From Flavobacteriaceae bacterium (GTDB taxonomy: Bacteria; Bacteroidota; Bacteroidia; Flavobacteriales; Flavobacteriaceae), in the NCBI GenBank assembly GCA_027065775.1, contig JAMONN010000007.1, positions 1 through 58,104 of the forward strand: 58,104 nucleotides of DNA. Reading direction: 5' to 3'. A program made the position numbers and the translations under genes. The notes under the pieces are model-generated. The model was not told the origin of the DNA and did no database searches. It saw only the letters and a program-made list of their open reading frames with translations. Below are positions 1 to 58,104 of the stretch, piece after piece. Each line of letters starts with the position of its first letter. Within the stretch, counting starts at the first letter, position 1.

Positions 1-442
1 CACCCCAAACTGGTCTTCCATCTGGTAATGCAATACAATTTAGTGGCCAACCGCCACTACCTGTCATAAGTTGTACAGCACTCATATAAATTTGATCGAT
101 ATCTGGCCGTTCTTCTCTATCAATTTTAATACAGATATAATTATCGTTCATTATTTGTGCTACTTCTTCATCTTCAAAAGATTCATGTTCCATAACATGA
201 CACCAATGACAAGCAGCATAACCAATAGAAATTAAAATTAGTTTGTCTTCTTTTTTTGCTAAAGCTAAAGTCTCCTCATTCCAAGCGTGCCAATTTACAG
301 GGTTGTGTGCGTGTTGTAATAAATACGGACTAGTTTCCTTAATTAAATCATTGGTATATTTATGATTTTCCATTTCTTTTTGGGTTTGGCTTTTACAACT
401 TAGAAAAGTGATGATTACTATTAAAATTAAATATCTAAACAT
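1..442 (-). CDS. DUF255 thioredoxin-fold protein (YyaL/SSP411 family), N-terminal part
   Basis: This is the first ~147 codons of a larger gene; the rest lies beyond the left edge. The start is an ATG at 440-442. A lipoprotein-type signal follows ([16 protein letters not shown]). The next part reads [17 protein letters not shown], then [19 protein letters not shown] and DREERPDID, which are the hallmark segments of the DUF255/SSP411 (spermatogenesis-associated 20-like) family. The CHWC pair sits in a thioredoxin-like fold. The signal and Cys suggest an anchored periplasmic form, which is inference. Family members are about 600-700 residues with a C-terminal (alpha/alpha)6-barrel region not visible here. 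The molecular role of the family is poorly known. Confidence 0.9.
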
Positions 443-587
443 TTTTTATACTTATTAGTTTGCAAATTACATCAATTTTTTTAAGTAGTTTTTTTTATTA
501 CCTTTGTTCTAAAGTTCCCCCTTACTTTTTGTATTGATTATAACAGTTTAAGTGTTTTTACTAGAACAATAAACCAAGAACTAACAC

Positions 588-790
588 ATGAAGAAAAAAT
601 TACTTTTTTTATTATTTTAATTACTTTGGAATTTAAATAGTTGTTGGAGACAAGAAAATTTTAATGATACTTTGATTGGGAAATATATAGCGGTACAACA
701 CAAACTACACTAACAGGTCCAGATGATGCAAATACAGGTACGTATTATTTATATACAGATTCTACAAATAAAAATTCATTAAACTATAAA
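588..790 (+). pseudogene. decayed small lipoprotein fragment
   Basis: An ATG at 588 opens MKKKLLFLLF and hits TAA. If the stop is ignored, the same frame continues LLWNLNSCWRQENFND, which looks like the end of a lipoprotein signal with a lipobox Cys. A shift near 690 then gives SGTTQTTLTGPDDANTGTYY. Together these look like the relic of a small secreted protein with a nonsense codon and a frameshift. I cannot name the parent family. It accounts for most of the gap between the DUF255 gene and recJ. Confidence 0.35.
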
Positions 791-794
791 TTAA

Positions 795-846
795 AAAAGA
801 GGTTGTTTAAAAAATGATATTATCACTTGTTTAAACAACCTCTTTT
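795..846 (-). terminator. terminator of recJ
   Basis: An inverted repeat with arms of about 13 bp (AGAGGTTGTTTAA / TTAAACAACCTCT) lies directly after the recJ stop. Read on the minus strand it is followed by a run of T, as expected for an intrinsic terminator. Confidence 0.75.
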
Positions 847-2541
847 CTAATTTTGTAAATCCTTTAAATTAAGTTGTAGCGAAGTAATGCCATTCCAATG
901 GTTTTCTTCTAATGTATAAGCGATTTCAAAATCGTTACCTTTATTTGTAAGCGATAATTTTTCGCCTAAATTAAAACCAATAGCATTATAAGTTTTGTTA
1001 TCCGAACCAGAAATAATGCTTAATTTTAAATGTGTTTTATCTACACCAATTTTTTTACCAAAACCATTATCTCTTAAACCTGAAGTCATAAAAACAGGTT
1101 TCATATTTTGAGGTCCAAATGGGGCAAATTGTTTTAAAATCCGATTAAATTTAGGTGTTAAATCCGATACAAATACTTGTGCATCGATACGAATTTCAGG
1201 TATTAATAAATCTGGCGGAATTGTATCTTTCACCACTTCCTCAAATTTATTTTTAAATTTTTGATAATTTTCAGGTTTCAATGTTAAACCAGCAGCATAT
1301 TTATGACCGCCAAATTGCTCTATAAATTCACTACAAGATTCCAATGCTTTATAAACATCAAAACCTCTAACCGATCTTGCCGAAGCCGCATAATAATCGC
1401 CACTTTTAGTAAAAACTAAGGTTGGTCTATAATATTTTTCTATTAATCGTGAAGCGACAATACCAATAACACCTTTATGCCAATCTTCTTGAAAAACAAC
1501 CGATGTGAATTTTTCTTCTTCGTTATTATCTACAATTTGTTGTAGTGCTTCTATGGTAATTCGTTTATCAAATTCCTTTCTGTTTTTATTAAATTGTTCA
1601 ATTTCTATAGCAATTTGTTTTGCTTTGTCAAAATTGGTTTCGGTTAATAATTGTACTGCATGAATACCAGATTTCATTCTTCCTGCGGCATTTATTCTTG
1701 GTGCAATAGTAAAAACGACATCGGTAATAGTAAGTTCTGGTTTTTTAATTAGGTGAATTAATGCTTTAATACCTATTCTTGGTTGCTGATTAATAACTTG
1801 TAAACCAATACTTGCCAAGACACGATTTTCGCCTGTCATTGGTACAATATCCGCAGCAATTGCGGTAGCAACCAAATCTAAATAAGGTTTGATTTCATTA
1901 AAATCCTGTCCGTTTTTTTGATGTATTGCTTGTATGAGTTTAAAACCAATACCACAACCACAAAGTTCATCATACGGATACTTACAATCTGCTTGTTTTG
2001 GGTTTAGTATCGCAATTGCATTAGGTATTTCTTTGCCTGGTCTATGATGATCGCAAATGATAAAATCAATATTTTTTTCTTTAGCATAAGCAACTTTTTC
2101 TACTGCTTTTATACCACAATCTAAAGCAATAATTAGGCGAATATCGTTGTCGTTTGCAAAATCGATTCCTTGATAAGAAACACCATAACCTTCGTTATAT
2201 CTATCAGGAATGTATGTGGTTACATTGCTATATATTCCGTTAAGGTAAGAATATACTAAGGAAACTGCCGTTGTGCCATCTACATCATAATCGCCAAAAA
2301 TCATGATATTTTCATTGTTTTTTATGGCGTTTTCTATTCTGTTAATAGCAAGATTCATGTCTTTCATTAAAAAAGGATCGTGCAGTTCATTTAAATTTGG
2401 TCTAAAAAATGATTTTGCTTGCTCGTAAGTTTCGATACCACGCAATACTAATAGTTTTGCCAATAAAACATCTACATGTAATGCTTTAGCAAGTTTTAGT
2501 ATTTTAGTTTGATCTGGTTCTTTTTTAATATTCCAAAGCAT
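847..2541 (-). CDS. recJ: single-stranded-DNA-specific exonuclease RecJ
   Basis: RecJ degrades single-stranded DNA 5' to 3' in RecF-type recombination and mismatch repair in the cytoplasm. The 564-residue length is typical. The DHH phosphoesterase motifs are clear: DYDVDG at about 84-89, DCG at about 141-143 and DHH at about 164-166, all ligands for the catalytic metal ions. The DHHA1 and OB-like regions follow, with the GGHKYAAG segment near 415. The ATG at 2539-2541 sits about 20 nt below a TAnnTTTG promoter box (2558-2565, minus strand), which supports the start. The gene appears to be transcribed alone and ends in a hairpin terminator. Confidence 0.97.
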   Translation of the reverse strand: MLWNIKKEPDQTKILKLAKALHVDVLLAKLLVLRGIETYEQAKSFFRPNLNELHDPFLMKDMNLAINRIENAIKNNENIMIFGDYDVDGTTAVSLVYSYLNGIYSNVTTYIPDRYNEGYGVSYQGIDFANDNDIRLIIALDCGIKAVEKVAYAKEKNIDFIICDHHRPGKEIPNAIAILNPKQADCKYPYDELCGCGIGFKLIQAIHQKNGQDFNEIKPYLDLVATAIAADIVPMTGENRVLASIGLQVINQQPRIGIKALIHLIKKPELTITDVVFTIAPRINAAGRMKSGIHAVQLLTETNFDKAKQIAIEIEQFNKNRKEFDKRITIEALQQIVDNNEEEKFTSVVFQEDWHKGVIGIVASRLIEKYYRPTLVFTKSGDYYAASARSVRGFDVYKALESCSEFIEQFGGHKYAAGLTLKPENYQKFKNKFEEVVKDTIPPDLLIPEIRIDAQVFVSDLTPKFNRILKQFAPFGPQNMKPVFMTSGLRDNGFGKKIGVDKTHLKLSIISGSDNKTYNAIGFNLGEKLSLTNKGNDFEIAYTLEENHWNGITSLQLNLKDLQN

Positions 2542-2557
2542 ATTATAGCAATTTATA

Positions 2558-2565
2558 CAAATGTA
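2558..2565 (-). promoter_or_regulatory. recJ promoter -7 box
   Basis: TACATTTG on the minus strand matches the Bacteroidota -7 consensus TAnnTTTG and lies 17 nt before the recJ ATG. Confidence 0.6.
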
Positions 2566-2671
2566 GGTAAAAAGAAACGAGTTAGAGTAAAGACATGCTT
2601 TTAAAATATATCTCTAAGTCATAGAGACGCCAAGGTGCATATTTAAATATATTTTTTCGCTTTAAAAACAG

Positions 2672-2706
2672 TGCGTTTTTTGCGACTTTGCGACTTTGCG
2701 AGAAAG
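2672..2706. repeat. GCGACTTT tandem repeat (dispersed family)
   Basis: The 9-bp unit GCGACTTTG is repeated in tandem and ends in GCGAGAAA. Related copies occur at 34809-34933 and 46645-46694. It lies just upstream of the promoter box of the DUF4837 gene. Confidence 0.6.
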
Positions 2707-2712
2707 TTTTAT

Positions 2713-2720
2713 TATGTTTG
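2713..2720 (+). promoter_or_regulatory. DUF4837 gene promoter -7 box
   Basis: TATGTTTG matches TAnnTTTG. TTTG boxes in the preceding repeat could serve as the -33 element, which is inference. Confidence 0.5.
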
Positions 2721-2768
2721 TGGTATAATTATTGATTGCTTATATGCAACTCAAAAACATTCCATTTT

Positions 2769-3737
2769 ATGAAAAATATTTTTTTAATAAGCGCCATTTT
2801 AGTATTCTTATTCTCTTGTGATTCAAAACCAGCAGAAAAAATACTAGTAGATTCTTCGGGTAGAATGAATCATATTTTAGTTATTATAAATAATCCAGAT
2901 TGGCAAGGAAAAATTGGTGATACCATTAGAAAAGTACTTGCAAAAGAAGTAATTGGTTTGCCACAACAAGAACCATTATTTCATTTAAATCAAATTTCAC
3001 CTAAAGGTTTTACGAGTTTTTTAACGGCAAATAGAAATTTATTTTATGTGGAATATGGTGATGAAAACGTTTTTGAAATCAGAAAAAACATTTATGCAAA
3101 ACCTCAAAAAGCAATCTATATAAAAGCAAAAAATAAAGAAGGTATTATTAAATTGATTAACGATAATTCCGAAAAAATCATTGAGACTATTAGAAATGGA
3201 GATTTAAAAATCTGGCAGAAAAAATTCTTAAAAAATACTTGGCCTTCAGAAAAAATTGTTCTTTTTAAAGAATTAAATATTAAACTAAAAATGCCATATA
3301 ATTATGAAAAATCTCAAGATACCAAAGATTATTTATGGTATGTAAAAGATATTGCAGATGGTTATCAAAACATTCTAATCTATTCTGTGCCAATCACTTC
3401 CGAAGCAGATGAAAATGGCGAAAATATTATTGCTACACGAGATTTAAAAGGTGTTTATATACCTGGCGCAAAAGAAGGTATGCATATGATTACCGAAAAA
3501 GCATATACGCCACAGCGAATTGAAACAACTATTGCAGGACTAAAAGCATACGAAACTAGAGGAACTTGGGAAATGAAAGGCGATTTTATGGCAGGTCCAT
3601 TTTTAAATTATACCATAGTAGATAAAAAGAATAACCGCTTACTAATAATTGAAGGTTCTACCTATGCGCCAAACATTAAAAAACGAAATTTTATGTTTGA
3701 ATTAGAAGCAATTTTAAAAACTTTTGAGATTGAATAA
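2769..3737 (+). CDS. DUF4837 family lipoprotein
   Basis: The protein has 322 residues and begins with a lipoprotein signal, MKNIFLISAILVFLFSC, with the lipobox Cys at position 17. I chose the ATG at 2769 because it places the signal peptide at the N-terminus; a TTG at 2736 would add 11 residues ahead of it. The remainder resembles the Bacteroidota DUF4837 family, including the NPDWQGKIGD stretch near the N-terminus and a conserved GSTYAPNIKKR region near the C-terminus. The function is not known. It is likely anchored in the envelope. The following pnuC has its own promoter box, so the two need not be one operon. Confidence 0.8.
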   Translation: MKNIFLISAILVFLFSCDSKPAEKILVDSSGRMNHILVIINNPDWQGKIGDTIRKVLAKEVIGLPQQEPLFHLNQISPKGFTSFLTANRNLFYVEYGDENVFEIRKNIYAKPQKAIYIKAKNKEGIIKLINDNSEKIIETIRNGDLKIWQKKFLKNTWPSEKIVLFKELNIKLKMPYNYEKSQDTKDYLWYVKDIADGYQNILIYSVPITSEADENGENIIATRDLKGVYIPGAKEGMHMITEKAYTPQRIETTIAGLKAYETRGTWEMKGDFMAGPFLNYTIVDKKNNRLLIIEGSTYAPNIKKRNFMFELEAILKTFEIE

Positions 3738-3756
3738 ATTGTGTTTCTCTTTCAAC

Positions 3757-3764
3757 TATATTTG
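3757..3764 (+). promoter_or_regulatory. pnuC promoter -7 box
   Basis: TATATTTG matches TAnnTTTG and ends 14 nt before the pnuC ATG. Confidence 0.6.
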
Positions 3765-3778
3765 CATAAATAATAACA

Positions 3779-4492
3779 ATGAACGAATTCCTAAATTTTT
3801 TCTTAGAACCATATCAAACTGCTCCAATTAGTAATATTGTACTTGAAATTATCGCAGCAAGTTTAGGTATTGCAAGTGTAATTTTTGCAAAAAAAGAAAA
3901 CGTATTAGTTTTTCCTACAGGAATTATTAGCACTTGTATTTATATTTATTTATTATCTCAATGGAATTTATTTGGGGATTTAATTATCAATATTTATTAT
4001 ACAATAATGAGTGTTTTTGGTTGGTATATGTGGACTAAAATTATAGATTCAAAAAAAGAAAAACATTTACCTATCTCTAGAACAACAAAAAAAGAAAAAC
4101 TTATTGGTTTGGGTATTTTTCTATCTGCTGCAGTTTTTGTAATTTTTATTTACAGACATTACAATATAATGCCAAATAATTTAAATTTTACCGAAAGTGT
4201 TTCTTATGCTTTTGATAATTTAACTTCAGGTAGTTTAGAAAAGTTTAGAGATGCTGTACCATTTTTAGATACGTTTACAACCGCAGCGGCTTTTGTTGCT
4301 ATGTGGTTAATGGCAATTAAAAAAATAGAAAATTGGACTTTTTGGATTATCACCAATATTGTTTCCATACCTTTGTATTTTGTAAAAGGATACGGTTTTA
4401 CAGGCATACAATATACCGTATTTTTAGTATTAGCAATTTTAGGATATAGACAATGGAAAAAAATCTTAAACAACAAAAAGCAAACGTTGTAA
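3779..4492 (+). CDS. pnuC: nicotinamide riboside transporter PnuC
   Basis: This 237-residue inner-membrane protein has about seven hydrophobic segments. It carries PnuC landmarks: the segment around VFPTGIISTCIYIYL (residues ~45-60), the YYTIMSVFGWYMW region (~73-86), and a C-terminal WTFWIITNIVSIPLY block. PnuC proteins take up nicotinamide riboside by facilitated diffusion, with phosphorylation trapping the substrate. The next gene overlaps this one by 40 bp and encodes a NadR-like kinase, which is the expected partner. No TPP-type riboswitch is visible upstream, which favours the NAD rather than the thiamine version of the transporter. Confidence 0.9.
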   Translation: MNEFLNFFLEPYQTAPISNIVLEIIAASLGIASVIFAKKENVLVFPTGIISTCIYIYLLSQWNLFGDLIINIYYTIMSVFGWYMWTKIIDSKKEKHLPISRTTKKEKLIGLGIFLSAAVFVIFIYRHYNIMPNNLNFTESVSYAFDNLTSGSLEKFRDAVPFLDTFTTAAAFVAMWLMAIKKIENWTFWIITNIVSIPLYFVKGYGFTGIQYTVFLVLAILGYRQWKKILNNKKQTL

Positions 4493-5100
4493 AAGTTGTT
4501 CTGTTTGGACCAGAATCTACTGGTAAAACGACACTTTCACAACAATTAGCAAGACATTATAATACGGTTTGGGCGCCAGAATTCGCAAGAGATTATTTAC
4601 AAGATAAATGGAATAATTACCGAAAAACCTGTACTAATGATGATTTAATTCCGATAGCAATCGGTCAAATGAAATTAGAAAACGATTTAGTTAAAAAAGC
4701 AGATAAAGTTCTGATTTGCGATACCGATTTGTTAGAAACCAAAGTCTATTCACAAGAATATTATGGTGGTTTTGTAGATAAAAAATTAGATAAAGCCGCT
4801 AAAGAAAATCAATACGATTTATACTTATTAACGTATATAGATACGCCTTGGGAAGCAGACGATTTACGCGATAGACCAGAACTACGCTTAGAAATGTTTA
4901 ATGCTTTTGAAAATGCTCTAAAAACACATAACAAAAACTATATTTTATTAAAAGGCGACAAAGAAACCCGTTTTAAAAAAGCAACGAAAGCTATTGATAA
5001 AATACTAAAAAGTAAAAATAATTTAGATAGTTTTTCGGATAATTTAGAAGATTTAGACATGCATTTTATGCATCAAAATGATGGGTTTGATTTGTTTTAA
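4453..5100 (+). CDS. NadR-like nicotinamide riboside kinase (AAA family ATPase)
   Basis: This 215-residue P-loop protein has a Walker A, GPESTGKTT, at about 19-27. Its EFARDYL segment (~47-53) and YLLTYIDTPWEADDLRDRPELR region (~123-144) resemble the ribosylnicotinamide kinase domain of NadR. It would phosphorylate nicotinamide riboside brought in by PnuC. The ATG at 4453 lies inside the end of pnuC, giving a 40-bp overlap that implies translational coupling. It lacks the HTH and adenylyltransferase domains of enterobacterial NadR, so NMN adenylylation must be done elsewhere. Confidence 0.85.
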   Translation: MEKNLKQQKANVVKVVLFGPESTGKTTLSQQLARHYNTVWAPEFARDYLQDKWNNYRKTCTNDDLIPIAIGQMKLENDLVKKADKVLICDTDLLETKVYSQEYYGGFVDKKLDKAAKENQYDLYLLTYIDTPWEADDLRDRPELRLEMFNAFENALKTHNKNYILLKGDKETRFKKATKAIDKILKSKNNLDSFSDNLEDLDMHFMHQNDGFDLF

Positions 5101-5167
5101 CTAACCAATTACCGTTTTAAATTAGAAAAAATATTGAAATGTTAACCAAAAAAATGAAATAGATACA

Positions 5168-5959
5168 TTGTATAAGAAATACCCTTTTGACCCAAGAGCA
5201 AAACATCATTGCATTATTGCTATTGGTTTTGCAATTTGGATTTTTTTGTTTTTATATTTTACTGAACCATTAGATATTCGGGTTTTTACAGATAATGAAA
5301 AATTAGCATATTTACCTTTATATAGTGTTGCAGTGGCAATTACTTATCTATTAATAATACCATTACAAAAACGATTATTTTTTAAAAGTAATAAAAAATG
5401 GACTTTTAAAAATGAATTCATCACTTTAAGTATTTTTTTATTTATTAGTTTGATTGTGATAAGAATTTTATTTGTTTATGTAGTAATGTATGATGAAGAA
5501 ACCTATAATTTAATTGATTTTATAGAACTATTTTTTTTACCAGCAATGATTACTTTATTTCCGATGATAATTTTAAGTCGTTGGTCTTTTGGACGTTATT
5601 TTGAAAAAAAAATTGAAGATCAAAAAATAGAAATTAAAGGCGATGGAAATTACGAAAATCTACGAATTTTATATAAAAATCTAGTTTATATAAAATCGGA
5701 TGATAATTATATTGAGGTTTCGTACTTAGAAAATACAATATTAAAAAAAGCACTAATTAGAACTAAAATTTCTTCCGTTAAGGAAACATTTTCTCAATTA
5801 TTACAAACACATCGTTCTTACTTAATAAATTCTTTTCATTTTAAACAATGGAATAATAAAACTGGTAAAACGGAATTACTACTTACAAATGATATAAACA
5901 TTCCTGTTTCAAAAACTTATATACAGCAAGTTAAAATTGCACTAGATTTAACAAAATAA
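5168..5959 (+). CDS. membrane-anchored LytTR family DNA-binding regulator
   Basis: The first ~140 of 263 residues hold four predicted transmembrane segments (FAIWIFLFLYF, LYSVAVAITYLLII, ITLSIFLFISLIVI, LFFLPAMITLFPMII). The C-terminal ~95 residues form a LytTR DNA-binding domain, with IKSDDNYIEVSY near 175-186 and LQTHRSYLIN near 213-222. No receiver domain is present, so this is a membrane-linked one-component regulator. The start is TTG at 5168; upstream in frame there is a TGA and no ATG. Its targets cannot be read from the sequence. The M28 peptidase gene follows 126 bp later. Confidence 0.85.
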   Translation: MYKKYPFDPRAKHHCIIAIGFAIWIFLFLYFTEPLDIRVFTDNEKLAYLPLYSVAVAITYLLIIPLQKRLFFKSNKKWTFKNEFITLSIFLFISLIVIRILFVYVVMYDEETYNLIDFIELFFLPAMITLFPMIILSRWSFGRYFEKKIEDQKIEIKGDGNYENLRILYKNLVYIKSDDNYIEVSYLENTILKKALIRTKISSVKETFSQLLQTHRSYLINSFHFKQWNNKTGKTELLLTNDINIPVSKTYIQQVKIALDLTK

Positions 5960-6085
5960 TCATTTATAAAAATTAGGTGTTTTTTTACCACAAAATAACC
6001 AAATTTCGCCACAAGGCGCGTAAATAAATTAATTATGAAAGATTGCAAAAGTATTTTTGTGATATAATAATTTAAATAATTTATC

Positions 6086-7024
6086 ATGAAAACAAAAATA
6101 TTAATAATTGTATTAATCATTAGTTTAGTTAAATGTTGTCAATCTCATGAAATCATTACTATTGACAAACTTGCAGATACCACTAAAATCACAAGTCATT
6201 TAACTAACATTACTAAAACAGACAAACCAAGAAATTATAAAAATTTAAGCACATTAAACTTTGTGGCAGATTATATTTATAAAGAATTTAAAACATATGC
6301 GGACACTACTTATTATCAAAAATATGATGTAAAAGGAAACGAATACAAAAATGTAATTTCAATTTTTGGTAGTGAAAACGAAAAAACAATTGTTGTTGGA
6401 GCTCATTACGATGTTGCAGGAAATCAACAAGGAGCAGACGATAATGCAAGCGGAACAGTTGCTTTATTAGAATTAGCAAGAATGTTAAAAGGGCAAAAAT
6501 TAAATTATCGTATCGAATTAGTCGCTTACACTCTAGAAGAACCTCCATTTTTTAGAACCAAACAAATGGGAAGTTACATTCATGCAAAATCTATGAAAGA
6601 TAATAAGGTAGATCTTTATGGAATGGTTTGTTTAGAAATGATTGGTTTTTTTGATGATGCTAAAAATTCACAAACATATCCGTTAAGTATTTTGAAATTA
6701 ATTTTTGGCAACAAAGCAAATTATATAACTATGGTTAATAAATTTGGAAAAGGAAAGTTTGCCAGAAAATTTAGCAATCAATTTAAAAGTAAAAAATTGA
6801 TAAAAACTAAAAATTTTATTAGCCCAGCATCGTTACAAGGAGTAGATTTTTCGGATCATTTAAACTATTGGAAATTTGGTTATAGCGCTGTTATGATTAC
6901 AGACACTTCATTTTACAGAAATGAAAATTATCATAAAAAAACAGATACTATGGACACTTTAAATATTCCTAAAATGGCAAGTGTAATCACTTCGGTTTAT
7001 TTAACTTTGATAAATCTAAAATAA
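6086..7024 (+). CDS. M28 family metallopeptidase, lipoprotein
   Basis: The protein has 312 residues with an N-terminal lipoprotein-like signal and Cys at 17-18. The di-zinc site of family M28 is visible: GAHYDV (His107, Asp109), ADDNASG (~118-124, bridging Asp), the catalytic EE pair at 151-152 (LEEPPF), LEMIG near 185 and a late His in DHLNYW. Members are aminopeptidases that release N-terminal residues from peptides. The signal suggests action in the periplasm or on the outer surface. A single-gene unit is likely. Confidence 0.9.
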   Translation: MKTKILIIVLIISLVKCCQSHEIITIDKLADTTKITSHLTNITKTDKPRNYKNLSTLNFVADYIYKEFKTYADTTYYQKYDVKGNEYKNVISIFGSENEKTIVVGAHYDVAGNQQGADDNASGTVALLELARMLKGQKLNYRIELVAYTLEEPPFFRTKQMGSYIHAKSMKDNKVDLYGMVCLEMIGFFDDAKNSQTYPLSILKLIFGNKANYITMVNKFGKGKFARKFSNQFKSKKLIKTKNFISPASLQGVDFSDHLNYWKFGYSAVMITDTSFYRNENYHKKTDTMDTLNIPKMASVITSVYLTLINLK

Positions 7025-7123
7025 CTCCACAAAACATTTGTAAAAACAGAACAGTTATTAAAAATAAATTTTATTTTGCAGATTCATTTGTTAATCATTT
7101 AAAATCTGCGTAAAACAAATCCC

Positions 7124-7510
7124 ATGAAAAATAAACTAAAAGCCGTAGAAACATTTCACAATGCATTTAAAATCACTAATCGGGAAACTCCGATAGCATT
7201 TACTAATGACAAAGAAGTAAATCTTCGTTTTGAATTAATGGATGAAGAAAATAAAGAATATCTAGAAGCCGCAAAAAACAATGATTTAGTAGAAGTTGCC
7301 GATGCGCTCGGAGACATGTTATATATTTTGTGCGGCACTATTTTATCTCACGGAATGCAGCATAAAATCGAAGAAGTTTTTAATGAAATTCAAAGATCTA
7401 ATATGAGTAAATTAGGTGAAGATGGAAATCCGATTTACCGAGAAGACGGAAAAGTTTTAAAAGGACCAAATTATTTTAAACCGAATTTAAAACCGATTTT
7501 AGAAAAATAA
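7124..7510 (+). CDS. MazG-like / PRA-PH superfamily NTP pyrophosphohydrolase
   Basis: This 128-residue all-alpha protein has the metal-binding pattern EENKEY (~41-46) and EVADALGDMLYIL (~57-69), which together form the ExxE...ExxD signature of the MazG/PRA-PH superfamily. Such enzymes hydrolyse nucleoside triphosphates to monophosphates and pyrophosphate, often as house-cleaning. The C-terminal SNMSKLGEDGNPIYREDGK region resembles the phage and Bacteroidota branch of the family. The exact substrate is not predictable. A second, different MazG-like gene lies at 35199. Confidence 0.85.
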   Translation: MKNKLKAVETFHNAFKITNRETPIAFTNDKEVNLRFELMDEENKEYLEAAKNNDLVEVADALGDMLYILCGTILSHGMQHKIEEVFNEIQRSNMSKLGEDGNPIYREDGKVLKGPNYFKPNLKPILEK

Positions 7511-7641
7511 TTATACGTTTATTTAAAATAACTTGTCTATCGAAAAGATAGGAATTAAAGCAAATGTAGGTATTTAAAAAACGTGATAAAATTTAAAAAG
7601 TTTGTGTTTAAATAATTACTTTTAACCAAAATAAAAACAAT

Positions 7642-8094
7642 ATGATATTTCAAGTAACAAAATTCAATCGTACAACTTTATCTTTTTTTTTAGAAGAGTT
7701 AACACCAGAACAATTATTTTTTACTCCTAAAGGATTTAAAAATAATATTTTATGGAATATTGGTCATATTTTAATTACCGAACAAATGCTAACTTACAGT
7801 TTATCAGGATTAAAAATACCAGTAGATAAGAAATTTGTAACACTTTATGGAAAAGGAACTTTTCCACAAACAGAAGTTTCACAAGACGCCATAAATGACA
7901 TAAAAAAACACTTAATTACTGCCAATAAACAAACGCAAATAGATCTTAAAAAAGGCACTTTTAAAACCTATAATAAATACGAAACAAGTACAGGAATAAC
8001 ATTAAATAATGTGGAAGAAGCATTGCAATTTAACCTTTTTCATGAAGGTATTCATTTAGGAATAATCCTTTCTATTAAAAAACTTCTTGTGTAA
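7642..8094 (+). CDS. DinB family protein
   Basis: The 150-residue protein has the DinB/YfiT four-helix fold pattern. The three metal-binding histidines are visible: H42 in NIGHILITEQ, and H134 and H138 in FHEGIHLG. Family members include thiol-dependent S-transferases, but most Bacteroidota members are uncharacterised. It is flanked by 131 bp upstream with nothing recognisable and by the antiporter gene downstream. Confidence 0.85.
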   Translation: MIFQVTKFNRTTLSFFLEELTPEQLFFTPKGFKNNILWNIGHILITEQMLTYSLSGLKIPVDKKFVTLYGKGTFPQTEVSQDAINDIKKHLITANKQTQIDLKKGTFKTYNKYETSTGITLNNVEEALQFNLFHEGIHLGIILSIKKLLV

Positions 8095-8140
8095 TCAAAA
8101 CTATTTGTATTTTTGATTTTCTCAAAAAACCTAAAACACT

Positions 8141-9376
8141 ATGGATTTTTACGCAATTGCAACAATATTAATCGTTATATCCGCAATTTTTGGTTATATA
8201 AACGTAAAATTTTTAGAATTACCAAACACCATTGGTTTAATGCTAATTACAATTGTGTTTACCTTAGCTGTTTTAATTATCAGTTATTTTGACACCACAC
8301 TTTTAGACAAAGAAAGAGAATTAATTGGCAGTATAGATTTTGGTAAATTATTACTAGATGTTATGTTAAGTTTCTTACTTTTTGCAGGCGCTTTACATAC
8401 AAATTTTCAGCAGTTAAAAATACAAAGAAAACCTATTTTAGCATTCGCAACTTTAGGAACTTTTATATCTACTTTTTTAGTTGGTATTTTTGTTTTTTAT
8501 GGGTTAAAAGTAATAAATCTTGACACAGAATTTATATACTGTTTATTGTTTGGCGCATTAATTTCGCCAACAGACCCAATTGCAGTTTTAGGGATTCTAA
8601 AAAAAGTTGGCGCACCAAAAAAATTAGAAACAAAAATAGTTGGCGAATCTCTTTTTAACGATGGTGTTGGTGTTGTGATTTTTATAACCATATATGGAAT
8701 TGCAAGTAAAGGTATGGAACATTTTTCATTAGCACATACAGGTTTAGAATTTATTAAAGAAGTTGGTGGCGGTTTAGTTTTAGGCGGAATTTTAGGTTAC
8801 ATAACTTATATTTTATTAAAATCGATTAATGATTACGATACCGAAGTTATCATAACGATAGCAGCAGTTATGGGCGGCACTTTATTAGCACAAAAATTAC
8901 ATATTTCGGCACCTTTAGCAATGGTTGTTGCTGGTTTAGTGGTTGGTAATGATACGGTAAGACAAAGTTCTATGAGCGAAGTAACCGAACAATATGTAGA
9001 TAAATTTTGGGAATTAATAGATGTACTTTTAAATACAATTCTGTTTGTTATGATTGGTATGGAATTACTCATGCTTACTTTTGAAAAAGAATATTTCCTT
9101 GCAGGAATTTTAGCAATTCCAGCAATATTATTTGCAAGATATTTATCCCTTTTACTACCAATAAAATTCTATAAAAAGAAACTAGATTTTGTAAAAAACA
9201 CTAATGCATTAATGACTTGGGGCGGATTGCGTGGCGGAATATCCATTGCGTTAGCTTTATCTCTAACCGATGCAATGCACAAAGATTTATTCTTGGTAAT
9301 GACTTATACCGTTGTAGTTTTTTCTATAATTGGTCAAGGATTAACAGTAGGAAAATTGATTAAGAAGTTGACATAA
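8141..9376 (+). CDS. Na+/H+ antiporter, CPA1 family
   Basis: This 411-residue inner-membrane protein has about 12 hydrophobic segments. The ion-binding core of CPA1 antiporters is visible as SPTDPIAV (~143-150) and ESLFNDGVGV (~169-178), the latter holding the Asn-Asp pair expected for electroneutral exchange. The late MTWGGLRGGISIALAL block (~361-376) is also diagnostic. It would exchange cytoplasmic Na+ or K+ for H+ to control pH and salt, consistent with a marine or brackish life. No cytosolic tail is present. A 14-bp inverted repeat starts right at the stop codon. Confidence 0.92.
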   Translation: MDFYAIATILIVISAIFGYINVKFLELPNTIGLMLITIVFTLAVLIISYFDTTLLDKERELIGSIDFGKLLLDVMLSFLLFAGALHTNFQQLKIQRKPILAFATLGTFISTFLVGIFVFYGLKVINLDTEFIYCLLFGALISPTDPIAVLGILKKVGAPKKLETKIVGESLFNDGVGVVIFITIYGIASKGMEHFSLAHTGLEFIKEVGGGLVLGGILGYITYILLKSINDYDTEVIITIAAVMGGTLLAQKLHISAPLAMVVAGLVVGNDTVRQSSMSEVTEQYVDKFWELIDVLLNTILFVMIGMELLMLTFEKEYFLAGILAIPAILFARYLSLLLPIKFYKKKLDFVKNTNALMTWGGLRGGISIALALSLTDAMHKDLFLVMTYTVVVFSIIGQGLTVGKLIKKLT

Positions 9377-9449
9377 TCTATAGATACTTTAGATTCTATG
9401 GAAGTTTTTGTTTCTATTGTTGAAAAGCGGTATCAAAAGTATCTATAGA
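9377..9449. repeat. 14-bp inverted repeat before the S23 gene
   Basis: TCTATAGATACTTT at 9377-9390 is repeated exactly in inverse at 9436-9449, with a 45-nt loop. Related words (TTCTATGG, ATAGTATCA, CCATAGAA) recur after the gene at 9851-9886. Confidence 0.7.
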
Positions 9450-9464
9450 ACCAATAGAACAAAA

Positions 9465-9857
9465 ATGAGTTATAAAAAATTAAATATTTGGCAATTGTCA
9501 AGGTTATTAGTGATAGATATACATGCTATGTCTTTAAAACTACCATCTTTTGAAAAATTTGAAGTTGGTAGTCAAATTAGACGTTCTATGAAATCGGTTA
9601 AAGCAAATATTGTTGAAGGTTATGGGAGGCGACGTTATAAAAAGGACTATATTCGTTTTATAGTTTATTCACTTTCGTCTAACGATGAAACAATAGATCA
9701 TTTAGAAACTTTATTTGAAACAAAATCATTAACTAATGAGTTATTATATAAAAATTTACACCTAAGGTTAAATCAATTAGGAATAAAAATTAATAATTTC
9801 CTACAAAGTGTAGAGAAAAATCACAATAAGTATTATCCACAATCAGAGAAACCATAG
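9465..9857 (+). CDS. four-helix-bundle protein of the S23 (23S rRNA intervening sequence) family
   Basis: The 130-residue protein matches the S23 family: [17 protein letters not shown] at the N-terminus, then [22 protein letters not shown] (~36-57) and [16 protein letters not shown] (~71-86). I chose ATG 9465 because the preceding 19 codons from a TTG at 9408 fall inside an inverted repeat. Relatives pentamerise as four-helix bundles; some are encoded inside rRNA intervening sequences and one (Avd) serves diversity-generating retroelements. No reverse transcriptase or rRNA is nearby. Repeats frame the gene on both sides, suggesting it moves or is copied with them. Confidence 0.88.
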
Positions 9858-9886
9858 TATCAATAGTATCAACAGAATCCATAGAA
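9851..9886. repeat. ATAGTATCA repeat after the S23 gene
   Basis: The stretch contains near-tandem ATAGTATCA units and an AATCCATAGAA end. It overlaps the S23 stop codon and runs up to the next start codon. It is related to the inverted repeat at 9377-9449. Confidence 0.5.
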
Positions 9887-9887
9887 A

Positions 9888-11033
9888 ATGAAATTCAACA
9901 CAAAAGTAATACACGGTAATCAAAGTCACGAACCAAGTACAGGAGCAGTTATGGTTCCAATTTTTCAAACTTCGACTTATGTACAACAAAGTCCAGGTAA
10001 AAATAAAGGTTACGAATATTCACGTGGTGAAAACCCAACAAGAACTGCTTTAGAAAATGCTTTTGCATCTATAGAAAACGCAAAACACGGTTTGGCATTT
10101 GGTTCGGGTTTAGCAGCAACGGATTGTGTAATGCGAATTTTTAACCCGAATGATCATATCATTGCAGGTGATGATTTGTATGGCGGATCTTATAGAATGT
10201 TTACTAAACTGTTTGCTAAATACGGTTTAAAATTTACGTTTGTGGATATGAATAATCCAGAAAACGTAGAAAAAGCAATTACTAAAGACACAAAACTTAT
10301 CTGGTTAGAAACACCAACAAATCCGTTATTAAAAGTAACCGATATTCTTGCAATTACACAAATTGCTAAAAAGCACAATTTAATGACTGCTGTAGATAAT
10401 ACATTTGCAACACCATATTTACAAAATCCGTTAGATTTAGATGCAGATATTGTGATGCATTCAGCAACAAAATATATTGGCGGACATTCCGATATTGTGA
10501 TGGGAGCTTTAATGATAAATGACGATAAATTACACCAAGAATTAAAATTCGTACAATTTGCTGCAGGTGCAATTGCAGGACCAATGGATTCGTTTTTGGC
10601 TTTACGTGGTATAAAAACATTATCGGTTAGAATGCAAAGACATTGTGAAAACGGTAAAAAAATCGCTTCTTTTTTAGATAAGCATGACAAAGTAGAAACT
10701 GTATATTATCCAGGTTTAGAAAGTCATCCAAATCACGAAGTTGCTAAAAAACAAATGAATGATTTTGGCGGCATGATTTCTTTTAGATTAAAAGATAAAT
10801 CACAAGCAACTACGTTTAAAATGTTAGAAAGTTTCAAGGTTTTTACTTTAGCAGAATCACTTGGTGGCGTAGAAAGTTTGGTAAATCATCCAGCAACAAT
10901 GACACACGCGTCTATACCAGAACCAGAAAGAATGAAATTAGGGATTACAGATTCATTAACACGTTTGAGTGTTGGTATTGAAGATGTAGATGATTTAATA
11001 GGTGATTTAGAGCAAGTTTTAAGTATGATTTAA
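9888..11033 (+). CDS. PLP-dependent trans-sulfuration enzyme (cystathionine gamma-synthase/lyase type)
   Basis: This 381-residue enzyme belongs to the Cys/Met metabolism PLP family. Landmarks are YEYSRGENPTR (~43-53), FGSGLAATD (~71-79), LETPTNPLLKV (~139-149) and SATKYIGGHSD with the Schiff-base lysine at K195. Family members make or break cystathionine in methionine and cysteine synthesis. Sequence alone does not separate gamma-synthase from gamma-lyase, so no symbol is given. The ATG at 9888 follows an A-rich stretch in the S23-linked repeat. The gene is convergent with the methyltransferase, with stop codons directly abutting. Confidence 0.9.
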   Translation: MKFNTKVIHGNQSHEPSTGAVMVPIFQTSTYVQQSPGKNKGYEYSRGENPTRTALENAFASIENAKHGLAFGSGLAATDCVMRIFNPNDHIIAGDDLYGGSYRMFTKLFAKYGLKFTFVDMNNPENVEKAITKDTKLIWLETPTNPLLKVTDILAITQIAKKHNLMTAVDNTFATPYLQNPLDLDADIVMHSATKYIGGHSDIVMGALMINDDKLHQELKFVQFAAGAIAGPMDSFLALRGIKTLSVRMQRHCENGKKIASFLDKHDKVETVYYPGLESHPNHEVAKKQMNDFGGMISFRLKDKSQATTFKMLESFKVFTLAESLGGVESLVNHPATMTHASIPEPERMKLGITDSLTRLSVGIEDVDDLIGDLEQVLSMI

Positions 11034-11756
11034 TTATCTTCTAAATTCACTTAATAAAATAGCAGTAGCTGTTGCTACATTTAAACTTTCGGTTTGTTGC
11101 ATTTTACCAAATTTTGGTATGCTTATATTATTCTGAATAATAGTAAGGTTTTGTTCTGAAATACCATTTGCTTCATTTCCTAAAACTATAATTGCTTCTT
11201 TTGGTAATTTTTCACTGTAAATATTTTTACCATTCATAGTAGTTGCAAAAACAGGTAATTTCGTATTTTGTAGATAATTATTTAAATCGGTATAAATGAT
11301 AGAAATTCTTGTTAGAGAACCCATAGAAGCTTGTATTGCTTTTTCATTAAAACAATCAACTGTTTCTTTAGAACAAACTAGTTGAGATGCACCAAACCAA
11401 TCACATAGTCTAATTATTGTTCCTAAATTTCCAGGATCTTTAATAGCATCTAAGGCTATTATTAATCCGTTTTCTTTTAAATTCTCTTTAGTATTTGGTA
11501 TTTTAAAAACCGCTAATATTTGATTTGGATTTTTTAAAAAACTGATTTTTTTCAGTTCGTTTGCAGAAATTAATTGCCCTAAATTATTTGGCATTTCTAA
11601 AAACGCTTCCGTATAAAATAAAGAATCTAATTCAAATTTTGAATTTAAAAACTCTATAACCGACTTTTTACCTTCTACAACAAATAAAGCGTGTTTATTA
11701 CGATGTTTTTTAGTCTTTAAACTTGCTATTATTTTAATTTTATTTTTACTTAACAT
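11034..11756 (-). CDS. RNA 2'-O-methyltransferase, TrmH/SpoU family
   Basis: The protein has 240 residues. The C-terminal SPOUT domain carries the SpoU motifs ALDAIKDPGNLGTIIR (~101-116), VLGNEANGIS (~191-200) and IPKFGKMQQTESLNVATA (213-230), which form the trefoil knot binding S-adenosylmethionine. The N-terminal ~90 residues resemble the substrate-binding domain of RlmB/TsnR-type enzymes. It would methylate a ribose in rRNA or tRNA; the target is not predictable. It is divergent from the Omp85 gene. Confidence 0.9.
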   Translation of the reverse strand: MLSKNKIKIIASLKTKKHRNKHALFVVEGKKSVIEFLNSKFELDSLFYTEAFLEMPNNLGQLISANELKKISFLKNPNQILAVFKIPNTKENLKENGLIIALDAIKDPGNLGTIIRLCDWFGASQLVCSKETVDCFNEKAIQASMGSLTRISIIYTDLNNYLQNTKLPVFATTMNGKNIYSEKLPKEAIIVLGNEANGISEQNLTIIQNNISIPKFGKMQQTESLNVATATAILLSEFRR

Positions 11757-11783
11757 AGTTTTTAGACTTTGGTTTATTTATAG

Positions 11784-11791
11784 TACTTTTG
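11784..11791 (+). promoter_or_regulatory. Omp85 gene promoter -7 box
   Basis: TACTTTTG matches TAnnTTTG and lies 20 nt before the TTG start at 11812. This supports that start. Confidence 0.6.
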
Positions 11792-11811
11792 GTTGTTATA
11801 ATATCTACCAA

Positions 11812-14331
11812 TTGATTAAACAGATTACAAAAATAGTATTAATTATTTTAGTTGCTTTAATTACTTCATGTAATGCAATAAAAAGAGTAAGTGACCAAGA
11901 ATATTTATTAGATAACAATACTATTTATGTAAATGATAAAAAATCAAACAATTTAGAATTATATAGTTTTATAGTTCAAAGACCTAATCAGAAAACATTA
12001 GGACTTCCTATAGCTTTATATGTATATAATTGGGCAAACCCTAAATTTGAAGAATCTTTTGAAGATTGGATTATAAATCATCCTAAAAAAACTCATTTTT
12101 ATGATAAAGGATTTTCGCGAAAACAAACAAGATCAGTTTATAATTTTAATAAAGGTTTTAATAATTGGTTGAAAAAAAGTGGTGAAGAACCGATTGTTTT
12201 AAACACTAAAAAAACCAAAAAAACGATTAACACTTTAAGAAAGTATTTTGAGAATCAAGGTTTTTTGGATGTTGAAATATCTCATATAGAAAATAAAACC
12301 AACAAAAAAGTTACCATTGATTATTTAATTAAAACTAACGAAGCTTATTTTTTAGATTCGATAAGCACTAAAATAAGTTCTAAAGTTTTAGACTCTTTGT
12401 ATAAGTTGCAAAAATCCAAATCCTTTGTAAAAGAAGAGGATCAATACAATTATAGAAATTTAGAAAAAGAACAATTACGTCTTACCAAATTATTTAGAAA
12501 CTCAGGCGTTTTCAAATTCAATAAAGATTATATTGTTTTTGAAGCGGATTCTGTTACAACTAAAAATAAAATAGGACTTGAATTAAATATTTCAGATCAA
12601 ATTATTGAAAATGAAGATAGTATCTATGCCGTACCATTTAAAATTCAGAAAGTAAAAAAGATAAATATTTATACAGATTACTCTTTTAATACCAAAGATG
12701 AACCTTATTTAGATTCTGTTTTTTATAAAGGGTACACATTTTTATCTCATAAAAAGTTAAAATTCAACCCAAAACATTTTGTAAATGCACTTGGTATTAC
12801 GCCAGATAGTATTTATAAAGACAAAGAACGTCTTCAAACTAGAGATTATTTAAGAGATCTTAAAATGTTTAGATCACCGATTTCGATTGAATATAAAGAA
12901 AATGAAGACGGTTCATTAACAACAGATATTTTTTTAACACCATTAAAAAAATATGGTATTGCAACTGAAGTAGAAGCGACACACAGTAATATAAAACCAT
13001 TTGGTTTATTAGGTAAATTTGCTTTTTTAGATCGTAATATTTTTAAAGGTTCTGAAATTTTTGAACTTTCTTTTCAGGGTTCTTTTTTAAATATAGCGGA
13101 AGATGCTGCAAATCCTGATTTTAATTTTTTCGGTTTTACTGCTTGGGAAATTGGTGCAACTACTTCTTTAAAAATGCCTAGAATATTTTTTCCGATAAAG
13201 ACAACTAAGTTAATCCCTAAATCAATGCGACCTAAAACGGATATTAGTTTTAATATTAATTTTCAAAAAAACATAGGTTTAGATAGACAAAATATTACTG
13301 GTAATATTAGTTATTTTTGGCAAAAAAGTAATAAAGAAAAACATCAATTAGATTTACTTAATATTCAATATATTAATAACTTAAATACAGATAATTATTT
13401 TGATGTATATGGTTCCGAATTTAGCAAACTAAATTTGGTGACACAAACTATTGTGGACCCTATTAATATGGATATAGATGGTAATATTACAAATGCTTTA
13501 GGTTATATTAACTTTATTTTAGATCCAATAAATAGTTTTAGATTATCGAATCCTACAGAATATCAAAGTGTACAAAGTGTGCAAGAAAGAAGAAATATTA
13601 TAACCGAAGATGTATTAGTGCCAATAATCTCTTACTCATACACTTATGATAATAAAAAAAACATAAATGATAATCAGTTTTCTTTTTTTAGAGGAAAAAT
13701 TATTTCCGCAGGTACAATAACTAGCGCTATTGCGAAAAAAAATGCGGAAGGAAGAAAAGAATTATTCGATTTGCCAATTGCACAATACATTAAAACAGAA
13801 CTAGAATATAAAAAATATTGGGATTTAGGTAGAGATCATCATTTAGTATTTAGATCTTTTGTTGGTGCGGCAATTCCTTTTGGTAACTCTTCGGATATTC
13901 CATTTAGTAGATCTTATCGTGCTGGCGGATCAAATGACATAAGAGCTTGGCAAACATTTGACTTAGGTCCAGGAACTTCATTAACTAATTTAGAGTTTAA
14001 TATTGGTAATTTAAAGACTATTTCTAATTTTGAATACCGATTTAAATTCATTAATAGTTTTTACGGTGCTTTATTTATTGATGCTGGTAATGTTTGGGAT
14101 TTAACAAATTCTGACCTTACTGATGATAATGCAAAATTTAAAGGTCTTAGCTCCATACAAGATATTGCTGTTGGTTCTGGTTTTGGTATTCGTTATGATT
14201 TTAGTTTTTTAATATTTAGAGTAGATTTAGGTTTTAAAACCTACGAACCTTATTTAGAAGAAAATAAATGGTTTCAACATTATAATTTTAAAAATGAAGT
14301 CTTTAATTTTGGTATTAATTATCCTTTTTAG
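11812..14331 (+). CDS. BamA/TamA (Omp85) family outer membrane protein, lipoprotein form
   Basis: The 839-residue protein starts at a TTG. The first 20 residues form a lipoprotein signal ending in LITSC. POTRA-like repeats occupy roughly 100-380 and a 16-strand barrel the rest. The barrel carries the Omp85 signature FSRSYRAGGSNDIRAW (~698-713) and FIDAGNVWDL (~758-767), and ends with a Phe-final beta strand (FNFGINYPF). Family members insert or translocate proteins at the outer membrane. A lipidated TamA-like form is common in Bacteroidota, but the client is unknown. Confidence 0.9.
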   Translation: MIKQITKIVLIILVALITSCNAIKRVSDQEYLLDNNTIYVNDKKSNNLELYSFIVQRPNQKTLGLPIALYVYNWANPKFEESFEDWIINHPKKTHFYDKGFSRKQTRSVYNFNKGFNNWLKKSGEEPIVLNTKKTKKTINTLRKYFENQGFLDVEISHIENKTNKKVTIDYLIKTNEAYFLDSISTKISSKVLDSLYKLQKSKSFVKEEDQYNYRNLEKEQLRLTKLFRNSGVFKFNKDYIVFEADSVTTKNKIGLELNISDQIIENEDSIYAVPFKIQKVKKINIYTDYSFNTKDEPYLDSVFYKGYTFLSHKKLKFNPKHFVNALGITPDSIYKDKERLQTRDYLRDLKMFRSPISIEYKENEDGSLTTDIFLTPLKKYGIATEVEATHSNIKPFGLLGKFAFLDRNIFKGSEIFELSFQGSFLNIAEDAANPDFNFFGFTAWEIGATTSLKMPRIFFPIKTTKLIPKSMRPKTDISFNINFQKNIGLDRQNITGNISYFWQKSNKEKHQLDLLNIQYINNLNTDNYFDVYGSEFSKLNLVTQTIVDPINMDIDGNITNALGYINFILDPINSFRLSNPTEYQSVQSVQERRNIITEDVLVPIISYSYTYDNKKNINDNQFSFFRGKIISAGTITSAIAKKNAEGRKELFDLPIAQYIKTELEYKKYWDLGRDHHLVFRSFVGAAIPFGNSSDIPFSRSYRAGGSNDIRAWQTFDLGPGTSLTNLEFNIGNLKTISNFEYRFKFINSFYGALFIDAGNVWDLTNSDLTDDNAKFKGLSSIQDIAVGSGFGIRYDFSFLIFRVDLGFKTYEPYLEENKWFQHYNFKNEVFNFGINYPF

Positions 14332-14382
14332 TTAATTTGTTAAACAAGAAATTATTAAGAGTTTAAAGCGTTATTTTTTTTG

Positions 14383-14390
14383 TATATTTG
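14383..14390 (+). promoter_or_regulatory. toxin-antitoxin promoter -7 box
   Basis: TATATTTG matches TAnnTTTG, 25 nt before the antitoxin ATG. Confidence 0.55.
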
Positions 14391-14415
14391 AATATCTCTA
14401 GTAAGATAAAAAGTT

Positions 14416-14625
14416 ATGAGTACATTAGAAATTAAGCAAGAATTACAAGATATTATTAATAAGGGCGATGAAAGTTTTGTAGAAAAAATCTATGAAATGG
14501 TTCTTAATTTTCAAACTACGCTTAAAAGAGAAAAAATGATTTTAGAAGGCGAAGAAGATATTAAAAAAGGTAACTTACATAGTTCTGACGAAATAAAAAA
14601 TTTCATTTCAAATTGGAAACCTTAA
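14416..14625 (+). CDS. putative antitoxin of a RelE/ParE-type module
   Basis: This 69-residue acidic, helical protein has no domain I can name firmly. Its size, its position directly before a RelE/ParE-like toxin and the 13-bp overlap with that gene fit a type II antitoxin. The C-terminal part (EGEEDIKKGNLHSSDEIKNFI) resembles the toxin-wrapping tail of short Bacteroidota antitoxins. A DNA-binding fold is not obvious, so autoregulation is uncertain. Confidence 0.7.
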   Translation: MSTLEIKQELQDIINKGDESFVEKIYEMVLNFQTTLKREKMILEGEEDIKKGNLHSSDEIKNFISNWKP

Positions 14626-14924
14626 ACAACCTTATTTTTTGGACAACAAGGTCAAAAAGAGATTTAGCAAAAATATTAAGTTTTAATACAGATCTTTTTA
14701 ATTTAAAGAAAGCAAAAGAAATTGCTTATAAAATTGAAGATTGTACAAAAGTTTTAATTCGTTTTCCAAAAATTGGTGCTATTGATAACGAATTTTTACA
14801 CCTTAAAATAAATTACCGAAAAATATTCCAACACCATTGTAAAATAACTTACCGAGTTGGTAAAAACAAAATATTTATTATTAGAGTATTTGATATGCGA
14901 CAACATCCTAATAAAAACAGATGA
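14613..14924 (+). CDS. RelE/ParE family toxin
   Basis: The 103-residue basic protein follows the RelE/ParE pattern. It has a first beta strand (LIFWTTRSKRDLAKI), two helices, then HHCKITYRVGKNKIFIIRVFDMRQHPNK, the beta hairpin and C-terminal strand typical of ParE-like toxins. It starts at a TTG within the antitoxin's end, so translation is probably coupled. RelE members cut mRNA on the ribosome and ParE members poison gyrase; sequence does not decide between them. The HPNK ending is common among ParE-like members. Confidence 0.82.
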   Translation: METLNNLIFWTTRSKRDLAKILSFNTDLFNLKKAKEIAYKIEDCTKVLIRFPKIGAIDNEFLHLKINYRKIFQHHCKITYRVGKNKIFIIRVFDMRQHPNKNR

Positions 14925-14994
14925 TTTTAATAATAAATAAAATTCTTACCCAATAAAACACTACAAATTTTCACTAATTCGTGTTTCTTTTTCC

Positions 14995-15002
14995 TACTTT
15001 TG
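14995..15002 (+). promoter_or_regulatory. fba promoter -7 box
   Basis: TACTTTTG matches TAnnTTTG, 22 nt before the aldolase ATG. Confidence 0.6.
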
Positions 15003-15024
15003 TATTCCATAAATTAAAAATAGA

Positions 15025-16092
15025 ATGACACATAACATTAAATCCGGTGTAGCAAGCGGCGAAACAGTACAGGGAATTTTTAAATTAGCAAAAGCAAAAA
15101 ATTTCGCATTGCCCGCTGCAAATGTTGTTGGTAGCAATACTATAAACGCAGTTATGGAAACGGCAAAAATGTTAAATGCTCCTGTAATTGTTCAGTTTTC
15201 AAATGGTGGCGGTTATTTTAATGCTGGTAAAGGTCTTTCTAATGAAAACCAAAAAGCAGCGATTGCTGGTAGTATAGCAGGTGCAAAACATGTACACTTA
15301 TTAGCAAAAGAATACGATATACCAGTTATTTTACATACAGATCATTGTGCAAAAAAACTATTACCTTGGATTGATGGTTTGTTAGATGCAGGCGAAAAAC
15401 ATTATAAAGAACATGGTGTGCCATTATATAGTTCGCATATGATTGATTTATCTGAAGAACCATTAGAAGAAAATATCGAGATATGTAAACGATATTTAGA
15501 AAGAATGGACAAAATTGACATGACTTTAGAAATTGAATTAGGTATTACTGGTGGCGAAGAAGATGGCGTAGATAATACCGATGTAGATGTTTCTAAATTA
15601 TATACACAACCAGAAGAAGTTGCTTATGCATACGAGGAATTAAAGAAAGTAAGTCATCGTTTTACTATTGCTGCTTCCTTCGGAAATGTACATGGTGTTT
15701 ATAAACCTGGTAATGTAAAATTGACTCCAAAAATATTAGATAATTCACAAAAATATATTGAAGAAAAATTTAATACAGAAAGCAATCCAGTAGATTTTGT
15801 TTTTCATGGCGGTTCTGGTTCAACACCAGCAGAAATCGAAGAAGCAATAGGTTATGGTGTTATTAAAATGAATATAGATACCGATTTACAATATGCTTTT
15901 ATGGCAGGAATTCGCGATTATTTTAATGACAATACAGATTATTTAAAAGGTCAAATTGGTAATCCAGATGGCGATGATATGCCAAATAAAAAGTATTATG
16001 ATCCAAGAAAATGGCTTCGTTTTGGCGAAGAATCTTTCAAAAAAAGATTAAAGCAAGCATTTGAAGATCTTAATTGCGTAGATGTACTTTAA
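15025..16092 (+). CDS. fbaA: class II fructose-bisphosphate aldolase
   Basis: This 355-residue enzyme splits fructose-1,6-bisphosphate into the two triose phosphates in glycolysis and runs the reverse in gluconeogenesis. The zinc-site motif HTDHC is at 104-108, with further landmarks ELGITGGEEDGVDN (~172-185), ASFGNVHGVYKPGNV (~217-231) and FHGGSGSTPAEIEEA (~264-278). The length and the long GGEEDGVDN loop match the class IIA (E. coli FbaA) type. A promoter box precedes it. Confidence 0.97.
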   Translation: MTHNIKSGVASGETVQGIFKLAKAKNFALPAANVVGSNTINAVMETAKMLNAPVIVQFSNGGGYFNAGKGLSNENQKAAIAGSIAGAKHVHLLAKEYDIPVILHTDHCAKKLLPWIDGLLDAGEKHYKEHGVPLYSSHMIDLSEEPLEENIEICKRYLERMDKIDMTLEIELGITGGEEDGVDNTDVDVSKLYTQPEEVAYAYEELKKVSHRFTIAASFGNVHGVYKPGNVKLTPKILDNSQKYIEEKFNTESNPVDFVFHGGSGSTPAEIEEAIGYGVIKMNIDTDLQYAFMAGIRDYFNDNTDYLKGQIGNPDGDDMPNKKYYDPRKWLRFGEESFKKRLKQAFEDLNCVDVL

Positions 16093-16206
16093 AATTTGTT
16101 AAATCGTTTTTTGTTTAATTGTTGAATCGTTTCTATTAAACAATAAAAGATTATACATTAAACAACAGTTACACAAGTAAACAAATTAACAATTAAACAA
16201 TAATAT
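16093..16206. repeat. AACAATTAAAC-type repeat tract
   Basis: The gap between the aldolase and accD is built of variants of TTGTTTAATTGTT and its complement (TTAACAATTAAACAAT), so it contains several short imperfect inverted repeats. No other feature is seen. Confidence 0.45.
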
Positions 16207-17064
16207 ATGAGTTGGTTTAAAAGAAAAGATAAAGGAATTAGCACTCCTACAGAAGAAAAAAAGGACGTACCTAAAGGACTTTGGTATAAAACCCCAAGTG
16301 GTAAAGTTATCGAAACAAATGAGTTAAAAGAAAACTTGTATGTTAGTGAAGAAGATGGTTACCATGTAAGAATTGGTTCTAAACAATATTTTGAAATGTT
16401 TTTTGATGATAATAAATTCAAAGAACTAGATGAAAACCTTACATCTAAAGATCCTTTAAAATTTTCGGATAAAAAAAAGTATACAGATCGTTTAAAAGCG
16501 GCACAAGAAAAGACCAATTTAAAAGATGCGGTTAGAACTGCGGTAGGTAAATCTTTAGGTAAAGATATTGTAATTGCAGCAATGGATTTTGCTTTTATTG
16601 GCGGTTCTATGGGTTCGGTTGTAGGAGAAAAAATTGCTAGAGCAATTACGTATTCTATTAAGAAAAAAGTACCATTTTTAATGATTTCTAAATCTGGTGG
16701 CGCAAGAATGATGGAAGCATCTTTATCTTTAATGCAATTGGTAAAAACTTCTGCAAAATTAGCGCAATTAGCAGATGCTAAAATACCATACATTTCTTTG
16801 TGTACAGACCCAACAACTGGCGGAACAACAGCATCGTTTGCTATGTTAGGTGATATTAATATTGCCGAACCAAATGCTTTAATTGCTTTTGCAGGACCAA
16901 GAGTTGTAAAAGACACTACGGGTAAAGAATTACCAGAAGGTTTTCAAAAATCGGAATTTGTTCTAGAACACGGATTTTTAGATGCTATTTATCATAGAAA
17001 AGAACTTAAAAAACAAGTGAATTTATATATTGATTTAATATTAAATCAACCTGTTAGATCATAA
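16207..17064 (+). CDS. accD: acetyl-CoA carboxylase carboxyltransferase subunit beta
   Basis: AccD pairs with AccA to move the carboxyl group from biotin to acetyl-CoA, the first step of fatty acid synthesis. The 285-residue length is usual. The crotonase-like core shows [19 protein letters not shown] (~129-147), [11 protein letters not shown] (~160-170) and the [17 protein letters not shown] region (~201-217). The N-terminal segment aligns with E. coli AccD (VPKGLWYK...[15 protein letters not shown]), but all four zinc-ribbon cysteines are missing. This suggests a zinc-free N-terminus. It is followed at 15 bp by a carboxypeptidase-like-domain gene. Confidence 0.95.
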
Positions 17065-17079
17065 AAAGGTGCTCGAAAC

Positions 17080-18234
17080 ATGAGGAAAACTCTACTAATA
17101 TTAATAATTTTATTCATTAATAAGTCATTTACTCAAAATAGATTGAATGGAGTTATACTTGATTCAGAGACTAGAAAACCTATTGAATATGTAGATATAT
17201 ACAATAGTGCCAATTTTACTTCGGCAAACTCAGAAGGTGAATTCTTATTTGTTTCAAAAAAGGATTCTGTTAAAATAAGATTACTTGGTTATAAACCTAT
17301 TTACTCAACTTTTGAGAAAATAAAAAAAGACACAATCTTTTTGGAAAGTAAGTTTGAAATGTTGGATGAAATCATTTTAGGAAATTCAAACCCAATAAAA
17401 AATGCTTACAAAGAATTACATAACAACTACTTATTTACACCATATTCTGAATCATTCTTTTTAAGATGCCTTTTAAAAAAAGATGGAGTGATTATCAGAC
17501 TACAAGATCTAAATGGCTTAGTTAAAAGAGAAACTCTGTTTTCGACTTCAAAAAGACCAAGGCCTAAAAAAAATTACGAAATAGAAATTTTGAATATGCG
17601 TAAAGCAGGTATTAAAGAAAAAGATATTTATGTCTCTATGTATAATTTTAAGCAAATACTTGATTTCGGTGTTTCTATAGGAATTAACACTAAATTATAT
17701 GACTTCGAAGGGGCGAAATCTGAAAATAATGAATATATAAAATATCATTTTTCACCAAAATCAGAAGAAAAATCAAAAATGGAAGGTTATTATTTAATAA
17801 ATAATAAAGACAAAGCTATTTTAGAGTTTAAATTAAAAAATATTATCACTGAAAAAATATTTCAGAAAAAACGAGGAATTAAATATAGAACAACTTCTTT
17901 TGAATATTCGGCATACTTCAAAAAAAACATTGAAGAGAATATATACTTTTTAGATAAAGCTAAAATAATAGCTCAACTCGAAGTTATCTCAGAAGAAAAA
18001 AAAACAATATACGATATAGAATATTCTTGGATAACATTAAGTAAAACAAAAAAAGAAGTTGATAAAAATATATCTGTTAAGAAAGATATTTTTAAGATAA
18101 AAAAGTCTTTCAATCCAGAGTTTTGGAATAAACAAGAATATTTATTACTAACTAATGAAATGTTGAAATTTCTAAAAAAATTAGAAAACTCTAAAAAGGA
18201 ATTTAAAACCGTTACGAATATAAAAAAGGAATAA
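17080..18234 (+). CDS. carboxypeptidase-like regulatory domain protein, secreted
   Basis: The 384-residue protein has a Sec signal (MRKTLLILIILFINKSFTQ). A CarboxypepD_reg-like beta sandwich covers ~20-95, with the hallmark NGVILDSETRKPIEYVDIYN and SANSEGEF. The remaining ~290 residues look like the periplasmic beta-rich domain often found after it in Bacteroidota proteins, but I cannot name it. No TonB-receptor barrel is present. It starts 15 bp after accD, but a functional link is unlikely. Confidence 0.75.
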   Translation: MRKTLLILIILFINKSFTQNRLNGVILDSETRKPIEYVDIYNSANFTSANSEGEFLFVSKKDSVKIRLLGYKPIYSTFEKIKKDTIFLESKFEMLDEIILGNSNPIKNAYKELHNNYLFTPYSESFFLRCLLKKDGVIIRLQDLNGLVKRETLFSTSKRPRPKKNYEIEILNMRKAGIKEKDIYVSMYNFKQILDFGVSIGINTKLYDFEGAKSENNEYIKYHFSPKSEEKSKMEGYYLINNKDKAILEFKLKNIITEKIFQKKRGIKYRTTSFEYSAYFKKNIEENIYFLDKAKIIAQLEVISEEKKTIYDIEYSWITLSKTKKEVDKNISVKKDIFKIKKSFNPEFWNKQEYLLLTNEMLKFLKKLENSKKEFKTVTNIKKE

Positions 18235-18304
18235 ACTGTAGGTAATGGTTATACTTGATTGCTTTATCCTTATATCTTTAGGCGAAGCAGTCTTAAATCT
18301 ATTA

Positions 18305-18661
18305 TCAACAACTATGCTTTCCAATTTCCCAATCATTTTTGCCTAAATATTTATTTCCACTTTCGATGGCATCATTTTCTAAGGTAGTTCCCATAGAATC
18401 ATTCCAGCGGTTTAAGTAACCAAAAAGAGAAATTACACCTAACATTTCTACAATTTCACCATCATTCCAATACTTATGTAATTCTTTTTGAATTTCATCA
18501 TTTACATTATTTGGTATAATAGAAGCAGCAATCGAAAAATCTAAAGCAGCACGTTCAGTGGCATTAAAAGCGTTGTGAGTTTTATATTCCCAAACATTAT
18601 CTAGCTGTTCTTGATCTGCTCCATAACGTTCCGCTGCTCTAATAGCGTGTGCTTGATATAA
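18305..18661 (-). pseudogene. truncated carboxymuconolactone decarboxylase/AhpD-like gene (C-terminal part)
   Basis: On the minus strand this frame has 118 codons and a stop but no start. It reads LYQAHAIRAAERYGADQEQ, then NAFNATERAALDFSIAA and a C-terminal DWEIGKHSC. This resembles the C-terminal part of the carboxymuconolactone decarboxylase/peroxidase-related family, whose members are about 180-200 residues. The catalytic CxxC half is absent. The frame is interrupted at ~18661 exactly where a truncated hydrolase reading frame arrives, so one deletion removed the start of this gene. Confidence 0.7.
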
Positions 18662-19146
18662 ATAGACGGATTATCAATTGCCATTTTACCAATAATTGGT
18701 CCGCCAAAAGACCAACTCATTAGTATAATTTTGTTTTCGGTGTATTTGTTTGCAATAAAATTAATTACATCTGCTTGTTTAGCAATAGAAGTTTCGGTTT
18801 TACCAAATTCAGAATAACCATAACCTAAACGATCCACAGCTACTAAATTTGCTTTTTCTTGCAAATCTACATCTTGTAAATACTTGTAGTAATTATCTAA
18901 AGAACCTGGCGCGCCATGTACAAAAATTATGGTTGGTTTAGATTTGTCGAATATTGTTCTAGAAACATAGCGTATCGATTTTCCGTTAAATGTATCGTGA
19001 TAAATTTCTATATCTTGACCTATTTCTTGAAACTTTTTCACCATTTTTTTATCACTATCTCTTAAGGTCAAACAAGAATTTGCTAATAATAGTATAGCGA
19101 AAAGCATAAATAATAAAATGTATCTTTTCTTTTTGAAACGCTTCAT
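18601..19146 (-). pseudogene. alpha/beta hydrolase, truncated at its C-terminus
   Basis: The frame encodes 181 residues with a lipoprotein signal (Cys ~25) and the start of an alpha/beta hydrolase. It has the oxyanion-hole FVHGAPGS (~75-82), DRLGYGYSEFG (~104-114) and the nucleophile elbow MSWSFGGPI (~143-151). After IDNPS (~160) the homology stops, and the last ~20 residues are the decarboxylase-like gene read out of frame. The lid and the acid and histidine of the triad are missing, so it is probably inactive. The family is usually ~280 residues. Confidence 0.75.
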
Positions 19147-19240
19147 AGATTATGTAATTTTGAAAATAGATTTTAAAAGCACTAAAGATATACTATTTTC
19201 GTTAATTAATTATAGTAGTTTTAACAACCAATTCTTACAA

Positions 19241-20056
19241 ATGAACCCGAAGATTGTTTCCTCAAAATGGCTTAATGAACATTTAACCGATTCTAATTTA
19301 ATTATTTTAGACGCAAGTCAAAAGAATAATAAGAATAAATTATCTTCAAAGTTTGAAAATCTTCACATAAAGAATGCAAGACTAATTGATTTAAAAAATG
19401 ATTTTAGTGATAAAAACAGTCTGTTTCCAAATACAATTTTATCCGAAAAAGAATTTGAAATCGCTACACAAAAATTAGGAATACATAAAACCAGTAAAAT
19501 TGTTGTTTATGATAATTTAGGTGTTTATACAAGTCCTAGAGTTTGGTGGCTTTTTAAAACTATGGGGCACAAAAATATTGCAGTTTTAAATGGCGGTTTA
19601 CCCGATTGGATTAATGATGGTTACAAAACTGAACAAATAAAAAAGACCAATTATAAAAAAGGTGATTTTATTGCGAATTTTAATCCTGAAAATATTGCTT
19701 ACTTCAAAAATATTAAAGAAAATACTAAATTAGAAAATGCTTTGGTGATCGATGCACGTTCGTCAGACAGATTTCATAGTTTAATTGAAGAACCGAGAAA
19801 AGAGTTACGAAGTGGTAAAATAGCAAACTCAATTAATATTCCTTATCAAATGGTTTTAGAAAACGGAAAATTTAAATCTAAGAATGAATTAATTAAACTT
19901 TTCAGTAGTTTTGTAACAGTAGATAAACCTTTAATATTTTCTTGTGGTTCAGGAATTACTGCTTGTATTTTGTTAATTGCAAGTGAACTTGTTTTATCAC
20001 AAAAAAAATCAATTTATGATGGTTCTTGGACGGAATATGCACAATTAGAAAAATAA
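19241..20056 (+). CDS. sulfurtransferase, tandem rhodanese type
   Basis: The 271-residue protein holds two rhodanese domains, ~1-135 and ~155-271. The second carries the active-site loop CGSGITA with the catalytic cysteine at 235, and the inter-domain region has VIDARSSDRFH. Such enzymes move sulfane sulfur from thiosulfate or 3-mercaptopyruvate to thiol acceptors; the CGSGxTA loop favours mercaptopyruvate sulfurtransferases. I chose ATG 19241 (MNPKIVSSKWLNEHL), the usual family start, rather than a start 41 codons upstream inside the divergent promoter region. gldA follows 4 bp later. Confidence 0.88.
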   Translation: MNPKIVSSKWLNEHLTDSNLIILDASQKNNKNKLSSKFENLHIKNARLIDLKNDFSDKNSLFPNTILSEKEFEIATQKLGIHKTSKIVVYDNLGVYTSPRVWWLFKTMGHKNIAVLNGGLPDWINDGYKTEQIKKTNYKKGDFIANFNPENIAYFKNIKENTKLENALVIDARSSDRFHSLIEEPRKELRSGKIANSINIPYQMVLENGKFKSKNELIKLFSSFVTVDKPLIFSCGSGITACILLIASELVLSQKKSIYDGSWTEYAQLEK

Positions 20057-20060
20057 AACG

Positions 20061-20753
20061 ATGTCAATAGAAATAAAAAATATTACCAAATTTTACGGAA
20101 AGCAAAAAGCGGTAGATAATGTAAGTTTTTCCTTAAAATCTGGTGAAATTGTAGGTTTTTTAGGTCCAAATGGGGCAGGAAAATCTACAATAATGAAAAT
20201 AATTACCACATATATTAAACAAGATGAAGGCGAAGTTTTGGTAAACAATTCAAATACATTAACAGATGCTATTTTGGTTAAGGGAAATATTGGTTATTTA
20301 CCAGAGCATAATCCGTTATATCTAGAAATGTACGTGAAAGAATATTTGCAATTTTGTGCGGATATTCATAAAGTTGAAAAATCAAAAATTGAGGAAACAA
20401 TTAGTTTAGTTGGTTTACGAACTGAAAGTCATAAAAAAATAAAACAACTTTCTAAAGGTTATCGTCAGCGAGTTGGTTTAGCTTCTGCGTTACTCCATAA
20501 TCCTGATGTTTTAATTTTAGATGAACCAACTACAGGTTTAGATCCAAATCAGTTAGTAGATATCCGAAATTTAATAAAAGAAATTGGCAAAGAAAAAACC
20601 GTGCTTTTCTCTAGTCATATTATGCAAGAAGTAGAAGCAATTTGTGATAGAGTTATTATTCTTAAAAAAGGAAAGATTGTTACAGATAGTTTAATTTCAG
20701 AATTAACAAAAGATAAATCTTTAACAGAAATTTTCACAGAATTAACTACTTAA
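20061..20753 (+). CDS. gldA: gliding-motility-type ABC transporter ATP-binding protein GldA, short form
   Basis: The nucleotide-binding domain is complete: Walker A GPNGAGKST (35-43), signature LSKGYRQR (130-137) and Walker B LILDEP (151-156). The GYLPEHNPLYL and LDPNQLVDIRNLI segments match GldA of flavobacteria. GldA is an ATPase that works with GldF and GldG in the gliding-related ABC transporter at the inner membrane. Family members I know are about 300 residues; this one is 230 and lacks most of the C-terminal extension, although it keeps a family-like ending (SLTEIFTELTT). gldF and gldG are not nearby. It lies 4 bp after the rhodanese gene. Confidence 0.8.
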   Translation: MSIEIKNITKFYGKQKAVDNVSFSLKSGEIVGFLGPNGAGKSTIMKIITTYIKQDEGEVLVNNSNTLTDAILVKGNIGYLPEHNPLYLEMYVKEYLQFCADIHKVEKSKIEETISLVGLRTESHKKIKQLSKGYRQRVGLASALLHNPDVLILDEPTTGLDPNQLVDIRNLIKEIGKEKTVLFSSHIMQEVEAICDRVIILKKGKIVTDSLISELTKDKSLTEIFTELTT

Positions 20754-20756
20754 TCC

Positions 20757-20841
20757 CCATATTATCCGATAATATGGTAAAGTAAATCCCATAATATCCG
20801 ATAATATGGTAAAGTAAATCCCATAATATCTGATAATATGG
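20757..20841 (+). repeat. three tandem palindromes, 32-bp spacing (putative operator array)
   Basis: Three 21-bp palindromes start at 20757, 20789 and 20821. Copy 1 is CCATATTATC-C-GATAATATGG, perfect around a single central base; copies 2 and 3 read CCATAATATC on the left and have one mismatched pair. The 11-bp linker TAAAGTAAATC is repeated between them. The 32-bp period is about three helical turns, so the sites face the same side. The third copy lies over the -33 region of the ATPase promoter. Confidence 0.8.
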
Positions 20842-20852
20842 TAAAATAGTAT

Positions 20853-20860
20853 TATGTTTG
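20853..20860 (+). promoter_or_regulatory. AAA ATPase gene promoter -7 box
   Basis: TATGTTTG matches TAnnTTTG, 21 nt before the ATG at 20882 and 11 nt after the last palindrome. Confidence 0.6.
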
Positions 20861-20881
20861 CAATGAAAAAATTATAACACT

Positions 20882-22120
20882 ATGAAATTCAGATTTTTAT
20901 ATAAGTATTTAAAAAAGCATCTACAGCATAAAAATTATACCATAATTACAGGAGCGAGGCAAGTAGGAAAAACTTCATTATTAAAGCAATTATATTTTCA
21001 CTTATTAAGTGAAAATGAAGAGGCAGTATTACTTAATTTAGAAAATAAGGAGTTATTAAAATCGTTAAATAACGATGTGAAAACGGTTTTTAACCATGTA
21101 CAAATTGTTCCAAAAAAAATATTAGAAGGTGAAACTAAAAAAAGAATCTATTTATTAATTGATGAAATACAGTATTTAGATGATCCTTCAAATTTTTTAA
21201 AATTTTTGTATGATGAGTATGAATATAATGTAAAAGTTGTAGCGACAGGAAGCAGTGCGTTTTATATAGACACAAAATTTAATGACTCACTAGCTGGTAG
21301 AAAACGAATATTTCAATTATATCCGCTGTCATTTAACGAATTTTTAGTTTTTAAAAGACAAGAAAAAATAACATCAGAAATCACATATCAAGTTTCTGAA
21401 CCATCTTATGTGTCAGATTATGCAACAAATACTTATACTTTATTATTAGAATATCTTACTTATGGTGGTTATCCTGCGGTAGTTTTAGAAAAAGATAAAG
21501 AAGAAAAGAAATGGTTGTTAAACGAATTAAAAAACTCTTATCTAAGGCGCGATATTATAGAGTCTGGTGTTGATAAAGAGAATAAATTTTTAATGCTAGT
21601 TCAAATTTTATCGGATCAAATAGGTAATTTAGTAAACAGTAAAGAATTAGGTAATACATTAGGTTTAGATCATAAAACAGTAAAAAGATATTTATATATT
21701 TTAGAAAAATGTTTTCATATAGATTTGATAAAACCATTTTATAGAAATTTAAGAAAAGAACTTACCAAAATGCCAAAAGTCTACTTTAATGATATTGGTT
21801 TGCGCAATGCTATTTTAGGTAAATTCGACAACCCTATGAATAGAATAGACAAAGGTGCTTTGTTAGAGAACTTTGTTTATAATCAATTACGAATAAAACA
21901 TAATCAATCTCAAAATTTAGGTATAAAATATTGGCGAACAGCAGACGGCAATGAAGTAGATTTTGTTATTGAAGAAAGCTTTAACACAGGTTACGCTTTA
22001 GAAGTAAAATGGAATTGCAAACAATTTAAACCTACTAAATATAAAAAATTTAGAACTGCGTATCCAAATTATGAACTAAACTGTTTAGATTCTAAAAATA
22101 TAGAAATACTAACTTATTAA
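20882..22120 (+). CDS. AAA ATPase with DUF4143 domain
   Basis: The 412-residue protein has an N-terminal P-loop ATPase: Walker A GARQVGKTS (24-32), Walker B LLIDEIQ (91-97) and a sensor-like VVATGSSAFYI. A winged-helix-like middle (SKELGNTLGLDHKTVKRYL) and a C-terminal DUF4143 domain follow. The C-terminus carries GNEVDFVIEE and ALEVKWN, an Asp...GluxLys pattern like the PD-(D/E)XK nuclease fold. The biological role of these ATPases, which are frequent and patchily distributed in Bacteroidota, is unsettled. The gene stands alone behind three tandem palindromes and ends in a hairpin repeat. Confidence 0.9.
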   Translation: MKFRFLYKYLKKHLQHKNYTIITGARQVGKTSLLKQLYFHLLSENEEAVLLNLENKELLKSLNNDVKTVFNHVQIVPKKILEGETKKRIYLLIDEIQYLDDPSNFLKFLYDEYEYNVKVVATGSSAFYIDTKFNDSLAGRKRIFQLYPLSFNEFLVFKRQEKITSEITYQVSEPSYVSDYATNTYTLLLEYLTYGGYPAVVLEKDKEEKKWLLNELKNSYLRRDIIESGVDKENKFLMLVQILSDQIGNLVNSKELGNTLGLDHKTVKRYLYILEKCFHIDLIKPFYRNLRKELTKMPKVYFNDIGLRNAILGKFDNPMNRIDKGALLENFVYNQLRIKHNQSQNLGIKYWRTADGNEVDFVIEESFNTGYALEVKWNCKQFKPTKYKKFRTAYPNYELNCLDSKNIEILTY

Positions 22121-22124
22121 AATT

Positions 22125-22182
22125 GTAAAGACGTTTTGCAAGAGTAAAAAGTAAAGAGGTTTTGGTAAAACGTCTTTACTTT
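22125..22182. terminator. GTAAAGACGTTTT hairpin repeat, copy 1 (with an extra half copy)
   Basis: A full inverted repeat, AGTAAAGAGGTTTT / AAAACGTCTTTACT, lies at 22150-22180. It is preceded by an extra left half, GTAAAGACGTTTTGCAAG, at 22125-22142. It begins 4 nt after the ATPase stop and is T-rich on both sides, so it can end transcription. Related copies are at 33760-33788 and 46540-46570. Confidence 0.65.
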
Positions 22183-22187
22183 TGTGT

Positions 22188-22195
22188 TATCTTTG
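22188..22195 (+). promoter_or_regulatory. kdsA promoter -7 box
   Basis: TATCTTTG matches TAnnTTTG, 15 nt before the ATG at 22211. It overlaps the upstream end of a longer possible reading frame, which favours the ATG. Confidence 0.6.
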
Positions 22196-22210
22196 CGAAA
22201 ACTTTACAAA

Positions 22211-23029
22211 ATGAACTTAGATTTAATTCCAAATATTAAACATACAAAATCGGGTAATTTCTTTTTATTAGCTGGTCCTTGCGCTATTGAAAGTGAAGAA
22301 ATGGCTTTTACAATTTGTGAAAAAATTCAAGAAGTAACTAATAAATTAGAGATTCCGTTTATTTTTAAAGGAAGTTTTAGAAAAGCAAACCGATCTAGAA
22401 TAGATAGTTTTACAGGTATTGGCGATGAAAAAGCATTAGAAATTCTTAAAAAAGTTGGGCAACATTTTAATGTACCAACGGTAACCGATATTCATGAAGC
22501 AAGCGATGCTGCATTTGCAGCTAAATATGTAGATGTTTTACAAATACCTGCTTTTTTAGTTAGGCAAACTAACTTAGTAGTTGCTGCTGCAAAAACTGGT
22601 AAAGTTGTCAATTTAAAAAAAGGACAATTTATGAGTGCAGATGCCATGCAACATGCGGTAAAAAAAGTAACCGATTCTGGTAATAACAAAGTTTGGATTA
22701 CCGATCGTGGAACTATGTTTGGTTATCAAGATATGATTGTTGATTTTAGAGGAGTTCCAACAATGCAACAATATGCACCAGTAGTTTTAGATATTACACA
22801 TTCTTTACAACAACCAAATCAAGCAAGTGGTGTTACTGGCGGAAAACCAGAATTAATCGAAACCATTGCAAAAGCAGGAATTGCTGTTGGCGTAGATGGG
22901 ATTTTCTTAGAAACACATCATAATCCAAGTATAGCAAAATCGGATGGTGCAAATATGTTAAAATTAGATTATTTAGAAGACTTATTAAGTAAATTAGTTG
23001 CTATTCGTAAGACTGTTAATTCTTTTTAG
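22211..23029 (+). CDS. kdsA: 3-deoxy-8-phosphooctulonate synthase
   Basis: KdsA condenses phosphoenolpyruvate with arabinose-5-phosphate to Kdo-8-phosphate, needed for the lipid A-Kdo core of LPS. The 272-residue protein has LLAGPCAIES (~20-29), FKGSFRKANRSR (~49-60), DIHEASDAAF (~87-96), FLVRQTNLVVAAAKT (~111-125) and ITDRGTMFGY (~159-168). I chose ATG 22211 because it follows a promoter box and gives the usual family length. A cysteine at AGPC is present in all members; the metal-dependence class is not assigned. Confidence 0.96.
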   Translation: MNLDLIPNIKHTKSGNFFLLAGPCAIESEEMAFTICEKIQEVTNKLEIPFIFKGSFRKANRSRIDSFTGIGDEKALEILKKVGQHFNVPTVTDIHEASDAAFAAKYVDVLQIPAFLVRQTNLVVAAAKTGKVVNLKKGQFMSADAMQHAVKKVTDSGNNKVWITDRGTMFGYQDMIVDFRGVPTMQQYAPVVLDITHSLQQPNQASGVTGGKPELIETIAKAGIAVGVDGIFLETHHNPSIAKSDGANMLKLDYLEDLLSKLVAIRKTVNSF

Positions 23030-23040
23030 GTTCACGCCAC

Positions 23041-23056
23041 CACAAAGACTCTAAGT
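23041..23056. repeat. left arm of 16-bp inverted repeat framing the GxxExxY gene
   Basis: CACAAAGACTCTAAGT here is repeated exactly in inverse at 23612-23627, on the far side of the GxxExxY gene. Confidence 0.75.
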
Positions 23057-23189
23057 CAGAAAGATTCACCAAGAAAATAAAGGTTTTTAATTTTAGTATT
23101 CGTAACAAATAATGTAAAAATTCAAAGCGTAAATAAGGTTAGTGAAACTTTGTGTCATTGTGATTTTGTAGTAAAAAAAAAGATAAATT

Positions 23190-23579
23190 ATGTACAAACC
23201 AATTTCACAAGAAGAAGAAAGAATAGGTAAAGTCGTAGTCAATGCTGCTTATCAAGTTCATAAAGCATTAGGTCCTGGATTGTTGGAAAAAGTATATGAA
23301 GTTTGTTTTTGTCATATTTTACGAAAAGAAGGTTTTAATGTAAAACGACAACAATTTATCCCAATTGTATTTGATGATTTAGTTTTTGAAGAAGGTTTAA
23401 GGTTAGACGTTATGGTGAATGATTTAGTTATCTGTGAATTAAAAGCATTAGATAATGTCAATCCTGTATGGGAAGCACAATTATTAAGTCATTTAAAACT
23501 TACAGATAAAAGACTAGGTTTTTTGATAAACTTTAATGTACCATTGATAAAAAATGGAATTAAGAGAATGGTTTTCTAA
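23190..23579 (+). CDS. GxxExxY family protein
   Basis: The 129-residue protein carries the name-giving motif G30-LL-E33-KV-Y36 after a conserved N-terminal helix (GKVVVNAAYQVHKALGPG). Later residues RLDVMVNDLVICELKA (~71-86) give Asp73 and Glu83-x-Lys85, a PD-(D/E)XK-like nuclease pattern. The biological role of the family is unknown. The gene sits inside a pair of 16-bp inverted repeats belonging to the CTTTGTG/CACAAAG word family, and its upstream flank carries more such words. This looks like a small mobile cassette. Confidence 0.88.
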   Translation: MYKPISQEEERIGKVVVNAAYQVHKALGPGLLEKVYEVCFCHILRKEGFNVKRQQFIPIVFDDLVFEEGLRLDVMVNDLVICELKALDNVNPVWEAQLLSHLKLTDKRLGFLINFNVPLIKNGIKRMVF

Positions 23580-23580
23580 T

Positions 23581-23640
23581 ATTGCCACAAAGAAAGATTG
23601 AAATTAGTGTAACTTAGAGTCTTTGTGCCTTAGTGGCAAT
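23581..23640. repeat. right flank hairpin of the GxxExxY cassette
   Basis: ATTGCCAC at 23581-23588 pairs with GTGGCAAT at 23633-23640. Inside it, ACTTAGAGTCTTTGTG (23612-23627) is the exact inverse of 23041-23056. It lies 2 nt after the stop codon and could also act as a terminator. Confidence 0.65.
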
Positions 23641-23648
23641 ACATCAAT

Positions 23649-24098
23649 TTATTTCTTCTTAAAAGTATTCCAACTACTAAATTTACTTCTTGCAGTATCT
23701 GATGGAAAAGCCATTTTTATTGCTTTCTCTTTACTTTCTACCTTCATTTTTAATAAAGTAATCGAGTCTTTTGAAACATTTTTAAAGAAAATAACATAAG
23801 GAGTTTCACCACGTTTACCAATCCATCTATTGCTTTTTGATAGAAAAGCATCCTTAACTAAAGTGTATTTCATAACCATTGGTCCGTTCATGATATATTG
23901 AATACTATCTTGAAAAACGGTATACGTAACTTTTGCATCTACACCTTTTCCCATAGTAAAACTACGTGCCCAAGTTCCTGAAAATGGAATTTCATTTACT
24001 TTTTCTACTTTAGATTTTATAACTTTTTTAGATGTATTCTCTTTACAACTTGTTGCAAATATTAAAGTTACGATTATAATTAATATTGAATTTTTCAT
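23649..24098 (-). CDS. lipoprotein of unknown function downstream of the haem operon
   Basis: The 149-residue product has a lipoprotein signal (MKNSILIIIVTLIFATSC, Cys18). A charged linker and a small beta-rich domain follow (FSGTWARSFTMG...VTYTVFQDSIQYIMNG), reminiscent of small ligand-binding or META-like folds, but I do not recognise the family. It lies 87 bp after the HmuY-like gene on the same strand, so it may be co-transcribed, and a role in haem or metal handling is possible only by position. Confidence 0.75.
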   Translation of the reverse strand: MKNSILIIIVTLIFATSCKENTSKKVIKSKVEKVNEIPFSGTWARSFTMGKGVDAKVTYTVFQDSIQYIMNGPMVMKYTLVKDAFLSKSNRWIGKRGETPYVIFFKNVSKDSITLLKMKVESKEKAIKMAFPSDTARSKFSSWNTFKKK

Positions 24099-24185
24099 TA
24101 GGATTAAATTAGTTTAAAAAAACAAAATTACATAATAAAATCAAACATAAAAGGTTTTGAGAATAACCTTTTAAAAACTTAAGAG

Positions 24186-25628
24186 TTACTCTAACAAATC
24201 ATATCTAAATTTAGGAAAACCTCTTTGACCTAAATTATCTGTTTCTGTTCCTAAAAATGTAGTAAACTCTATTTTATATACATTATCATCTGTATCTTTT
24301 AATACATAAAATCTTTCGGCAGTAACAGTTCCGCTAAAAACACTTCGCCAACTGTTACCAATTGTAGAATGATTAAAACTAAATTCGTTATTATTTACAT
24401 CATCTAAATTAAATGTATCATAATCTCCATCGACTAAATAAATACTGACGTTAGATTTGCCATTTGTTAAAACGATGTCGCTAAAAAATATAAACCCAAA
24501 AGAATTGCCACCAACAAAAAATTCTTGATTAAAAGGCGTAAAATGTAAATCCCATTTATCTTTTTCAGGTTCTACGATTACTTCTGTATTGGTTTCAAAA
24601 TCGAAGAAATTAAAGTTGTATAATTCGTTTTTTGAAATTGTAACTTCTTGATGTGTCGTGTCATTTAAGTCAGCATATTGTAAAATATAATTTTCGTTAT
24701 TACGTAAAACTCTAATTTTTTTCCAACCTTTTAAATCTCCACTAATTGCAGCAGAACCAATTTCTGGAGTTACATTAGATAATGCAAAACCTAGATTAAC
24801 GATATAAACTTTATTATCACTTTCATTTTCAAATACTTCGGAAATAACCAAACCATCTAAATCACCATTATCCGTATCAAAATATGGTACATTTGTTCCA
24901 TCATTTGTAGAAATTAATGCTAAAGATTGAATGGTTTGTACTTCGGTATCTAAATCGGTAACAGCATCGATATTATTAGTTGTTAAAACGCCTGCGCCCA
25001 TACCGATGGAAGAATTTAATAATACTTTAAATTCATTCCCTGAATAAAATCCTAAATCCCAAATATCACGCTTAACAACAGTTTCTTCCTCTAAACTTAA
25101 ATCTATATAAACCGAATTATTTTGATTTGGTCCACCTGTATTTGGCGCTAAAGTTGTACCTGAAGAAATAGGATCTACAGATAAACTAAAAAAAGTTATT
25201 TCATTATCGGTATTTCCGCTAATCACACTATTGCTATGTGTGTTTTCTTCAATGGTAAAAGTTACTATTTTATCTAAACCTTCAAAAGCATCTATCAATT
25301 TTGAAAATGTAAAATTCACTTCCAAATCGCCAATATTAAAATTTAAAACGATTTTATTATTTTCATTTATTGCTGGTATAGTCGAAAAATCATCATGTAA
25401 ATTAATATTTTCATTTCCTAAAACATCAATAGTAATAGTACCTTTTTCAGTTGCTGGTTTATTAAAAACTAATAATAATTCTTGTTCTGTTTGTAATTCT
25501 TCTAAAAAAAATTCACTAGAATCAAATGCTGCTCCAAAGATGTCTATAATTTCTCCGTCATCTTCGCTACAACTATATCCTAAAAATAAGATGCTTAATA
25601 TGAGTATGATTTTATTTGTAATTTTCAT
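24186..25628 (-). CDS. HmuY family lipoprotein (haem binding)
   Basis: The 480-residue protein has a lipoprotein signal ending in LGYSC. Residues ~30-150 look like a Calx-beta or cadherin-like sandwich. The HmuY-like part follows, with KRDIWDLGFYSGNEFKVLLNSS (~186-207), a second KWDLHFTPF (~355-363), and the C-terminal ERFYVLKDTDDNVYKIEF. HmuY of Porphyromonas captures haem at the cell surface and passes it to the TonB receptor HmuR. The gene begins 2 bp after the receptor's stop, so the pair is an operon. It is about twice the length of P. gingivalis HmuY. Confidence 0.85.
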   Translation of the reverse strand: MKITNKIILILSILFLGYSCSEDDGEIIDIFGAAFDSSEFFLEELQTEQELLLVFNKPATEKGTITIDVLGNENINLHDDFSTIPAINENNKIVLNFNIGDLEVNFTFSKLIDAFEGLDKIVTFTIEENTHSNSVISGNTDNEITFFSLSVDPISSGTTLAPNTGGPNQNNSVYIDLSLEEETVVKRDIWDLGFYSGNEFKVLLNSSIGMGAGVLTTNNIDAVTDLDTEVQTIQSLALISTNDGTNVPYFDTDNGDLDGLVISEVFENESDNKVYIVNLGFALSNVTPEIGSAAISGDLKGWKKIRVLRNNENYILQYADLNDTTHQEVTISKNELYNFNFFDFETNTEVIVEPEKDKWDLHFTPFNQEFFVGGNSFGFIFFSDIVLTNGKSNVSIYLVDGDYDTFNLDDVNNNEFSFNHSTIGNSWRSVFSGTVTAERFYVLKDTDDNVYKIEFTTFLGTETDNLGQRGFPKFRYDLLE

Positions 25629-25630
25629 GG

Positions 25631-27751
25631 TTATATGTTTAAATTGTATGCTAGTTTAAAATAATAAGATGTCCCATAAGCAAAGTCTACATCAAAAACA
25701 GTTGCACCATTTAATTTGGTTTTAATAGTTTTTTCATTTAATAAATTACGAACGCCTATGGTTGTAGTGATTTTATTGTTGTAAAATTTCTTCTGAGCCG
25801 AAGCGTTTAACCAACTAAAGGAATCTCTTTCGCCTTCTTCAAAACCATTTATTGTTTGAAAAAATACAGGACTTTTGCCAGTTAGTTTATAACTTAAATT
25901 AAAATTAGTATTCCATTTAGGTATGGTGTAAGCTAATGAGGAATTAACTTCTAGTGCATATAAAAAATCATCGTTAGCATTTGTTTCACTATCTAATACT
26001 TTTGAAGTACCTGAATATGACAAACCTAATTTTGCTTTAAACCTTTTATAATTTATAGCGTTATTTAAATTAATACCAAAATATTTATACTCATCAATAT
26101 TAATGTATAAATCTCTTCTTGGTGTAACTGTAAAATCAACGGTAACTAATTCAATTCTGTCGTTAACATCTAGATAAGTAACTGTTAATTTATTAGTTAG
26201 TTTTACAGCATCGCCAAACCAAGTTTCTTTTTTTAAATGTGTAAAAAAGGAATAACTTTTTTCTGGTATTAAATTTTCGTTACCTCTTACATTATGTTGT
26301 GCATCTACAAAAAATGTAAATAATTCTTCAAAATTTGGTGTTCTATACGCTGTACCAATAATATTTCTTAAAGTTAAACCTTTGCCGAAGTCGTATTTTG
26401 TACTTAAGGATGCTGCAAACTGATTATCAAATTCTGATTGAAAAGAATATCGGATTCCAGGTTTGAAAGATAATTTTTCGTTTGGATGATACACTGCTTC
26501 CGTAAAAAAATCATAATTAGTTAGACTATGTTTAATATTGTTTCCTGGAATATTACTTACCGAAGCATCTGCAAATCCTTTTTGATTAGACAACTCATAA
26601 CCAACCTGAAAATTATATTTTTTGCCTTTAATAAAATTACCAAACGTTGCTTTAGAATGAAATGCATTTAAAGACAAATATTCTGCCGTTTCGTTATTAG
26701 TTTCTTGTAATTGATTGATGAAAAATTGGTAAGTTTCTACATCTCTTGTCAATTCTTGATAAGAAGCAGAAGCATTATACAAAACACCATTTTTAAATTT
26801 ACCATTGGTATTTATTTGATGAGAAATTCGGTTGTTTTCAAAGATAGAATCTCTCGAAAACGGATTGGGAATAGTCGTTTGAGGATGTATATTTTGTACT
26901 ACAATTGCACTAAATTGATCTAAATTTTCATTAAAAACAGCTAGTTTATAAAAAATATTAAAATGATTTTTTTTATATTTTAAAATAGTTTTTATATTTA
27001 ATTGCTCTTTCGGTAACCATTTATAACCACGACCAACTTCGTTTAATTCTGTTAAATTTTCTACGGTTTCGTTAAAAAATTTACCTTTTCTGTTTTCTAA
27101 AAAACCATCAAATTCATTTCGACTTAGATCTAGACTTGCATAAAAATTATCATTTATATTATGTGCAACTTTAAACGTTTGAATATGTCTACCTTTATTA
27201 CCTAACTTATATTCTTCTCCGACAGTTTCCTCTTGTAAAGAAGCGACAATTTCCCATTTATGTTTAGATGATTTTTTAGTGATAATATTAATGATTCCTG
27301 TTACTGCATTTTCGCCAAATGTAACTGCCATAGAACCTTCTACAATTTCAACTTGCTTTACATTTTCTAAACTTAACTGTGTTAAATCTACATTATTACC
27401 TATGCCAGTATCGCTTACAATAGGTACGCCATCAATCAAAATTTTAAAATATTGACCATCTAAACCAAATAGCGAAACTGTTGAACTGCCTCTACCAGTA
27501 TCTGGAGTTATGGTTAAATTTAATTCATTGGTTAACAAATCGGACATATTACTTCCTGCTTGTCTTTCGATATCTTTTTGTGAAATTACTTTGACTTCAA
27601 AAACCGATTTTTTAACCGATTGCGGTGAAAGTTGTCCAGTAATTACAACTTCATCTAACTTATTTGGTAAAATGCTATCTTGTTTTGCTTCTTGTGCATG
27701 AATTTTGAAAGAAAAAAATATCAAAAAAAGCACTATTAAATGTTTGTTCAT
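25631..27751 (-). CDS. TonB-dependent outer membrane receptor, HmuR-like (haem)
   Basis: The 706-residue protein has a Sec signal, a plug domain (~40-155: DEVVITGQLSPQSVKKSVFEV, then FGENAVTGIINIITKKSS) and a 22-strand barrel ending in an aromatic-rich strand (SYYFKLAYNLNI). FEELFTFF and NIIGTAYRTPNFEEL are typical barrel signatures. The HmuY-like partner directly downstream suggests haem as the substrate. A TAnnTTTG box lies at 27776-27783 (minus strand). No clear Fur box was found by eye. Confidence 0.9.
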   Translation of the reverse strand: MNKHLIVLFLIFFSFKIHAQEAKQDSILPNKLDEVVITGQLSPQSVKKSVFEVKVISQKDIERQAGSNMSDLLTNELNLTITPDTGRGSSTVSLFGLDGQYFKILIDGVPIVSDTGIGNNVDLTQLSLENVKQVEIVEGSMAVTFGENAVTGIINIITKKSSKHKWEIVASLQEETVGEEYKLGNKGRHIQTFKVAHNINDNFYASLDLSRNEFDGFLENRKGKFFNETVENLTELNEVGRGYKWLPKEQLNIKTILKYKKNHFNIFYKLAVFNENLDQFSAIVVQNIHPQTTIPNPFSRDSIFENNRISHQINTNGKFKNGVLYNASASYQELTRDVETYQFFINQLQETNNETAEYLSLNAFHSKATFGNFIKGKKYNFQVGYELSNQKGFADASVSNIPGNNIKHSLTNYDFFTEAVYHPNEKLSFKPGIRYSFQSEFDNQFAASLSTKYDFGKGLTLRNIIGTAYRTPNFEELFTFFVDAQHNVRGNENLIPEKSYSFFTHLKKETWFGDAVKLTNKLTVTYLDVNDRIELVTVDFTVTPRRDLYINIDEYKYFGINLNNAINYKRFKAKLGLSYSGTSKVLDSETNANDDFLYALEVNSSLAYTIPKWNTNFNLSYKLTGKSPVFFQTINGFEEGERDSFSWLNASAQKKFYNNKITTTIGVRNLLNEKTIKTKLNGATVFDVDFAYGTSYYFKLAYNLNI

Positions 27752-27775
27752 TTTAATTTATCTAAATAATATGGG

Positions 27776-27783
27776 CAAAATTA
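27776..27783 (-). promoter_or_regulatory. haem operon promoter -7 box
   Basis: TAATTTTG on the minus strand matches TAnnTTTG, 24 nt before the receptor ATG. Confidence 0.5.
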
Positions 27784-27967
27784 ATAGAATAAAAAAGTTA
27801 AAAATATCCTTATAAGAATTTAAAACATCGAAGGAAATTAAAAAACATTATTAATATAATGTATTGTTATTCAATATTTTAAATGCATTATTTAATAACG
27901 TATTTCGAATTACACTATAATTTAAAATCAAAAACAACGATTAAAAAACAAAAAATATCGCCAAAAG

Positions 27968-28004
27968 AAAAACCGAAATGATTAAAACATCATTTCGGTT
28001 TTTT
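27968..28004. terminator. orphan hairpin between divergent genes
   Basis: AACCGAAATGAT and ATCATTTCGGTT form a 12-bp perfect stem with a 5-nt loop. A-runs lie on the left and T-runs on the right, so it can terminate from either side. It stands between two divergent promoters, where no coding transcript should end. The rest of the 391-bp gap (27752-28142) shows only AT-rich DNA and the two promoters. Confidence 0.65.
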
Positions 28005-28102
28005 TAAATTTAAAGTACAATCTATCTTTCTATATTTAGAGTATAAAAACAGCACTTTTTTAAACTTACATCATATATATAATAAAATCAATCCTTTTTT
28101 AG

Positions 28103-28110
28103 TAATTTTG
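28103..28110 (+). promoter_or_regulatory. M49 peptidase gene promoter -7 box
   Basis: TAATTTTG matches TAnnTTTG, 32 nt before the ATG. Confidence 0.55.
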
Positions 28111-28142
28111 AGGATTACTAATTAATTATCAAATTATATAAA

Positions 28143-30182
28143 ATGAAAAAAATATTTATTTTAAGTTTCGTTTTTGTTTCTTTATTATTTACTTCATGTA
28201 AAGAAGAAGTTAAAACTGAAAAAAAATCAGAAACTAAAAAAGTCAAAACAAGTACTAAAAGTACCTTTGTAGAGCAATTTGCAGATATTAAAGTATTGCG
28301 TTATCAAATTCCGCAATGGGATAAATTATCGTTAAAACAGCAAAAATTAGTTTATTACTTAACCCAAGCAGGTTTAAGTGGTAGAGATATTATGTACGAT
28401 CAAAATTATAGACACAACTTAACTATTAGACGTGCTTTAGAAAATGTATATACTAATTATAAAGGCGACAAATCTTCAAACGATTGGAAAGCATTCGAAA
28501 CTTATTTAAAAAGAATATGGTTTGCAAACGGAATACATCATCATTACGCAAACAGTAAATTTAAACCAGCATTCTCTAAAGAATATTTTAATACCTTATT
28601 AAAAGAAACAAATACGACTTTAAAAGGTAATGCTTATGAAGTTATTTTTAATAATAAAGATGCTAAAAAAGTAAATTTAGACACCAAAAAAGGGTTGATT
28701 TTAGGTTCCGCAGTTAATTTTTACGGCGCAAATGTTACTGCAAAAGATGTGGATAATTTCTACGGAAAATTAGCAGATAAAAATGACAAAACTCCAGTTG
28801 AGTTAGGTTTAAATTCTCAACTAGTTAAAGAAAATGGTGTTTTAAAAGAGCGTGTTTATAAAAGTGGTGGTCTTTATGGAAAGGCAATAGATAAAATTAT
28901 CTTTTGGTTAGAAAAAGCAAAAGGTGTTGCTGAAAACGAAAAACAAGCAGAAGCATTTGCTACGTTAATTGCGTATTTTAAAACAGGAGATTTAGAAAAA
29001 TGGAATGACTATAATGTACTTTGGGCAACAAATACTGAAGGCGATATTGATTATATTTTAGGTTTTATTGAAGTTTATAATGATCCTAAAGGTTATAGAG
29101 GTTCTTACGAAACTATTGTGGAAATTAAAGATTTCGAAATGTCTAAAAAAATGGCAATTGTAGCAGAATCTGCACAATGGTTTGAAGATAATTCTTCTAT
29201 TATGAAAGCACACAAAAAAGCAAATGTGGTTGGCGTTTCTTATAAAACGGTTAATGTTGCTGGTGAAGCTGGTGATTCTTCGCCTTCTACACCAATTGGT
29301 GTTAATTTACCAAATAATAATTGGATTAGAGTTGTGCATGGTTCAAAATCAGTTTCTTTAGGTAATATTATCGAAGCTTACTCAAATGCTGGCGGATCTG
29401 GTAGATTAAAAGAATTTGCTTTTTCTGATGAAGAAGTAGAATACGAATTAAAATATGGTGGTTTAGCTGATAAATTACACACTGCATTACACGAAGTTGT
29501 TGGTCACGCAAGTGGTAGAATTAATGACGGAATTGGGCAACCAAAAGAAACCATGAAAAACTACGCATCTACTTTAGAAGAAGCAAGAGCAGATTTAGTT
29601 GGTTTATACTTTTTACCAAATGAAAAATTAGTTGAAATGGGTATTTCGCCTTCTGCTAAAGGAATTGGTAAAGCAGCATTCGACGGTTATATCCGTAATG
29701 GAATGATGACACAATTAATTAGACTTAATTTAGGCGATGATATCGAAGAAGCACACATGCGTAACAGACAATTAGTTGCTGCTTGGGCATTCGAAAAAGG
29801 AGCAAAAGATAAGGTAATCGAAAAAGTGAAAAAAGACGGTAAGACTTATTTTGTAGTTAGAGATTACGTAAAATTGAAAGGTTTATTTGGCCAATTACTT
29901 AGAGAAATTCAACGAATAAAATCGGAAGGTGATTATGAAGCAGGAAAAAATTTAGTGGAAAATTACGGTGTAAAAGTAGATCAAGAATTACATAAAGAAA
30001 TTTTAGAGCGTAATAGTAAATTTAAATCTGCACCTTATAGTGGTTTTGTAAACCCAGTATTAGTAGCAGAAAAAGATAAAGATGGTAATATTACTGCTGT
30101 TAAAGTTACGCAACCAAATACATTTTCTGATCAAATGTTAGATTACGCTAAACGTTATACGACTTTACCTAATGTGAATTAA
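28143..30182 (+). CDS. dipeptidyl-peptidase III-like metallopeptidase (family M49), lipoprotein
   Basis: The 679-residue protein begins with a lipoprotein signal (MKKIFILSFVFVSLLFTSC). The M49 zinc site is complete: HEVVGH at 450-455 (HExxGH) and EEARAD at 479-484. The enzyme should remove dipeptides from the N-terminus of oligopeptides. Flavobacterial homologues are sometimes mislabelled dihydrofolate reductase; nothing here supports that. The signal places it in the periplasm or outer membrane. A perfect 30-bp palindromic terminator follows. Confidence 0.9.
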   Translation: MKKIFILSFVFVSLLFTSCKEEVKTEKKSETKKVKTSTKSTFVEQFADIKVLRYQIPQWDKLSLKQQKLVYYLTQAGLSGRDIMYDQNYRHNLTIRRALENVYTNYKGDKSSNDWKAFETYLKRIWFANGIHHHYANSKFKPAFSKEYFNTLLKETNTTLKGNAYEVIFNNKDAKKVNLDTKKGLILGSAVNFYGANVTAKDVDNFYGKLADKNDKTPVELGLNSQLVKENGVLKERVYKSGGLYGKAIDKIIFWLEKAKGVAENEKQAEAFATLIAYFKTGDLEKWNDYNVLWATNTEGDIDYILGFIEVYNDPKGYRGSYETIVEIKDFEMSKKMAIVAESAQWFEDNSSIMKAHKKANVVGVSYKTVNVAGEAGDSSPSTPIGVNLPNNNWIRVVHGSKSVSLGNIIEAYSNAGGSGRLKEFAFSDEEVEYELKYGGLADKLHTALHEVVGHASGRINDGIGQPKETMKNYASTLEEARADLVGLYFLPNEKLVEMGISPSAKGIGKAAFDGYIRNGMMTQLIRLNLGDDIEEAHMRNRQLVAAWAFEKGAKDKVIEKVKKDGKTYFVVRDYVKLKGLFGQLLREIQRIKSEGDYEAGKNLVENYGVKVDQELHKEILERNSKFKSAPYSGFVNPVLVAEKDKDGNITAVKVTQPNTFSDQMLDYAKRYTTLPNVN

Positions 30183-30193
30183 TTTTTAAAAAT

Positions 30194-30228
30194 AAAAGTC
30201 ATCAATTTAAATTGATGACTTTTTTTGT
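30194..30228 (+). terminator. terminator of the M49 peptidase gene
   Basis: AAAAGTCATCAATTT is followed directly by its exact inverse (30194-30223) and then a T-run, 12 nt after the stop codon. Confidence 0.85.
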
Positions 30229-30258
30229 TTGAGGACTTCTCAATAGGTTATACATTTG

Positions 30259-30282
30259 TAGACCTTCAAGGTTTGTTTTTAC
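30259..30282. repeat. CCTTCAAGG repeat on the 3' side of the RAYT pseudogene
   Basis: GTAGACCTTCAAGGTTTG resembles the AGATCTTCAAGGTTTT sequence on the other side of the pseudogene (30885-30900), as expected for REP-like elements that flank RAYT genes. Confidence 0.55.
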
Positions 30283-30291
30283 CTAAAAATT

Positions 30292-30873
30292 TTATTCTAA
30301 AAGTAATTCTCTAATAAGTTCTAGATTTATTTTTTTACTTTTTAAAACGTATTTTAAATTCTCAACGGAATCAAATAAATTAATAACTTCTTCTCTTTTG
30401 ATAAGAGTTTGTCTATTTGAAATCAATGCTTTATACGAAGAATAATTATATTCAATAATGTTATGATGTGTTGGATTAATATTTACATAAATTATTAGAT
30501 TTCTTAAATAATTTTCATCTTTAATTAATATCCTTTTAGGACTTTTTTGAAATAAACTACCTGTTCTTTGTTGTTGTTTATTAAATGCTTTTGCATAAGC
30601 GTTGAATAAATTTGAAAATGGTTGATATATTTTGGTTTTGTTATTTTTATAATTTTCAGGTAAAATATTTACTGTCTTTTATCCTTAAAATTAAATGAAA
30701 ATGATTTGGTAATAAACAGTAAGAATATATATATCTGCTATTGGAACTAAATATTTTCTCATCAATTTTAAAAAATGAAAATAGTTGTCTTTATTAATAA
30801 AAATAGTTTCTTTATTATTACCTCTATTATAAAAATGATAATATTGAGAAATTTCTAAAGGTTCTAATTTCAT
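30292..30873 (-). pseudogene. REP-associated tyrosine transposase (RAYT, IS200-like), frameshifted
   Basis: Read on the minus strand, three frame segments join into a nearly complete Y1 transposase. They are QYYHFYNRGNNKETIFINKD, then YCLLPNHFHLIL with the HxH metal-binding pair (HFH), then NAYAKAFNKQQQRTGSLFQK and a normal stop. Two frameshifts, one before YCLLPNHFHLIL and one after LRIKDSK, break it. RAYTs are single-copy domesticated relatives of IS200/IS605 transposases that process REP palindromes. Palindromic CTTCAAGG repeats lie on both sides, as expected. It fills most of the gap between the M49 peptidase gene and mutS. Confidence 0.85.
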
Positions 30874-30889
30874 AATATTTATTTTCAGA

Positions 30890-30916
30890 TCTTCAAGGTT
30901 TTAAAAACCTTGAAGA
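30890..30916. repeat. REP-like palindrome beside the RAYT pseudogene
   Basis: CTTCAAGGTTTT and AAAACCTTGAAG form a palindrome between the RAYT start and the mutS stop. A close relative is at 45710-45734, next to a second RAYT remnant. It can double as a mutS terminator. Confidence 0.7.
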
Positions 30917-30923
30917 AAAAAAA

Positions 30924-33545
30924 TCACTTCTTAACCAACATTCTCTTAATCTCATTAAGTTTCATAAGTGCTTCAATAGGCGTTAAAGTATCAATATTAA
31001 CAGCTAATATTTCTTCTTTAATTTCTTCTAAAAGCGGATCATCTAATTTAAAAAAGGAAAGTTGTACATCTTCTTCGGTTGCTTTTTTTAGTTTTTCTTT
31101 AATATCTTCGGAAGCATGACTTTTTTCAAGTCTTTTTAGCATTTTATTGGCTCTATGAATTACTGGGTTTGGCATACCTGCTAATTTCGCTACGTGAATC
31201 CCAAAACTATGTTCAGAACCTCCAGCAACTAATTTACGTAAGAAAATCACGTTGTCTTTTAATTCTTTTACTGAAACATTAAAGTTTTTAATGCGTTCAA
31301 AAGATTCGGTCATGTCGTTTAATTCATGATAATGAGTCGCAAATAGCGTTTTTGCATGAGTTGGATGTTCGTGCAGGTATTCTGCAATTGCCCAAGCAAT
31401 TGAAATACCATCATACGTACTTGTTCCACGACCAATTTCGTCTAATAAAATTAAACTTCTATCGGATAAGTTATTTAGAATACTTGCCGTTTCATTCATT
31501 TCTACCATAAAAGTAGATTCGCCCATAGAAATATTATCACTTGCACCAACACGCGTAAAAATCTTATCAACTACACCAATTTTTGCTTGTTGTGCTGGTA
31601 CATAAGAACCCATTTGCGCGAGTAGAACAATTAAAGCAGTCTGACGTAAAATAGCCGATTTACCACTCATATTTGGACCAGTAATCATGATAATTTGTTG
31701 TTGATTTCGGTTTAAAACCAAATCATTTGCAATATATTCTTCGCCAATTGGCAACTGTTTTTCGATTACAGGATGACGACCATTTTTAATGATTAAATCG
31801 GTAGATTCATCTATTGTTGGTCTAACATAATTATTATCTATCGCTGTTTTTGCAAACGAACACAAACAATCTAATTTTGCAATTTGTTGTGCGTTTTGCT
31901 GTACTTCTTTTAAATATTTTAACAACGAAGTCATTAATTTCTGATAAATCTCTTGCTCTAATTTTGCAATTTTTTCTTCGGCGCCAAGTATTTTCGTTTC
32001 GTATTCTTTCAGTTCTTCGGTAATATATCTTTCGGCAGAAACCAGCGTTTGTTTTCTAATCCATTCTTCTGGCACTTTGTCTTTATGCGTATTTCTTACT
32101 TCAATATAATAACCAAAAACGTTGTTAGATGCTATTTTAAGCGATGTAATTCCTGTACGTTCACTTTCGCGGATGAGCATATTGTTGAGGTATTCTTTTC
32201 CGCTATTTGCTAAACCTCGTAATTCATCTAATTCAGTAGAAACTCCTTCCGCAATAGCGTTACCTTTAGAAATATGCACAGGCGAATCGTTATTTAAAAC
32301 GCGATTTATTTCATTAATAATTTCGGTACATTCGTGTAGTTTTTCGCCAATTTCCTTAAGGGAATTGTTGGTACTTGCTATTGCATTTTGCTTGATAGGT
32401 AAAATTGCTTTTAGCGAATCCTTTAGTAGCACAACCTCACGCGGATTTATACGAGCAGTCGCCACTTTAGAAATCAAACGTTCAATATCACTAATCTGAT
32501 TTATTTGATAAGTTGCAGTTTTGAAAAAGTCAGGATTATCGATTAAATATTTAACAACTTCGTGTCGTTTTTTAATACTTTCTACATGTTTTAAAGGTAA
32601 TGCTAACCAACGTTTTAACAAGCGCGAACCCATTGGCGAAATCGTTTGATCGATAATATCTAAAAGCGTAACGGCATTTACTTGTGTAGAAAAATACAAT
32701 TCTAAATTACGAATGGTAAACTTGTCCATCCAAACATACGTATCTTCCATAATTCTTGTAATGGAAGTGATGTGTGCTAAATGATTATGCTGTGTTTCCG
32801 ATAAATAATATAAAATCGCTCCAGCGGAAATAATACCGTTTTCTAAGTCATCAATTCCAAAACCTTTAAAGCTTTTAATTTTAAAATGATTTTGTAAAGA
32901 TTCGTTTGCGTAGTCGCTATTAAAAATCCAATCGTCTAAATAAAAAGTATTGAAAGTATCGCCAAAAATGTCATTAAAATCTTGTTTAAATTGCTTTTGG
33001 ACTAAGATTTCGCTTGGTTGAAAATTCTGTAATAATTTATCGATGTATTCGGTATTTCCTTCAGCAGTTAAAAATTCACCTGTGGAAACATCTAAAAAGG
33101 AAACTCCTATTTTTTTTTGTAAACCTTTTCTTGTTTTTGCAAAATGTACTGCAGCCAAAAAATTATTCGATTTACTTTGTAAAACATCGTCATTTAAAGA
33201 AACGCCAGGCGTTATGATTTCGGTAACACCACGTTTCACGATGGTTTTAGTCATTTTTGGATCTTCTAATTGATCGCAAATCGCAACACGCATTCCTGCT
33301 TTTACCAATTTTGGTAAATAGGTATTTATAGAATGATGCGGAAAACCTGCAAGTGCGGTTTCGTTTGGTGAACCTGCACCTCTTTTAGTTAAGGTAATGT
33401 TTAAAATTCTCGCTGCTTTTACAGCATCTTCAGCAAAGGTTTCGTAGAAATCACCAACTCTAAACAATAACATTGCATCAGGATATTTCGCCTTAATACC
33501 ATTATATTGTTTCATTAATGGAGATACTTTTTTTGGTTTTGCCAT
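30924..33545 (-). CDS. mutS: DNA mismatch repair protein MutS
   Basis: The 873-residue protein is a full-length MutS. The N-terminal mismatch-binding domain has [15 protein letters not shown] and the Phe-x-Glu-type element GDFYETF (~31-37). The C-terminal ABC ATPase has Walker A GPNMSGKS (~620-628), [18 protein letters not shown] and Walker [13 protein letters not shown]. It recognises base mismatches and recruits MutL. An ATG at 33543-33545 starts it; a TAnnTTTG box at 33616-33623 (minus strand) is likely its promoter, giving a ~65-nt leader. Confidence 0.98.
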
Positions 33546-33615
33546 GTTGTACTAAAAATAGATGTTAATACTCATACCGACTTAAAGTTACGTGTGAGTT
33601 AATTTCATTGATAAG

Positions 33616-33623
33616 CAAATATA
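33616..33623 (-). promoter_or_regulatory. mutS promoter -7 box
   Basis: TATATTTG on the minus strand matches TAnnTTTG, 70 nt before the mutS ATG. Confidence 0.5.
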
Positions 33624-33759
33624 AATGTTTTAGAAGTTTGATTTTTAAAAATTGTAAATACTTTTAAACAAGTGATTTTTAGTCTTATTTAATTCATACG
33701 ATGACTCTCAGAGTATAGCAAAATCTAATTTTATAGAATTTATTACTTAAAAAAAAATG

Positions 33760-33813
33760 GTAAAGACGTTTTGACAAAACGTCTTTACTTTAACAAAAGA
33801 CAAAACATCTTTA
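33760..33813. terminator. GTAAAGACGTTTT hairpin repeat, copy 2 (with an extra half copy)
   Basis: GTAAAGACGTTTT (33760-33772) pairs exactly with AAAACGTCTTTAC (33776-33788). An extra right half, ACAAAACATCTTTAT, follows at ~33800-33814. It lies just beyond the 3' end of the AraC-type gene. Confidence 0.7.
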
Positions 33814-33829
33814 TATTTTATAACTGAGA

Positions 33830-34702
33830 TTAAATTTTCCCCAAATATTTTTTAGGTGTTGTACCAAATTTCTTTTTAAAAGCGGCAATAAAATGACTGG
33901 AAGTACTATAGCCAATTTGCTGGCTAATTTCGGATACATTATATTTTTTAGATTCTAATAATTTACGTGCAAAATCTAATTTATAATCAATTAAAAAATT
34001 AAAAACGGTTTCGCCATAGATTTGTTTAAAACCATCTTTTAATTTTTTTAATGTGAGGCCTATTTCATTTGCTAATTCATTTAAACTTGGCGGTTCCGCC
34101 ATTCTGTCAATAATAATTTCTTTGGCTTTTTTTATCTTCAATACATTGTCTTCATCTTCTAAAAACGGGCATTTTTCATCTTCATCATTAGTTAGATTAA
34201 AATATAGACTCAGTAATTCAAAAACCTTACCTTTACTATATAATTTACCTAAAGATTGATGAATTTTATTGGTGAATAATTCATTTAAAACCACAATTTC
34301 TTTAGGCGATAAATCTTTAGCAGAATAAAATTTACGATTTTCGTTTTCTATTTTTAAAAAAGAAATGTGTTTGGTGAATTCAGAGAAGAAAGAATGAAAT
34401 TTTGAAATTTTAATCAATAAAATTACCACTTTTGATTTTGGTAAAACATCGATATCAATTGCCAAACTTTTTTGAGGATTAAACATTACTAGCGATTTAT
34501 TCTCTTCTACATTAATGGAATACGCACCATTATTATAATTTAATTTACCTGTGTTTTTTAAACTAAAAAACAATTGAATGTAAGTAGTATTCACTTCTTT
34601 TGAAAAAGACATAGGTTTTGCTGAATCATTATGTAATTTAATAATTTCAAAACCATCTTCTATTTGTAAAATTTCACTAAACCTTTTATCGTTGTTTTTC
34701 AT
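33830..34702 (-). CDS. AraC family transcriptional regulator
   Basis: The 290-residue protein has a C-terminal AraC-type double HTH (~190-290), with LNELANEIGLTLKKLKDGFKQIYG in the first motif and SEISQQIGYSTSSHFIAAFKKKFG in the second. The N-terminal ~180 residues resemble the beta-rich ligand-binding part of flavobacterial AraC proteins but give no hint of the ligand. A TAnnTTTG box lies at 34734-34741 (minus strand). Its neighbours are unrelated, so the target is unknown. Confidence 0.92.
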   Translation of the reverse strand: MKNNDKRFSEILQIEDGFEIIKLHNDSAKPMSFSKEVNTTYIQLFFSLKNTGKLNYNNGAYSINVEENKSLVMFNPQKSLAIDIDVLPKSKVVILLIKISKFHSFFSEFTKHISFLKIENENRKFYSAKDLSPKEIVVLNELFTNKIHQSLGKLYSKGKVFELLSLYFNLTNDEDEKCPFLEDEDNVLKIKKAKEIIIDRMAEPPSLNELANEIGLTLKKLKDGFKQIYGETVFNFLIDYKLDFARKLLESKKYNVSEISQQIGYSTSSHFIAAFKKKFGTTPKKYLGKI

Positions 34703-34808
34703 TGTAAAATAAATAAAACTCTTTAAAAGAGGGCAAATATAGGTAATTTATTTGTAATTTTTTAGCGTAATTTTAGTCTAGTTCGTGAAACTCATATTTT
34801 GATTTTAA

Positions 34809-34933
34809 TCTCGCAAAGTCGCAAAAACGCAAAGAAAAAAAGAGGTTATTTAAGTTACTGTTTATGTTTACAGAGCAAACATTTTGCGTCTTATGAATTG
34901 TAACAACCTTTGCGTTTTTGTGACTTTGCGAGA
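34809..34933. repeat. inverted-repeat element of the GCGACTTTGCGAGA family
   Basis: Two 26-bp arms, 34809-34834 and 34908-34933, are inverse copies with 25 of 26 bases matching. The ~73-bp centre holds a weaker inner pair (AGGTTATTTAAGTTAC / GTAACAACCT). The right arm and its flank (to ~34945) closely resemble 46645-46694. Confidence 0.75.
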
Positions 34934-34957
34934 AAATATTTTAGAAGAATGTGTATA

Positions 34958-35197
34958 TTATTTTCTGTTTAATTTTTTCGCTTTCTTTTTAAGCATATAT
35001 ACTAAAAAGAAACCATACACAGAAGCCATAATTATTCTTGGAATCATAAAATTAGCAGATACTATTTTACCTAAAATAATCTCTGTAGATTCACCTGAAT
35101 TTAAAGAAAACAAAAAAGTTGCAAAACTAATGATTAGTAAAAAAGCAAGTGCTGCAAAAATTCCTATTTTAATATAATTTGGTTTTTTTTGACTCAT
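34958..35197 (-). CDS. small membrane protein, unknown function
   Basis: The 79-residue product has two transmembrane segments (IGIFAALAFLLIISFATFLF and MIPRIIMASVYGFFLVYML) and a lysine-rich C-terminus. I do not recognise the family. It starts 1 bp after the MazG-like stop and so is likely co-transcribed with it. Confidence 0.7.
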   Translation of the reverse strand: MSQKKPNYIKIGIFAALAFLLIISFATFLFSLNSGESTEIILGKIVSANFMIPRIIMASVYGFFLVYMLKKKAKKLNRK

Positions 35198-35198
35198 T

Positions 35199-35525
35199 TT
35201 ATTTTAATTTTTGATTATTGTGATGTCTATTGTGATCTCTATCTGTTCTGATTTTTAATTTGTTATCGAATGCATTTTGCAAATCGATTCCTGTTTGGTT
35301 TGCTAAGCATAAAACTACAAATAAAACATCTGCTAATTCTTCGCCTAAATCTTTATTTTTATCCGATTCTTTCTCACTTTGTTCGCCATAACGCCTTGCG
35401 ATAATTCTGGCTACTTCACCAACTTCTTCGGTTAATTGTGCCATGTTTGTTAATTCGTTAAAATAGCGAACGCCATGTTTATTAATCCAATCATCGACTG
35501 TTTTTTGTGCGTTTTTAATATTCAT
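35199..35525 (-). CDS. MazG-like nucleotide pyrophosphohydrolase
   Basis: The 108-residue protein has the MazG-type metal motif EEVGEVARIIARRYG (~31-45) and DLGEELADVLFVVLCLANQTG (~61-81), i.e. ExxE plus ExxD. It resembles the single-domain MazG/RS21-C6-like pyrophosphohydrolases that clean up non-canonical nucleotides. A TAnnTTTG box at 35549-35556 (minus strand) precedes it, divergent from the GH3 gene promoter. The small membrane protein gene follows 1 bp later. Confidence 0.88.
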   Translation of the reverse strand: MNIKNAQKTVDDWINKHGVRYFNELTNMAQLTEEVGEVARIIARRYGEQSEKESDKNKDLGEELADVLFVVLCLANQTGIDLQNAFDNKLKIRTDRDHNRHHNNQKLK

Positions 35526-35548
35526 TATCTAAAAATTAAGATTTGTTT

Positions 35549-35556
35549 CAAAAGTA
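35549..35556 (-). promoter_or_regulatory. MazG-like gene promoter -7 box
   Basis: TACTTTTG on the minus strand matches TAnnTTTG, 23 nt before the ATG. Confidence 0.5.
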
Positions 35557-35571
35557 CAAAAATTAATTGCT

Positions 35572-35579
35572 TAAATTTG
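35572..35579 (+). promoter_or_regulatory. GH3-like gene promoter -7 box
   Basis: TAAATTTG matches TAnnTTTG and lies 36 nt before the TTG start at 35616. Confidence 0.5.
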
Positions 35580-35615
35580 TACTGTATTTTATTAACCATC
35601 ATTTAGAAAACTAAC

Positions 35616-37130
35616 TTGAAAATCCCATTTTTAAATACCGTAATCGCTTGGACACTTAAAAAGAGAAAACACCAAATGGAGTTTTTTTTAAAATATCCTA
35701 TAGAAGTTCAATACGAATTATTAAACCGATTAATAAAAACTGCAAAAAACACCGAAGTTGGTCATAAATTCCATTTTTCTGAAATTACCGATTATGAATC
35801 GTTTGTAAAATCTATTCCGATACGGAAATACGAAACAATAGAACACGAAATAGAAAAAACCAGAAAAGGAAAGCAAAATATTTTTTGGAATACAGAGATA
35901 AAATGGTTCGCAAGATCAAGCGGTACAACTAATGCAAAAAGTAAATTCATACCTGTAAGCGTAGAATCTTTAGAGAATTGTCATTATAAGGCAGTGCGTG
36001 ATATGTTGTCGATTTATGTCTGTAATAATGAAAATGCACGAATGTTTGCAGGTAAAAATCTGCGCCTTGGCGGTTCGAGTGAAAGTTACGAAGATAACAA
36101 TACGTATTTTGGTGATTTATCAGCAATAATTATTGAAAACTTGCCACTTTGGGCAGAATTCTCTTCGGTTCCTAAGCAAGAAATAGCATTAATGAGCGGT
36201 TGGGAAACCAAAATGGATAAAATTATTGATGACACTTTAGATAAAGATGTTACCAGTTTGGCTGGTGTGCCGTCTTGGATGTTGGTACTTTTAAATCGGG
36301 TTTTAGAACGAACAGGCAAACAGAACATTTTAGAGGTTTGGCCAAATCTGGAAGTCTATTTTCATGGTGGCGTTAATTTTACGCCATACAAAGAACAGTA
36401 CAAAAAAATGATTCCTAAAGCAGATTTTAAATACTACGAAATCTATAATGCAAGTGAAGGTTTTTTCGGAATTCAAGATCAAAATTATAGTGATGAATTG
36501 TTGTTAATGTTAGATTATGGTATTTTTTATGAGTTCATTGACATGGAAGAATTTGAGGAGGAGAACTCGATTGCAATTCCGTTAGAAAAAGTTGAACTAG
36601 GTAAAAATTATGCTCTGGTAATCACTACAAATGCTGGTCTTTGGCGTTATTTAATTGGCGATACCATAAAATTTACTTGCTTAAAACCTTACCGAATAAA
36701 AATTACTGGTAGAACGAAACATTTTATAAATGCTTTTGGTGAAGAACTAATTATTGATAATGCCGAAACTGCTTTAGAAATTGCCTGTAAAAAAACAAAT
36801 GCTACAATTTTAGAATATACTGTTGCACCGATTTTTATGGAAGGCAACAAAAAAGGATCGCATGAATGGTTAATTGAATTTTCTAAAAAACCAACCGATA
36901 TTTCTTTTTTTACAGAAATTTTAGATACCAATTTGAAGGCAATAAATTCCGATTATGAAGCAAAACGTTATCTAAATATTACATTAGAAATACCTAAGAT
37001 TACTATTGCTGAAGATGGTCTGTTTTATAAGTGGTTAAAGAAAAACAATAAATTAGGTGGACAACATAAAATTGTTAGATTGGCTAATAATCGAGATTTT
37101 ATGGATGCTTTACTAAGTACAAATTTTTAG
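35616..37130 (+). CDS. GH3 family acyl-acid-amide synthetase-like protein
   Basis: The 504-residue protein matches the GH3 (auxin-responsive promoter) family of adenylate-forming enzymes. It shows ARSSGTTNAKSKFIPV (~103-118; the P-loop-like ATP motif), EIYNASEGFFGIQD (~277-290) and YRIKITGRTKHFINAFGEELI (~361-381). Plant members conjugate amino acids to acyl acids; the bacterial role is unknown. It starts at a TTG, with no in-frame ATG upstream near the promoter box. It is divergent from the MazG-like gene. Confidence 0.88.
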   Translation: MKIPFLNTVIAWTLKKRKHQMEFFLKYPIEVQYELLNRLIKTAKNTEVGHKFHFSEITDYESFVKSIPIRKYETIEHEIEKTRKGKQNIFWNTEIKWFARSSGTTNAKSKFIPVSVESLENCHYKAVRDMLSIYVCNNENARMFAGKNLRLGGSSESYEDNNTYFGDLSAIIIENLPLWAEFSSVPKQEIALMSGWETKMDKIIDDTLDKDVTSLAGVPSWMLVLLNRVLERTGKQNILEVWPNLEVYFHGGVNFTPYKEQYKKMIPKADFKYYEIYNASEGFFGIQDQNYSDELLLMLDYGIFYEFIDMEEFEEENSIAIPLEKVELGKNYALVITTNAGLWRYLIGDTIKFTCLKPYRIKITGRTKHFINAFGEELIIDNAETALEIACKKTNATILEYTVAPIFMEGNKKGSHEWLIEFSKKPTDISFFTEILDTNLKAINSDYEAKRYLNITLEIPKITIAEDGLFYKWLKKNNKLGGQHKIVRLANNRDFMDALLSTNF

Positions 37131-37250
37131 TGATGCCACGAATTATACTAATTTTCACTAATTAATATTATGATTTAATGCGGATTTGTAATTCTGTATT
37201 CGTAAAAAAAATCCGTGAATATCTGTGTTTCAGTTTAATTAGAGCGAGAT

Positions 37251-37604
37251 TCAGAAGTTTAAATTTCCTGCTTCCAATAATATTTCTTTCAAAACGTTAA
37301 CATCCACACTTTCTAGTGAATGGTATTCAATAGATTTCACCATTTTTCTATTTCTTGTTGCCTTTAAAACTCCCTGTTTGTTTGATAATTTAAAACCTTT
37401 AATAAAACATAAATCTACATAATTGGTATTTTTCAAAATGTTTAAATAACAGACTCCTTTTACGTTAGCATAGTAAAAAGGTATTTTCCATTTGTATTTT
37501 TCTTCTACATTCGGTAGCGTTTCCAAAATAATTTGTCGTACAAAAAGCATTATGGATTGTAGTGGTTCTTTTTGGTTTAGTATGTAGTTTTCTGCTGGGT
37601 TCAT
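37251..37604 (-). CDS. DUF1801 domain-containing protein
   Basis: The 117-residue protein matches the YdhG/DUF1801 fold: a PLQSIMLFVRQIILETLPNVEEKYKWKIPFYYANVKGVCYLN-like start (in pieces: ETLPNVEEKYKWKIPFY) and VDLCFIKGFKL in the middle. The function is unknown. I chose the ATG at 37602-37604, 1 bp after the stop of the upstream protease gene, because an upstream in-frame start would add 26 residues from inside that gene. The two genes form an operon. Confidence 0.82.
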   Translation of the reverse strand: MNPAENYILNQKEPLQSIMLFVRQIILETLPNVEEKYKWKIPFYYANVKGVCYLNILKNTNYVDLCFIKGFKLSNKQGVLKATRNRKMVKSIEYHSLESVDVNVLKEILLEAGNLNF

Positions 37605-37605
37605 T

Positions 37606-38286
37606 TTAGTAAATGGGTAAAATAATAGGTCCAAGATAATGCATCCATAAAATAAAACCGTTAATTCCACCAATAAATCCACTTAGAATAAATGTAAACC
37701 TTAATTTTATTGGAATTATTTTAAAAACAACAAAAAATGAGATTAAAAAACCGACTAAACCAAGAAGAATAGAAAATGTACCAGCATATAAATTTAAATA
37801 ATTTGAAATATGTAATTCATCTCCACCAAAATAGTTTTTATTAAAAAATAATCCGTGAATAAGAGCAGTACTTAAATTAAAAACTTCTCTTAACCAAAAT
37901 AATGATAGAAATATACTTAACCAATCTATTATTTTAAACCCAAATTGTTGTCTTTTTTGTTTTCTTAGATAGAGAATTAACAAGCCAACAAATCCTGTTA
38001 ATATTGTTTGTATTGGTCCGCCAAGTGTGATTAAAAAACTATTGTACTTACTTTTATTTTTAAGTTGCTTAAATAATATGTCATTACTAAATTCTAAATT
38101 TTCAAACCTTTTATTTAATTTCGGATTAGTATAAGTCATGCTTCCGTAAAATAATTTTGTATCGTAACCTAAACTTTTAGCAACAAGAATATGACCGTAT
38201 TCATGTGTAACTGTTCCGATAGCGGTAAATAATACAAAAGAGATAGTGATATAGAATAATTGTTTATAGTGTATTTTGTAGATCAT
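37606..38286 (-). CDS. M50-like membrane metalloprotease
   Basis: The 226-residue membrane protein has five or six hydrophobic segments. HEYGH at 28-32 lies in the first segment region (FTAIGTVTHEYGHILVAKSLG), the HExxH zinc motif of site-2-type proteases. The third ligand, usually an Asp in an LDG or NPDG motif, is not clear; GGDE near 146 is the only candidate. It is shorter than classical RseP and lacks a PDZ domain. A TACTTTTG box on the minus strand (38294-38301) suggests a very short leader. Confidence 0.75.
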   Translation of the reverse strand: MIYKIHYKQLFYITISFVLFTAIGTVTHEYGHILVAKSLGYDTKLFYGSMTYTNPKLNKRFENLEFSNDILFKQLKNKSKYNSFLITLGGPIQTILTGFVGLLILYLRKQKRQQFGFKIIDWLSIFLSLFWLREVFNLSTALIHGLFFNKNYFGGDELHISNYLNLYAGTFSILLGLVGFLISFFVVFKIIPIKLRFTFILSGFIGGINGFILWMHYLGPIILPIY

Positions 38287-38333
38287 ATTTGTTCAAAAGT
38301 ATAAAATTTATTTGCGCAATCAAAAATTATTTA

Positions 38334-38341
38334 TAACTTTG
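38334..38341 (+). promoter_or_regulatory. promoter -7 box of the membrane-protein cluster
   Basis: TAACTTTG matches TAnnTTTG, 21 nt before ATG 38363. It argues against a longer upstream reading frame. Confidence 0.55.
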
Positions 38342-38362
38342 CAATTCAAAGTACTTTTAATT

Positions 38363-38980
38363 ATGAGCGAAAAAGATTATTTACAAGACATTACTGAGAT
38401 TAAAAATATTATGAATAAATCATCTCGTTTTTTGAGTTTGAGTGGTCTATCAGGAATACTTGCAGGTATTTATGCTTTGGTTGGTGCTTATTTTGCACGA
38501 GTTCTTTTATTAACAGCAAATTATGACCAATATTCTTACACGTTAAGTGAAACTAATATTGAATATAAGATAATCGGAATTGCATTAGCAGTTGCTTTAT
38601 TATCTATAATAACAGGTTATATTTTAACAAGAAACAAAGCAAAAAAACAGAATGTAAAAATTTGGGATACTACAACAAAACGATTGTTGTTTAATTTTTT
38701 AGTTCCGTTAGCAACTGGCGGAATTTTTGGTTTAATAATTTTAAGTCAGGGAATTTTTTTATACATAGCACCTGTAACATTAATATTTTATGGTTTGGCA
38801 TTATTTAGTGCAAGTAAATATACAATTGGTAATGTGAAATATTTAGGCATTGTAGAAATTATTTTAGGTCTATTTGCATTATATTTTATTGGTTACGGTT
38901 TTTACTTTTGGGTAATTGGTTTTGGCGTTTTTCATATTATTTATGGAGCAATTATGTATTTTACTTTAGAACGAGAATAA
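38363..38980 (+). CDS. membrane protein of unknown function (first gene of envelope cluster)
   Basis: The 205-residue protein has a soluble head (MSEKDYLQDITEIKNIMNKS) and six hydrophobic segments from residue ~22 on (FLSLSGLSGILAGIYALVGAYF and onward). In flavobacteria such proteins often come just before a small winged-helix regulator, as here (39618). I chose ATG 38363 because the promoter box at 38334 sits inside the longer possible frame. The function is unknown. Confidence 0.8.
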   Translation: MSEKDYLQDITEIKNIMNKSSRFLSLSGLSGILAGIYALVGAYFARVLLLTANYDQYSYTLSETNIEYKIIGIALAVALLSIITGYILTRNKAKKQNVKIWDTTTKRLLFNFLVPLATGGIFGLIILSQGIFLYIAPVTLIFYGLALFSASKYTIGNVKYLGIVEIILGLFALYFIGYGFYFWVIGFGVFHIIYGAIMYFTLERE

Positions 38981-38984
38981 CCAC

Positions 38985-39012
38985 GAATTTCACTAATTTA
39001 CACGAATTAAAA
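38985..39012. repeat. CACGAATT-type intergenic repeat
   Basis: ACGAATTTCACTAATTTACACGAATT is a mix of CACGAATT and CACTAATT words. The same words recur after the GH3-like gene (37137-37170: CCACGAATTATACTAATTTT). These are common intergenic words in Bacteroidota. Confidence 0.45.
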
Positions 39013-39016
39013 ATAA

Positions 39017-39574
39017 ATGACATCAGAAAAATTAAATAAATTAGGACTTAAAACTGCACTGATTTCCTTTTTAATAGGAATAGCTATTTTTTTGTTTTAC
39101 TATTTTACCTCAAATTTTTATATATTATTTTTAGGATATTTTTTTACTGGTATTGCTTGTATTTTTAATCTTGTTATTTTAATCTTAATTATTCTAGAAA
39201 TATCTAAGTATTGTGAAATAAGGAAAAAATTTATTTCTACAAGTTTAATAATGTTATTTAATATACCAATAATGATTACTTTTGTTTGGTTAACTTTAAT
39301 ATTAATTAATACTATGAGAATTAATTTTAAAAATACAACACAAACCGCAATAACTGATATTGAGATTATAGGTTGTGATCTAAAGCATATTAATAAACTA
39401 GAACCAAATGAAAGTATTACAATTTGGATTAAGATAAACAATGACTGTTCAATACAAATGAACTATTTGCAAAATAAAAAAAGAGAAACCGAAACTGTTG
39501 CTGGTTATATAACTGGTGGAATGGGACAAAAAATGAATTATAATATTGGTAGTAAAAGTGAATTGGTATTTTAA
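39017..39574 (+). CDS. membrane protein of unknown function, paralogue A
   Basis: The 185-residue protein has three transmembrane segments in its first ~105 residues and a soluble C-terminal part with two cysteines and a Gly-rich end. The pattern SFLIGIAIF...LGYFF...FNLVIL...LIMLFNIPIM reappears in the 101-residue protein at 40560 (SFIIGTIF...LGFYY...INLIIS...LVMLINIPIA), so the two are paralogues with different C-termini. I do not recognise a named family. Confidence 0.75.
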   Translation: MTSEKLNKLGLKTALISFLIGIAIFLFYYFTSNFYILFLGYFFTGIACIFNLVILILIILEISKYCEIRKKFISTSLIMLFNIPIMITFVWLTLILINTMRINFKNTTQTAITDIEIIGCDLKHINKLEPNESITIWIKINNDCSIQMNYLQNKKRETETVAGYITGGMGQKMNYNIGSKSELVF

Positions 39575-39617
39575 TAAATTACCTTTTGTTTTCTTTTGTG
39601 CCTTGTGGTAAAAGTAT

Positions 39618-39914
39618 ATGAGCATCATAAAAAACATAAACAAAATATTCAATAACCGAGTTAGACTTGGTATTATGTCTGCGCTTATGGTTAATGAAAA
39701 TGTAGATTTTAACACATTAAAAGAATTGTTAGATGTTACCGACGGAAATCTTGCAAGTCACATAAAAGCATTAGAAAAATTAGATTATATTTTAATTATG
39801 AAGTCATTTATTGGTAAAAAAACAAACACAAAATATAGTATCACTAAACTGGGTGAGTTAGAATTCAAAAAGCACATAAGTGCACTTGAAAAACTAATTT
39901 CACAACAGAAGTAA
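39618..39914 (+). CDS. winged-helix transcriptional regulator (MarR/ArsR-like)
   Basis: The 98-residue protein is a single winged-helix domain: IFNNRVRLGIMSALM (helix 1), DFNTLKELLDVTDGNLASHIKALEKLDYI (HTH) and KTNTKYSITKLGELEF (wing). It resembles the winged-helix proteins often paired with CreD or DUF4153 membrane genes in Bacteroidota. It probably controls the surrounding membrane-protein cluster, which is inference from position. Confidence 0.88.
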   Translation: MSIIKNINKIFNNRVRLGIMSALMVNENVDFNTLKELLDVTDGNLASHIKALEKLDYILIMKSFIGKKTNTKYSITKLGELEFKKHISALEKLISQQK

Positions 39915-40036
39915 ATTTTTTTATATTATTACTTTGAAAAACAAAGTGCTTTTAAATTAAAGCGAATAATAGAGAATAATAAATAGAAGAGAGCAAGCAT
40001 TCAAATCTAGTATACATTTGAATAAGAAAACTAAAA

Positions 40037-40576
40037 ATGAAGAAATTTAAAAACATAAGAATAACAATTATTCAATGGATTTTTGAAAAATCGATAGGTT
40101 TTTACGCAAGAAACTTTAAGAAAAACAAACCTGTTTGGAATCTTACTAAAGCAGATTTAAAGAAATGTGCTAATGAGACTTTAGGTAAAGAAATGTTTTT
40201 GTTTTTAAATCGTAATAATTTAGAGGTAATTCCGAAATCTGAAAATCACGATTGCTATCATGTGTTAACCAATTATCAAGCAAACACAATTGATGAAATC
40301 GCATTACAATATCTATGTTTCGGAAACGGAAAACGTACCATAAATCTATTTCTAATAATTATTGTTGGCACATTATTTATTCCTGAAGATCTTTCGTTTT
40401 ATATAAAATCTTATCGAATAGGTAAACAAGCAAATCGGTTTTATGATTTAGATTTTAAAAAATTACTAAAGGTAGATTTAAGAGCAATTCAGTTCGTAAT
40501 TTTTTCAGAAAAACAACTATTCAATTTATATAATAATAACATAATCTTAAATAAATCACATGCAATTACTTTTTAA
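40037..40576 (+). CDS. Coq4-like protein
   Basis: The 179-residue protein carries H71-D72-x2-H75-x11-E87 (HDCYHVLTNY...TIDEIAL), the exact HDxxHx11E zinc motif of Coq4. The surrounding HVLTNYQANTIDEIAL also follows the Coq4 pattern. Coq4 acts in ubiquinone synthesis, in which it has been linked to C1 oxidative decarboxylation of the ring, yet flavobacteria normally use menaquinone and no coq genes are nearby. A hydrophobic stretch (TINLFLIIIVGTLFI) may touch the membrane. The next gene overlaps by 17 bp, so it belongs to the membrane cluster. Confidence 0.82.
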   Translation: MKKFKNIRITIIQWIFEKSIGFYARNFKKNKPVWNLTKADLKKCANETLGKEMFLFLNRNNLEVIPKSENHDCYHVLTNYQANTIDEIALQYLCFGNGKRTINLFLIIIVGTLFIPEDLSFYIKSYRIGKQANRFYDLDFKKLLKVDLRAIQFVIFSEKQLFNLYNNNIILNKSHAITF

Positions 40577-40865
40577 AAATACAGACAGAACAGGTAGAAT
40601 AGTAACTATACTTTCGTTTATAATAGGCACAATATTTCTTTTATCGTACATAATTCTAAGAGATTTAAATATCGCTATTTTAGGTTTTTATTATCTAATT
40701 ATAGCAACAACAATAAACCTTATTATTTCGTTAATATTTTTAGTGTTAGCTTTTTATAATACTAATAAAAAAAGAAAATATTTAAAAACAATTTTAGTAA
40801 TGCTTATAAATATTCCTATTGCAACTGCTTACTTTTTTATTGTAGATCTTTTATTAATTTTTTAA
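40560..40865 (+). CDS. small membrane protein, paralogue B
   Basis: The 101-residue product has three hydrophobic segments and aligns with residues ~5-100 of the protein at 39017. It lacks the soluble C-terminus. The ATG lies inside the end of the Coq4-like gene (17-bp overlap), implying coupled translation. The function is unknown. Confidence 0.75.
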   Translation: MQLLFKNTDRTGRIVTILSFIIGTIFLLSYIILRDLNIAILGFYYLIIATTINLIISLIFLVLAFYNTNKKRKYLKTILVMLINIPIATAYFFIVDLLLIF

Positions 40866-40873
40866 TTATAATC

Positions 40874-42259
40874 ATGAAAAATGCCTTATTATTTTTAGCA
40901 TCTTTAATTTTTAGTCTTTTGTTTTACCAACAATATATTGGTTTAAATGTTGTTCTATTTTCAATTACAGCAATTGCAGTTTTATTTATTTTTAATCCTA
41001 AAAAATTTAAAGAAAAAGAAACAATTTTAAAAGCAAGTATCTTAATTTTCACCTCTGTATTTGTTTTTATGCATCATTCGTTAATATCGTTAATTGCCAC
41101 AATAATTAGTTTTGTTGTTTTGGTAGGAACGATTTCTAATACAAATTCATCCATTTATGTAAAATTTTTAAATGGACTTTACACAACTATAGTCGCTGTA
41201 TTTTCTAGATATTTTGAACGAGATAAAAACAGTGAATCTACAAGCAAAAAGCAAAAAATAGATTATTTGTATTGGTTAAAAATCATTGGTATTCCGTTAG
41301 TGATTGTTACCGTTTTTGTGTTGTTATATCGTAATATAAATCCTATTTTTAACGATATAATTTCAACATTAGATTTAAGTTTTATCAACATGTCTTGGTT
41401 ATTGTTTACAGGTTTAGGTTATTATTTATTCTACAATATATCACAACCAATAAGTATTGAACCAGCTACAGAATCCGATTTACAAACCGATAATATTTTA
41501 CGAAAAGAAGATTTAAAACAAGAACCCGAAGAAAAAATTAAGCAAGAAAATCAGCTTGGTGTCGTATTAATGATTTCGCTAAATGTATTGTTGTTATTTT
41601 TAATAATAACCGATTTTGTGTATTTAAAACAGCAATCTTACGATGTTTCATCAACCGAATTGAAATCGCAATTACATCAAAGTGTAAACGCTTTAATTGT
41701 TTCAATTATTTTAGCAATGAGTATTATTGTTTATTTTTTTAGGGGAAATTTAAATTTTTTCGATAGAAATAAGTTACTTAAAAACACCACGTTTATTTGG
41801 ATTTCACTAAACATTGTTATTGCCTTTATAACTGCGTATAAAAATTTCACTTACATCACAAACTACGGAATTACCTACAAAAGAATTGGCGTTTATGTGT
41901 ATCTTTTTTTAGTAATTACAGGGTTGATTTTTACATTTATTAAGATAAGTTCTATTAAAAACATTGTGTTTTTATTCCGTAAAAATATGCAAGTAGCTTT
42001 TATAGTTTTAGTCTTAGCAACAACTATTAATTGGGATGTTTTCATTACAAAATACAATTTATCTAGTAATCATAAAAGTATCAATTACTTGTTGAAATTA
42101 TCTAATAAAAATGCCTTCTTACTAAAAGAGTATTCAGATAATAACAATTTAAGTATCGATGAAAAAGAAAAAATAGATTTTAGGTATAATGTGTATTATG
42201 AACGTTTAAAGAACAATTCTTGGCAAGAAAAAGTATATCAAAATTTCAAAAATAATTAA
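40874..42259 (+). CDS. DUF4173/DUF4153 family polytopic membrane protein
   Basis: The 461-residue protein has about ten transmembrane segments and a charged loop near 195-230. SQLHQSVNALIVSIILAMSIIVYFFRG (~265-290) and GITYKRIGVYVYLFLVITGL (~334-353) are typical of the DUF4173/DUF4153 membrane families. Such genes are often preceded by a small winged-helix regulator in Bacteroidota. The function is unknown. It starts 8 bp after paralogue B. Confidence 0.78.
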   Translation: MKNALLFLASLIFSLLFYQQYIGLNVVLFSITAIAVLFIFNPKKFKEKETILKASILIFTSVFVFMHHSLISLIATIISFVVLVGTISNTNSSIYVKFLNGLYTTIVAVFSRYFERDKNSESTSKKQKIDYLYWLKIIGIPLVIVTVFVLLYRNINPIFNDIISTLDLSFINMSWLLFTGLGYYLFYNISQPISIEPATESDLQTDNILRKEDLKQEPEEKIKQENQLGVVLMISLNVLLLFLIITDFVYLKQQSYDVSSTELKSQLHQSVNALIVSIILAMSIIVYFFRGNLNFFDRNKLLKNTTFIWISLNIVIAFITAYKNFTYITNYGITYKRIGVYVYLFLVITGLIFTFIKISSIKNIVFLFRKNMQVAFIVLVLATTINWDVFITKYNLSSNHKSINYLLKLSNKNAFLLKEYSDNNNLSIDEKEKIDFRYNVYYERLKNNSWQEKVYQNFKNN

Positions 42260-42261
42260 TA

Positions 42262-42632
42262 ATGGAAAATCTAAAAATTGGTAAAACTAGTTTGAAATGC
42301 GCTTTGTTTTCGAGTACATTTTTTATACTATTATTAGCGTCTAAAGAAGTTTAGAAGTATTGCCATTTTGGTTTATAGGTTTTATAATTACATTTATTAT
42401 TTCGTTTATGATGATTGTTGTTACTATTGTTCCTATTTATCAGATTGTTAATTCTAAAAGTAAAGAAGATTTCTTTAAAAAATATTTTCCGATATATGCT
42501 ATTATATTTTTTATAAGTTGTTTGGCATTATTAATTCAAAATAAATTTAATGAACTAAGTATGCAAATGATAACTACTGCTTTTTTAACGGCAATGTTAA
42601 GTTGGGTTTGGTTGTTTAAAACTGAAAAATAA
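42262..42632 (+). pseudogene. small membrane protein gene broken by an 8-bp duplication
   Basis: ATG 42262 begins MENLKIGKTSLKCALFSSTFF...ASKEV and stops after 30 codons. A second frame resumes at ~42354 with EVLPFWFIGFIITF and runs to 42632 (about 90 codons). At the junction the bases GAAGTTTA and GAAGT form a direct repeat. Removing one 8-bp unit gives ASKEVLPFWF in a single frame of about 121 codons. So a tandem duplication appears to have broken a three-helix membrane protein recently, as the rest is intact. An alternative is that the TTG at 42360 starts a shorter working protein. Confidence 0.75.
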
Positions 42633-42641
42633 AAGAAAAAC

Positions 42642-43271
42642 ATGAAAAATAAGATACTAATCACCTTAAGTTTATATGCAATTGCGCTAATCATTTTTAG
42701 AGTTTTCTACACAAAATCAGGTTTTTATATCTTTTTAGTTTGGAACTTATTTTTGGCAGTAATTCCGTTTCTAATCACTAATTATTTGAAGTTAAAAAGC
42801 AGTAAAGTAAAACTGATTTTGTTGTTTCCTATTTGGTTTTTGTTTTTACCAAATGCACCATATATAGTAACCGATTTGTTTCATTTACAAAAAGGAACTG
42901 CAATGCCAATTTGGTTTGATTTGCTATTACTAATTACGTTTTCGGTTAACGGAATGCTTTTGTTTTTCATTTCATTAAATGATATGTTTACTATCCTAAA
43001 AAAATGGTATTCAAGAAAAACAGCAGCAATTACAATCTATTTTACTATTATTTTAAGTGGTTTCGGAATTTGGTTAGGTAGGTATTTACGTTTTAATTCT
43101 TGGGATATTATTCAAAATCCAATGTCTTTGGTGAAATCTGTTTTTGAACCCATTTTGCATCCAACACAACATCCTAAAACTTGGGGAATTACTATTGGTT
43201 ACGGTTTGTTGTTTGTAATTTGTTTTTTGCTTTTTAAAACGTATTCTGAAATTGAAAAAAAATCTATTTGA
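42642..43271 (+). CDS. DUF1361 domain-containing membrane protein
   Basis: The 209-residue protein has about six transmembrane segments and the DUF1361 hallmark FPIWFLFLPNAPYIVTDLFHL (~66-86), followed by GIWLGRYLRFNSWDI (~147-161). The function is unknown. It lies 9 bp after the broken gene and ends 2 bp before the convergent TetR gene. Confidence 0.88.
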   Translation: MKNKILITLSLYAIALIIFRVFYTKSGFYIFLVWNLFLAVIPFLITNYLKLKSSKVKLILLFPIWFLFLPNAPYIVTDLFHLQKGTAMPIWFDLLLLITFSVNGMLLFFISLNDMFTILKKWYSRKTAAITIYFTIILSGFGIWLGRYLRFNSWDIIQNPMSLVKSVFEPILHPTQHPKTWGITIGYGLLFVICFLLFKTYSEIEKKSI

Positions 43272-43273
43272 TT

Positions 43274-43843
43274 TTAACGATTTTTTATTAATTCAATACA
43301 CATTTCTTTAGCAATAACAATAGCATTTTTATCTTGCTGTAAATGACTTTCAACTAAAGCAGCATTAAATAATAAATATACTTTTTCGGCGAATGATTTA
43401 TTTTCTCTTTCGGTGTTTGAAATATATGTATCATTTACTGCTTTTTTAATTACTTTGAACAACTCGTTTTGTTGTAATTTTATTTCATCTCTAATTTTAA
43501 CATTGTTTTTTGGTAATTCGGACACCAAATTTATAGTCGCTGAACCATTAAATTTATCCGATTCAAAATAAAAATCGATAAAATTAAACAACCTTAAAAT
43601 TTTGTTTTCTTCAACAGAATCTTCTTGTATATAATTTATAATACTCTTTAAAAAAAAGGCATTGTAATTTTTTAAATAAGCAATACATAAAACTTCTTTT
43701 GAACTAAAGTGATTGTATAAAGTCGCTTTTGCAATATTCGACTTTTCTATTATTTCATTTATTCCGGTACTATTATAACCATTTTGATAAAATAAATCTG
43801 TAGCTATTTTGATGATTCTTTTTCTAATTATGAGGGATTTCAT
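43274..43843 (-). CDS. TetR/AcrR family transcriptional regulator
   Basis: The 189-residue protein has an N-terminal TetR HTH: RIIKIATDLFYQNGYNSTGINEIIEKSNIAKATLYNHFSSKEVL in pieces, with FYQNGYNSTGINEII and KATLYNHFSSKE as the diagnostic parts. The C-terminal all-helical domain would bind an unknown small molecule. A near-perfect 20-bp palindrome at 43868-43887 overlaps the promoter, so it very likely represses itself. Confidence 0.93.
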   Translation of the reverse strand: MKSLIIRKRIIKIATDLFYQNGYNSTGINEIIEKSNIAKATLYNHFSSKEVLCIAYLKNYNAFFLKSIINYIQEDSVEENKILRLFNFIDFYFESDKFNGSATINLVSELPKNNVKIRDEIKLQQNELFKVIKKAVNDTYISNTERENKSFAEKVYLLFNAALVESHLQQDKNAIVIAKEMCIELIKNR

Positions 43844-43847
43844 ATTA

Positions 43848-43855
43848 CAAATATA
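43848..43855 (-). promoter_or_regulatory. TetR gene promoter -7 box
   Basis: TATATTTG on the minus strand matches TAnnTTTG. The predicted start of transcription falls almost on the ATG, so the mRNA would be nearly leaderless. Confidence 0.5.
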
Positions 43856-43867
43856 GAATAATTATCT

Positions 43868-43887
43868 AAGATAGACTAGTCTGTCTT
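43868..43887. promoter_or_regulatory. probable TetR operator
   Basis: AAGATAGACT-AGTCTGTCTT is a 20-bp palindrome with one mismatched pair. It lies 13-32 bp upstream of the -7 box of the TetR gene, covering the -33 region. Confidence 0.7.
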
Positions 43888-43932
43888 TTCTTAGAATATA
43901 GCATTTATAATTAGACTTATAAAACCCCAAAA

Positions 43933-43984
43933 GGTTGCGTAAAAACTAAAGTGACTTCGATAAAAATCAAAGCCACCTTAGTTT
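43933..43984 (-). terminator. terminator of pruA
   Basis: AAACTAAAGTGACTT and AAAGCCACCTTAGTTT pair over ~15 bp, allowing G-U pairs in the minus-strand RNA. A T-rich stretch follows on the minus strand, 18 nt after the stop. Confidence 0.7.
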
Positions 43985-44001
43985 CTTACTGTAAAATAGT
44001 T

Positions 44002-45636
44002 TTATTGCTCTAAAAACGGATATTTATAATCGGTTGGAGCAACAAAAGTTTCTTTAATAGTTCTATTAGAAGTCCAACGTAATAAATTCCAAACCGAACC
44101 TGCTTTGTCGTTTGTGCCAGAACCTCTTGCACCACCAAAAGGTTGTTGTCCTACAACTGCTCCTGTTGGTTTATCATTTATATAAAAGTTACCAGCGCAA
44201 TTCTCTAAAGCATCAGTAGCATAATCAATTACATATCTATCTGCACTAAAAATAGCGCCTGTTAATGCGTAAGGCGAAGTTTCATCTAAGGTTACTAAGA
44301 TGTCTTTCCAATCCTTATCTTCGTATACATAAACCGTTAAAATAGGGCCAAATAATTCGGTACACATTGTTTTATAATCTGGTTTATTAGCTAAAATAAT
44401 AGTTGGTTCTATAAAATAACCTTCCGATTTATCGTAATTTCCACCAATAATAACTTTCGCATCTGGATCACGTTTTGCATCGTCAATAAAGTTTGCTAAT
44501 TTATCGAATGCTCTACTGTCAATCACTGCATTAATAAAGTTAGAAGTATCTTCTGGACTTCCCATTTTCATGGATTTCATTTCTGCTTCGACATGTTTTT
44601 TAACGGCATTCCATTTAGATTTAGGAATATACGCTCTAGAAGCAGCCGAACATTTTTGACCTTGATATTCAAAAGCGCCACGAGACATTGCGGTTGCAAC
44701 TTGCTCTGCATTTGCAGAAGGATGCATCCAAATAAAATCTTTTCCGCCAGTTTCACCAACAATTCTTGGATACGATTTATAGATACCTTTTCTTACGTTT
44801 GTACCAATATCATCCCAAAAACTATTAAAAACGCCTGTAGAACCTGTAAAATGGATTCCTGCAAAATCTTTGTGATTTAAAATAGTTTCGGTAATCATTG
44901 CAGAATCTCCTGTAACCATATTTATTACGCCATCTGGTAAACCAGCTTCTTTGAATAAATCCATGATGATTTTAGCAGAATACACTTGTGTTCTTGCTGG
45001 TTTCCAAACCGTAACATTACCCATCATAACTGGTGCAGCAGATAAGTTTGCACAAATTGAAGTAAAATTAAAAGGTGTTATTGCATAAATAAAACCTTCC
45101 AAAGGTCTGTATTGCATTCTGTTCCAAATTCCAGGTGAAGATATTGGTTGGTTTTGATAAATTTCCGTCATAAATTGCACATTGAATTTAAAGAAATCAA
45201 TCAATTCACAAGCAGCATCAATTTCTGCTTGCATTACATTTTTAGATTGTGCAATCATTGTTGCAGCATTCATTTTTGCTCTGTATGGTCCAGCAAGTAA
45301 ATCTGCAGCTTTTAAGAAAATTGCTGCACGAGATTCCCATGGCATTTTAGACCATTTTTTTCTTGCTTCTAATGCTGTATCAATTGCTAATTCAATATGT
45401 TTTTTGTCAGCAGTATGATATTTACCAACATTATGTTTAATATCGTGTGGCGGATTTATATCTCTAGTATTACCAGTTCTAATTTCTTCGCTACCAATAT
45501 ATAGTGGAATATCTACTTTTTCGGCATACATTTTTTTGTATTCTGCTAAAAGTTCAATTCTCTCTGGACTATTTGGTTTGTATTCTTTTACTGGTTCGTT
45601 AATCGCTGGTGGTACATTGTAAAATCCTGTTGCCAT
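44002..45636 (-). CDS. pruA: L-glutamate gamma-semialdehyde dehydrogenase
   Basis: This enzyme oxidises glutamate-5-semialdehyde (P5C) to glutamate with NAD+, the second step of proline breakdown. The 544-residue protein has the aldehyde dehydrogenase landmarks HFTGSTGVFN (~260-269), GETGGKDFIW (~293-302), the catalytic Cys in GQKCSAASRAY (~328) and KPTGAVVGQQPFGGARGSGTND near the C-terminus. It is the stand-alone form rather than a PutA fusion. The promoter box is at 45678-45685 (minus strand) and a terminator follows. Confidence 0.96.
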   Translation of the reverse strand: MATGFYNVPPAINEPVKEYKPNSPERIELLAEYKKMYAEKVDIPLYIGSEEIRTGNTRDINPPHDIKHNVGKYHTADKKHIELAIDTALEARKKWSKMPWESRAAIFLKAADLLAGPYRAKMNAATMIAQSKNVMQAEIDAACELIDFFKFNVQFMTEIYQNQPISSPGIWNRMQYRPLEGFIYAITPFNFTSICANLSAAPVMMGNVTVWKPARTQVYSAKIIMDLFKEAGLPDGVINMVTGDSAMITETILNHKDFAGIHFTGSTGVFNSFWDDIGTNVRKGIYKSYPRIVGETGGKDFIWMHPSANAEQVATAMSRGAFEYQGQKCSAASRAYIPKSKWNAVKKHVEAEMKSMKMGSPEDTSNFINAVIDSRAFDKLANFIDDAKRDPDAKVIIGGNYDKSEGYFIEPTIILANKPDYKTMCTELFGPILTVYVYEDKDWKDILVTLDETSPYALTGAIFSADRYVIDYATDALENCAGNFYINDKPTGAVVGQQPFGGARGSGTNDKAGSVWNLLRWTSNRTIKETFVAPTDYKYPFLEQ

Positions 45637-45677
45637 TTGTATTATTTATTTAAAATATTCGACTAAATTTGTTGTTG

Positions 45678-45685
45678 CAAAGTTA
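45678..45685 (-). promoter_or_regulatory. pruA promoter -7 box
   Basis: TAACTTTG on the minus strand matches TAnnTTTG, about 40 nt before the pruA ATG. Confidence 0.55.
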
Positions 45686-45709
45686 GTTAAATTTTCGCGT
45701 TAAATAACT

Positions 45710-45734
45710 CTTCAAGAGTTTAAAACCCTTGAAG
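45710..45734. repeat. REP-like palindrome beside the second RAYT remnant
   Basis: CTTCAAGAGTTT and AAACCCTTGAAG form a palindrome with one mismatch. It is close to the palindrome at 30890-30916, and both sit just before the start codon of a RAYT frame. Confidence 0.7.
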
Positions 45735-45752
45735 GGTTAAAAAGACAAAAGC

Positions 45753-45839
45753 ATGAAAAAAATATCATTAGAAGAAGGAAAGTATTACCACATATACAAT
45801 CGTGGTAATAACGGCGATGATTGTCTCGTCCTAAAATAG
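45753..45839 (+). pseudogene. RAYT transposase remnant, N-terminal 24 codons
   Basis: The frame reads MKKISLEEGKYYHIYNRG and NNGDD, which is the RAYT N-terminus (compare QYYHFYNRGNNKET at 30.8 kb). It is cut at ~45821 by what looks like the left end of an IS3-type element; the last four residues come from that element. No remaining RAYT sequence is visible further on. Confidence 0.75.
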
Positions 45840-46020
45840 GTTGACTAAAAATTAAACAATTAAATTAGTCACTTATGAAACAACAACAAGCAACCTGTCG
45901 AAAAAAAACGTATCAAAAATTCAGTTTTGATTTAAAACTTTCCGTCATTGACCAATGTTTCGGGATTAGTAAACAAGCGTATTACCAAAGAGAACCATTC
46001 AAAGATAAAAATTAATTTAA
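45822..46020 (+). mobile_element. IS3-family remnant with internal deletion
   Basis: The left end reads TGTCTCGTCCTAAAATAGG, typical of IS3-family ends in flavobacteria. The frame 45875-46015 (46 codons) begins MKQQQATCRKKTYQKFSFDL, like an IS3 OrfA start. It then jumps to CFGISKQAYYQRE, which looks like an OrfB N-terminus, so most of OrfA has been deleted. No right end was found before ssb; 46021-46182 holds nothing else I can recognise. Confidence 0.7.
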
Positions 46021-46182
46021 ACGTTTACATCTATTTACAAACGAAAGCAATCATTTACTAACCGAATAAAATTTGCAAGTAATCATTTCTTTGCACTGTC
46101 GAAACGAACCAATGACTTTTGACACCATGCTAAAAAGCTTGGTAAACGAGAATAATCTCACAAAATATTTAATACTTATCTT

Positions 46183-46518
46183 ATGAATACGTTAAGAAAC
46201 AATGTACAGTTAATTGGAAATTTAGGAAGTAAACCAGAAATTAAACTATTAGAAAGTGGTAAAAAAATTGCAAAGTTTAGTATTGCAATAAATGAAAAAT
46301 TTAACAATGCTCAAGGCGAAAAAGTGGAGAAGACAGATTGGCATAAAATTATCTGTTTTGGTAAAACCGCAGAACTTGCTGAAATGTTTTTAGATAAAGG
46401 AAAACAAGTAGCAATAGCAGGTAAATTATCTACAAGAAATTGGGAAGATAAAGATGGCAATAAACGTTATATTACTGAAGTAATTTGTAATGAATTAATG
46501 TTTTTAGGTGCTAAATAA
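46183..46518 (+). CDS. ssb: single-stranded DNA-binding protein, short form
   Basis: The 111-residue protein is an OB-fold SSB: NVQLIGNLGSKPEIK (~7-21), KFSIAINEKF (~31-40), TDWHKIICFGKTAEL (~52-66) and KQVAIAGKLSTRNWEDKDG (~76-94). It ends right after the fold and lacks the disordered tail and acidic tip (usually DDDIPF-like) that recruits repair proteins. So it may be an accessory paralogue; the main chromosomal ssb would be elsewhere. It lies directly downstream of transposase remnants and has no obvious promoter box. Confidence 0.92.
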   Translation: MNTLRNNVQLIGNLGSKPEIKLLESGKKIAKFSIAINEKFNNAQGEKVEKTDWHKIICFGKTAELAEMFLDKGKQVAIAGKLSTRNWEDKDGNKRYITEVICNELMFLGAK

Positions 46519-46539
46519 AGTATTGTTTAATAATAAATA

Positions 46540-46573
46540 AGTAAAGACGTTTTGCCAAAACATCTTTACTTTT
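46540..46573. terminator. GTAAAGACGTTTT hairpin repeat, copy 3
   Basis: AGTAAAGACGTTTT pairs with AAAACATCTTTACT with one mismatch, 22 nt after the ssb stop, with flanking T- and A-runs. Confidence 0.75.
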
Positions 46574-46644
46574 TATATTATTTTTTAGATTAAGATATTT
46601 CCTGTTTATATTTTGAAAAGCAACTATTTCACATCTAAAAAACC

Positions 46645-46694
46645 ATAACAATCTTTTGCGTCTTAGCGACTTTGCGAGAAAATATTTTAGAAAA
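46645..46694. repeat. GCGACTTTGCGAGA family repeat upstream of moaA
   Basis: This stretch, from TAACAATCTTTTGCG to GAGAAAATATTTTAGAA, closely matches 34901-34946. It lies between the ssb hairpin and the moaA promoter. Confidence 0.6.
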
Positions 46695-46727
46695 GTATGC
46701 GTTTACTATGATTGTTTCATTCAAAAT

Positions 46728-46751
46728 AAATCACTATTTTTGTAGTGATTT
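46728..46751 (+). promoter_or_regulatory. moaA promoter overlapping a hairpin
   Basis: TATTTTTG (46735-46742) matches TAnnTTTG. It lies inside a palindrome with 9-bp arms, AAATCACTA / TAGTGATTT, 9 nt before the ATG. A T-run follows the palindrome. This could be an operator over the promoter or, less likely, a terminator of upstream transcription. Confidence 0.6.
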
Positions 46752-46760
46752 TTTTATGCT

Positions 46761-47750
46761 ATGGAAACTAGATTAATAGACAATTTCGGGAGACAAATCA
46801 CCTATTTACGACTTGCCGTTACAGATCGTTGTAACTTACGTTGTCAATATTGTATGCCTGCACACGGAATTGATATCGTTGATCGAAAAGAATTATTGAC
46901 CTATAAAGAAATGTACCGAATCACTAGAATTTTAAGTGAACTAGGCGTAAATAAAGTGCGTTTAACTGGCGGCGAACCTTTTGTGAGAAAAGATTTTGTA
47001 TCCTTTTTAGAATCACTTTCTTTTAATGATAAATTAGAAGAAATAAATATTACTACAAATGGTGCGTTAATTTCAAGTCATATTGAAAAATTAGAAAGTT
47101 TAAATATTAAAAATATCAATCTGAGTATAGATAGTTTAAACGAAGAAAATTTCAACACAATTACTCGTAGAAAAGTTTTTAAAGAGGTTTACAATACTCT
47201 AGAGAAATTAGAAAAAAGTAGTTTGAATTTAAAATTAAATGTGGTCGTACAAAGTGGCATTAATACACATGAAATTAACGATTTTATAGAATTAACTAAG
47301 TCTAAAAAACTATCGGTTAGATTTATAGAAGAAATGCCGTTTAACGGAATTGGTTTGCGAAAAACTAAAGAAAATTGGAATTTAAATAGAATTTTAGATA
47401 AAATAAAATCACAGTATAAAGATATTATTGTTTTAGAAAATGTAATTTCTTCAACATCTAAAAATTTTAAAATTGATGGTTATTTAGGTTCTTTCGGAAT
47501 CATACCTGCATTTACAAGAACTATTTGTAATGACTGTAATAGAATACGTATTACCGCAACAGGTTTATTTAAAAACTGTTTATTTGATGATGGCGTTTTT
47601 AACATTAGAGATTTTATTAGAGATGGAGCAAGCGACGACCAAATAAAACAGTTATTTATAGACACTATAAAAAAGAAACCTAAAAATGGTTTTATTGCGG
47701 AAGCAAACCGAAAAGAAGTTACCGAAAGTATGTCTACTATTGGTGGTTAA
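46761..47750 (+). CDS. moaA: GTP 3',8-cyclase MoaA
   Basis: MoaA is a radical SAM enzyme that starts molybdenum cofactor synthesis from GTP. The 329-residue protein has the N-terminal cluster motif C24-x3-C28-x2-C31 (DRCNLRCQYC), GGEPFVRKD (~70-78), and the C-terminal cluster CNDCNRIRITATGLFKNC. It ends in the Gly-Gly needed for activity (STIGG). No other moa genes are adjacent. A 400-bp repeat-rich gap follows. Confidence 0.96.
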   Translation: METRLIDNFGRQITYLRLAVTDRCNLRCQYCMPAHGIDIVDRKELLTYKEMYRITRILSELGVNKVRLTGGEPFVRKDFVSFLESLSFNDKLEEINITTNGALISSHIEKLESLNIKNINLSIDSLNEENFNTITRRKVFKEVYNTLEKLEKSSLNLKLNVVVQSGINTHEINDFIELTKSKKLSVRFIEEMPFNGIGLRKTKENWNLNRILDKIKSQYKDIIVLENVISSTSKNFKIDGYLGSFGIIPAFTRTICNDCNRIRITATGLFKNCLFDDGVFNIRDFIRDGASDDQIKQLFIDTIKKKPKNGFIAEANRKEVTESMSTIGG

Positions 47751-47830
47751 CCAAATTAAATTTGGCTTTAGTTTAGTATTGTATTTTTATTATTTTCTTG
47801 TGTAAAACTTTATGAACCTTGCGGTTACAT

Positions 47831-48153
47831 TTTTTGGTTCTACTCTTATTTTAATGGATACTTTCAATGTCAGTTCAGGTGTTCCTAAAATTCATACAAA
47901 CTTTAACTTAAAAATATTTTGTACCTAAAGACACAACTCTATCAATTCTTTTTTCATTTTATTACTAATATTAAATCCCTAAAGGGATTACTAAGAACAA
48001 TATATTAGTAAAATAATCATACATCTTAGCAAAATGTGCCTTTAGGCACAAAATACAAGTTGTTTTTAATATTCAAAAAATAAAGGTAAAACCAACGAAA
48101 CTTCGTGGGAAATTAAAAATATTTATCCATTAAAATAAGGTAGAGCCAATTTT
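47831..48153. repeat. nested inverted-repeat element A
   Basis: The ends (47837-47860 and 48123-48146) are inverse copies of about 24 bp that differ by one base and one 1-nt gap; their core is CTTATTTTAATGGATA. A second inverted pair lies inside, at 47921-47939 and 48034-48052 (TTTTGTACCTAAAGACACA and its near-inverse). A small palindrome AATCCCTAAAGGGATT sits near 47973. No reading frame of note is present. It fills the gap between moaA and mnmD, and its ends match those of element B at 50122-50294. Confidence 0.75.
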
Positions 48154-48157
48154 TTTT

Positions 48158-48823
48158 CTAAATTTTAACAGCACGCATCATTTCGCGTTTACAAAGTGGT
48201 CCAGGAACTTTTTCTACTTTAAAACCAATTTTTTGCATTGCTCTTCTAGCTGAACCTTTTGCAGAATATGTAGTTAAAATTCCGTTTGGTTTTAAAGCAT
48301 CATACATTTTCTGAAAAATATTTTCTGTCCATAATTCTGGCTGTACTCTAGAACCAAAAGCGTCAAAATAAATTAAATCAAATTTATTTTTATCGGTAAT
48401 ATCTTCAAATTTTTGTTGGCGTTTTTTGAGTTTGAAATTATTTGTAATTTGATGGTATTCTTCCCAAGAAACTTTATGAATAGCATCAAAGTTCGCCTTA
48501 TATTTTTGTGCTTGTAATATGTCTATATAATTTAAGTTTTTTGACTCCTGATAAGTTACAGGATATGCTTCTACGCCATCATAATTTATTTGCAAGTTCC
48601 TTTTTTCGCCTTCTAAAAATGTAATAAAGCAATTTAAAGCCGTACCAAAACCAATTTCCAATAAATTAACTTCAGAATTATCCGCGAAAGCGTCTAAACC
48701 GTATTTTATAAAAACATGATATGCTTCTTGAACAGCGCCATGTTTAGAATGATATTGTTCATTCCAATCAGGTAAGTTGATACTTGTGGAACCATCTGCG
48801 GTTATAAAAAATTCTCTTTTCAA
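48158..48823 (-). CDS. mnmD: tRNA (mnm5s2U34) methyltransferase MnmD
   Basis: The 221-residue protein is the stand-alone methyltransferase half of MnmC. It has an N-terminal SINLPDWNEQYHSKHGAVQEA (~14-34), a SAM-binding LLEIGFGTALN (~54-64), FDLIYFDAFG (~148-157) and a C-terminal ILTTYSAKGSARRAMQKIGF. It adds the last methyl group to the wobble uridine of certain tRNAs. The oxidase domain of MnmC is absent. It is divergent from ilvE, with a TAnnTTTG box at 48864-48871 (minus strand). Confidence 0.92.
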   Translation of the reverse strand: MKREFFITADGSTSINLPDWNEQYHSKHGAVQEAYHVFIKYGLDAFADNSEVNLLEIGFGTALNCFITFLEGEKRNLQINYDGVEAYPVTYQESKNLNYIDILQAQKYKANFDAIHKVSWEEYHQITNNFKLKKRQQKFEDITDKNKFDLIYFDAFGSRVQPELWTENIFQKMYDALKPNGILTTYSAKGSARRAMQKIGFKVEKVPGPLCKREMMRAVKI

Positions 48824-48930
48824 AATCGTAAGTTTTTAGGTAGAAATTTGACTAAATAGATAACAAAAGTACAAGATTTTTAAGTTAATAACTACAACCA
48901 ATTTATCTTTTAATAACGTTTTAAAATTCG

Positions 48931-48938
48931 TACTTTTG
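48931..48938 (+). promoter_or_regulatory. ilvE promoter -7 box
   Basis: TACTTTTG matches TAnnTTTG, 18 nt before the ATG at 48957. Confidence 0.55.
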
Positions 48939-48956
48939 CAAAACACACATATATTT

Positions 48957-50021
48957 ATGGAAACAGCGATTTTAAGCACTATGAAAATCAAAAAAGTACA
49001 AATTTCTAACCTTGATAAAACCACATTAAATGGTCGAAAATTTGGTTCTACATTTACCGATCATATGTTTATTTGTAAATATAAAAATGGTAAATGGCAA
49101 AAACCTAGAATAAAACCTTATAAAGATTTAAAATTAGCACCTTCTGCGCGTGTTTTTCATTACGGACAAGCAGTTTTTGAAGGTATGAAAGCATATAAAG
49201 ATACCGAAGATCAAATTTGGTTATTTAGACCCGAAGAAAATCAAAAAAGAATAAACGCTTCCGCTAAAAGAATGGCAATGCCAGTTTTTCCGAAAGAATT
49301 ATTTTTTGAAGGTTTAGAAACATTATTACGTTTAGAAAAAGATTGGATTCCTACTGCGGAAGGAAATTCACTTTATATAAGACCTTTTATGATTGCGTCT
49401 GGTAATGGGATTTTCGCTGCACCATCCGAAGAATATACTTTTATGATTATATGTTCGCCTTCAGGTAAATATTATTCTAAAGATGTAGAAGTTGTTATTG
49501 CAGAACGTTTTAGTAGAGCTGCAAATGGTGGCGTTGGCGCTGCAAAAGCTGCTGGAAATTATGGTGCGCAATTTTATCCAACACAACTAGCAATAGAACA
49601 AGGTTACGATCAGATAATTTGGACGGATTCTACTCATAAATTCTTAGAAGAAGCTGGAACAATGAATATCTTTTTTAGAATAAATGATACTTTAATTACT
49701 GCGCCAACAAGCGAACGTATTTTAGATGGTGTTACAAGAAAAAGTATTATTGCCATTGCAGAAAACGAAGGTATTAAAGTAGAAGAACGTAGAATCTCAA
49801 TAGATGAAATTGAAAAAGCAGCAACTAACGGAACATTAAAAGAAATGTTTGGTGCAGGAACTGCGGCAGTTGTTACAGCAATTACACATTTTTCGCATAA
49901 AGGAATAGACTACAAAATATCAGATGTAGCCGATAGATATTCAAAACGTTTCAAAAAAATATTAACGGATATTCAACAAAATAAGTCGGAAGATATTTTT
50001 GGTTGGCGTTATAAAGTGTAA
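48957..50021 (+). CDS. ilvE: branched-chain amino acid aminotransferase
   Basis: This 354-residue PLP enzyme interconverts leucine, isoleucine and valine with their keto acids. It has FTDHMFICKYKNGKW, ARVFHYGQAVFEGMKAYK, YIRPFMIASG, AKAAGNYGAQFYPT with the PLP lysine, and EAGTMNIFF, followed by TSERILDGVTRKSI. These match the fold-type IV IlvE of the longer (eukaryote-like) branch. The start could be ATG 48957 or ATG 48981; I chose the first because it gives the more usual length. It ends with a strong terminator. Confidence 0.94.
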   Translation: METAILSTMKIKKVQISNLDKTTLNGRKFGSTFTDHMFICKYKNGKWQKPRIKPYKDLKLAPSARVFHYGQAVFEGMKAYKDTEDQIWLFRPEENQKRINASAKRMAMPVFPKELFFEGLETLLRLEKDWIPTAEGNSLYIRPFMIASGNGIFAAPSEEYTFMIICSPSGKYYSKDVEVVIAERFSRAANGGVGAAKAAGNYGAQFYPTQLAIEQGYDQIIWTDSTHKFLEEAGTMNIFFRINDTLITAPTSERILDGVTRKSIIAIAENEGIKVEERRISIDEIEKAATNGTLKEMFGAGTAAVVTAITHFSHKGIDYKISDVADRYSKRFKKILTDIQQNKSEDIFGWRYKV

Positions 50022-50067
50022 CTTTAATAGTTGTATTTTAAGAATGATACAATTTTAAAAAAATCCT

Positions 50068-50107
50068 AAAAGGCACAAAAGAACATATTATGACTTTTGT
50101 GCCTTTT
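50068..50107 (+). terminator. terminator of ilvE
   Basis: AAAAGGCACAAAAG pairs exactly with CTTTTGTGCCTTTT with a 12-nt loop, 46 nt after the ilvE stop. Confidence 0.8.
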
Positions 50108-50121
50108 ATGGTTAAAAAAAA

Positions 50122-50296
50122 GGGTTCTATCTCTAATTTAATGGTAATATACTCTGAATGTCATTCCTGCGAAGGCAGTTCCGAATTGTCGGAATAAATA
50201 ACAATTAATAAGATTCCTTCCTTCGCAGGAATGACAATTTTGTTAGAAAATAAATATAAATCAAATTTACCATTAAAATAAGGCTAGAACCAAAAA
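50122..50296. repeat. nested inverted-repeat element B
   Basis: The outer ends (50124-50148 and ~50268-50292) match in inverse at about 21 of 25 bases and share the AATGG and GGTTCTA words with element A. An inner pair, TGTCATTCCTGCGAAGG (~50159-50175) and CCTTCGCAGGAATGACA (~50219-50235), is an exact 17-bp inverted repeat. It fills the gap between ilvE and the HTTM gene. Confidence 0.8.
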
Positions 50297-50303
50297 AATA
50301 ATT

Positions 50304-51635
50304 ATGCTAAATAAACTTCTTTTTAAACAAATAGACAATTCGGCTTTAATTGTTTTTAGAGTTTTTTTTGGATTACTATGTTTTTTAGAATCTATTGGTG
50401 CAATTTTTACAGGTTGGGTACATCGTGCTTTTATAGCGCCTAAATTTACCTTTACTTTTATTGGTTTTGAGTGGTTGCAACCTTTACCTGGCAATGGTAT
50501 GTATTTGTATTACGTTATCATGGGTGTTTTTGGTTTATTTATAATGCTTGGTTACAAGTATAGATTTAGTGTTATTTCATTTACCATTATGTGGTTTATA
50601 ACTTATATAATGCAAAAATCATCGTATAATAATCACTATTATTTTTTGATTTTATTAAGTAGCATTATGGTTTTTCTACCTGCAAATAAATATGCTTCTT
50701 TAGATGTAAAATACAATCCAGAAATCAAAAAATATTCTATGCCTAATTGGTGTCGTTTGGTTTTAATAGCACAAGTTTTTATTTTATATACTTTTGGTGC
50801 TATTGCCAAACTTTATACAGATTGGTTAGATTTTACCTTTGCAGAAGTTTTATTAAAAAGAAAAGCAAATTACCCAATTATTGGTAAATTATTACAGCAT
50901 GATTATACACATTATTTTGTTACTTATGGTGGCATTTTGTTTGATGGTTTAATCATTCCGCTATTGTTATATAAACCGACACGTAAAATTGCTTTTTATG
51001 GTGCAATTTTCTTTCATTTATTTAATTCTACTGTGTTTCAGGTTGGTATTTTTCCGTATTTATCTCTAGCGTTTGTTCTATTCTTTTTTGAAGCGAAAAC
51101 CATTCGGAATATTTTCTTAAAAAAGAAACCTCTATACCTAGAAACCGAAATTATAATACCAAACTATAAACGGTTATTAATTGTAGTGCTTTCTGTTTAT
51201 TTTGTAATTCAAATAGCATTGCCTTTAAGACATCATTTTATAAAAGATAACGTACTTTGGACTGAAGAAGGACATAGAATGTCATGGCGAATGATGTTGC
51301 GATCTAAAAGTGGTTATGCTAAATATAAAATAGTAAACCAAAAAACTGGCATAACTACAAAGGTAAAATTAAGTAATTATTTGTCTTCAAAACAAATCCG
51401 TTTGGTTTCTACCAAACCAGATGCTATTTGGCAATTTTCTCAACATTTAAAACGTGAGTATGCTAAAAAGGAGGAAAATATTTCTGTTTTTGTAAGTTGT
51501 AAAATAAGTGTTAACGGAAGACCTTTCAAAGAATTAGTAAACCCTAATATAGATATTGCCAACGTTTCTTGGTCTGTTTTTAAACACAACGATTGGCTAT
51601 TGCCATCTGATGATTATTTGGAGGCTATAAAATAA
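50304..51635 (+). CDS. HTTM domain protein (vitamin K-dependent gamma-carboxylase-like)
   Basis: The 443-residue protein has about nine hydrophobic segments. FRVFFGLLCFLESIGAIFTGWVHRAFIAPKFTFTF in pieces (GWVHRAFIAPKFTF, residues ~34-47), PLPGNGMYLYYVIMGVFG and HHYYFLILLSSIMVFLPANKY-like SSYNNHYYFLILLSS mark the HTTM domain. The soluble C-terminal part (WTEEGHRMSWRMMLRSKSG) matches the carboxylase family too. Vertebrate members carboxylate glutamates with vitamin K; bacterial substrates are unknown. The stop is 1 bp from the convergent receptor gene. Confidence 0.88.
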   Translation: MLNKLLFKQIDNSALIVFRVFFGLLCFLESIGAIFTGWVHRAFIAPKFTFTFIGFEWLQPLPGNGMYLYYVIMGVFGLFIMLGYKYRFSVISFTIMWFITYIMQKSSYNNHYYFLILLSSIMVFLPANKYASLDVKYNPEIKKYSMPNWCRLVLIAQVFILYTFGAIAKLYTDWLDFTFAEVLLKRKANYPIIGKLLQHDYTHYFVTYGGILFDGLIIPLLLYKPTRKIAFYGAIFFHLFNSTVFQVGIFPYLSLAFVLFFFEAKTIRNIFLKKKPLYLETEIIIPNYKRLLIVVLSVYFVIQIALPLRHHFIKDNVLWTEEGHRMSWRMMLRSKSGYAKYKIVNQKTGITTKVKLSNYLSSKQIRLVSTKPDAIWQFSQHLKREYAKKEENISVFVSCKISVNGRPFKELVNPNIDIANVSWSVFKHNDWLLPSDDYLEAIK

Positions 51636-51636
51636 C

Positions 51637-54051
51637 TTATTCCGTATCTAAACGCTCTTCTTCTTTATTAGTTTTTGAACGGTTATTTTCTCTTAATTTA
51701 TTATTTCCGAAACTATATCTAAAACCTATTTTATAAAAATGCGTATCGGGTTTTGTAAAATATTGAATATCTTGATTCTCATAATTAAGTGTAGATAATT
51801 GACCTGCGTTTTTAAAAACATCATCAATCCCAAATGTTAAAACTGCTTTATTTTTAAATAAACTTTTTTGCAAACTAAAATTAGTTTGTAAATAACGACT
51901 AGTTTCTATTGCATTATAAGTATTGTCTTTTGATATGTAACTATATGTAATATTCGCTTTTAAACTTTTGTCTTTTAACAATGTAAAATTATTTACGATT
52001 TTAACAAAATAACTAGCTTTAGATTGTTTAATAATTTTATTATTAGATTCTATGGCAATAAAGTCATAAAACCTATTCACAAAAAATAATTGTGTGAAAA
52101 CAGACCAACGCTTGGTAATATCATTTGTGCCTCCTAATACTAAACCAACACTTTCGGCGGTATCTAAATTTGTAATAATATCTCGAACAATATTATTTTC
52201 ATTATCCTGAAAACTTATTTCTGAAAATCGATCTTTTGTATGCGAATAATATAAATCTGCTGAAAATTTACTTTTATAATAATATTTAAAATTTAAAACC
52301 TGACTAATTTCAGGCTTTAAATTAGGATTACCAACATTTGCTGCAAAATCAGAAAAGAAAAATTGAAACGGATTTAGTTGTTGGTATCTTGGTCTATTAA
52401 TACTTTTTTTATACGAAAGAATAAAGTCATTATTGCCATTGGGATAATAATCTAAATAAAAATTCGGAAAGATTTTAAAATAATCATCTTCATTAATTTC
52501 ATTAGTATTTGTAGTTTTTGAACTTCCTTTTATTTTAGTGTATTCACCTCTTAACCCAATTTGGTAATAGAGTTTTTTACTTTCTTTTTGGTAATTTGTA
52601 TAAAAAGCATAATTATTTTCATCATAAGTAAATACATTACTTTTATTAAGATCTAAAGTGAAATTATTATTTATAAAATCGAATTGTAGAAAATCATTTT
52701 CGGAAGCAACAGTAGAAAATTTAATTCCTGTTTCAAATTTTGCTCCTTTTTTAAGTGGTAAAACATAATCAATTTTACTAGTAAAAATCTGAATGTCTTG
52801 CTCTGTAGCAATATTGAATTTATTCTCTTTAATAAAGACAGTACTTGGCAAGAAATAATCGGTATCTACTAATTGATTTACTTCTTTTTTAAATAGACTA
52901 TGGCTTAAAGCTACTGTTATTTTTTGCCCTTTATCATTTAAACTATGTGTAAAATCTAAAACGTTCGATAAAAAATTATTATCTCTACGTGCCTTGTTAT
53001 TTGCTACATAAGTAGAGTCTAACACATTGGCGTTTGAGAAAATAGAGCCGTTAGTTGTTACATTATTATTTTCTTTATCTAACTCACTATATACTGTACT
53101 AAGAGTTACGCTGTTTTTTTTATCAAAACTATAATCAACATTTAATAAACCGCTATATTTTAAGTTGTCGGTAATATGATCTGCCGAAGAAAACCAATTA
53201 GAAGTCAATTCGTTTTGTGCATTAAAATACTTAAGTCTTGTTGTTTCTTCTATAATATGTTTATTATTAGAATAGTTTAAACTAGCAGTAATACTCAATT
53301 TATCTTTTTTATAAAAATGTGTGGTACCAAGAGAATATTTATCAAAAATACCAATTGTATAGTTCGCATTTACAGTTCCTTTATAATTATTTTGCGCTGT
53401 TTTTTTTAACACAATATTTATAATAGAACCGCTAGAGGCATCATATTTAGCCGAAGGATTCGCAATAACTTCAATAGATTTTATAGAATTACCATCTAAA
53501 TTTTCGAGAAAAGATTTGAGTTCGGTTACTGGTAAACCTACCTTTTTATCATTAATGTAAATACTTGCAATAGTAGATTTTACCATTATTCTATCTTGAT
53601 TTACAAAAACACTTGGTGTATTATTTAAGATACTCCAAGAATCTTGATTGGATAAAATGGTGTTTTGAATATTAAAAATAAGTCGATCTGCTTTTTGTAC
53701 AATTGTTGGTTTTTTATAAACTATTTCTACTTCATTTAAAGCTTCGGAATTTTCTTTTAAAACAATTACAGGAATTGTTTGATTAGTAGTAATTTCAATA
53801 TTTTTTGAAACATTTTTATAACCAAGAAAACTAATATTTAAAGTATACGTACCAACAGTTAATTCATTAAAAGTAAAAAAACCATTACTGTCCGAACTGG
53901 TTCCTTGTACTTTGTCTTTGCTTTTTAGTGTAATATTTGCAAAGGCAATTACTTCACTTTTAGAGTCTGTTAAACTTCCTTTTAATGTTGCGTTTTGGGT
54001 GTAACTTAGTGTAGTTATTAGTAATAAACTAATTAGTATAATGATTTTCAT
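51637..54051 (-). CDS. TonB-dependent-receptor-like outer membrane beta-barrel protein
   Basis: The 804-residue protein has a Sec signal (MKIIILISLLLITTLSYTQ). It has an N-terminal CarboxypepD_reg domain (~20-105: ATLKGSLTDSKSEVIAFANI, SDSNGFFTFNELTVG) and a plug-like domain (~115-225: IEVIANPSAKYDASSGSIINIVLKK). The barrel is of the OMP_b-brl_3 type (SYKKSINRPRYQQLNPF, PNLKPEISQVLNFKYYY). Such proteins lack a SusD partner and their ligand is unknown. The C-terminus ends in a charged, KTNKEEERLDTE tail after the last strand, which is slightly unusual. Confidence 0.88.
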   Translation of the reverse strand: MKIIILISLLLITTLSYTQNATLKGSLTDSKSEVIAFANITLKSKDKVQGTSSDSNGFFTFNELTVGTYTLNISFLGYKNVSKNIEITTNQTIPVIVLKENSEALNEVEIVYKKPTIVQKADRLIFNIQNTILSNQDSWSILNNTPSVFVNQDRIMVKSTIASIYINDKKVGLPVTELKSFLENLDGNSIKSIEVIANPSAKYDASSGSIINIVLKKTAQNNYKGTVNANYTIGIFDKYSLGTTHFYKKDKLSITASLNYSNNKHIIEETTRLKYFNAQNELTSNWFSSADHITDNLKYSGLLNVDYSFDKKNSVTLSTVYSELDKENNNVTTNGSIFSNANVLDSTYVANNKARRDNNFLSNVLDFTHSLNDKGQKITVALSHSLFKKEVNQLVDTDYFLPSTVFIKENKFNIATEQDIQIFTSKIDYVLPLKKGAKFETGIKFSTVASENDFLQFDFINNNFTLDLNKSNVFTYDENNYAFYTNYQKESKKLYYQIGLRGEYTKIKGSSKTTNTNEINEDDYFKIFPNFYLDYYPNGNNDFILSYKKSINRPRYQQLNPFQFFFSDFAANVGNPNLKPEISQVLNFKYYYKSKFSADLYYSHTKDRFSEISFQDNENNIVRDIITNLDTAESVGLVLGGTNDITKRWSVFTQLFFVNRFYDFIAIESNNKIIKQSKASYFVKIVNNFTLLKDKSLKANITYSYISKDNTYNAIETSRYLQTNFSLQKSLFKNKAVLTFGIDDVFKNAGQLSTLNYENQDIQYFTKPDTHFYKIGFRYSFGNNKLRENNRSKTNKEEERLDTE

Positions 54052-54114
54052 GCAATTTTTTTCGTAAATTTTTTCCCCTTGTTACGAAAGTTACACAAAC
54101 CTACAAATAAATAT

Positions 54115-55218
54115 TTAACTTTCTGTAATTAACTTTGCTACATTTTTACTTGCGCCATTTCTGCCTAGTTTTGTTTCTAATTCAAAATAATCGTTAAATA
54201 ATTGTTCTCTTTTTTTATCTTCTAAAATTAATTCTAATTCCTTTTGAAGATTTTTTTCATTAAAATCATTTTGAATTAATTCTGTTACAACCTCGCGATC
54301 TAATATTAAATTCACTAGTGAAATAAATTTAATATTAATAATACGTTTTCCTATCTGATAAGAAATCCATGAACCTTTATAACAAACCACTTCTGGCACT
54401 TTAAATAATGCTGCTTCTAAAGTTGCTGTTCCTGAAGTTACTAATGCAGCATAACTTACCGATAATAAATCGTATGTTTTATTATTAATAAATGCCACAT
54501 TATTATTTTTAATAAACTGCTGATAAAAGGTGAAATCTTGACTTGGTGCGCCAGCAATTACAAACTGATAATCTTTAAATTTAGCCAGCATTTTTAACAT
54601 TACCGATAACATTTTTGTGATTTCTTGCTTTCTGCTTCCTGGTAAAAGTGCAATGATTGGTTTATCGGATAAATTGTGTTGTTTTCTAAATGTTTTTTCA
54701 TCGATTTGTTTTCTGCCAGCAATAGCATCTAATAAAGGATGCCCAACAAAATTGACTTTATAATTATGTTTTTTATAAAAGTCTTTTTCAAAAGGTAAGG
54801 TTACAAACATGGCGTCAATATCACGTTTAATATCTTCCACTCTACTTTCTCTACTTGCCCAAACTTGCGGCGCAATATAATAGTTTGTTCTAAAATTATG
54901 CTCTTTTGCCCATTTTGCGATTCGTAAGTTAAAACCTGAATTATCAATAAAAATTAGTTGATCTGGCTTGTATTTTGCAATATCTTTTTTACAGAATTTT
55001 ATATAACCTAAAATTTTTCGAAGATTAAAAAGAACCTCAACAAAACCCATAAAAGCACGTTCTTTGTAATGACTTACTAAAGTGCCGCCAACTGCTTGCA
55101 TTAAATCGCCACCCCAAAATCTAAAATCTGCTTTTGAATCTTGGTTTTTTAACGCTTTCATTAAATTGGAAGCGTGCAAATCTCCCGAAGCTTCGCCTGC
55201 GATGATATAATACTTCAT
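54115..55218 (-). CDS. lpxB: lipid-A-disaccharide synthase
   Basis: LpxB joins UDP-diacylglucosamine and lipid X to form the disaccharide of lipid A. The 367-residue GT19 enzyme has IIAGEASGDLHASNLM (~4-19), FWGGDLMQAVGGTLV (~34-48), PQVWASRESRVEDIK (~122-136), ALLPGSRKQEITKM (~191-204) and VTSGTATLEAALFKVPEVVCYK (~262-283). It acts at the inner membrane. It follows the small membrane gene and surE on the same strand and is probably co-transcribed. Confidence 0.96.
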   Translation of the reverse strand: MKYYIIAGEASGDLHASNLMKALKNQDSKADFRFWGGDLMQAVGGTLVSHYKERAFMGFVEVLFNLRKILGYIKFCKKDIAKYKPDQLIFIDNSGFNLRIAKWAKEHNFRTNYYIAPQVWASRESRVEDIKRDIDAMFVTLPFEKDFYKKHNYKVNFVGHPLLDAIAGRKQIDEKTFRKQHNLSDKPIIALLPGSRKQEITKMLSVMLKMLAKFKDYQFVIAGAPSQDFTFYQQFIKNNNVAFINNKTYDLLSVSYAALVTSGTATLEAALFKVPEVVCYKGSWISYQIGKRIINIKFISLVNLILDREVVTELIQNDFNEKNLQKELELILEDKKREQLFNDYFELETKLGRNGASKNVAKLITES

Positions 55219-55230
55219 AGTTTTGTGTTT

Positions 55231-55527
55231 TTACAAGACAAATTTAGAAATTAATATTACTAAAGCAATCAATATAGTTGCCATTAAAACACCTTTTGCT
55301 TTGTAGTCTTCTTTACGTTTTGTAAACACGAAAAATGCTAATAAATTCGGAATTACAGAATAAATTAATATTAAATTAAGTTGTTTATCTTCAAAAATTA
55401 ATCGTTTTACAAACTTCATCGAGAAATTATTAAATACTTGTGTATAAAAATAAAACCCTATAGCAGTTGCTAAAATTCCTACTAAAAAACCTATTAAAAC
55501 TTGTTTTTTTATGTGACTTTTTTTCAT
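55231..55527 (-). CDS. small membrane protein between surE and lpxB
   Basis: The 98-residue product has three hydrophobic segments (LIGFLVGILATAIGFYFYT, LNLILIYSVIPNLLAFFVF, VLMATILIALVILISKFVL). Its place between surE and lpxB, 9 and 12 bp from them, marks it as an operon member. I do not know the family's function. Confidence 0.8.
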   Translation of the reverse strand: MKKSHIKKQVLIGFLVGILATAIGFYFYTQVFNNFSMKFVKRLIFEDKQLNLILIYSVIPNLLAFFVFTKRKEDYKAKGVLMATILIALVILISKFVL

Positions 55528-55536
55528 AATATGTTT

Positions 55537-56304
55537 TTAAAACCAACTATTCAAATTCTGAATAAAATGATGCGCTGTTAAATCAAACTTTACTGGCACA
55601 ATCGAAATATAATCTTGTGCTAGTGCGTGTTCATCGGTATCTTCGCCTTTATCTAAATTTACAAATTTACCTGTTAACCAATAATATTCTTTTCCTTGCG
55701 GATTAGCACGTTTATCGAATTCTTCTACCCAATTTGCTCTTGCTTGTCTACAAATTTTGATACCTTTTACTTCTGTTGTTTTCGGAAAATTTACATTTAA
55801 AACAATGCCATCTGGCAAACCTTTCTCTAGAACTTGTAAGACTATTTTTTTAATATGGTTTTCTAAAATTTCGAAATTTGCTTTCCAAGAATAATCTAAT
55901 AATGAGAATCCTATTGCTGGTATACCTTCGATTCCTGCTTCTACAGCAGCACTCATTGTACCAGAATATACTACATTTATAGAAGAATTTGAACCGTGAT
56001 TTACACCAGAAACACATAAATCTGGCTTGCGATTTAAAATCTCATTCACTGCAATTTTAACACAATCTGCTGGTGTGCCAGAACAACTATATTCTATTTG
56101 ATCGCCATCATCTATATTAACAGGATTACATTCTAAAATGGCATCTAACGTAATTGCGTGACCTTTACCGCTTTGTGGAGAATCTGGCGCAACTACCACA
56201 ACATCACCTATTTGGTTCATTACTTTTATTAAAGTTCTAATGCCTGGTGCAGTTATTCCATCATCATTGGTAACTAATATTAGTGGTCTTTGGTCTTTCG
56301 TCAT
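55537..56304 (-). CDS. surE: 5'/3'-nucleotidase SurE
   Basis: SurE removes phosphate from nucleoside 5'- and 3'-monophosphates, with a metal ion. The 255-residue protein has ILVTNDDGITAPGI (~9-22, metal-binding DD), APDSPQSGKGHAIT (~39-52), SCSGTPADCVKIA (~74-86), VSGVNHGSNSSINVVYSGT (~99-117) and the following AAVEAGIEG. It begins the strand leading to lpxB. The ATG at 56302-56304 lies 31 bp after rnpA. Confidence 0.96.
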   Translation of the reverse strand: MTKDQRPLILVTNDDGITAPGIRTLIKVMNQIGDVVVVAPDSPQSGKGHAITLDAILECNPVNIDDGDQIEYSCSGTPADCVKIAVNEILNRKPDLCVSGVNHGSNSSINVVYSGTMSAAVEAGIEGIPAIGFSLLDYSWKANFEILENHIKKIVLQVLEKGLPDGIVLNVNFPKTTEVKGIKICRQARANWVEEFDKRANPQGKEYYWLTGKFVNLDKGEDTDEHALAQDYISIVPVKFDLTAHHFIQNLNSWF

Positions 56305-56335
56305 TGGTCTTTAAAATTTAAGTGTAAATATAAGC

Positions 56336-56713
56336 TTATTTTTCTGTAATTTTATGTGTAAATCGATTCATCAATTCTTTCATTTTAGTATCTAAAAGTT
56401 GGTATTTTAACTCTTCTTTTCCTAAGTAAATAAACATAAAAATGTATTTATTTTCTAATTTTTCATACAGAAAAGGTTTATTTAATCTGTAGGTTTCTCT
56501 TAATAAACGTTTTATTCGATTTCTATCTACTGCATTTTTAAAATTCTTTTTACTAACCGTAACTCCTGCTTGAATTAAATAATCGGAATCGTGCTCAATC
56601 TTTAAATACAATAGCATAATCGGAAAAACAGTTATTTTTTTTCCGTTTTCAAAAAGCAGTTTTATTAATTTTTTGCTTTTTAATTTTTCTTGTTTTTTAT
56701 AGGTAAATTGCAT
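56336..56713 (-). CDS. rnpA: ribonuclease P protein component
   Basis: RnpA is the protein cofactor of RNase P, which trims the 5' ends of tRNA precursors. The 125-residue basic protein has FTYKKQEKLKSKKLIKLLFE at the start, GVTVSKKNFKNAVDRNRIKRLLRE (the RNR motif, ~51-74) and a C-terminal IYLGKEELKY. rpmH is not adjacent, unlike in many bacteria. The -7 box at 56719-56726 (minus strand) puts transcription start close to the ATG, so the mRNA may be nearly leaderless. Confidence 0.95.
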   Translation of the reverse strand: MQFTYKKQEKLKSKKLIKLLFENGKKITVFPIMLLYLKIEHDSDYLIQAGVTVSKKNFKNAVDRNRIKRLLRETYRLNKPFLYEKLENKYIFMFIYLGKEELKYQLLDTKMKELMNRFTHKITEK

Positions 56714-56718
56714 TAATG

Positions 56719-56726
56719 CAAAGTTA
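56719..56726 (-). promoter_or_regulatory. rnpA promoter -7 box
   Basis: TAACTTTG on the minus strand matches TAnnTTTG and ends 6 nt before the rnpA ATG. Confidence 0.5.
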
Positions 56727-56777
56727 GGTTTTTTTAAAAAATAAATGTTGTATCTTTAGGAACAAAATAAATTTGCT

Positions 56778-57893
56778 ATGAAAAAAATTTACACTTTAAC
56801 TTTTATCTTATATTCTATTTTGTCTTTTGGGCAGCATCCTGACTTAACATCGCAAAGATGGTTTGTTAAAAACATTACAATTAATAATGTAACTACCGAA
56901 ATTCCAAACGACCCAATTACTTTTCCGTTTATAGATTTATATTTTTATAGTGGTGGATCAAATTTAATTACTTCTTCAAATACCGTAATAGTTAATGATT
57001 GTCAAATTGGTTTTACTGGTCATATAGATTTTAATTCTACTAACAGATTTAATTATAATGATTTTACGCCATTTTCTACTACAACTAATTGTGGCACACC
57101 TATAATTGATTTTACAAATCAATATGTAACTTTTTATAATGATGAGATTACAGAGGAATTCACTTATATTATCACAAACTTAATAGACAGAAAAACTTTA
57201 ATTGTAACAAGTAATACGGGTAACCAAATTGAATACACTAGTAAGGTTTTTGGAGATATACCAACATATATTGCCGACATTAATTGGGTTTTAGATGAGT
57301 TAATTATAGATAATATTTCTCATGAAATACCAAATAATTCCGAAGTAAATTCAATTTCTACGTTTTTTAATTATTATGAAAGTCAAAATTTTTCAACAGC
57401 TGTTTGTGCTGGTTTATTTGGTATTACTAATTTTATTGAAAATGAAAATCAGTTTTATTTGTATGAACTTATAACTACATTAAATGATTGTGGAGGAAGT
57501 GAAAATCAAAATTTTCAAAATTTATATTTAGGTTTTTTTATGGATAATTTATCAAATCCATTTACTTATGATATGACATTTTCTGGTGAATATTTATTAA
57601 TTACAGATATTTTGGGGAATACCGCACAATATCGTAATGCAACAGCTTCTGTTGAAGATTACTCAAATTCATTGTTTACTATATATCCAAATCCTGTAAA
57701 AGATATTGTTACTATAGAGGAAAAAACTAATGTTAGTATAGAAAATATAAGTGTTTATAATTATTTAGGCAAAAAAATATTTACAACTAAAAACAAAAAA
57801 ATAAACATGCAATCTTTAAAAACAGGTATGTATCTAGTTAAAATAGAATTTGAAAACGGTAAAATTGAATTAAAAAAAGTTGTTAAGTCCTAA
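56778..57893 (+). CDS. secreted protein with type IX secretion C-terminal sorting domain
   Basis: The 371-residue protein has a Sec signal (MKKIYTLTFILYSILSFGQ). Its body shows two similar ~130-residue units, each beginning with a W-containing LxxxxxNNVTxEIPN-like stretch (residues ~21-45 and ~175-200). The C-terminal ~75 residues form a type A T9SS sorting domain: FTIYPNPVKDIVTIE, SVYNYLGKKIF, and LKTGMYLVKIEFENGK. The protein should pass the outer membrane through T9SS and have that domain removed. The body resembles lipocalin-like domains of flavobacterial secreted proteins, but I am not sure. Confidence 0.88.
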   Translation: MKKIYTLTFILYSILSFGQHPDLTSQRWFVKNITINNVTTEIPNDPITFPFIDLYFYSGGSNLITSSNTVIVNDCQIGFTGHIDFNSTNRFNYNDFTPFSTTTNCGTPIIDFTNQYVTFYNDEITEEFTYIITNLIDRKTLIVTSNTGNQIEYTSKVFGDIPTYIADINWVLDELIIDNISHEIPNNSEVNSISTFFNYYESQNFSTAVCAGLFGITNFIENENQFYLYELITTLNDCGGSENQNFQNLYLGFFMDNLSNPFTYDMTFSGEYLLITDILGNTAQYRNATASVEDYSNSLFTIYPNPVKDIVTIEEKTNVSIENISVYNYLGKKIFTTKNKKINMQSLKTGMYLVKIEFENGKIELKKVVKS

Positions 57894-57932
57894 ATTTGTT
57901 TTATTTTATTTTCATAAAACAAACATTTAATT

Positions 57933-58104
57933 CTACTTTTCTATTCCTATAATAACGCCAAAATTACCATCTAATTGTATCTGATTTTTTGAAGGTAAAT
58001 ACGTTTTGGAAACAAAACCGTCTAAATATAAGGCGCTTTTACAGGCGTTATTTTTAAAGAACATCGCAAAATCATAAAAATTTATTTTTTCTTTAGACAT
58101 TGCA
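57933..58104 (-). CDS. phosphodiester glycosidase family protein, C-terminal end
   Basis: The last 57 codons of a gene that starts beyond the right edge. They read FYDFAMFFKNN, ALYLDGFVSKTYLP and GNFGVIIGIEK before a stop, which is the C-terminal part of the NAGPA/DUF2233 phosphodiester glycosidase domain (FLDGxxS...). The family includes the human mannose-6-phosphate uncovering enzyme; bacterial substrates are unknown. It is convergent with the T9SS protein gene. Confidence 0.8.
   Translation of the reverse strand, partial: AMSKEKINFYDFAMFFKNNACKSALYLDGFVSKTYLPSKNQIQLDGNFGVIIGIEK

Follow-up and report, generated by a model that had tools for sequence, protein, structure and literature searches.

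A helically phased palindrome array before an AAA_14/DUF4143 ATPase-nuclease gene as its probable self-bound operator

Three 21-bp palindromes with the consensus CCATAWTATCYGATAATATGG separate a gldA-like gene from a gene encoding a 412-aa AAA_14/DUF4143 protein in the window (the whole stretch of 58,104 nucleotides of Flavobacteriaceae DNA that was analysed; Table 1). The strict 32-bp period ascribed to these palindromes in the first-pass annotation is exact (start-to-start distances of 32 and 32 bp), and the motif is not expected by chance (0.00 occurrences expected from shuffled versions of the window). Palindromes occurring throughout the genome without linkage to the gene would have spoken against a specific role, and a search of the 2.77 Mb of the genome allowing up to 3 mismatches returned the three sites of the array only. 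The last palindrome, which had been placed on the -33 region of a promoter, does cover the region where a -33 element is expected, with a putative Bacteroidota -7 element, TATGTTTG, located 22 bp past its centre. A repeated operator-like array is therefore found over what, judging from sequence and geometry, would be the gene's own promoter. The possibility that the array is an RNA element was rejected, since Rfam gave sub-threshold chance matches only and the putative promoter comes after the array.

Table 1. Positions of the array, the putative promoter element and the ATPase-nuclease gene with its domains in the window
Feature	Position	Strand	Remarks
Palindrome 1 of the operator-like array, CCATATTATCCGATAATATGG	20757..20777		perfect, 10+1+10
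Palindrome 2 of the operator-like array, CCATAATATCCGATAATATGG	20789..20809		9/10 pairs
Palindrome 3 of the operator-like array, CCATAATATCTGATAATATGG	20821..20841		9/10 pairs; covers the region where -33 is expected
Putative Bacteroidota -7 promoter element, TATGTTTG	20853..20860	+	deduced from sequence and geometry
AAA_14/DUF4143 ATPase-nuclease gene, 412 aa, PADLOC PDC-S01	20882..22120	+	Pfam and PADLOC profile matches
AAA+ P-loop domain, about residues 1-155	20882..21346	+	GARQxGK, DEIQ and GSSA fully or almost fully conserved
Winged-helix domain, about residues 231-284	21572..21733	+	AlphaFold model and fold match
Recognition helix, N-terminus and body, residues 263-276	21668..21709	+	residues 263, 265 (and 269) covary with half-site bases
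C-terminal PD-(D/E)XK nuclease-like domain, about residues 285-412	21734..22117	+	E329, E358/D360, E374-x-K376

The encoded protein matched the Pfam families AAA_14 (PF13173; E 7e-31, 107.3 bits against a cut-off of 27) and DUF4143 (PF13635; E 9e-41, 139.7 bits against a cut-off of 28.1), and over residues 2-408 the PADLOC profile PDLC04789 (PDC-S01; E 1.6e-101), which is also matched by distant homologues that carry an array, one of them on a Treponema plasmid. A sequence search against solved structures gave no convincing match. The AlphaFold model (pLDDT 91.5) was over residues 1-313 most similar to PABY2304 (2qen, Z 17.6) and SSO1545 (2fna, Z 17.4), followed by NLR resistosomes, CED-4 and Cdc6/Orc1. 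The succession of nucleotide-binding, helical and winged-helix domains that typifies STAND/NLR-type ATPases is present (RPP1, WRR4A and CED-4 at Z 14-16). Nevertheless, we did not file the protein as STAND because it ends in a nuclease domain and lacks the C-terminal repeat sensor region of these ATPases.

For the C-terminal domain alone, the structural matches included Can1, Card1, Can2, McrC, EcoRV and TnsA (Z 5.5-7.0 upon VIA realignment), and almost all of the best 20 matches were PD-(D/E)XK nucleases, at moderate Z; Foldseek with this domain alone gave no match under E 0.001. Among 47 homologues the Walker motifs, E329, E358 and D360 are invariant and E374 and K376 nearly so. The evidence, moderate but consistent, points to a PD-(D/E)XK nuclease fold with its acid/lysine motif, and we refer to the protein as a predicted nuclease. 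The P-loop, the winged helix and the PD-(D/E)XK pattern that had been recognized at first reading are in line with the model, the fold matches and the conserved residues.

A scan of a genome collection yielded 52 relatives (36-78% identical), mostly from Bacteroidota and further from Peregrinibacteria, Neomarinimicrobiota, Kiritimatiellae, Sumerlaeota and others. The upstream regions of 50 homologues (36-78% identical) were compared together with that of the window (n=51), an alignment in which the same palindrome and period were to be looked for according to the first-pass annotation. Both were indeed recovered. The exact core ATCNGAT is present in 39 of the 51 upstream regions, with 71 sites in total versus 4.2 +/- 2.0 in dinucleotide shuffles, at a density of 4.8 per kb as compared to 0.37 per kb in the remainder of these loci. 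Among the 32 spacings between adjacent cores, 24 are exactly 32 bp, three are 33 bp and one is 31 bp. The outer half-sites vary by lineage (e.g. TCCTAAA, TTCCAAA, CTTAAAA, AATGAAA and TACATAA, with CCCATA in the window). The longest array (L093:2650-2960) consists of about nine degenerate copies in strict 32-bp register. The core is absent from the most distant of the 51 upstream regions, for instance those of Geobacteraceae, WOR-3 and Omnitrophota, and counting it loosely (2 mismatches, 60 genomes) gave mostly AT-rich noise. The distance from the last palindrome to the putative -7 element is not constant among the genes (3 to about 54 bp in most cases), and control may therefore not work in the same way for all of them.

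We also searched for periodicity without the use of any motif, by taking the best 22-bp stretch that is repeated at a given lag (at least 18 matches) within 200 bp upstream of the start codon, for 168 DUF4143 genes (44 close, 44 middle, with proteins ~31-38% identical, and 80 distant). A repeat at 32 or 33 bp was found in 52 of the 168 genes, which are related, so that the counts do not represent independent events. A lag of 32 bp occurred in 24 of the 44 close, 16 of the 44 middle and six of the 80 distant genes, against about 0.01 per lag in shuffles; the 390 control upstream regions, taken from unrelated genes of the loci sampled, gave a lag of 32 in none and of 33 in one. The array ends at most ~100 bp from the start codon in 50 of the 52 cases. 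Other lags that were found (22-23, 42-46, 53-54, 64-66 and 76) are each near a whole number of helical turns. At the strict threshold, the 32-bp repeat is absent in more than half of the sampled DUF4143 genes and in the majority of the distant ones. The same period was found with unrelated repeat sequences in several loci, like L033 (ATATCGCGATAT, three times), L016, L037, L201 and others, and copies on plasmids or phage contigs show it as well (lag 32 in Treponema, lag 33 in Bacteroides, a weaker lag 32 in a faecal phage contig and lag 22 in Rhizobium). Across the family, the 32-bp phase is kept while the motif diverges. A period of 22 bp, two helical turns instead of three, was observed for the DUF4143 gene on a plasmid of Rhizobium acidisoli (L234:1200-1440, array ACTTCTAATTATCA) and for some distant Bacteroidota copies (L029, L160).

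The genome from which the window derives contains eight DUF4143 genes, and another genome contains 14. At least four of the eight are preceded by 32-bp arrays, and these have four different sequences; the array therefore appears to be the private address of each copy. The paralogues L003, L006 and L008 of this genome have private 32-bp arrays of unrelated sequence. In a candidate bacterium (L128) and a WOR-3 MAG (L131) several DUF4143-type genes were found side by side.

Another observation concerned the borders of the conserved DNA. The similarity between the window and four loci outside its lineage (L091 from Flavobacteriales, L092 labelled Cyclobacteriaceae, and L093 and L094 from Bacteroidetes/Bacteroidales MAGs) starts at the array, between 20753 and 20817, and breaks off at the stop codon, between 22091 and 22122. 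With the homology bounded by the array and the gene end, array and gene together constitute one horizontally moving unit. In the relative G001, gldA is directly followed by kdsA (~50 bp between them); in G005 an orthologous ATPase gene lies just upstream of kdsA, on a contig that ends before the upstream side of the ATPase gene. No neighbouring gene is conserved in the close group, except in five Pedobacter loci that share one (vertical) site. The first-pass annotation had proposed an undescribed defence or mobile system. No transposition function was found, nor were there insertion ends or further mobility genes at the unit, and the system is not wholly undescribed, as its protein family is already the PADLOC candidate PDC-S01. 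Relatives in viral contigs were found with neither of two queries.

Two candidates for traces of insertion were rejected. The gldA-like gene of the window encodes 230 aa and was not truncated, since gldA is intact in all genus relatives at 229-230 aa. The inverted repeat that follows the gene (22125-22179, GTAAAGACGTTTTGCAA...AAAACGTCTTTAC) is not an end of the unit, since it is a dispersed intergenic repeat with ~45 matches per strand genome-wide (up to 2 mismatches). Copies of this repeat often occur as head-to-head pairs and are REP- or terminator-like. A small PDDEXK_3 gene (PF13366, GxxExxY-type) is located at 23190-23579, just downstream of kdsA.

An AAA+ winged-helix protein beside helically phased repeats is also what characterizes plasmid iterons and Orc1-Cdc6 origin boxes. 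The protein could accordingly be an ORC/Cdc6-like initiator of a selfish element, with the repeats as site of replication or mobilisation and the overlap with the promoter as secondary autoregulation. The resemblance of the AAA+ and winged-helix domains to Cdc6/Orc1, the likeness of adjacent phased 22- or 32-bp repeats to iterons, the presence of homologues on plasmids and the movement of array and gene as a unit are all compatible with such a role. We nevertheless consider it improbable, as multiple chromosomal origins fit poorly with genomes that have eight and 14 DUF4143 genes, several of them with different arrays, and as nearly all arrays are found over the promoter, at most 100 bp from the start codon. 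Moreover, the unit holds a single gene flanked by housekeeping genes, without insertion ends, other mobility genes or any sign of a replicon.

To relate the arrays to the protein, the half-site profile was compared with each protein column for 39 close genes, with overall divergence regressed out. For the outer half-site, the top two of 305 variable columns were D263 and K265, located where the recognition helix of the winged helix begins; D263 ranked first in most settings (site definition, redundancy) and K265 stayed among the first seven. The inner half-site bases did not place 263 and 265 high and favoured R269 instead, one helical turn on. All 10 genes with a CC outer half-site have D263 and CC never occurs without it, with four D263 genes lacking CC. 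R265 is found only in L105 and L106, which belong to different branches and both have a TACA half-site. The CC half-site requires only two changes on the tree, a number at which a phylogenetic pair test is powerless, and enrichment over the whole winged helix, as opposed to single columns, was not significant. Almost no fresh close homologues for a check of the covariation were present in 395 genomes of the phylum and 396 of the order. Taken together, the transfer as a unit, the uniqueness of the motif in the genome and the covariation with residues 263 and 265 support self-binding indirectly, and this suggests that the ATPase-nuclease reads its palindromes itself.

The same observations bear on the idea that an unlinked host regulator binds the array and that the ATPase gene is a mere target. 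The position at the promoter would suit any repressor, but the motif is found nowhere else in the genome, accompanies the gene in different phyla, differs between paralogues of one genome and covaries with the recognition helix of the gene's own product, and a host regulator is for these reasons very improbable.

In our view, the three palindromes are probably an operator array that is bound by the ATPase-nuclease encoded right behind it and through which this protein would regulate its own expression, a reading based on the comparison of sequences and on the structural model. A pair of winged helices would contact each palindrome, and the three-turn spacing would let oligomerised subunits line up along the same face of the DNA, one site after the next. 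With the -33 region occupied, transcription of a potentially toxic nuclease would stay low, and a change of ATP state or a signal from an invader could lead to release of the protein, upon which expression would go up and the nuclease would be freed. A role of the candidate ATPase-nuclease in anti-phage defence is plausible on the basis of its classification by PADLOC.

The protein might also bind the array to activate its promoter, in the fashion of MalT-like ATPases, and not to repress it. In line with this, the ATPase domain of the mycobacterial activator IniR was predicted to be SSO1545-like and such ATPases can be transcription regulators (PMC5760070); arrays moreover reach far upstream in some genes, as in L093. 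The overlap of the last palindrome of the window with the expected -33 region and the simpler need to keep a nuclease down, neither of which is decisive, make activation quite unlikely to our judgement.

A bolder extension of the proposed autoregulation, for which we see an outside chance, is that the array serves as a scaffold on which an ATP-dependent oligomer is templated by the DNA, resembling ORC or a resistosome assembled on its own promoter. Occupancy of the helically phased self-array would then be the sensor, phages that alter or titrate DNA would cause the release of active nuclease, and this might apply to the whole PDC-S01 family, with a private DNA address for each copy.

An array that moves with the gene, keeps its phase, changes its sequence and covaries with two residues of the recognition helix provides a direct handle on mechanism, with DNA specificity, binding as an oligomer and autoregulation as its predictions. 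If the proposed self-binding is true, an NLR/ORC-type ATPase-nuclease would be the regulator of its own promoter. No description of a phased array with diversified motifs that is read by the ATPase-nuclease itself was found in the literature searched, which excluded preprints; of 5.39 million papers, one names DUF4143 and one PF13635/PF13173, and neither deals with regulation.

The protein family and its candidacy as a defence system are already known; the array is the new part. According to excerpts of PMC12988326, PDC-S01 is a candidate for phage defence that is reported to rank fourth among the defences of prokaryotes by frequency, and most candidates of this kind still await validation; the source cited there is Payne et al. 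2024 (bioRxiv 10.1101/2024.01.29.577857). The window gene and PDC-S01 share the protein family, the combination of ATPase and PD-(D/E)XK domains and the single-gene organization, whereas a cis-element like the phased upstream array is not mentioned for PDC-S01 in these excerpts. The archaeal AAA+ ATPases SSO1545 and PABY2304 (2fna, 2qen) are similar as the best structural match, yet the nuclease domain lies outside that match. Control of defence genes by HTH proteins has been described for the WYL repressors BrxR/CapW and CapR of BREX and CBASS (PMC12255303), which unlike the ATPase-nuclease are encoded by separate regulator genes. RptR, a repressor encoded in the operon that it controls, acts on the promoter of a restriction-modification defence island by binding three repeated palindromes (PMC12255303), an example of such palindromes serving a repressor as its own operator. 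The array of the window is alike in its three repeated palindromes over the putative promoter of a defence candidate. RptR, however, is small, serves as a dedicated repressor and has 6-bp sites within 9-bp repeats, whereas the proposed binder in the window is the effector-like ATPase-nuclease itself, with sites of about 21-25 bp that are 32 bp apart.
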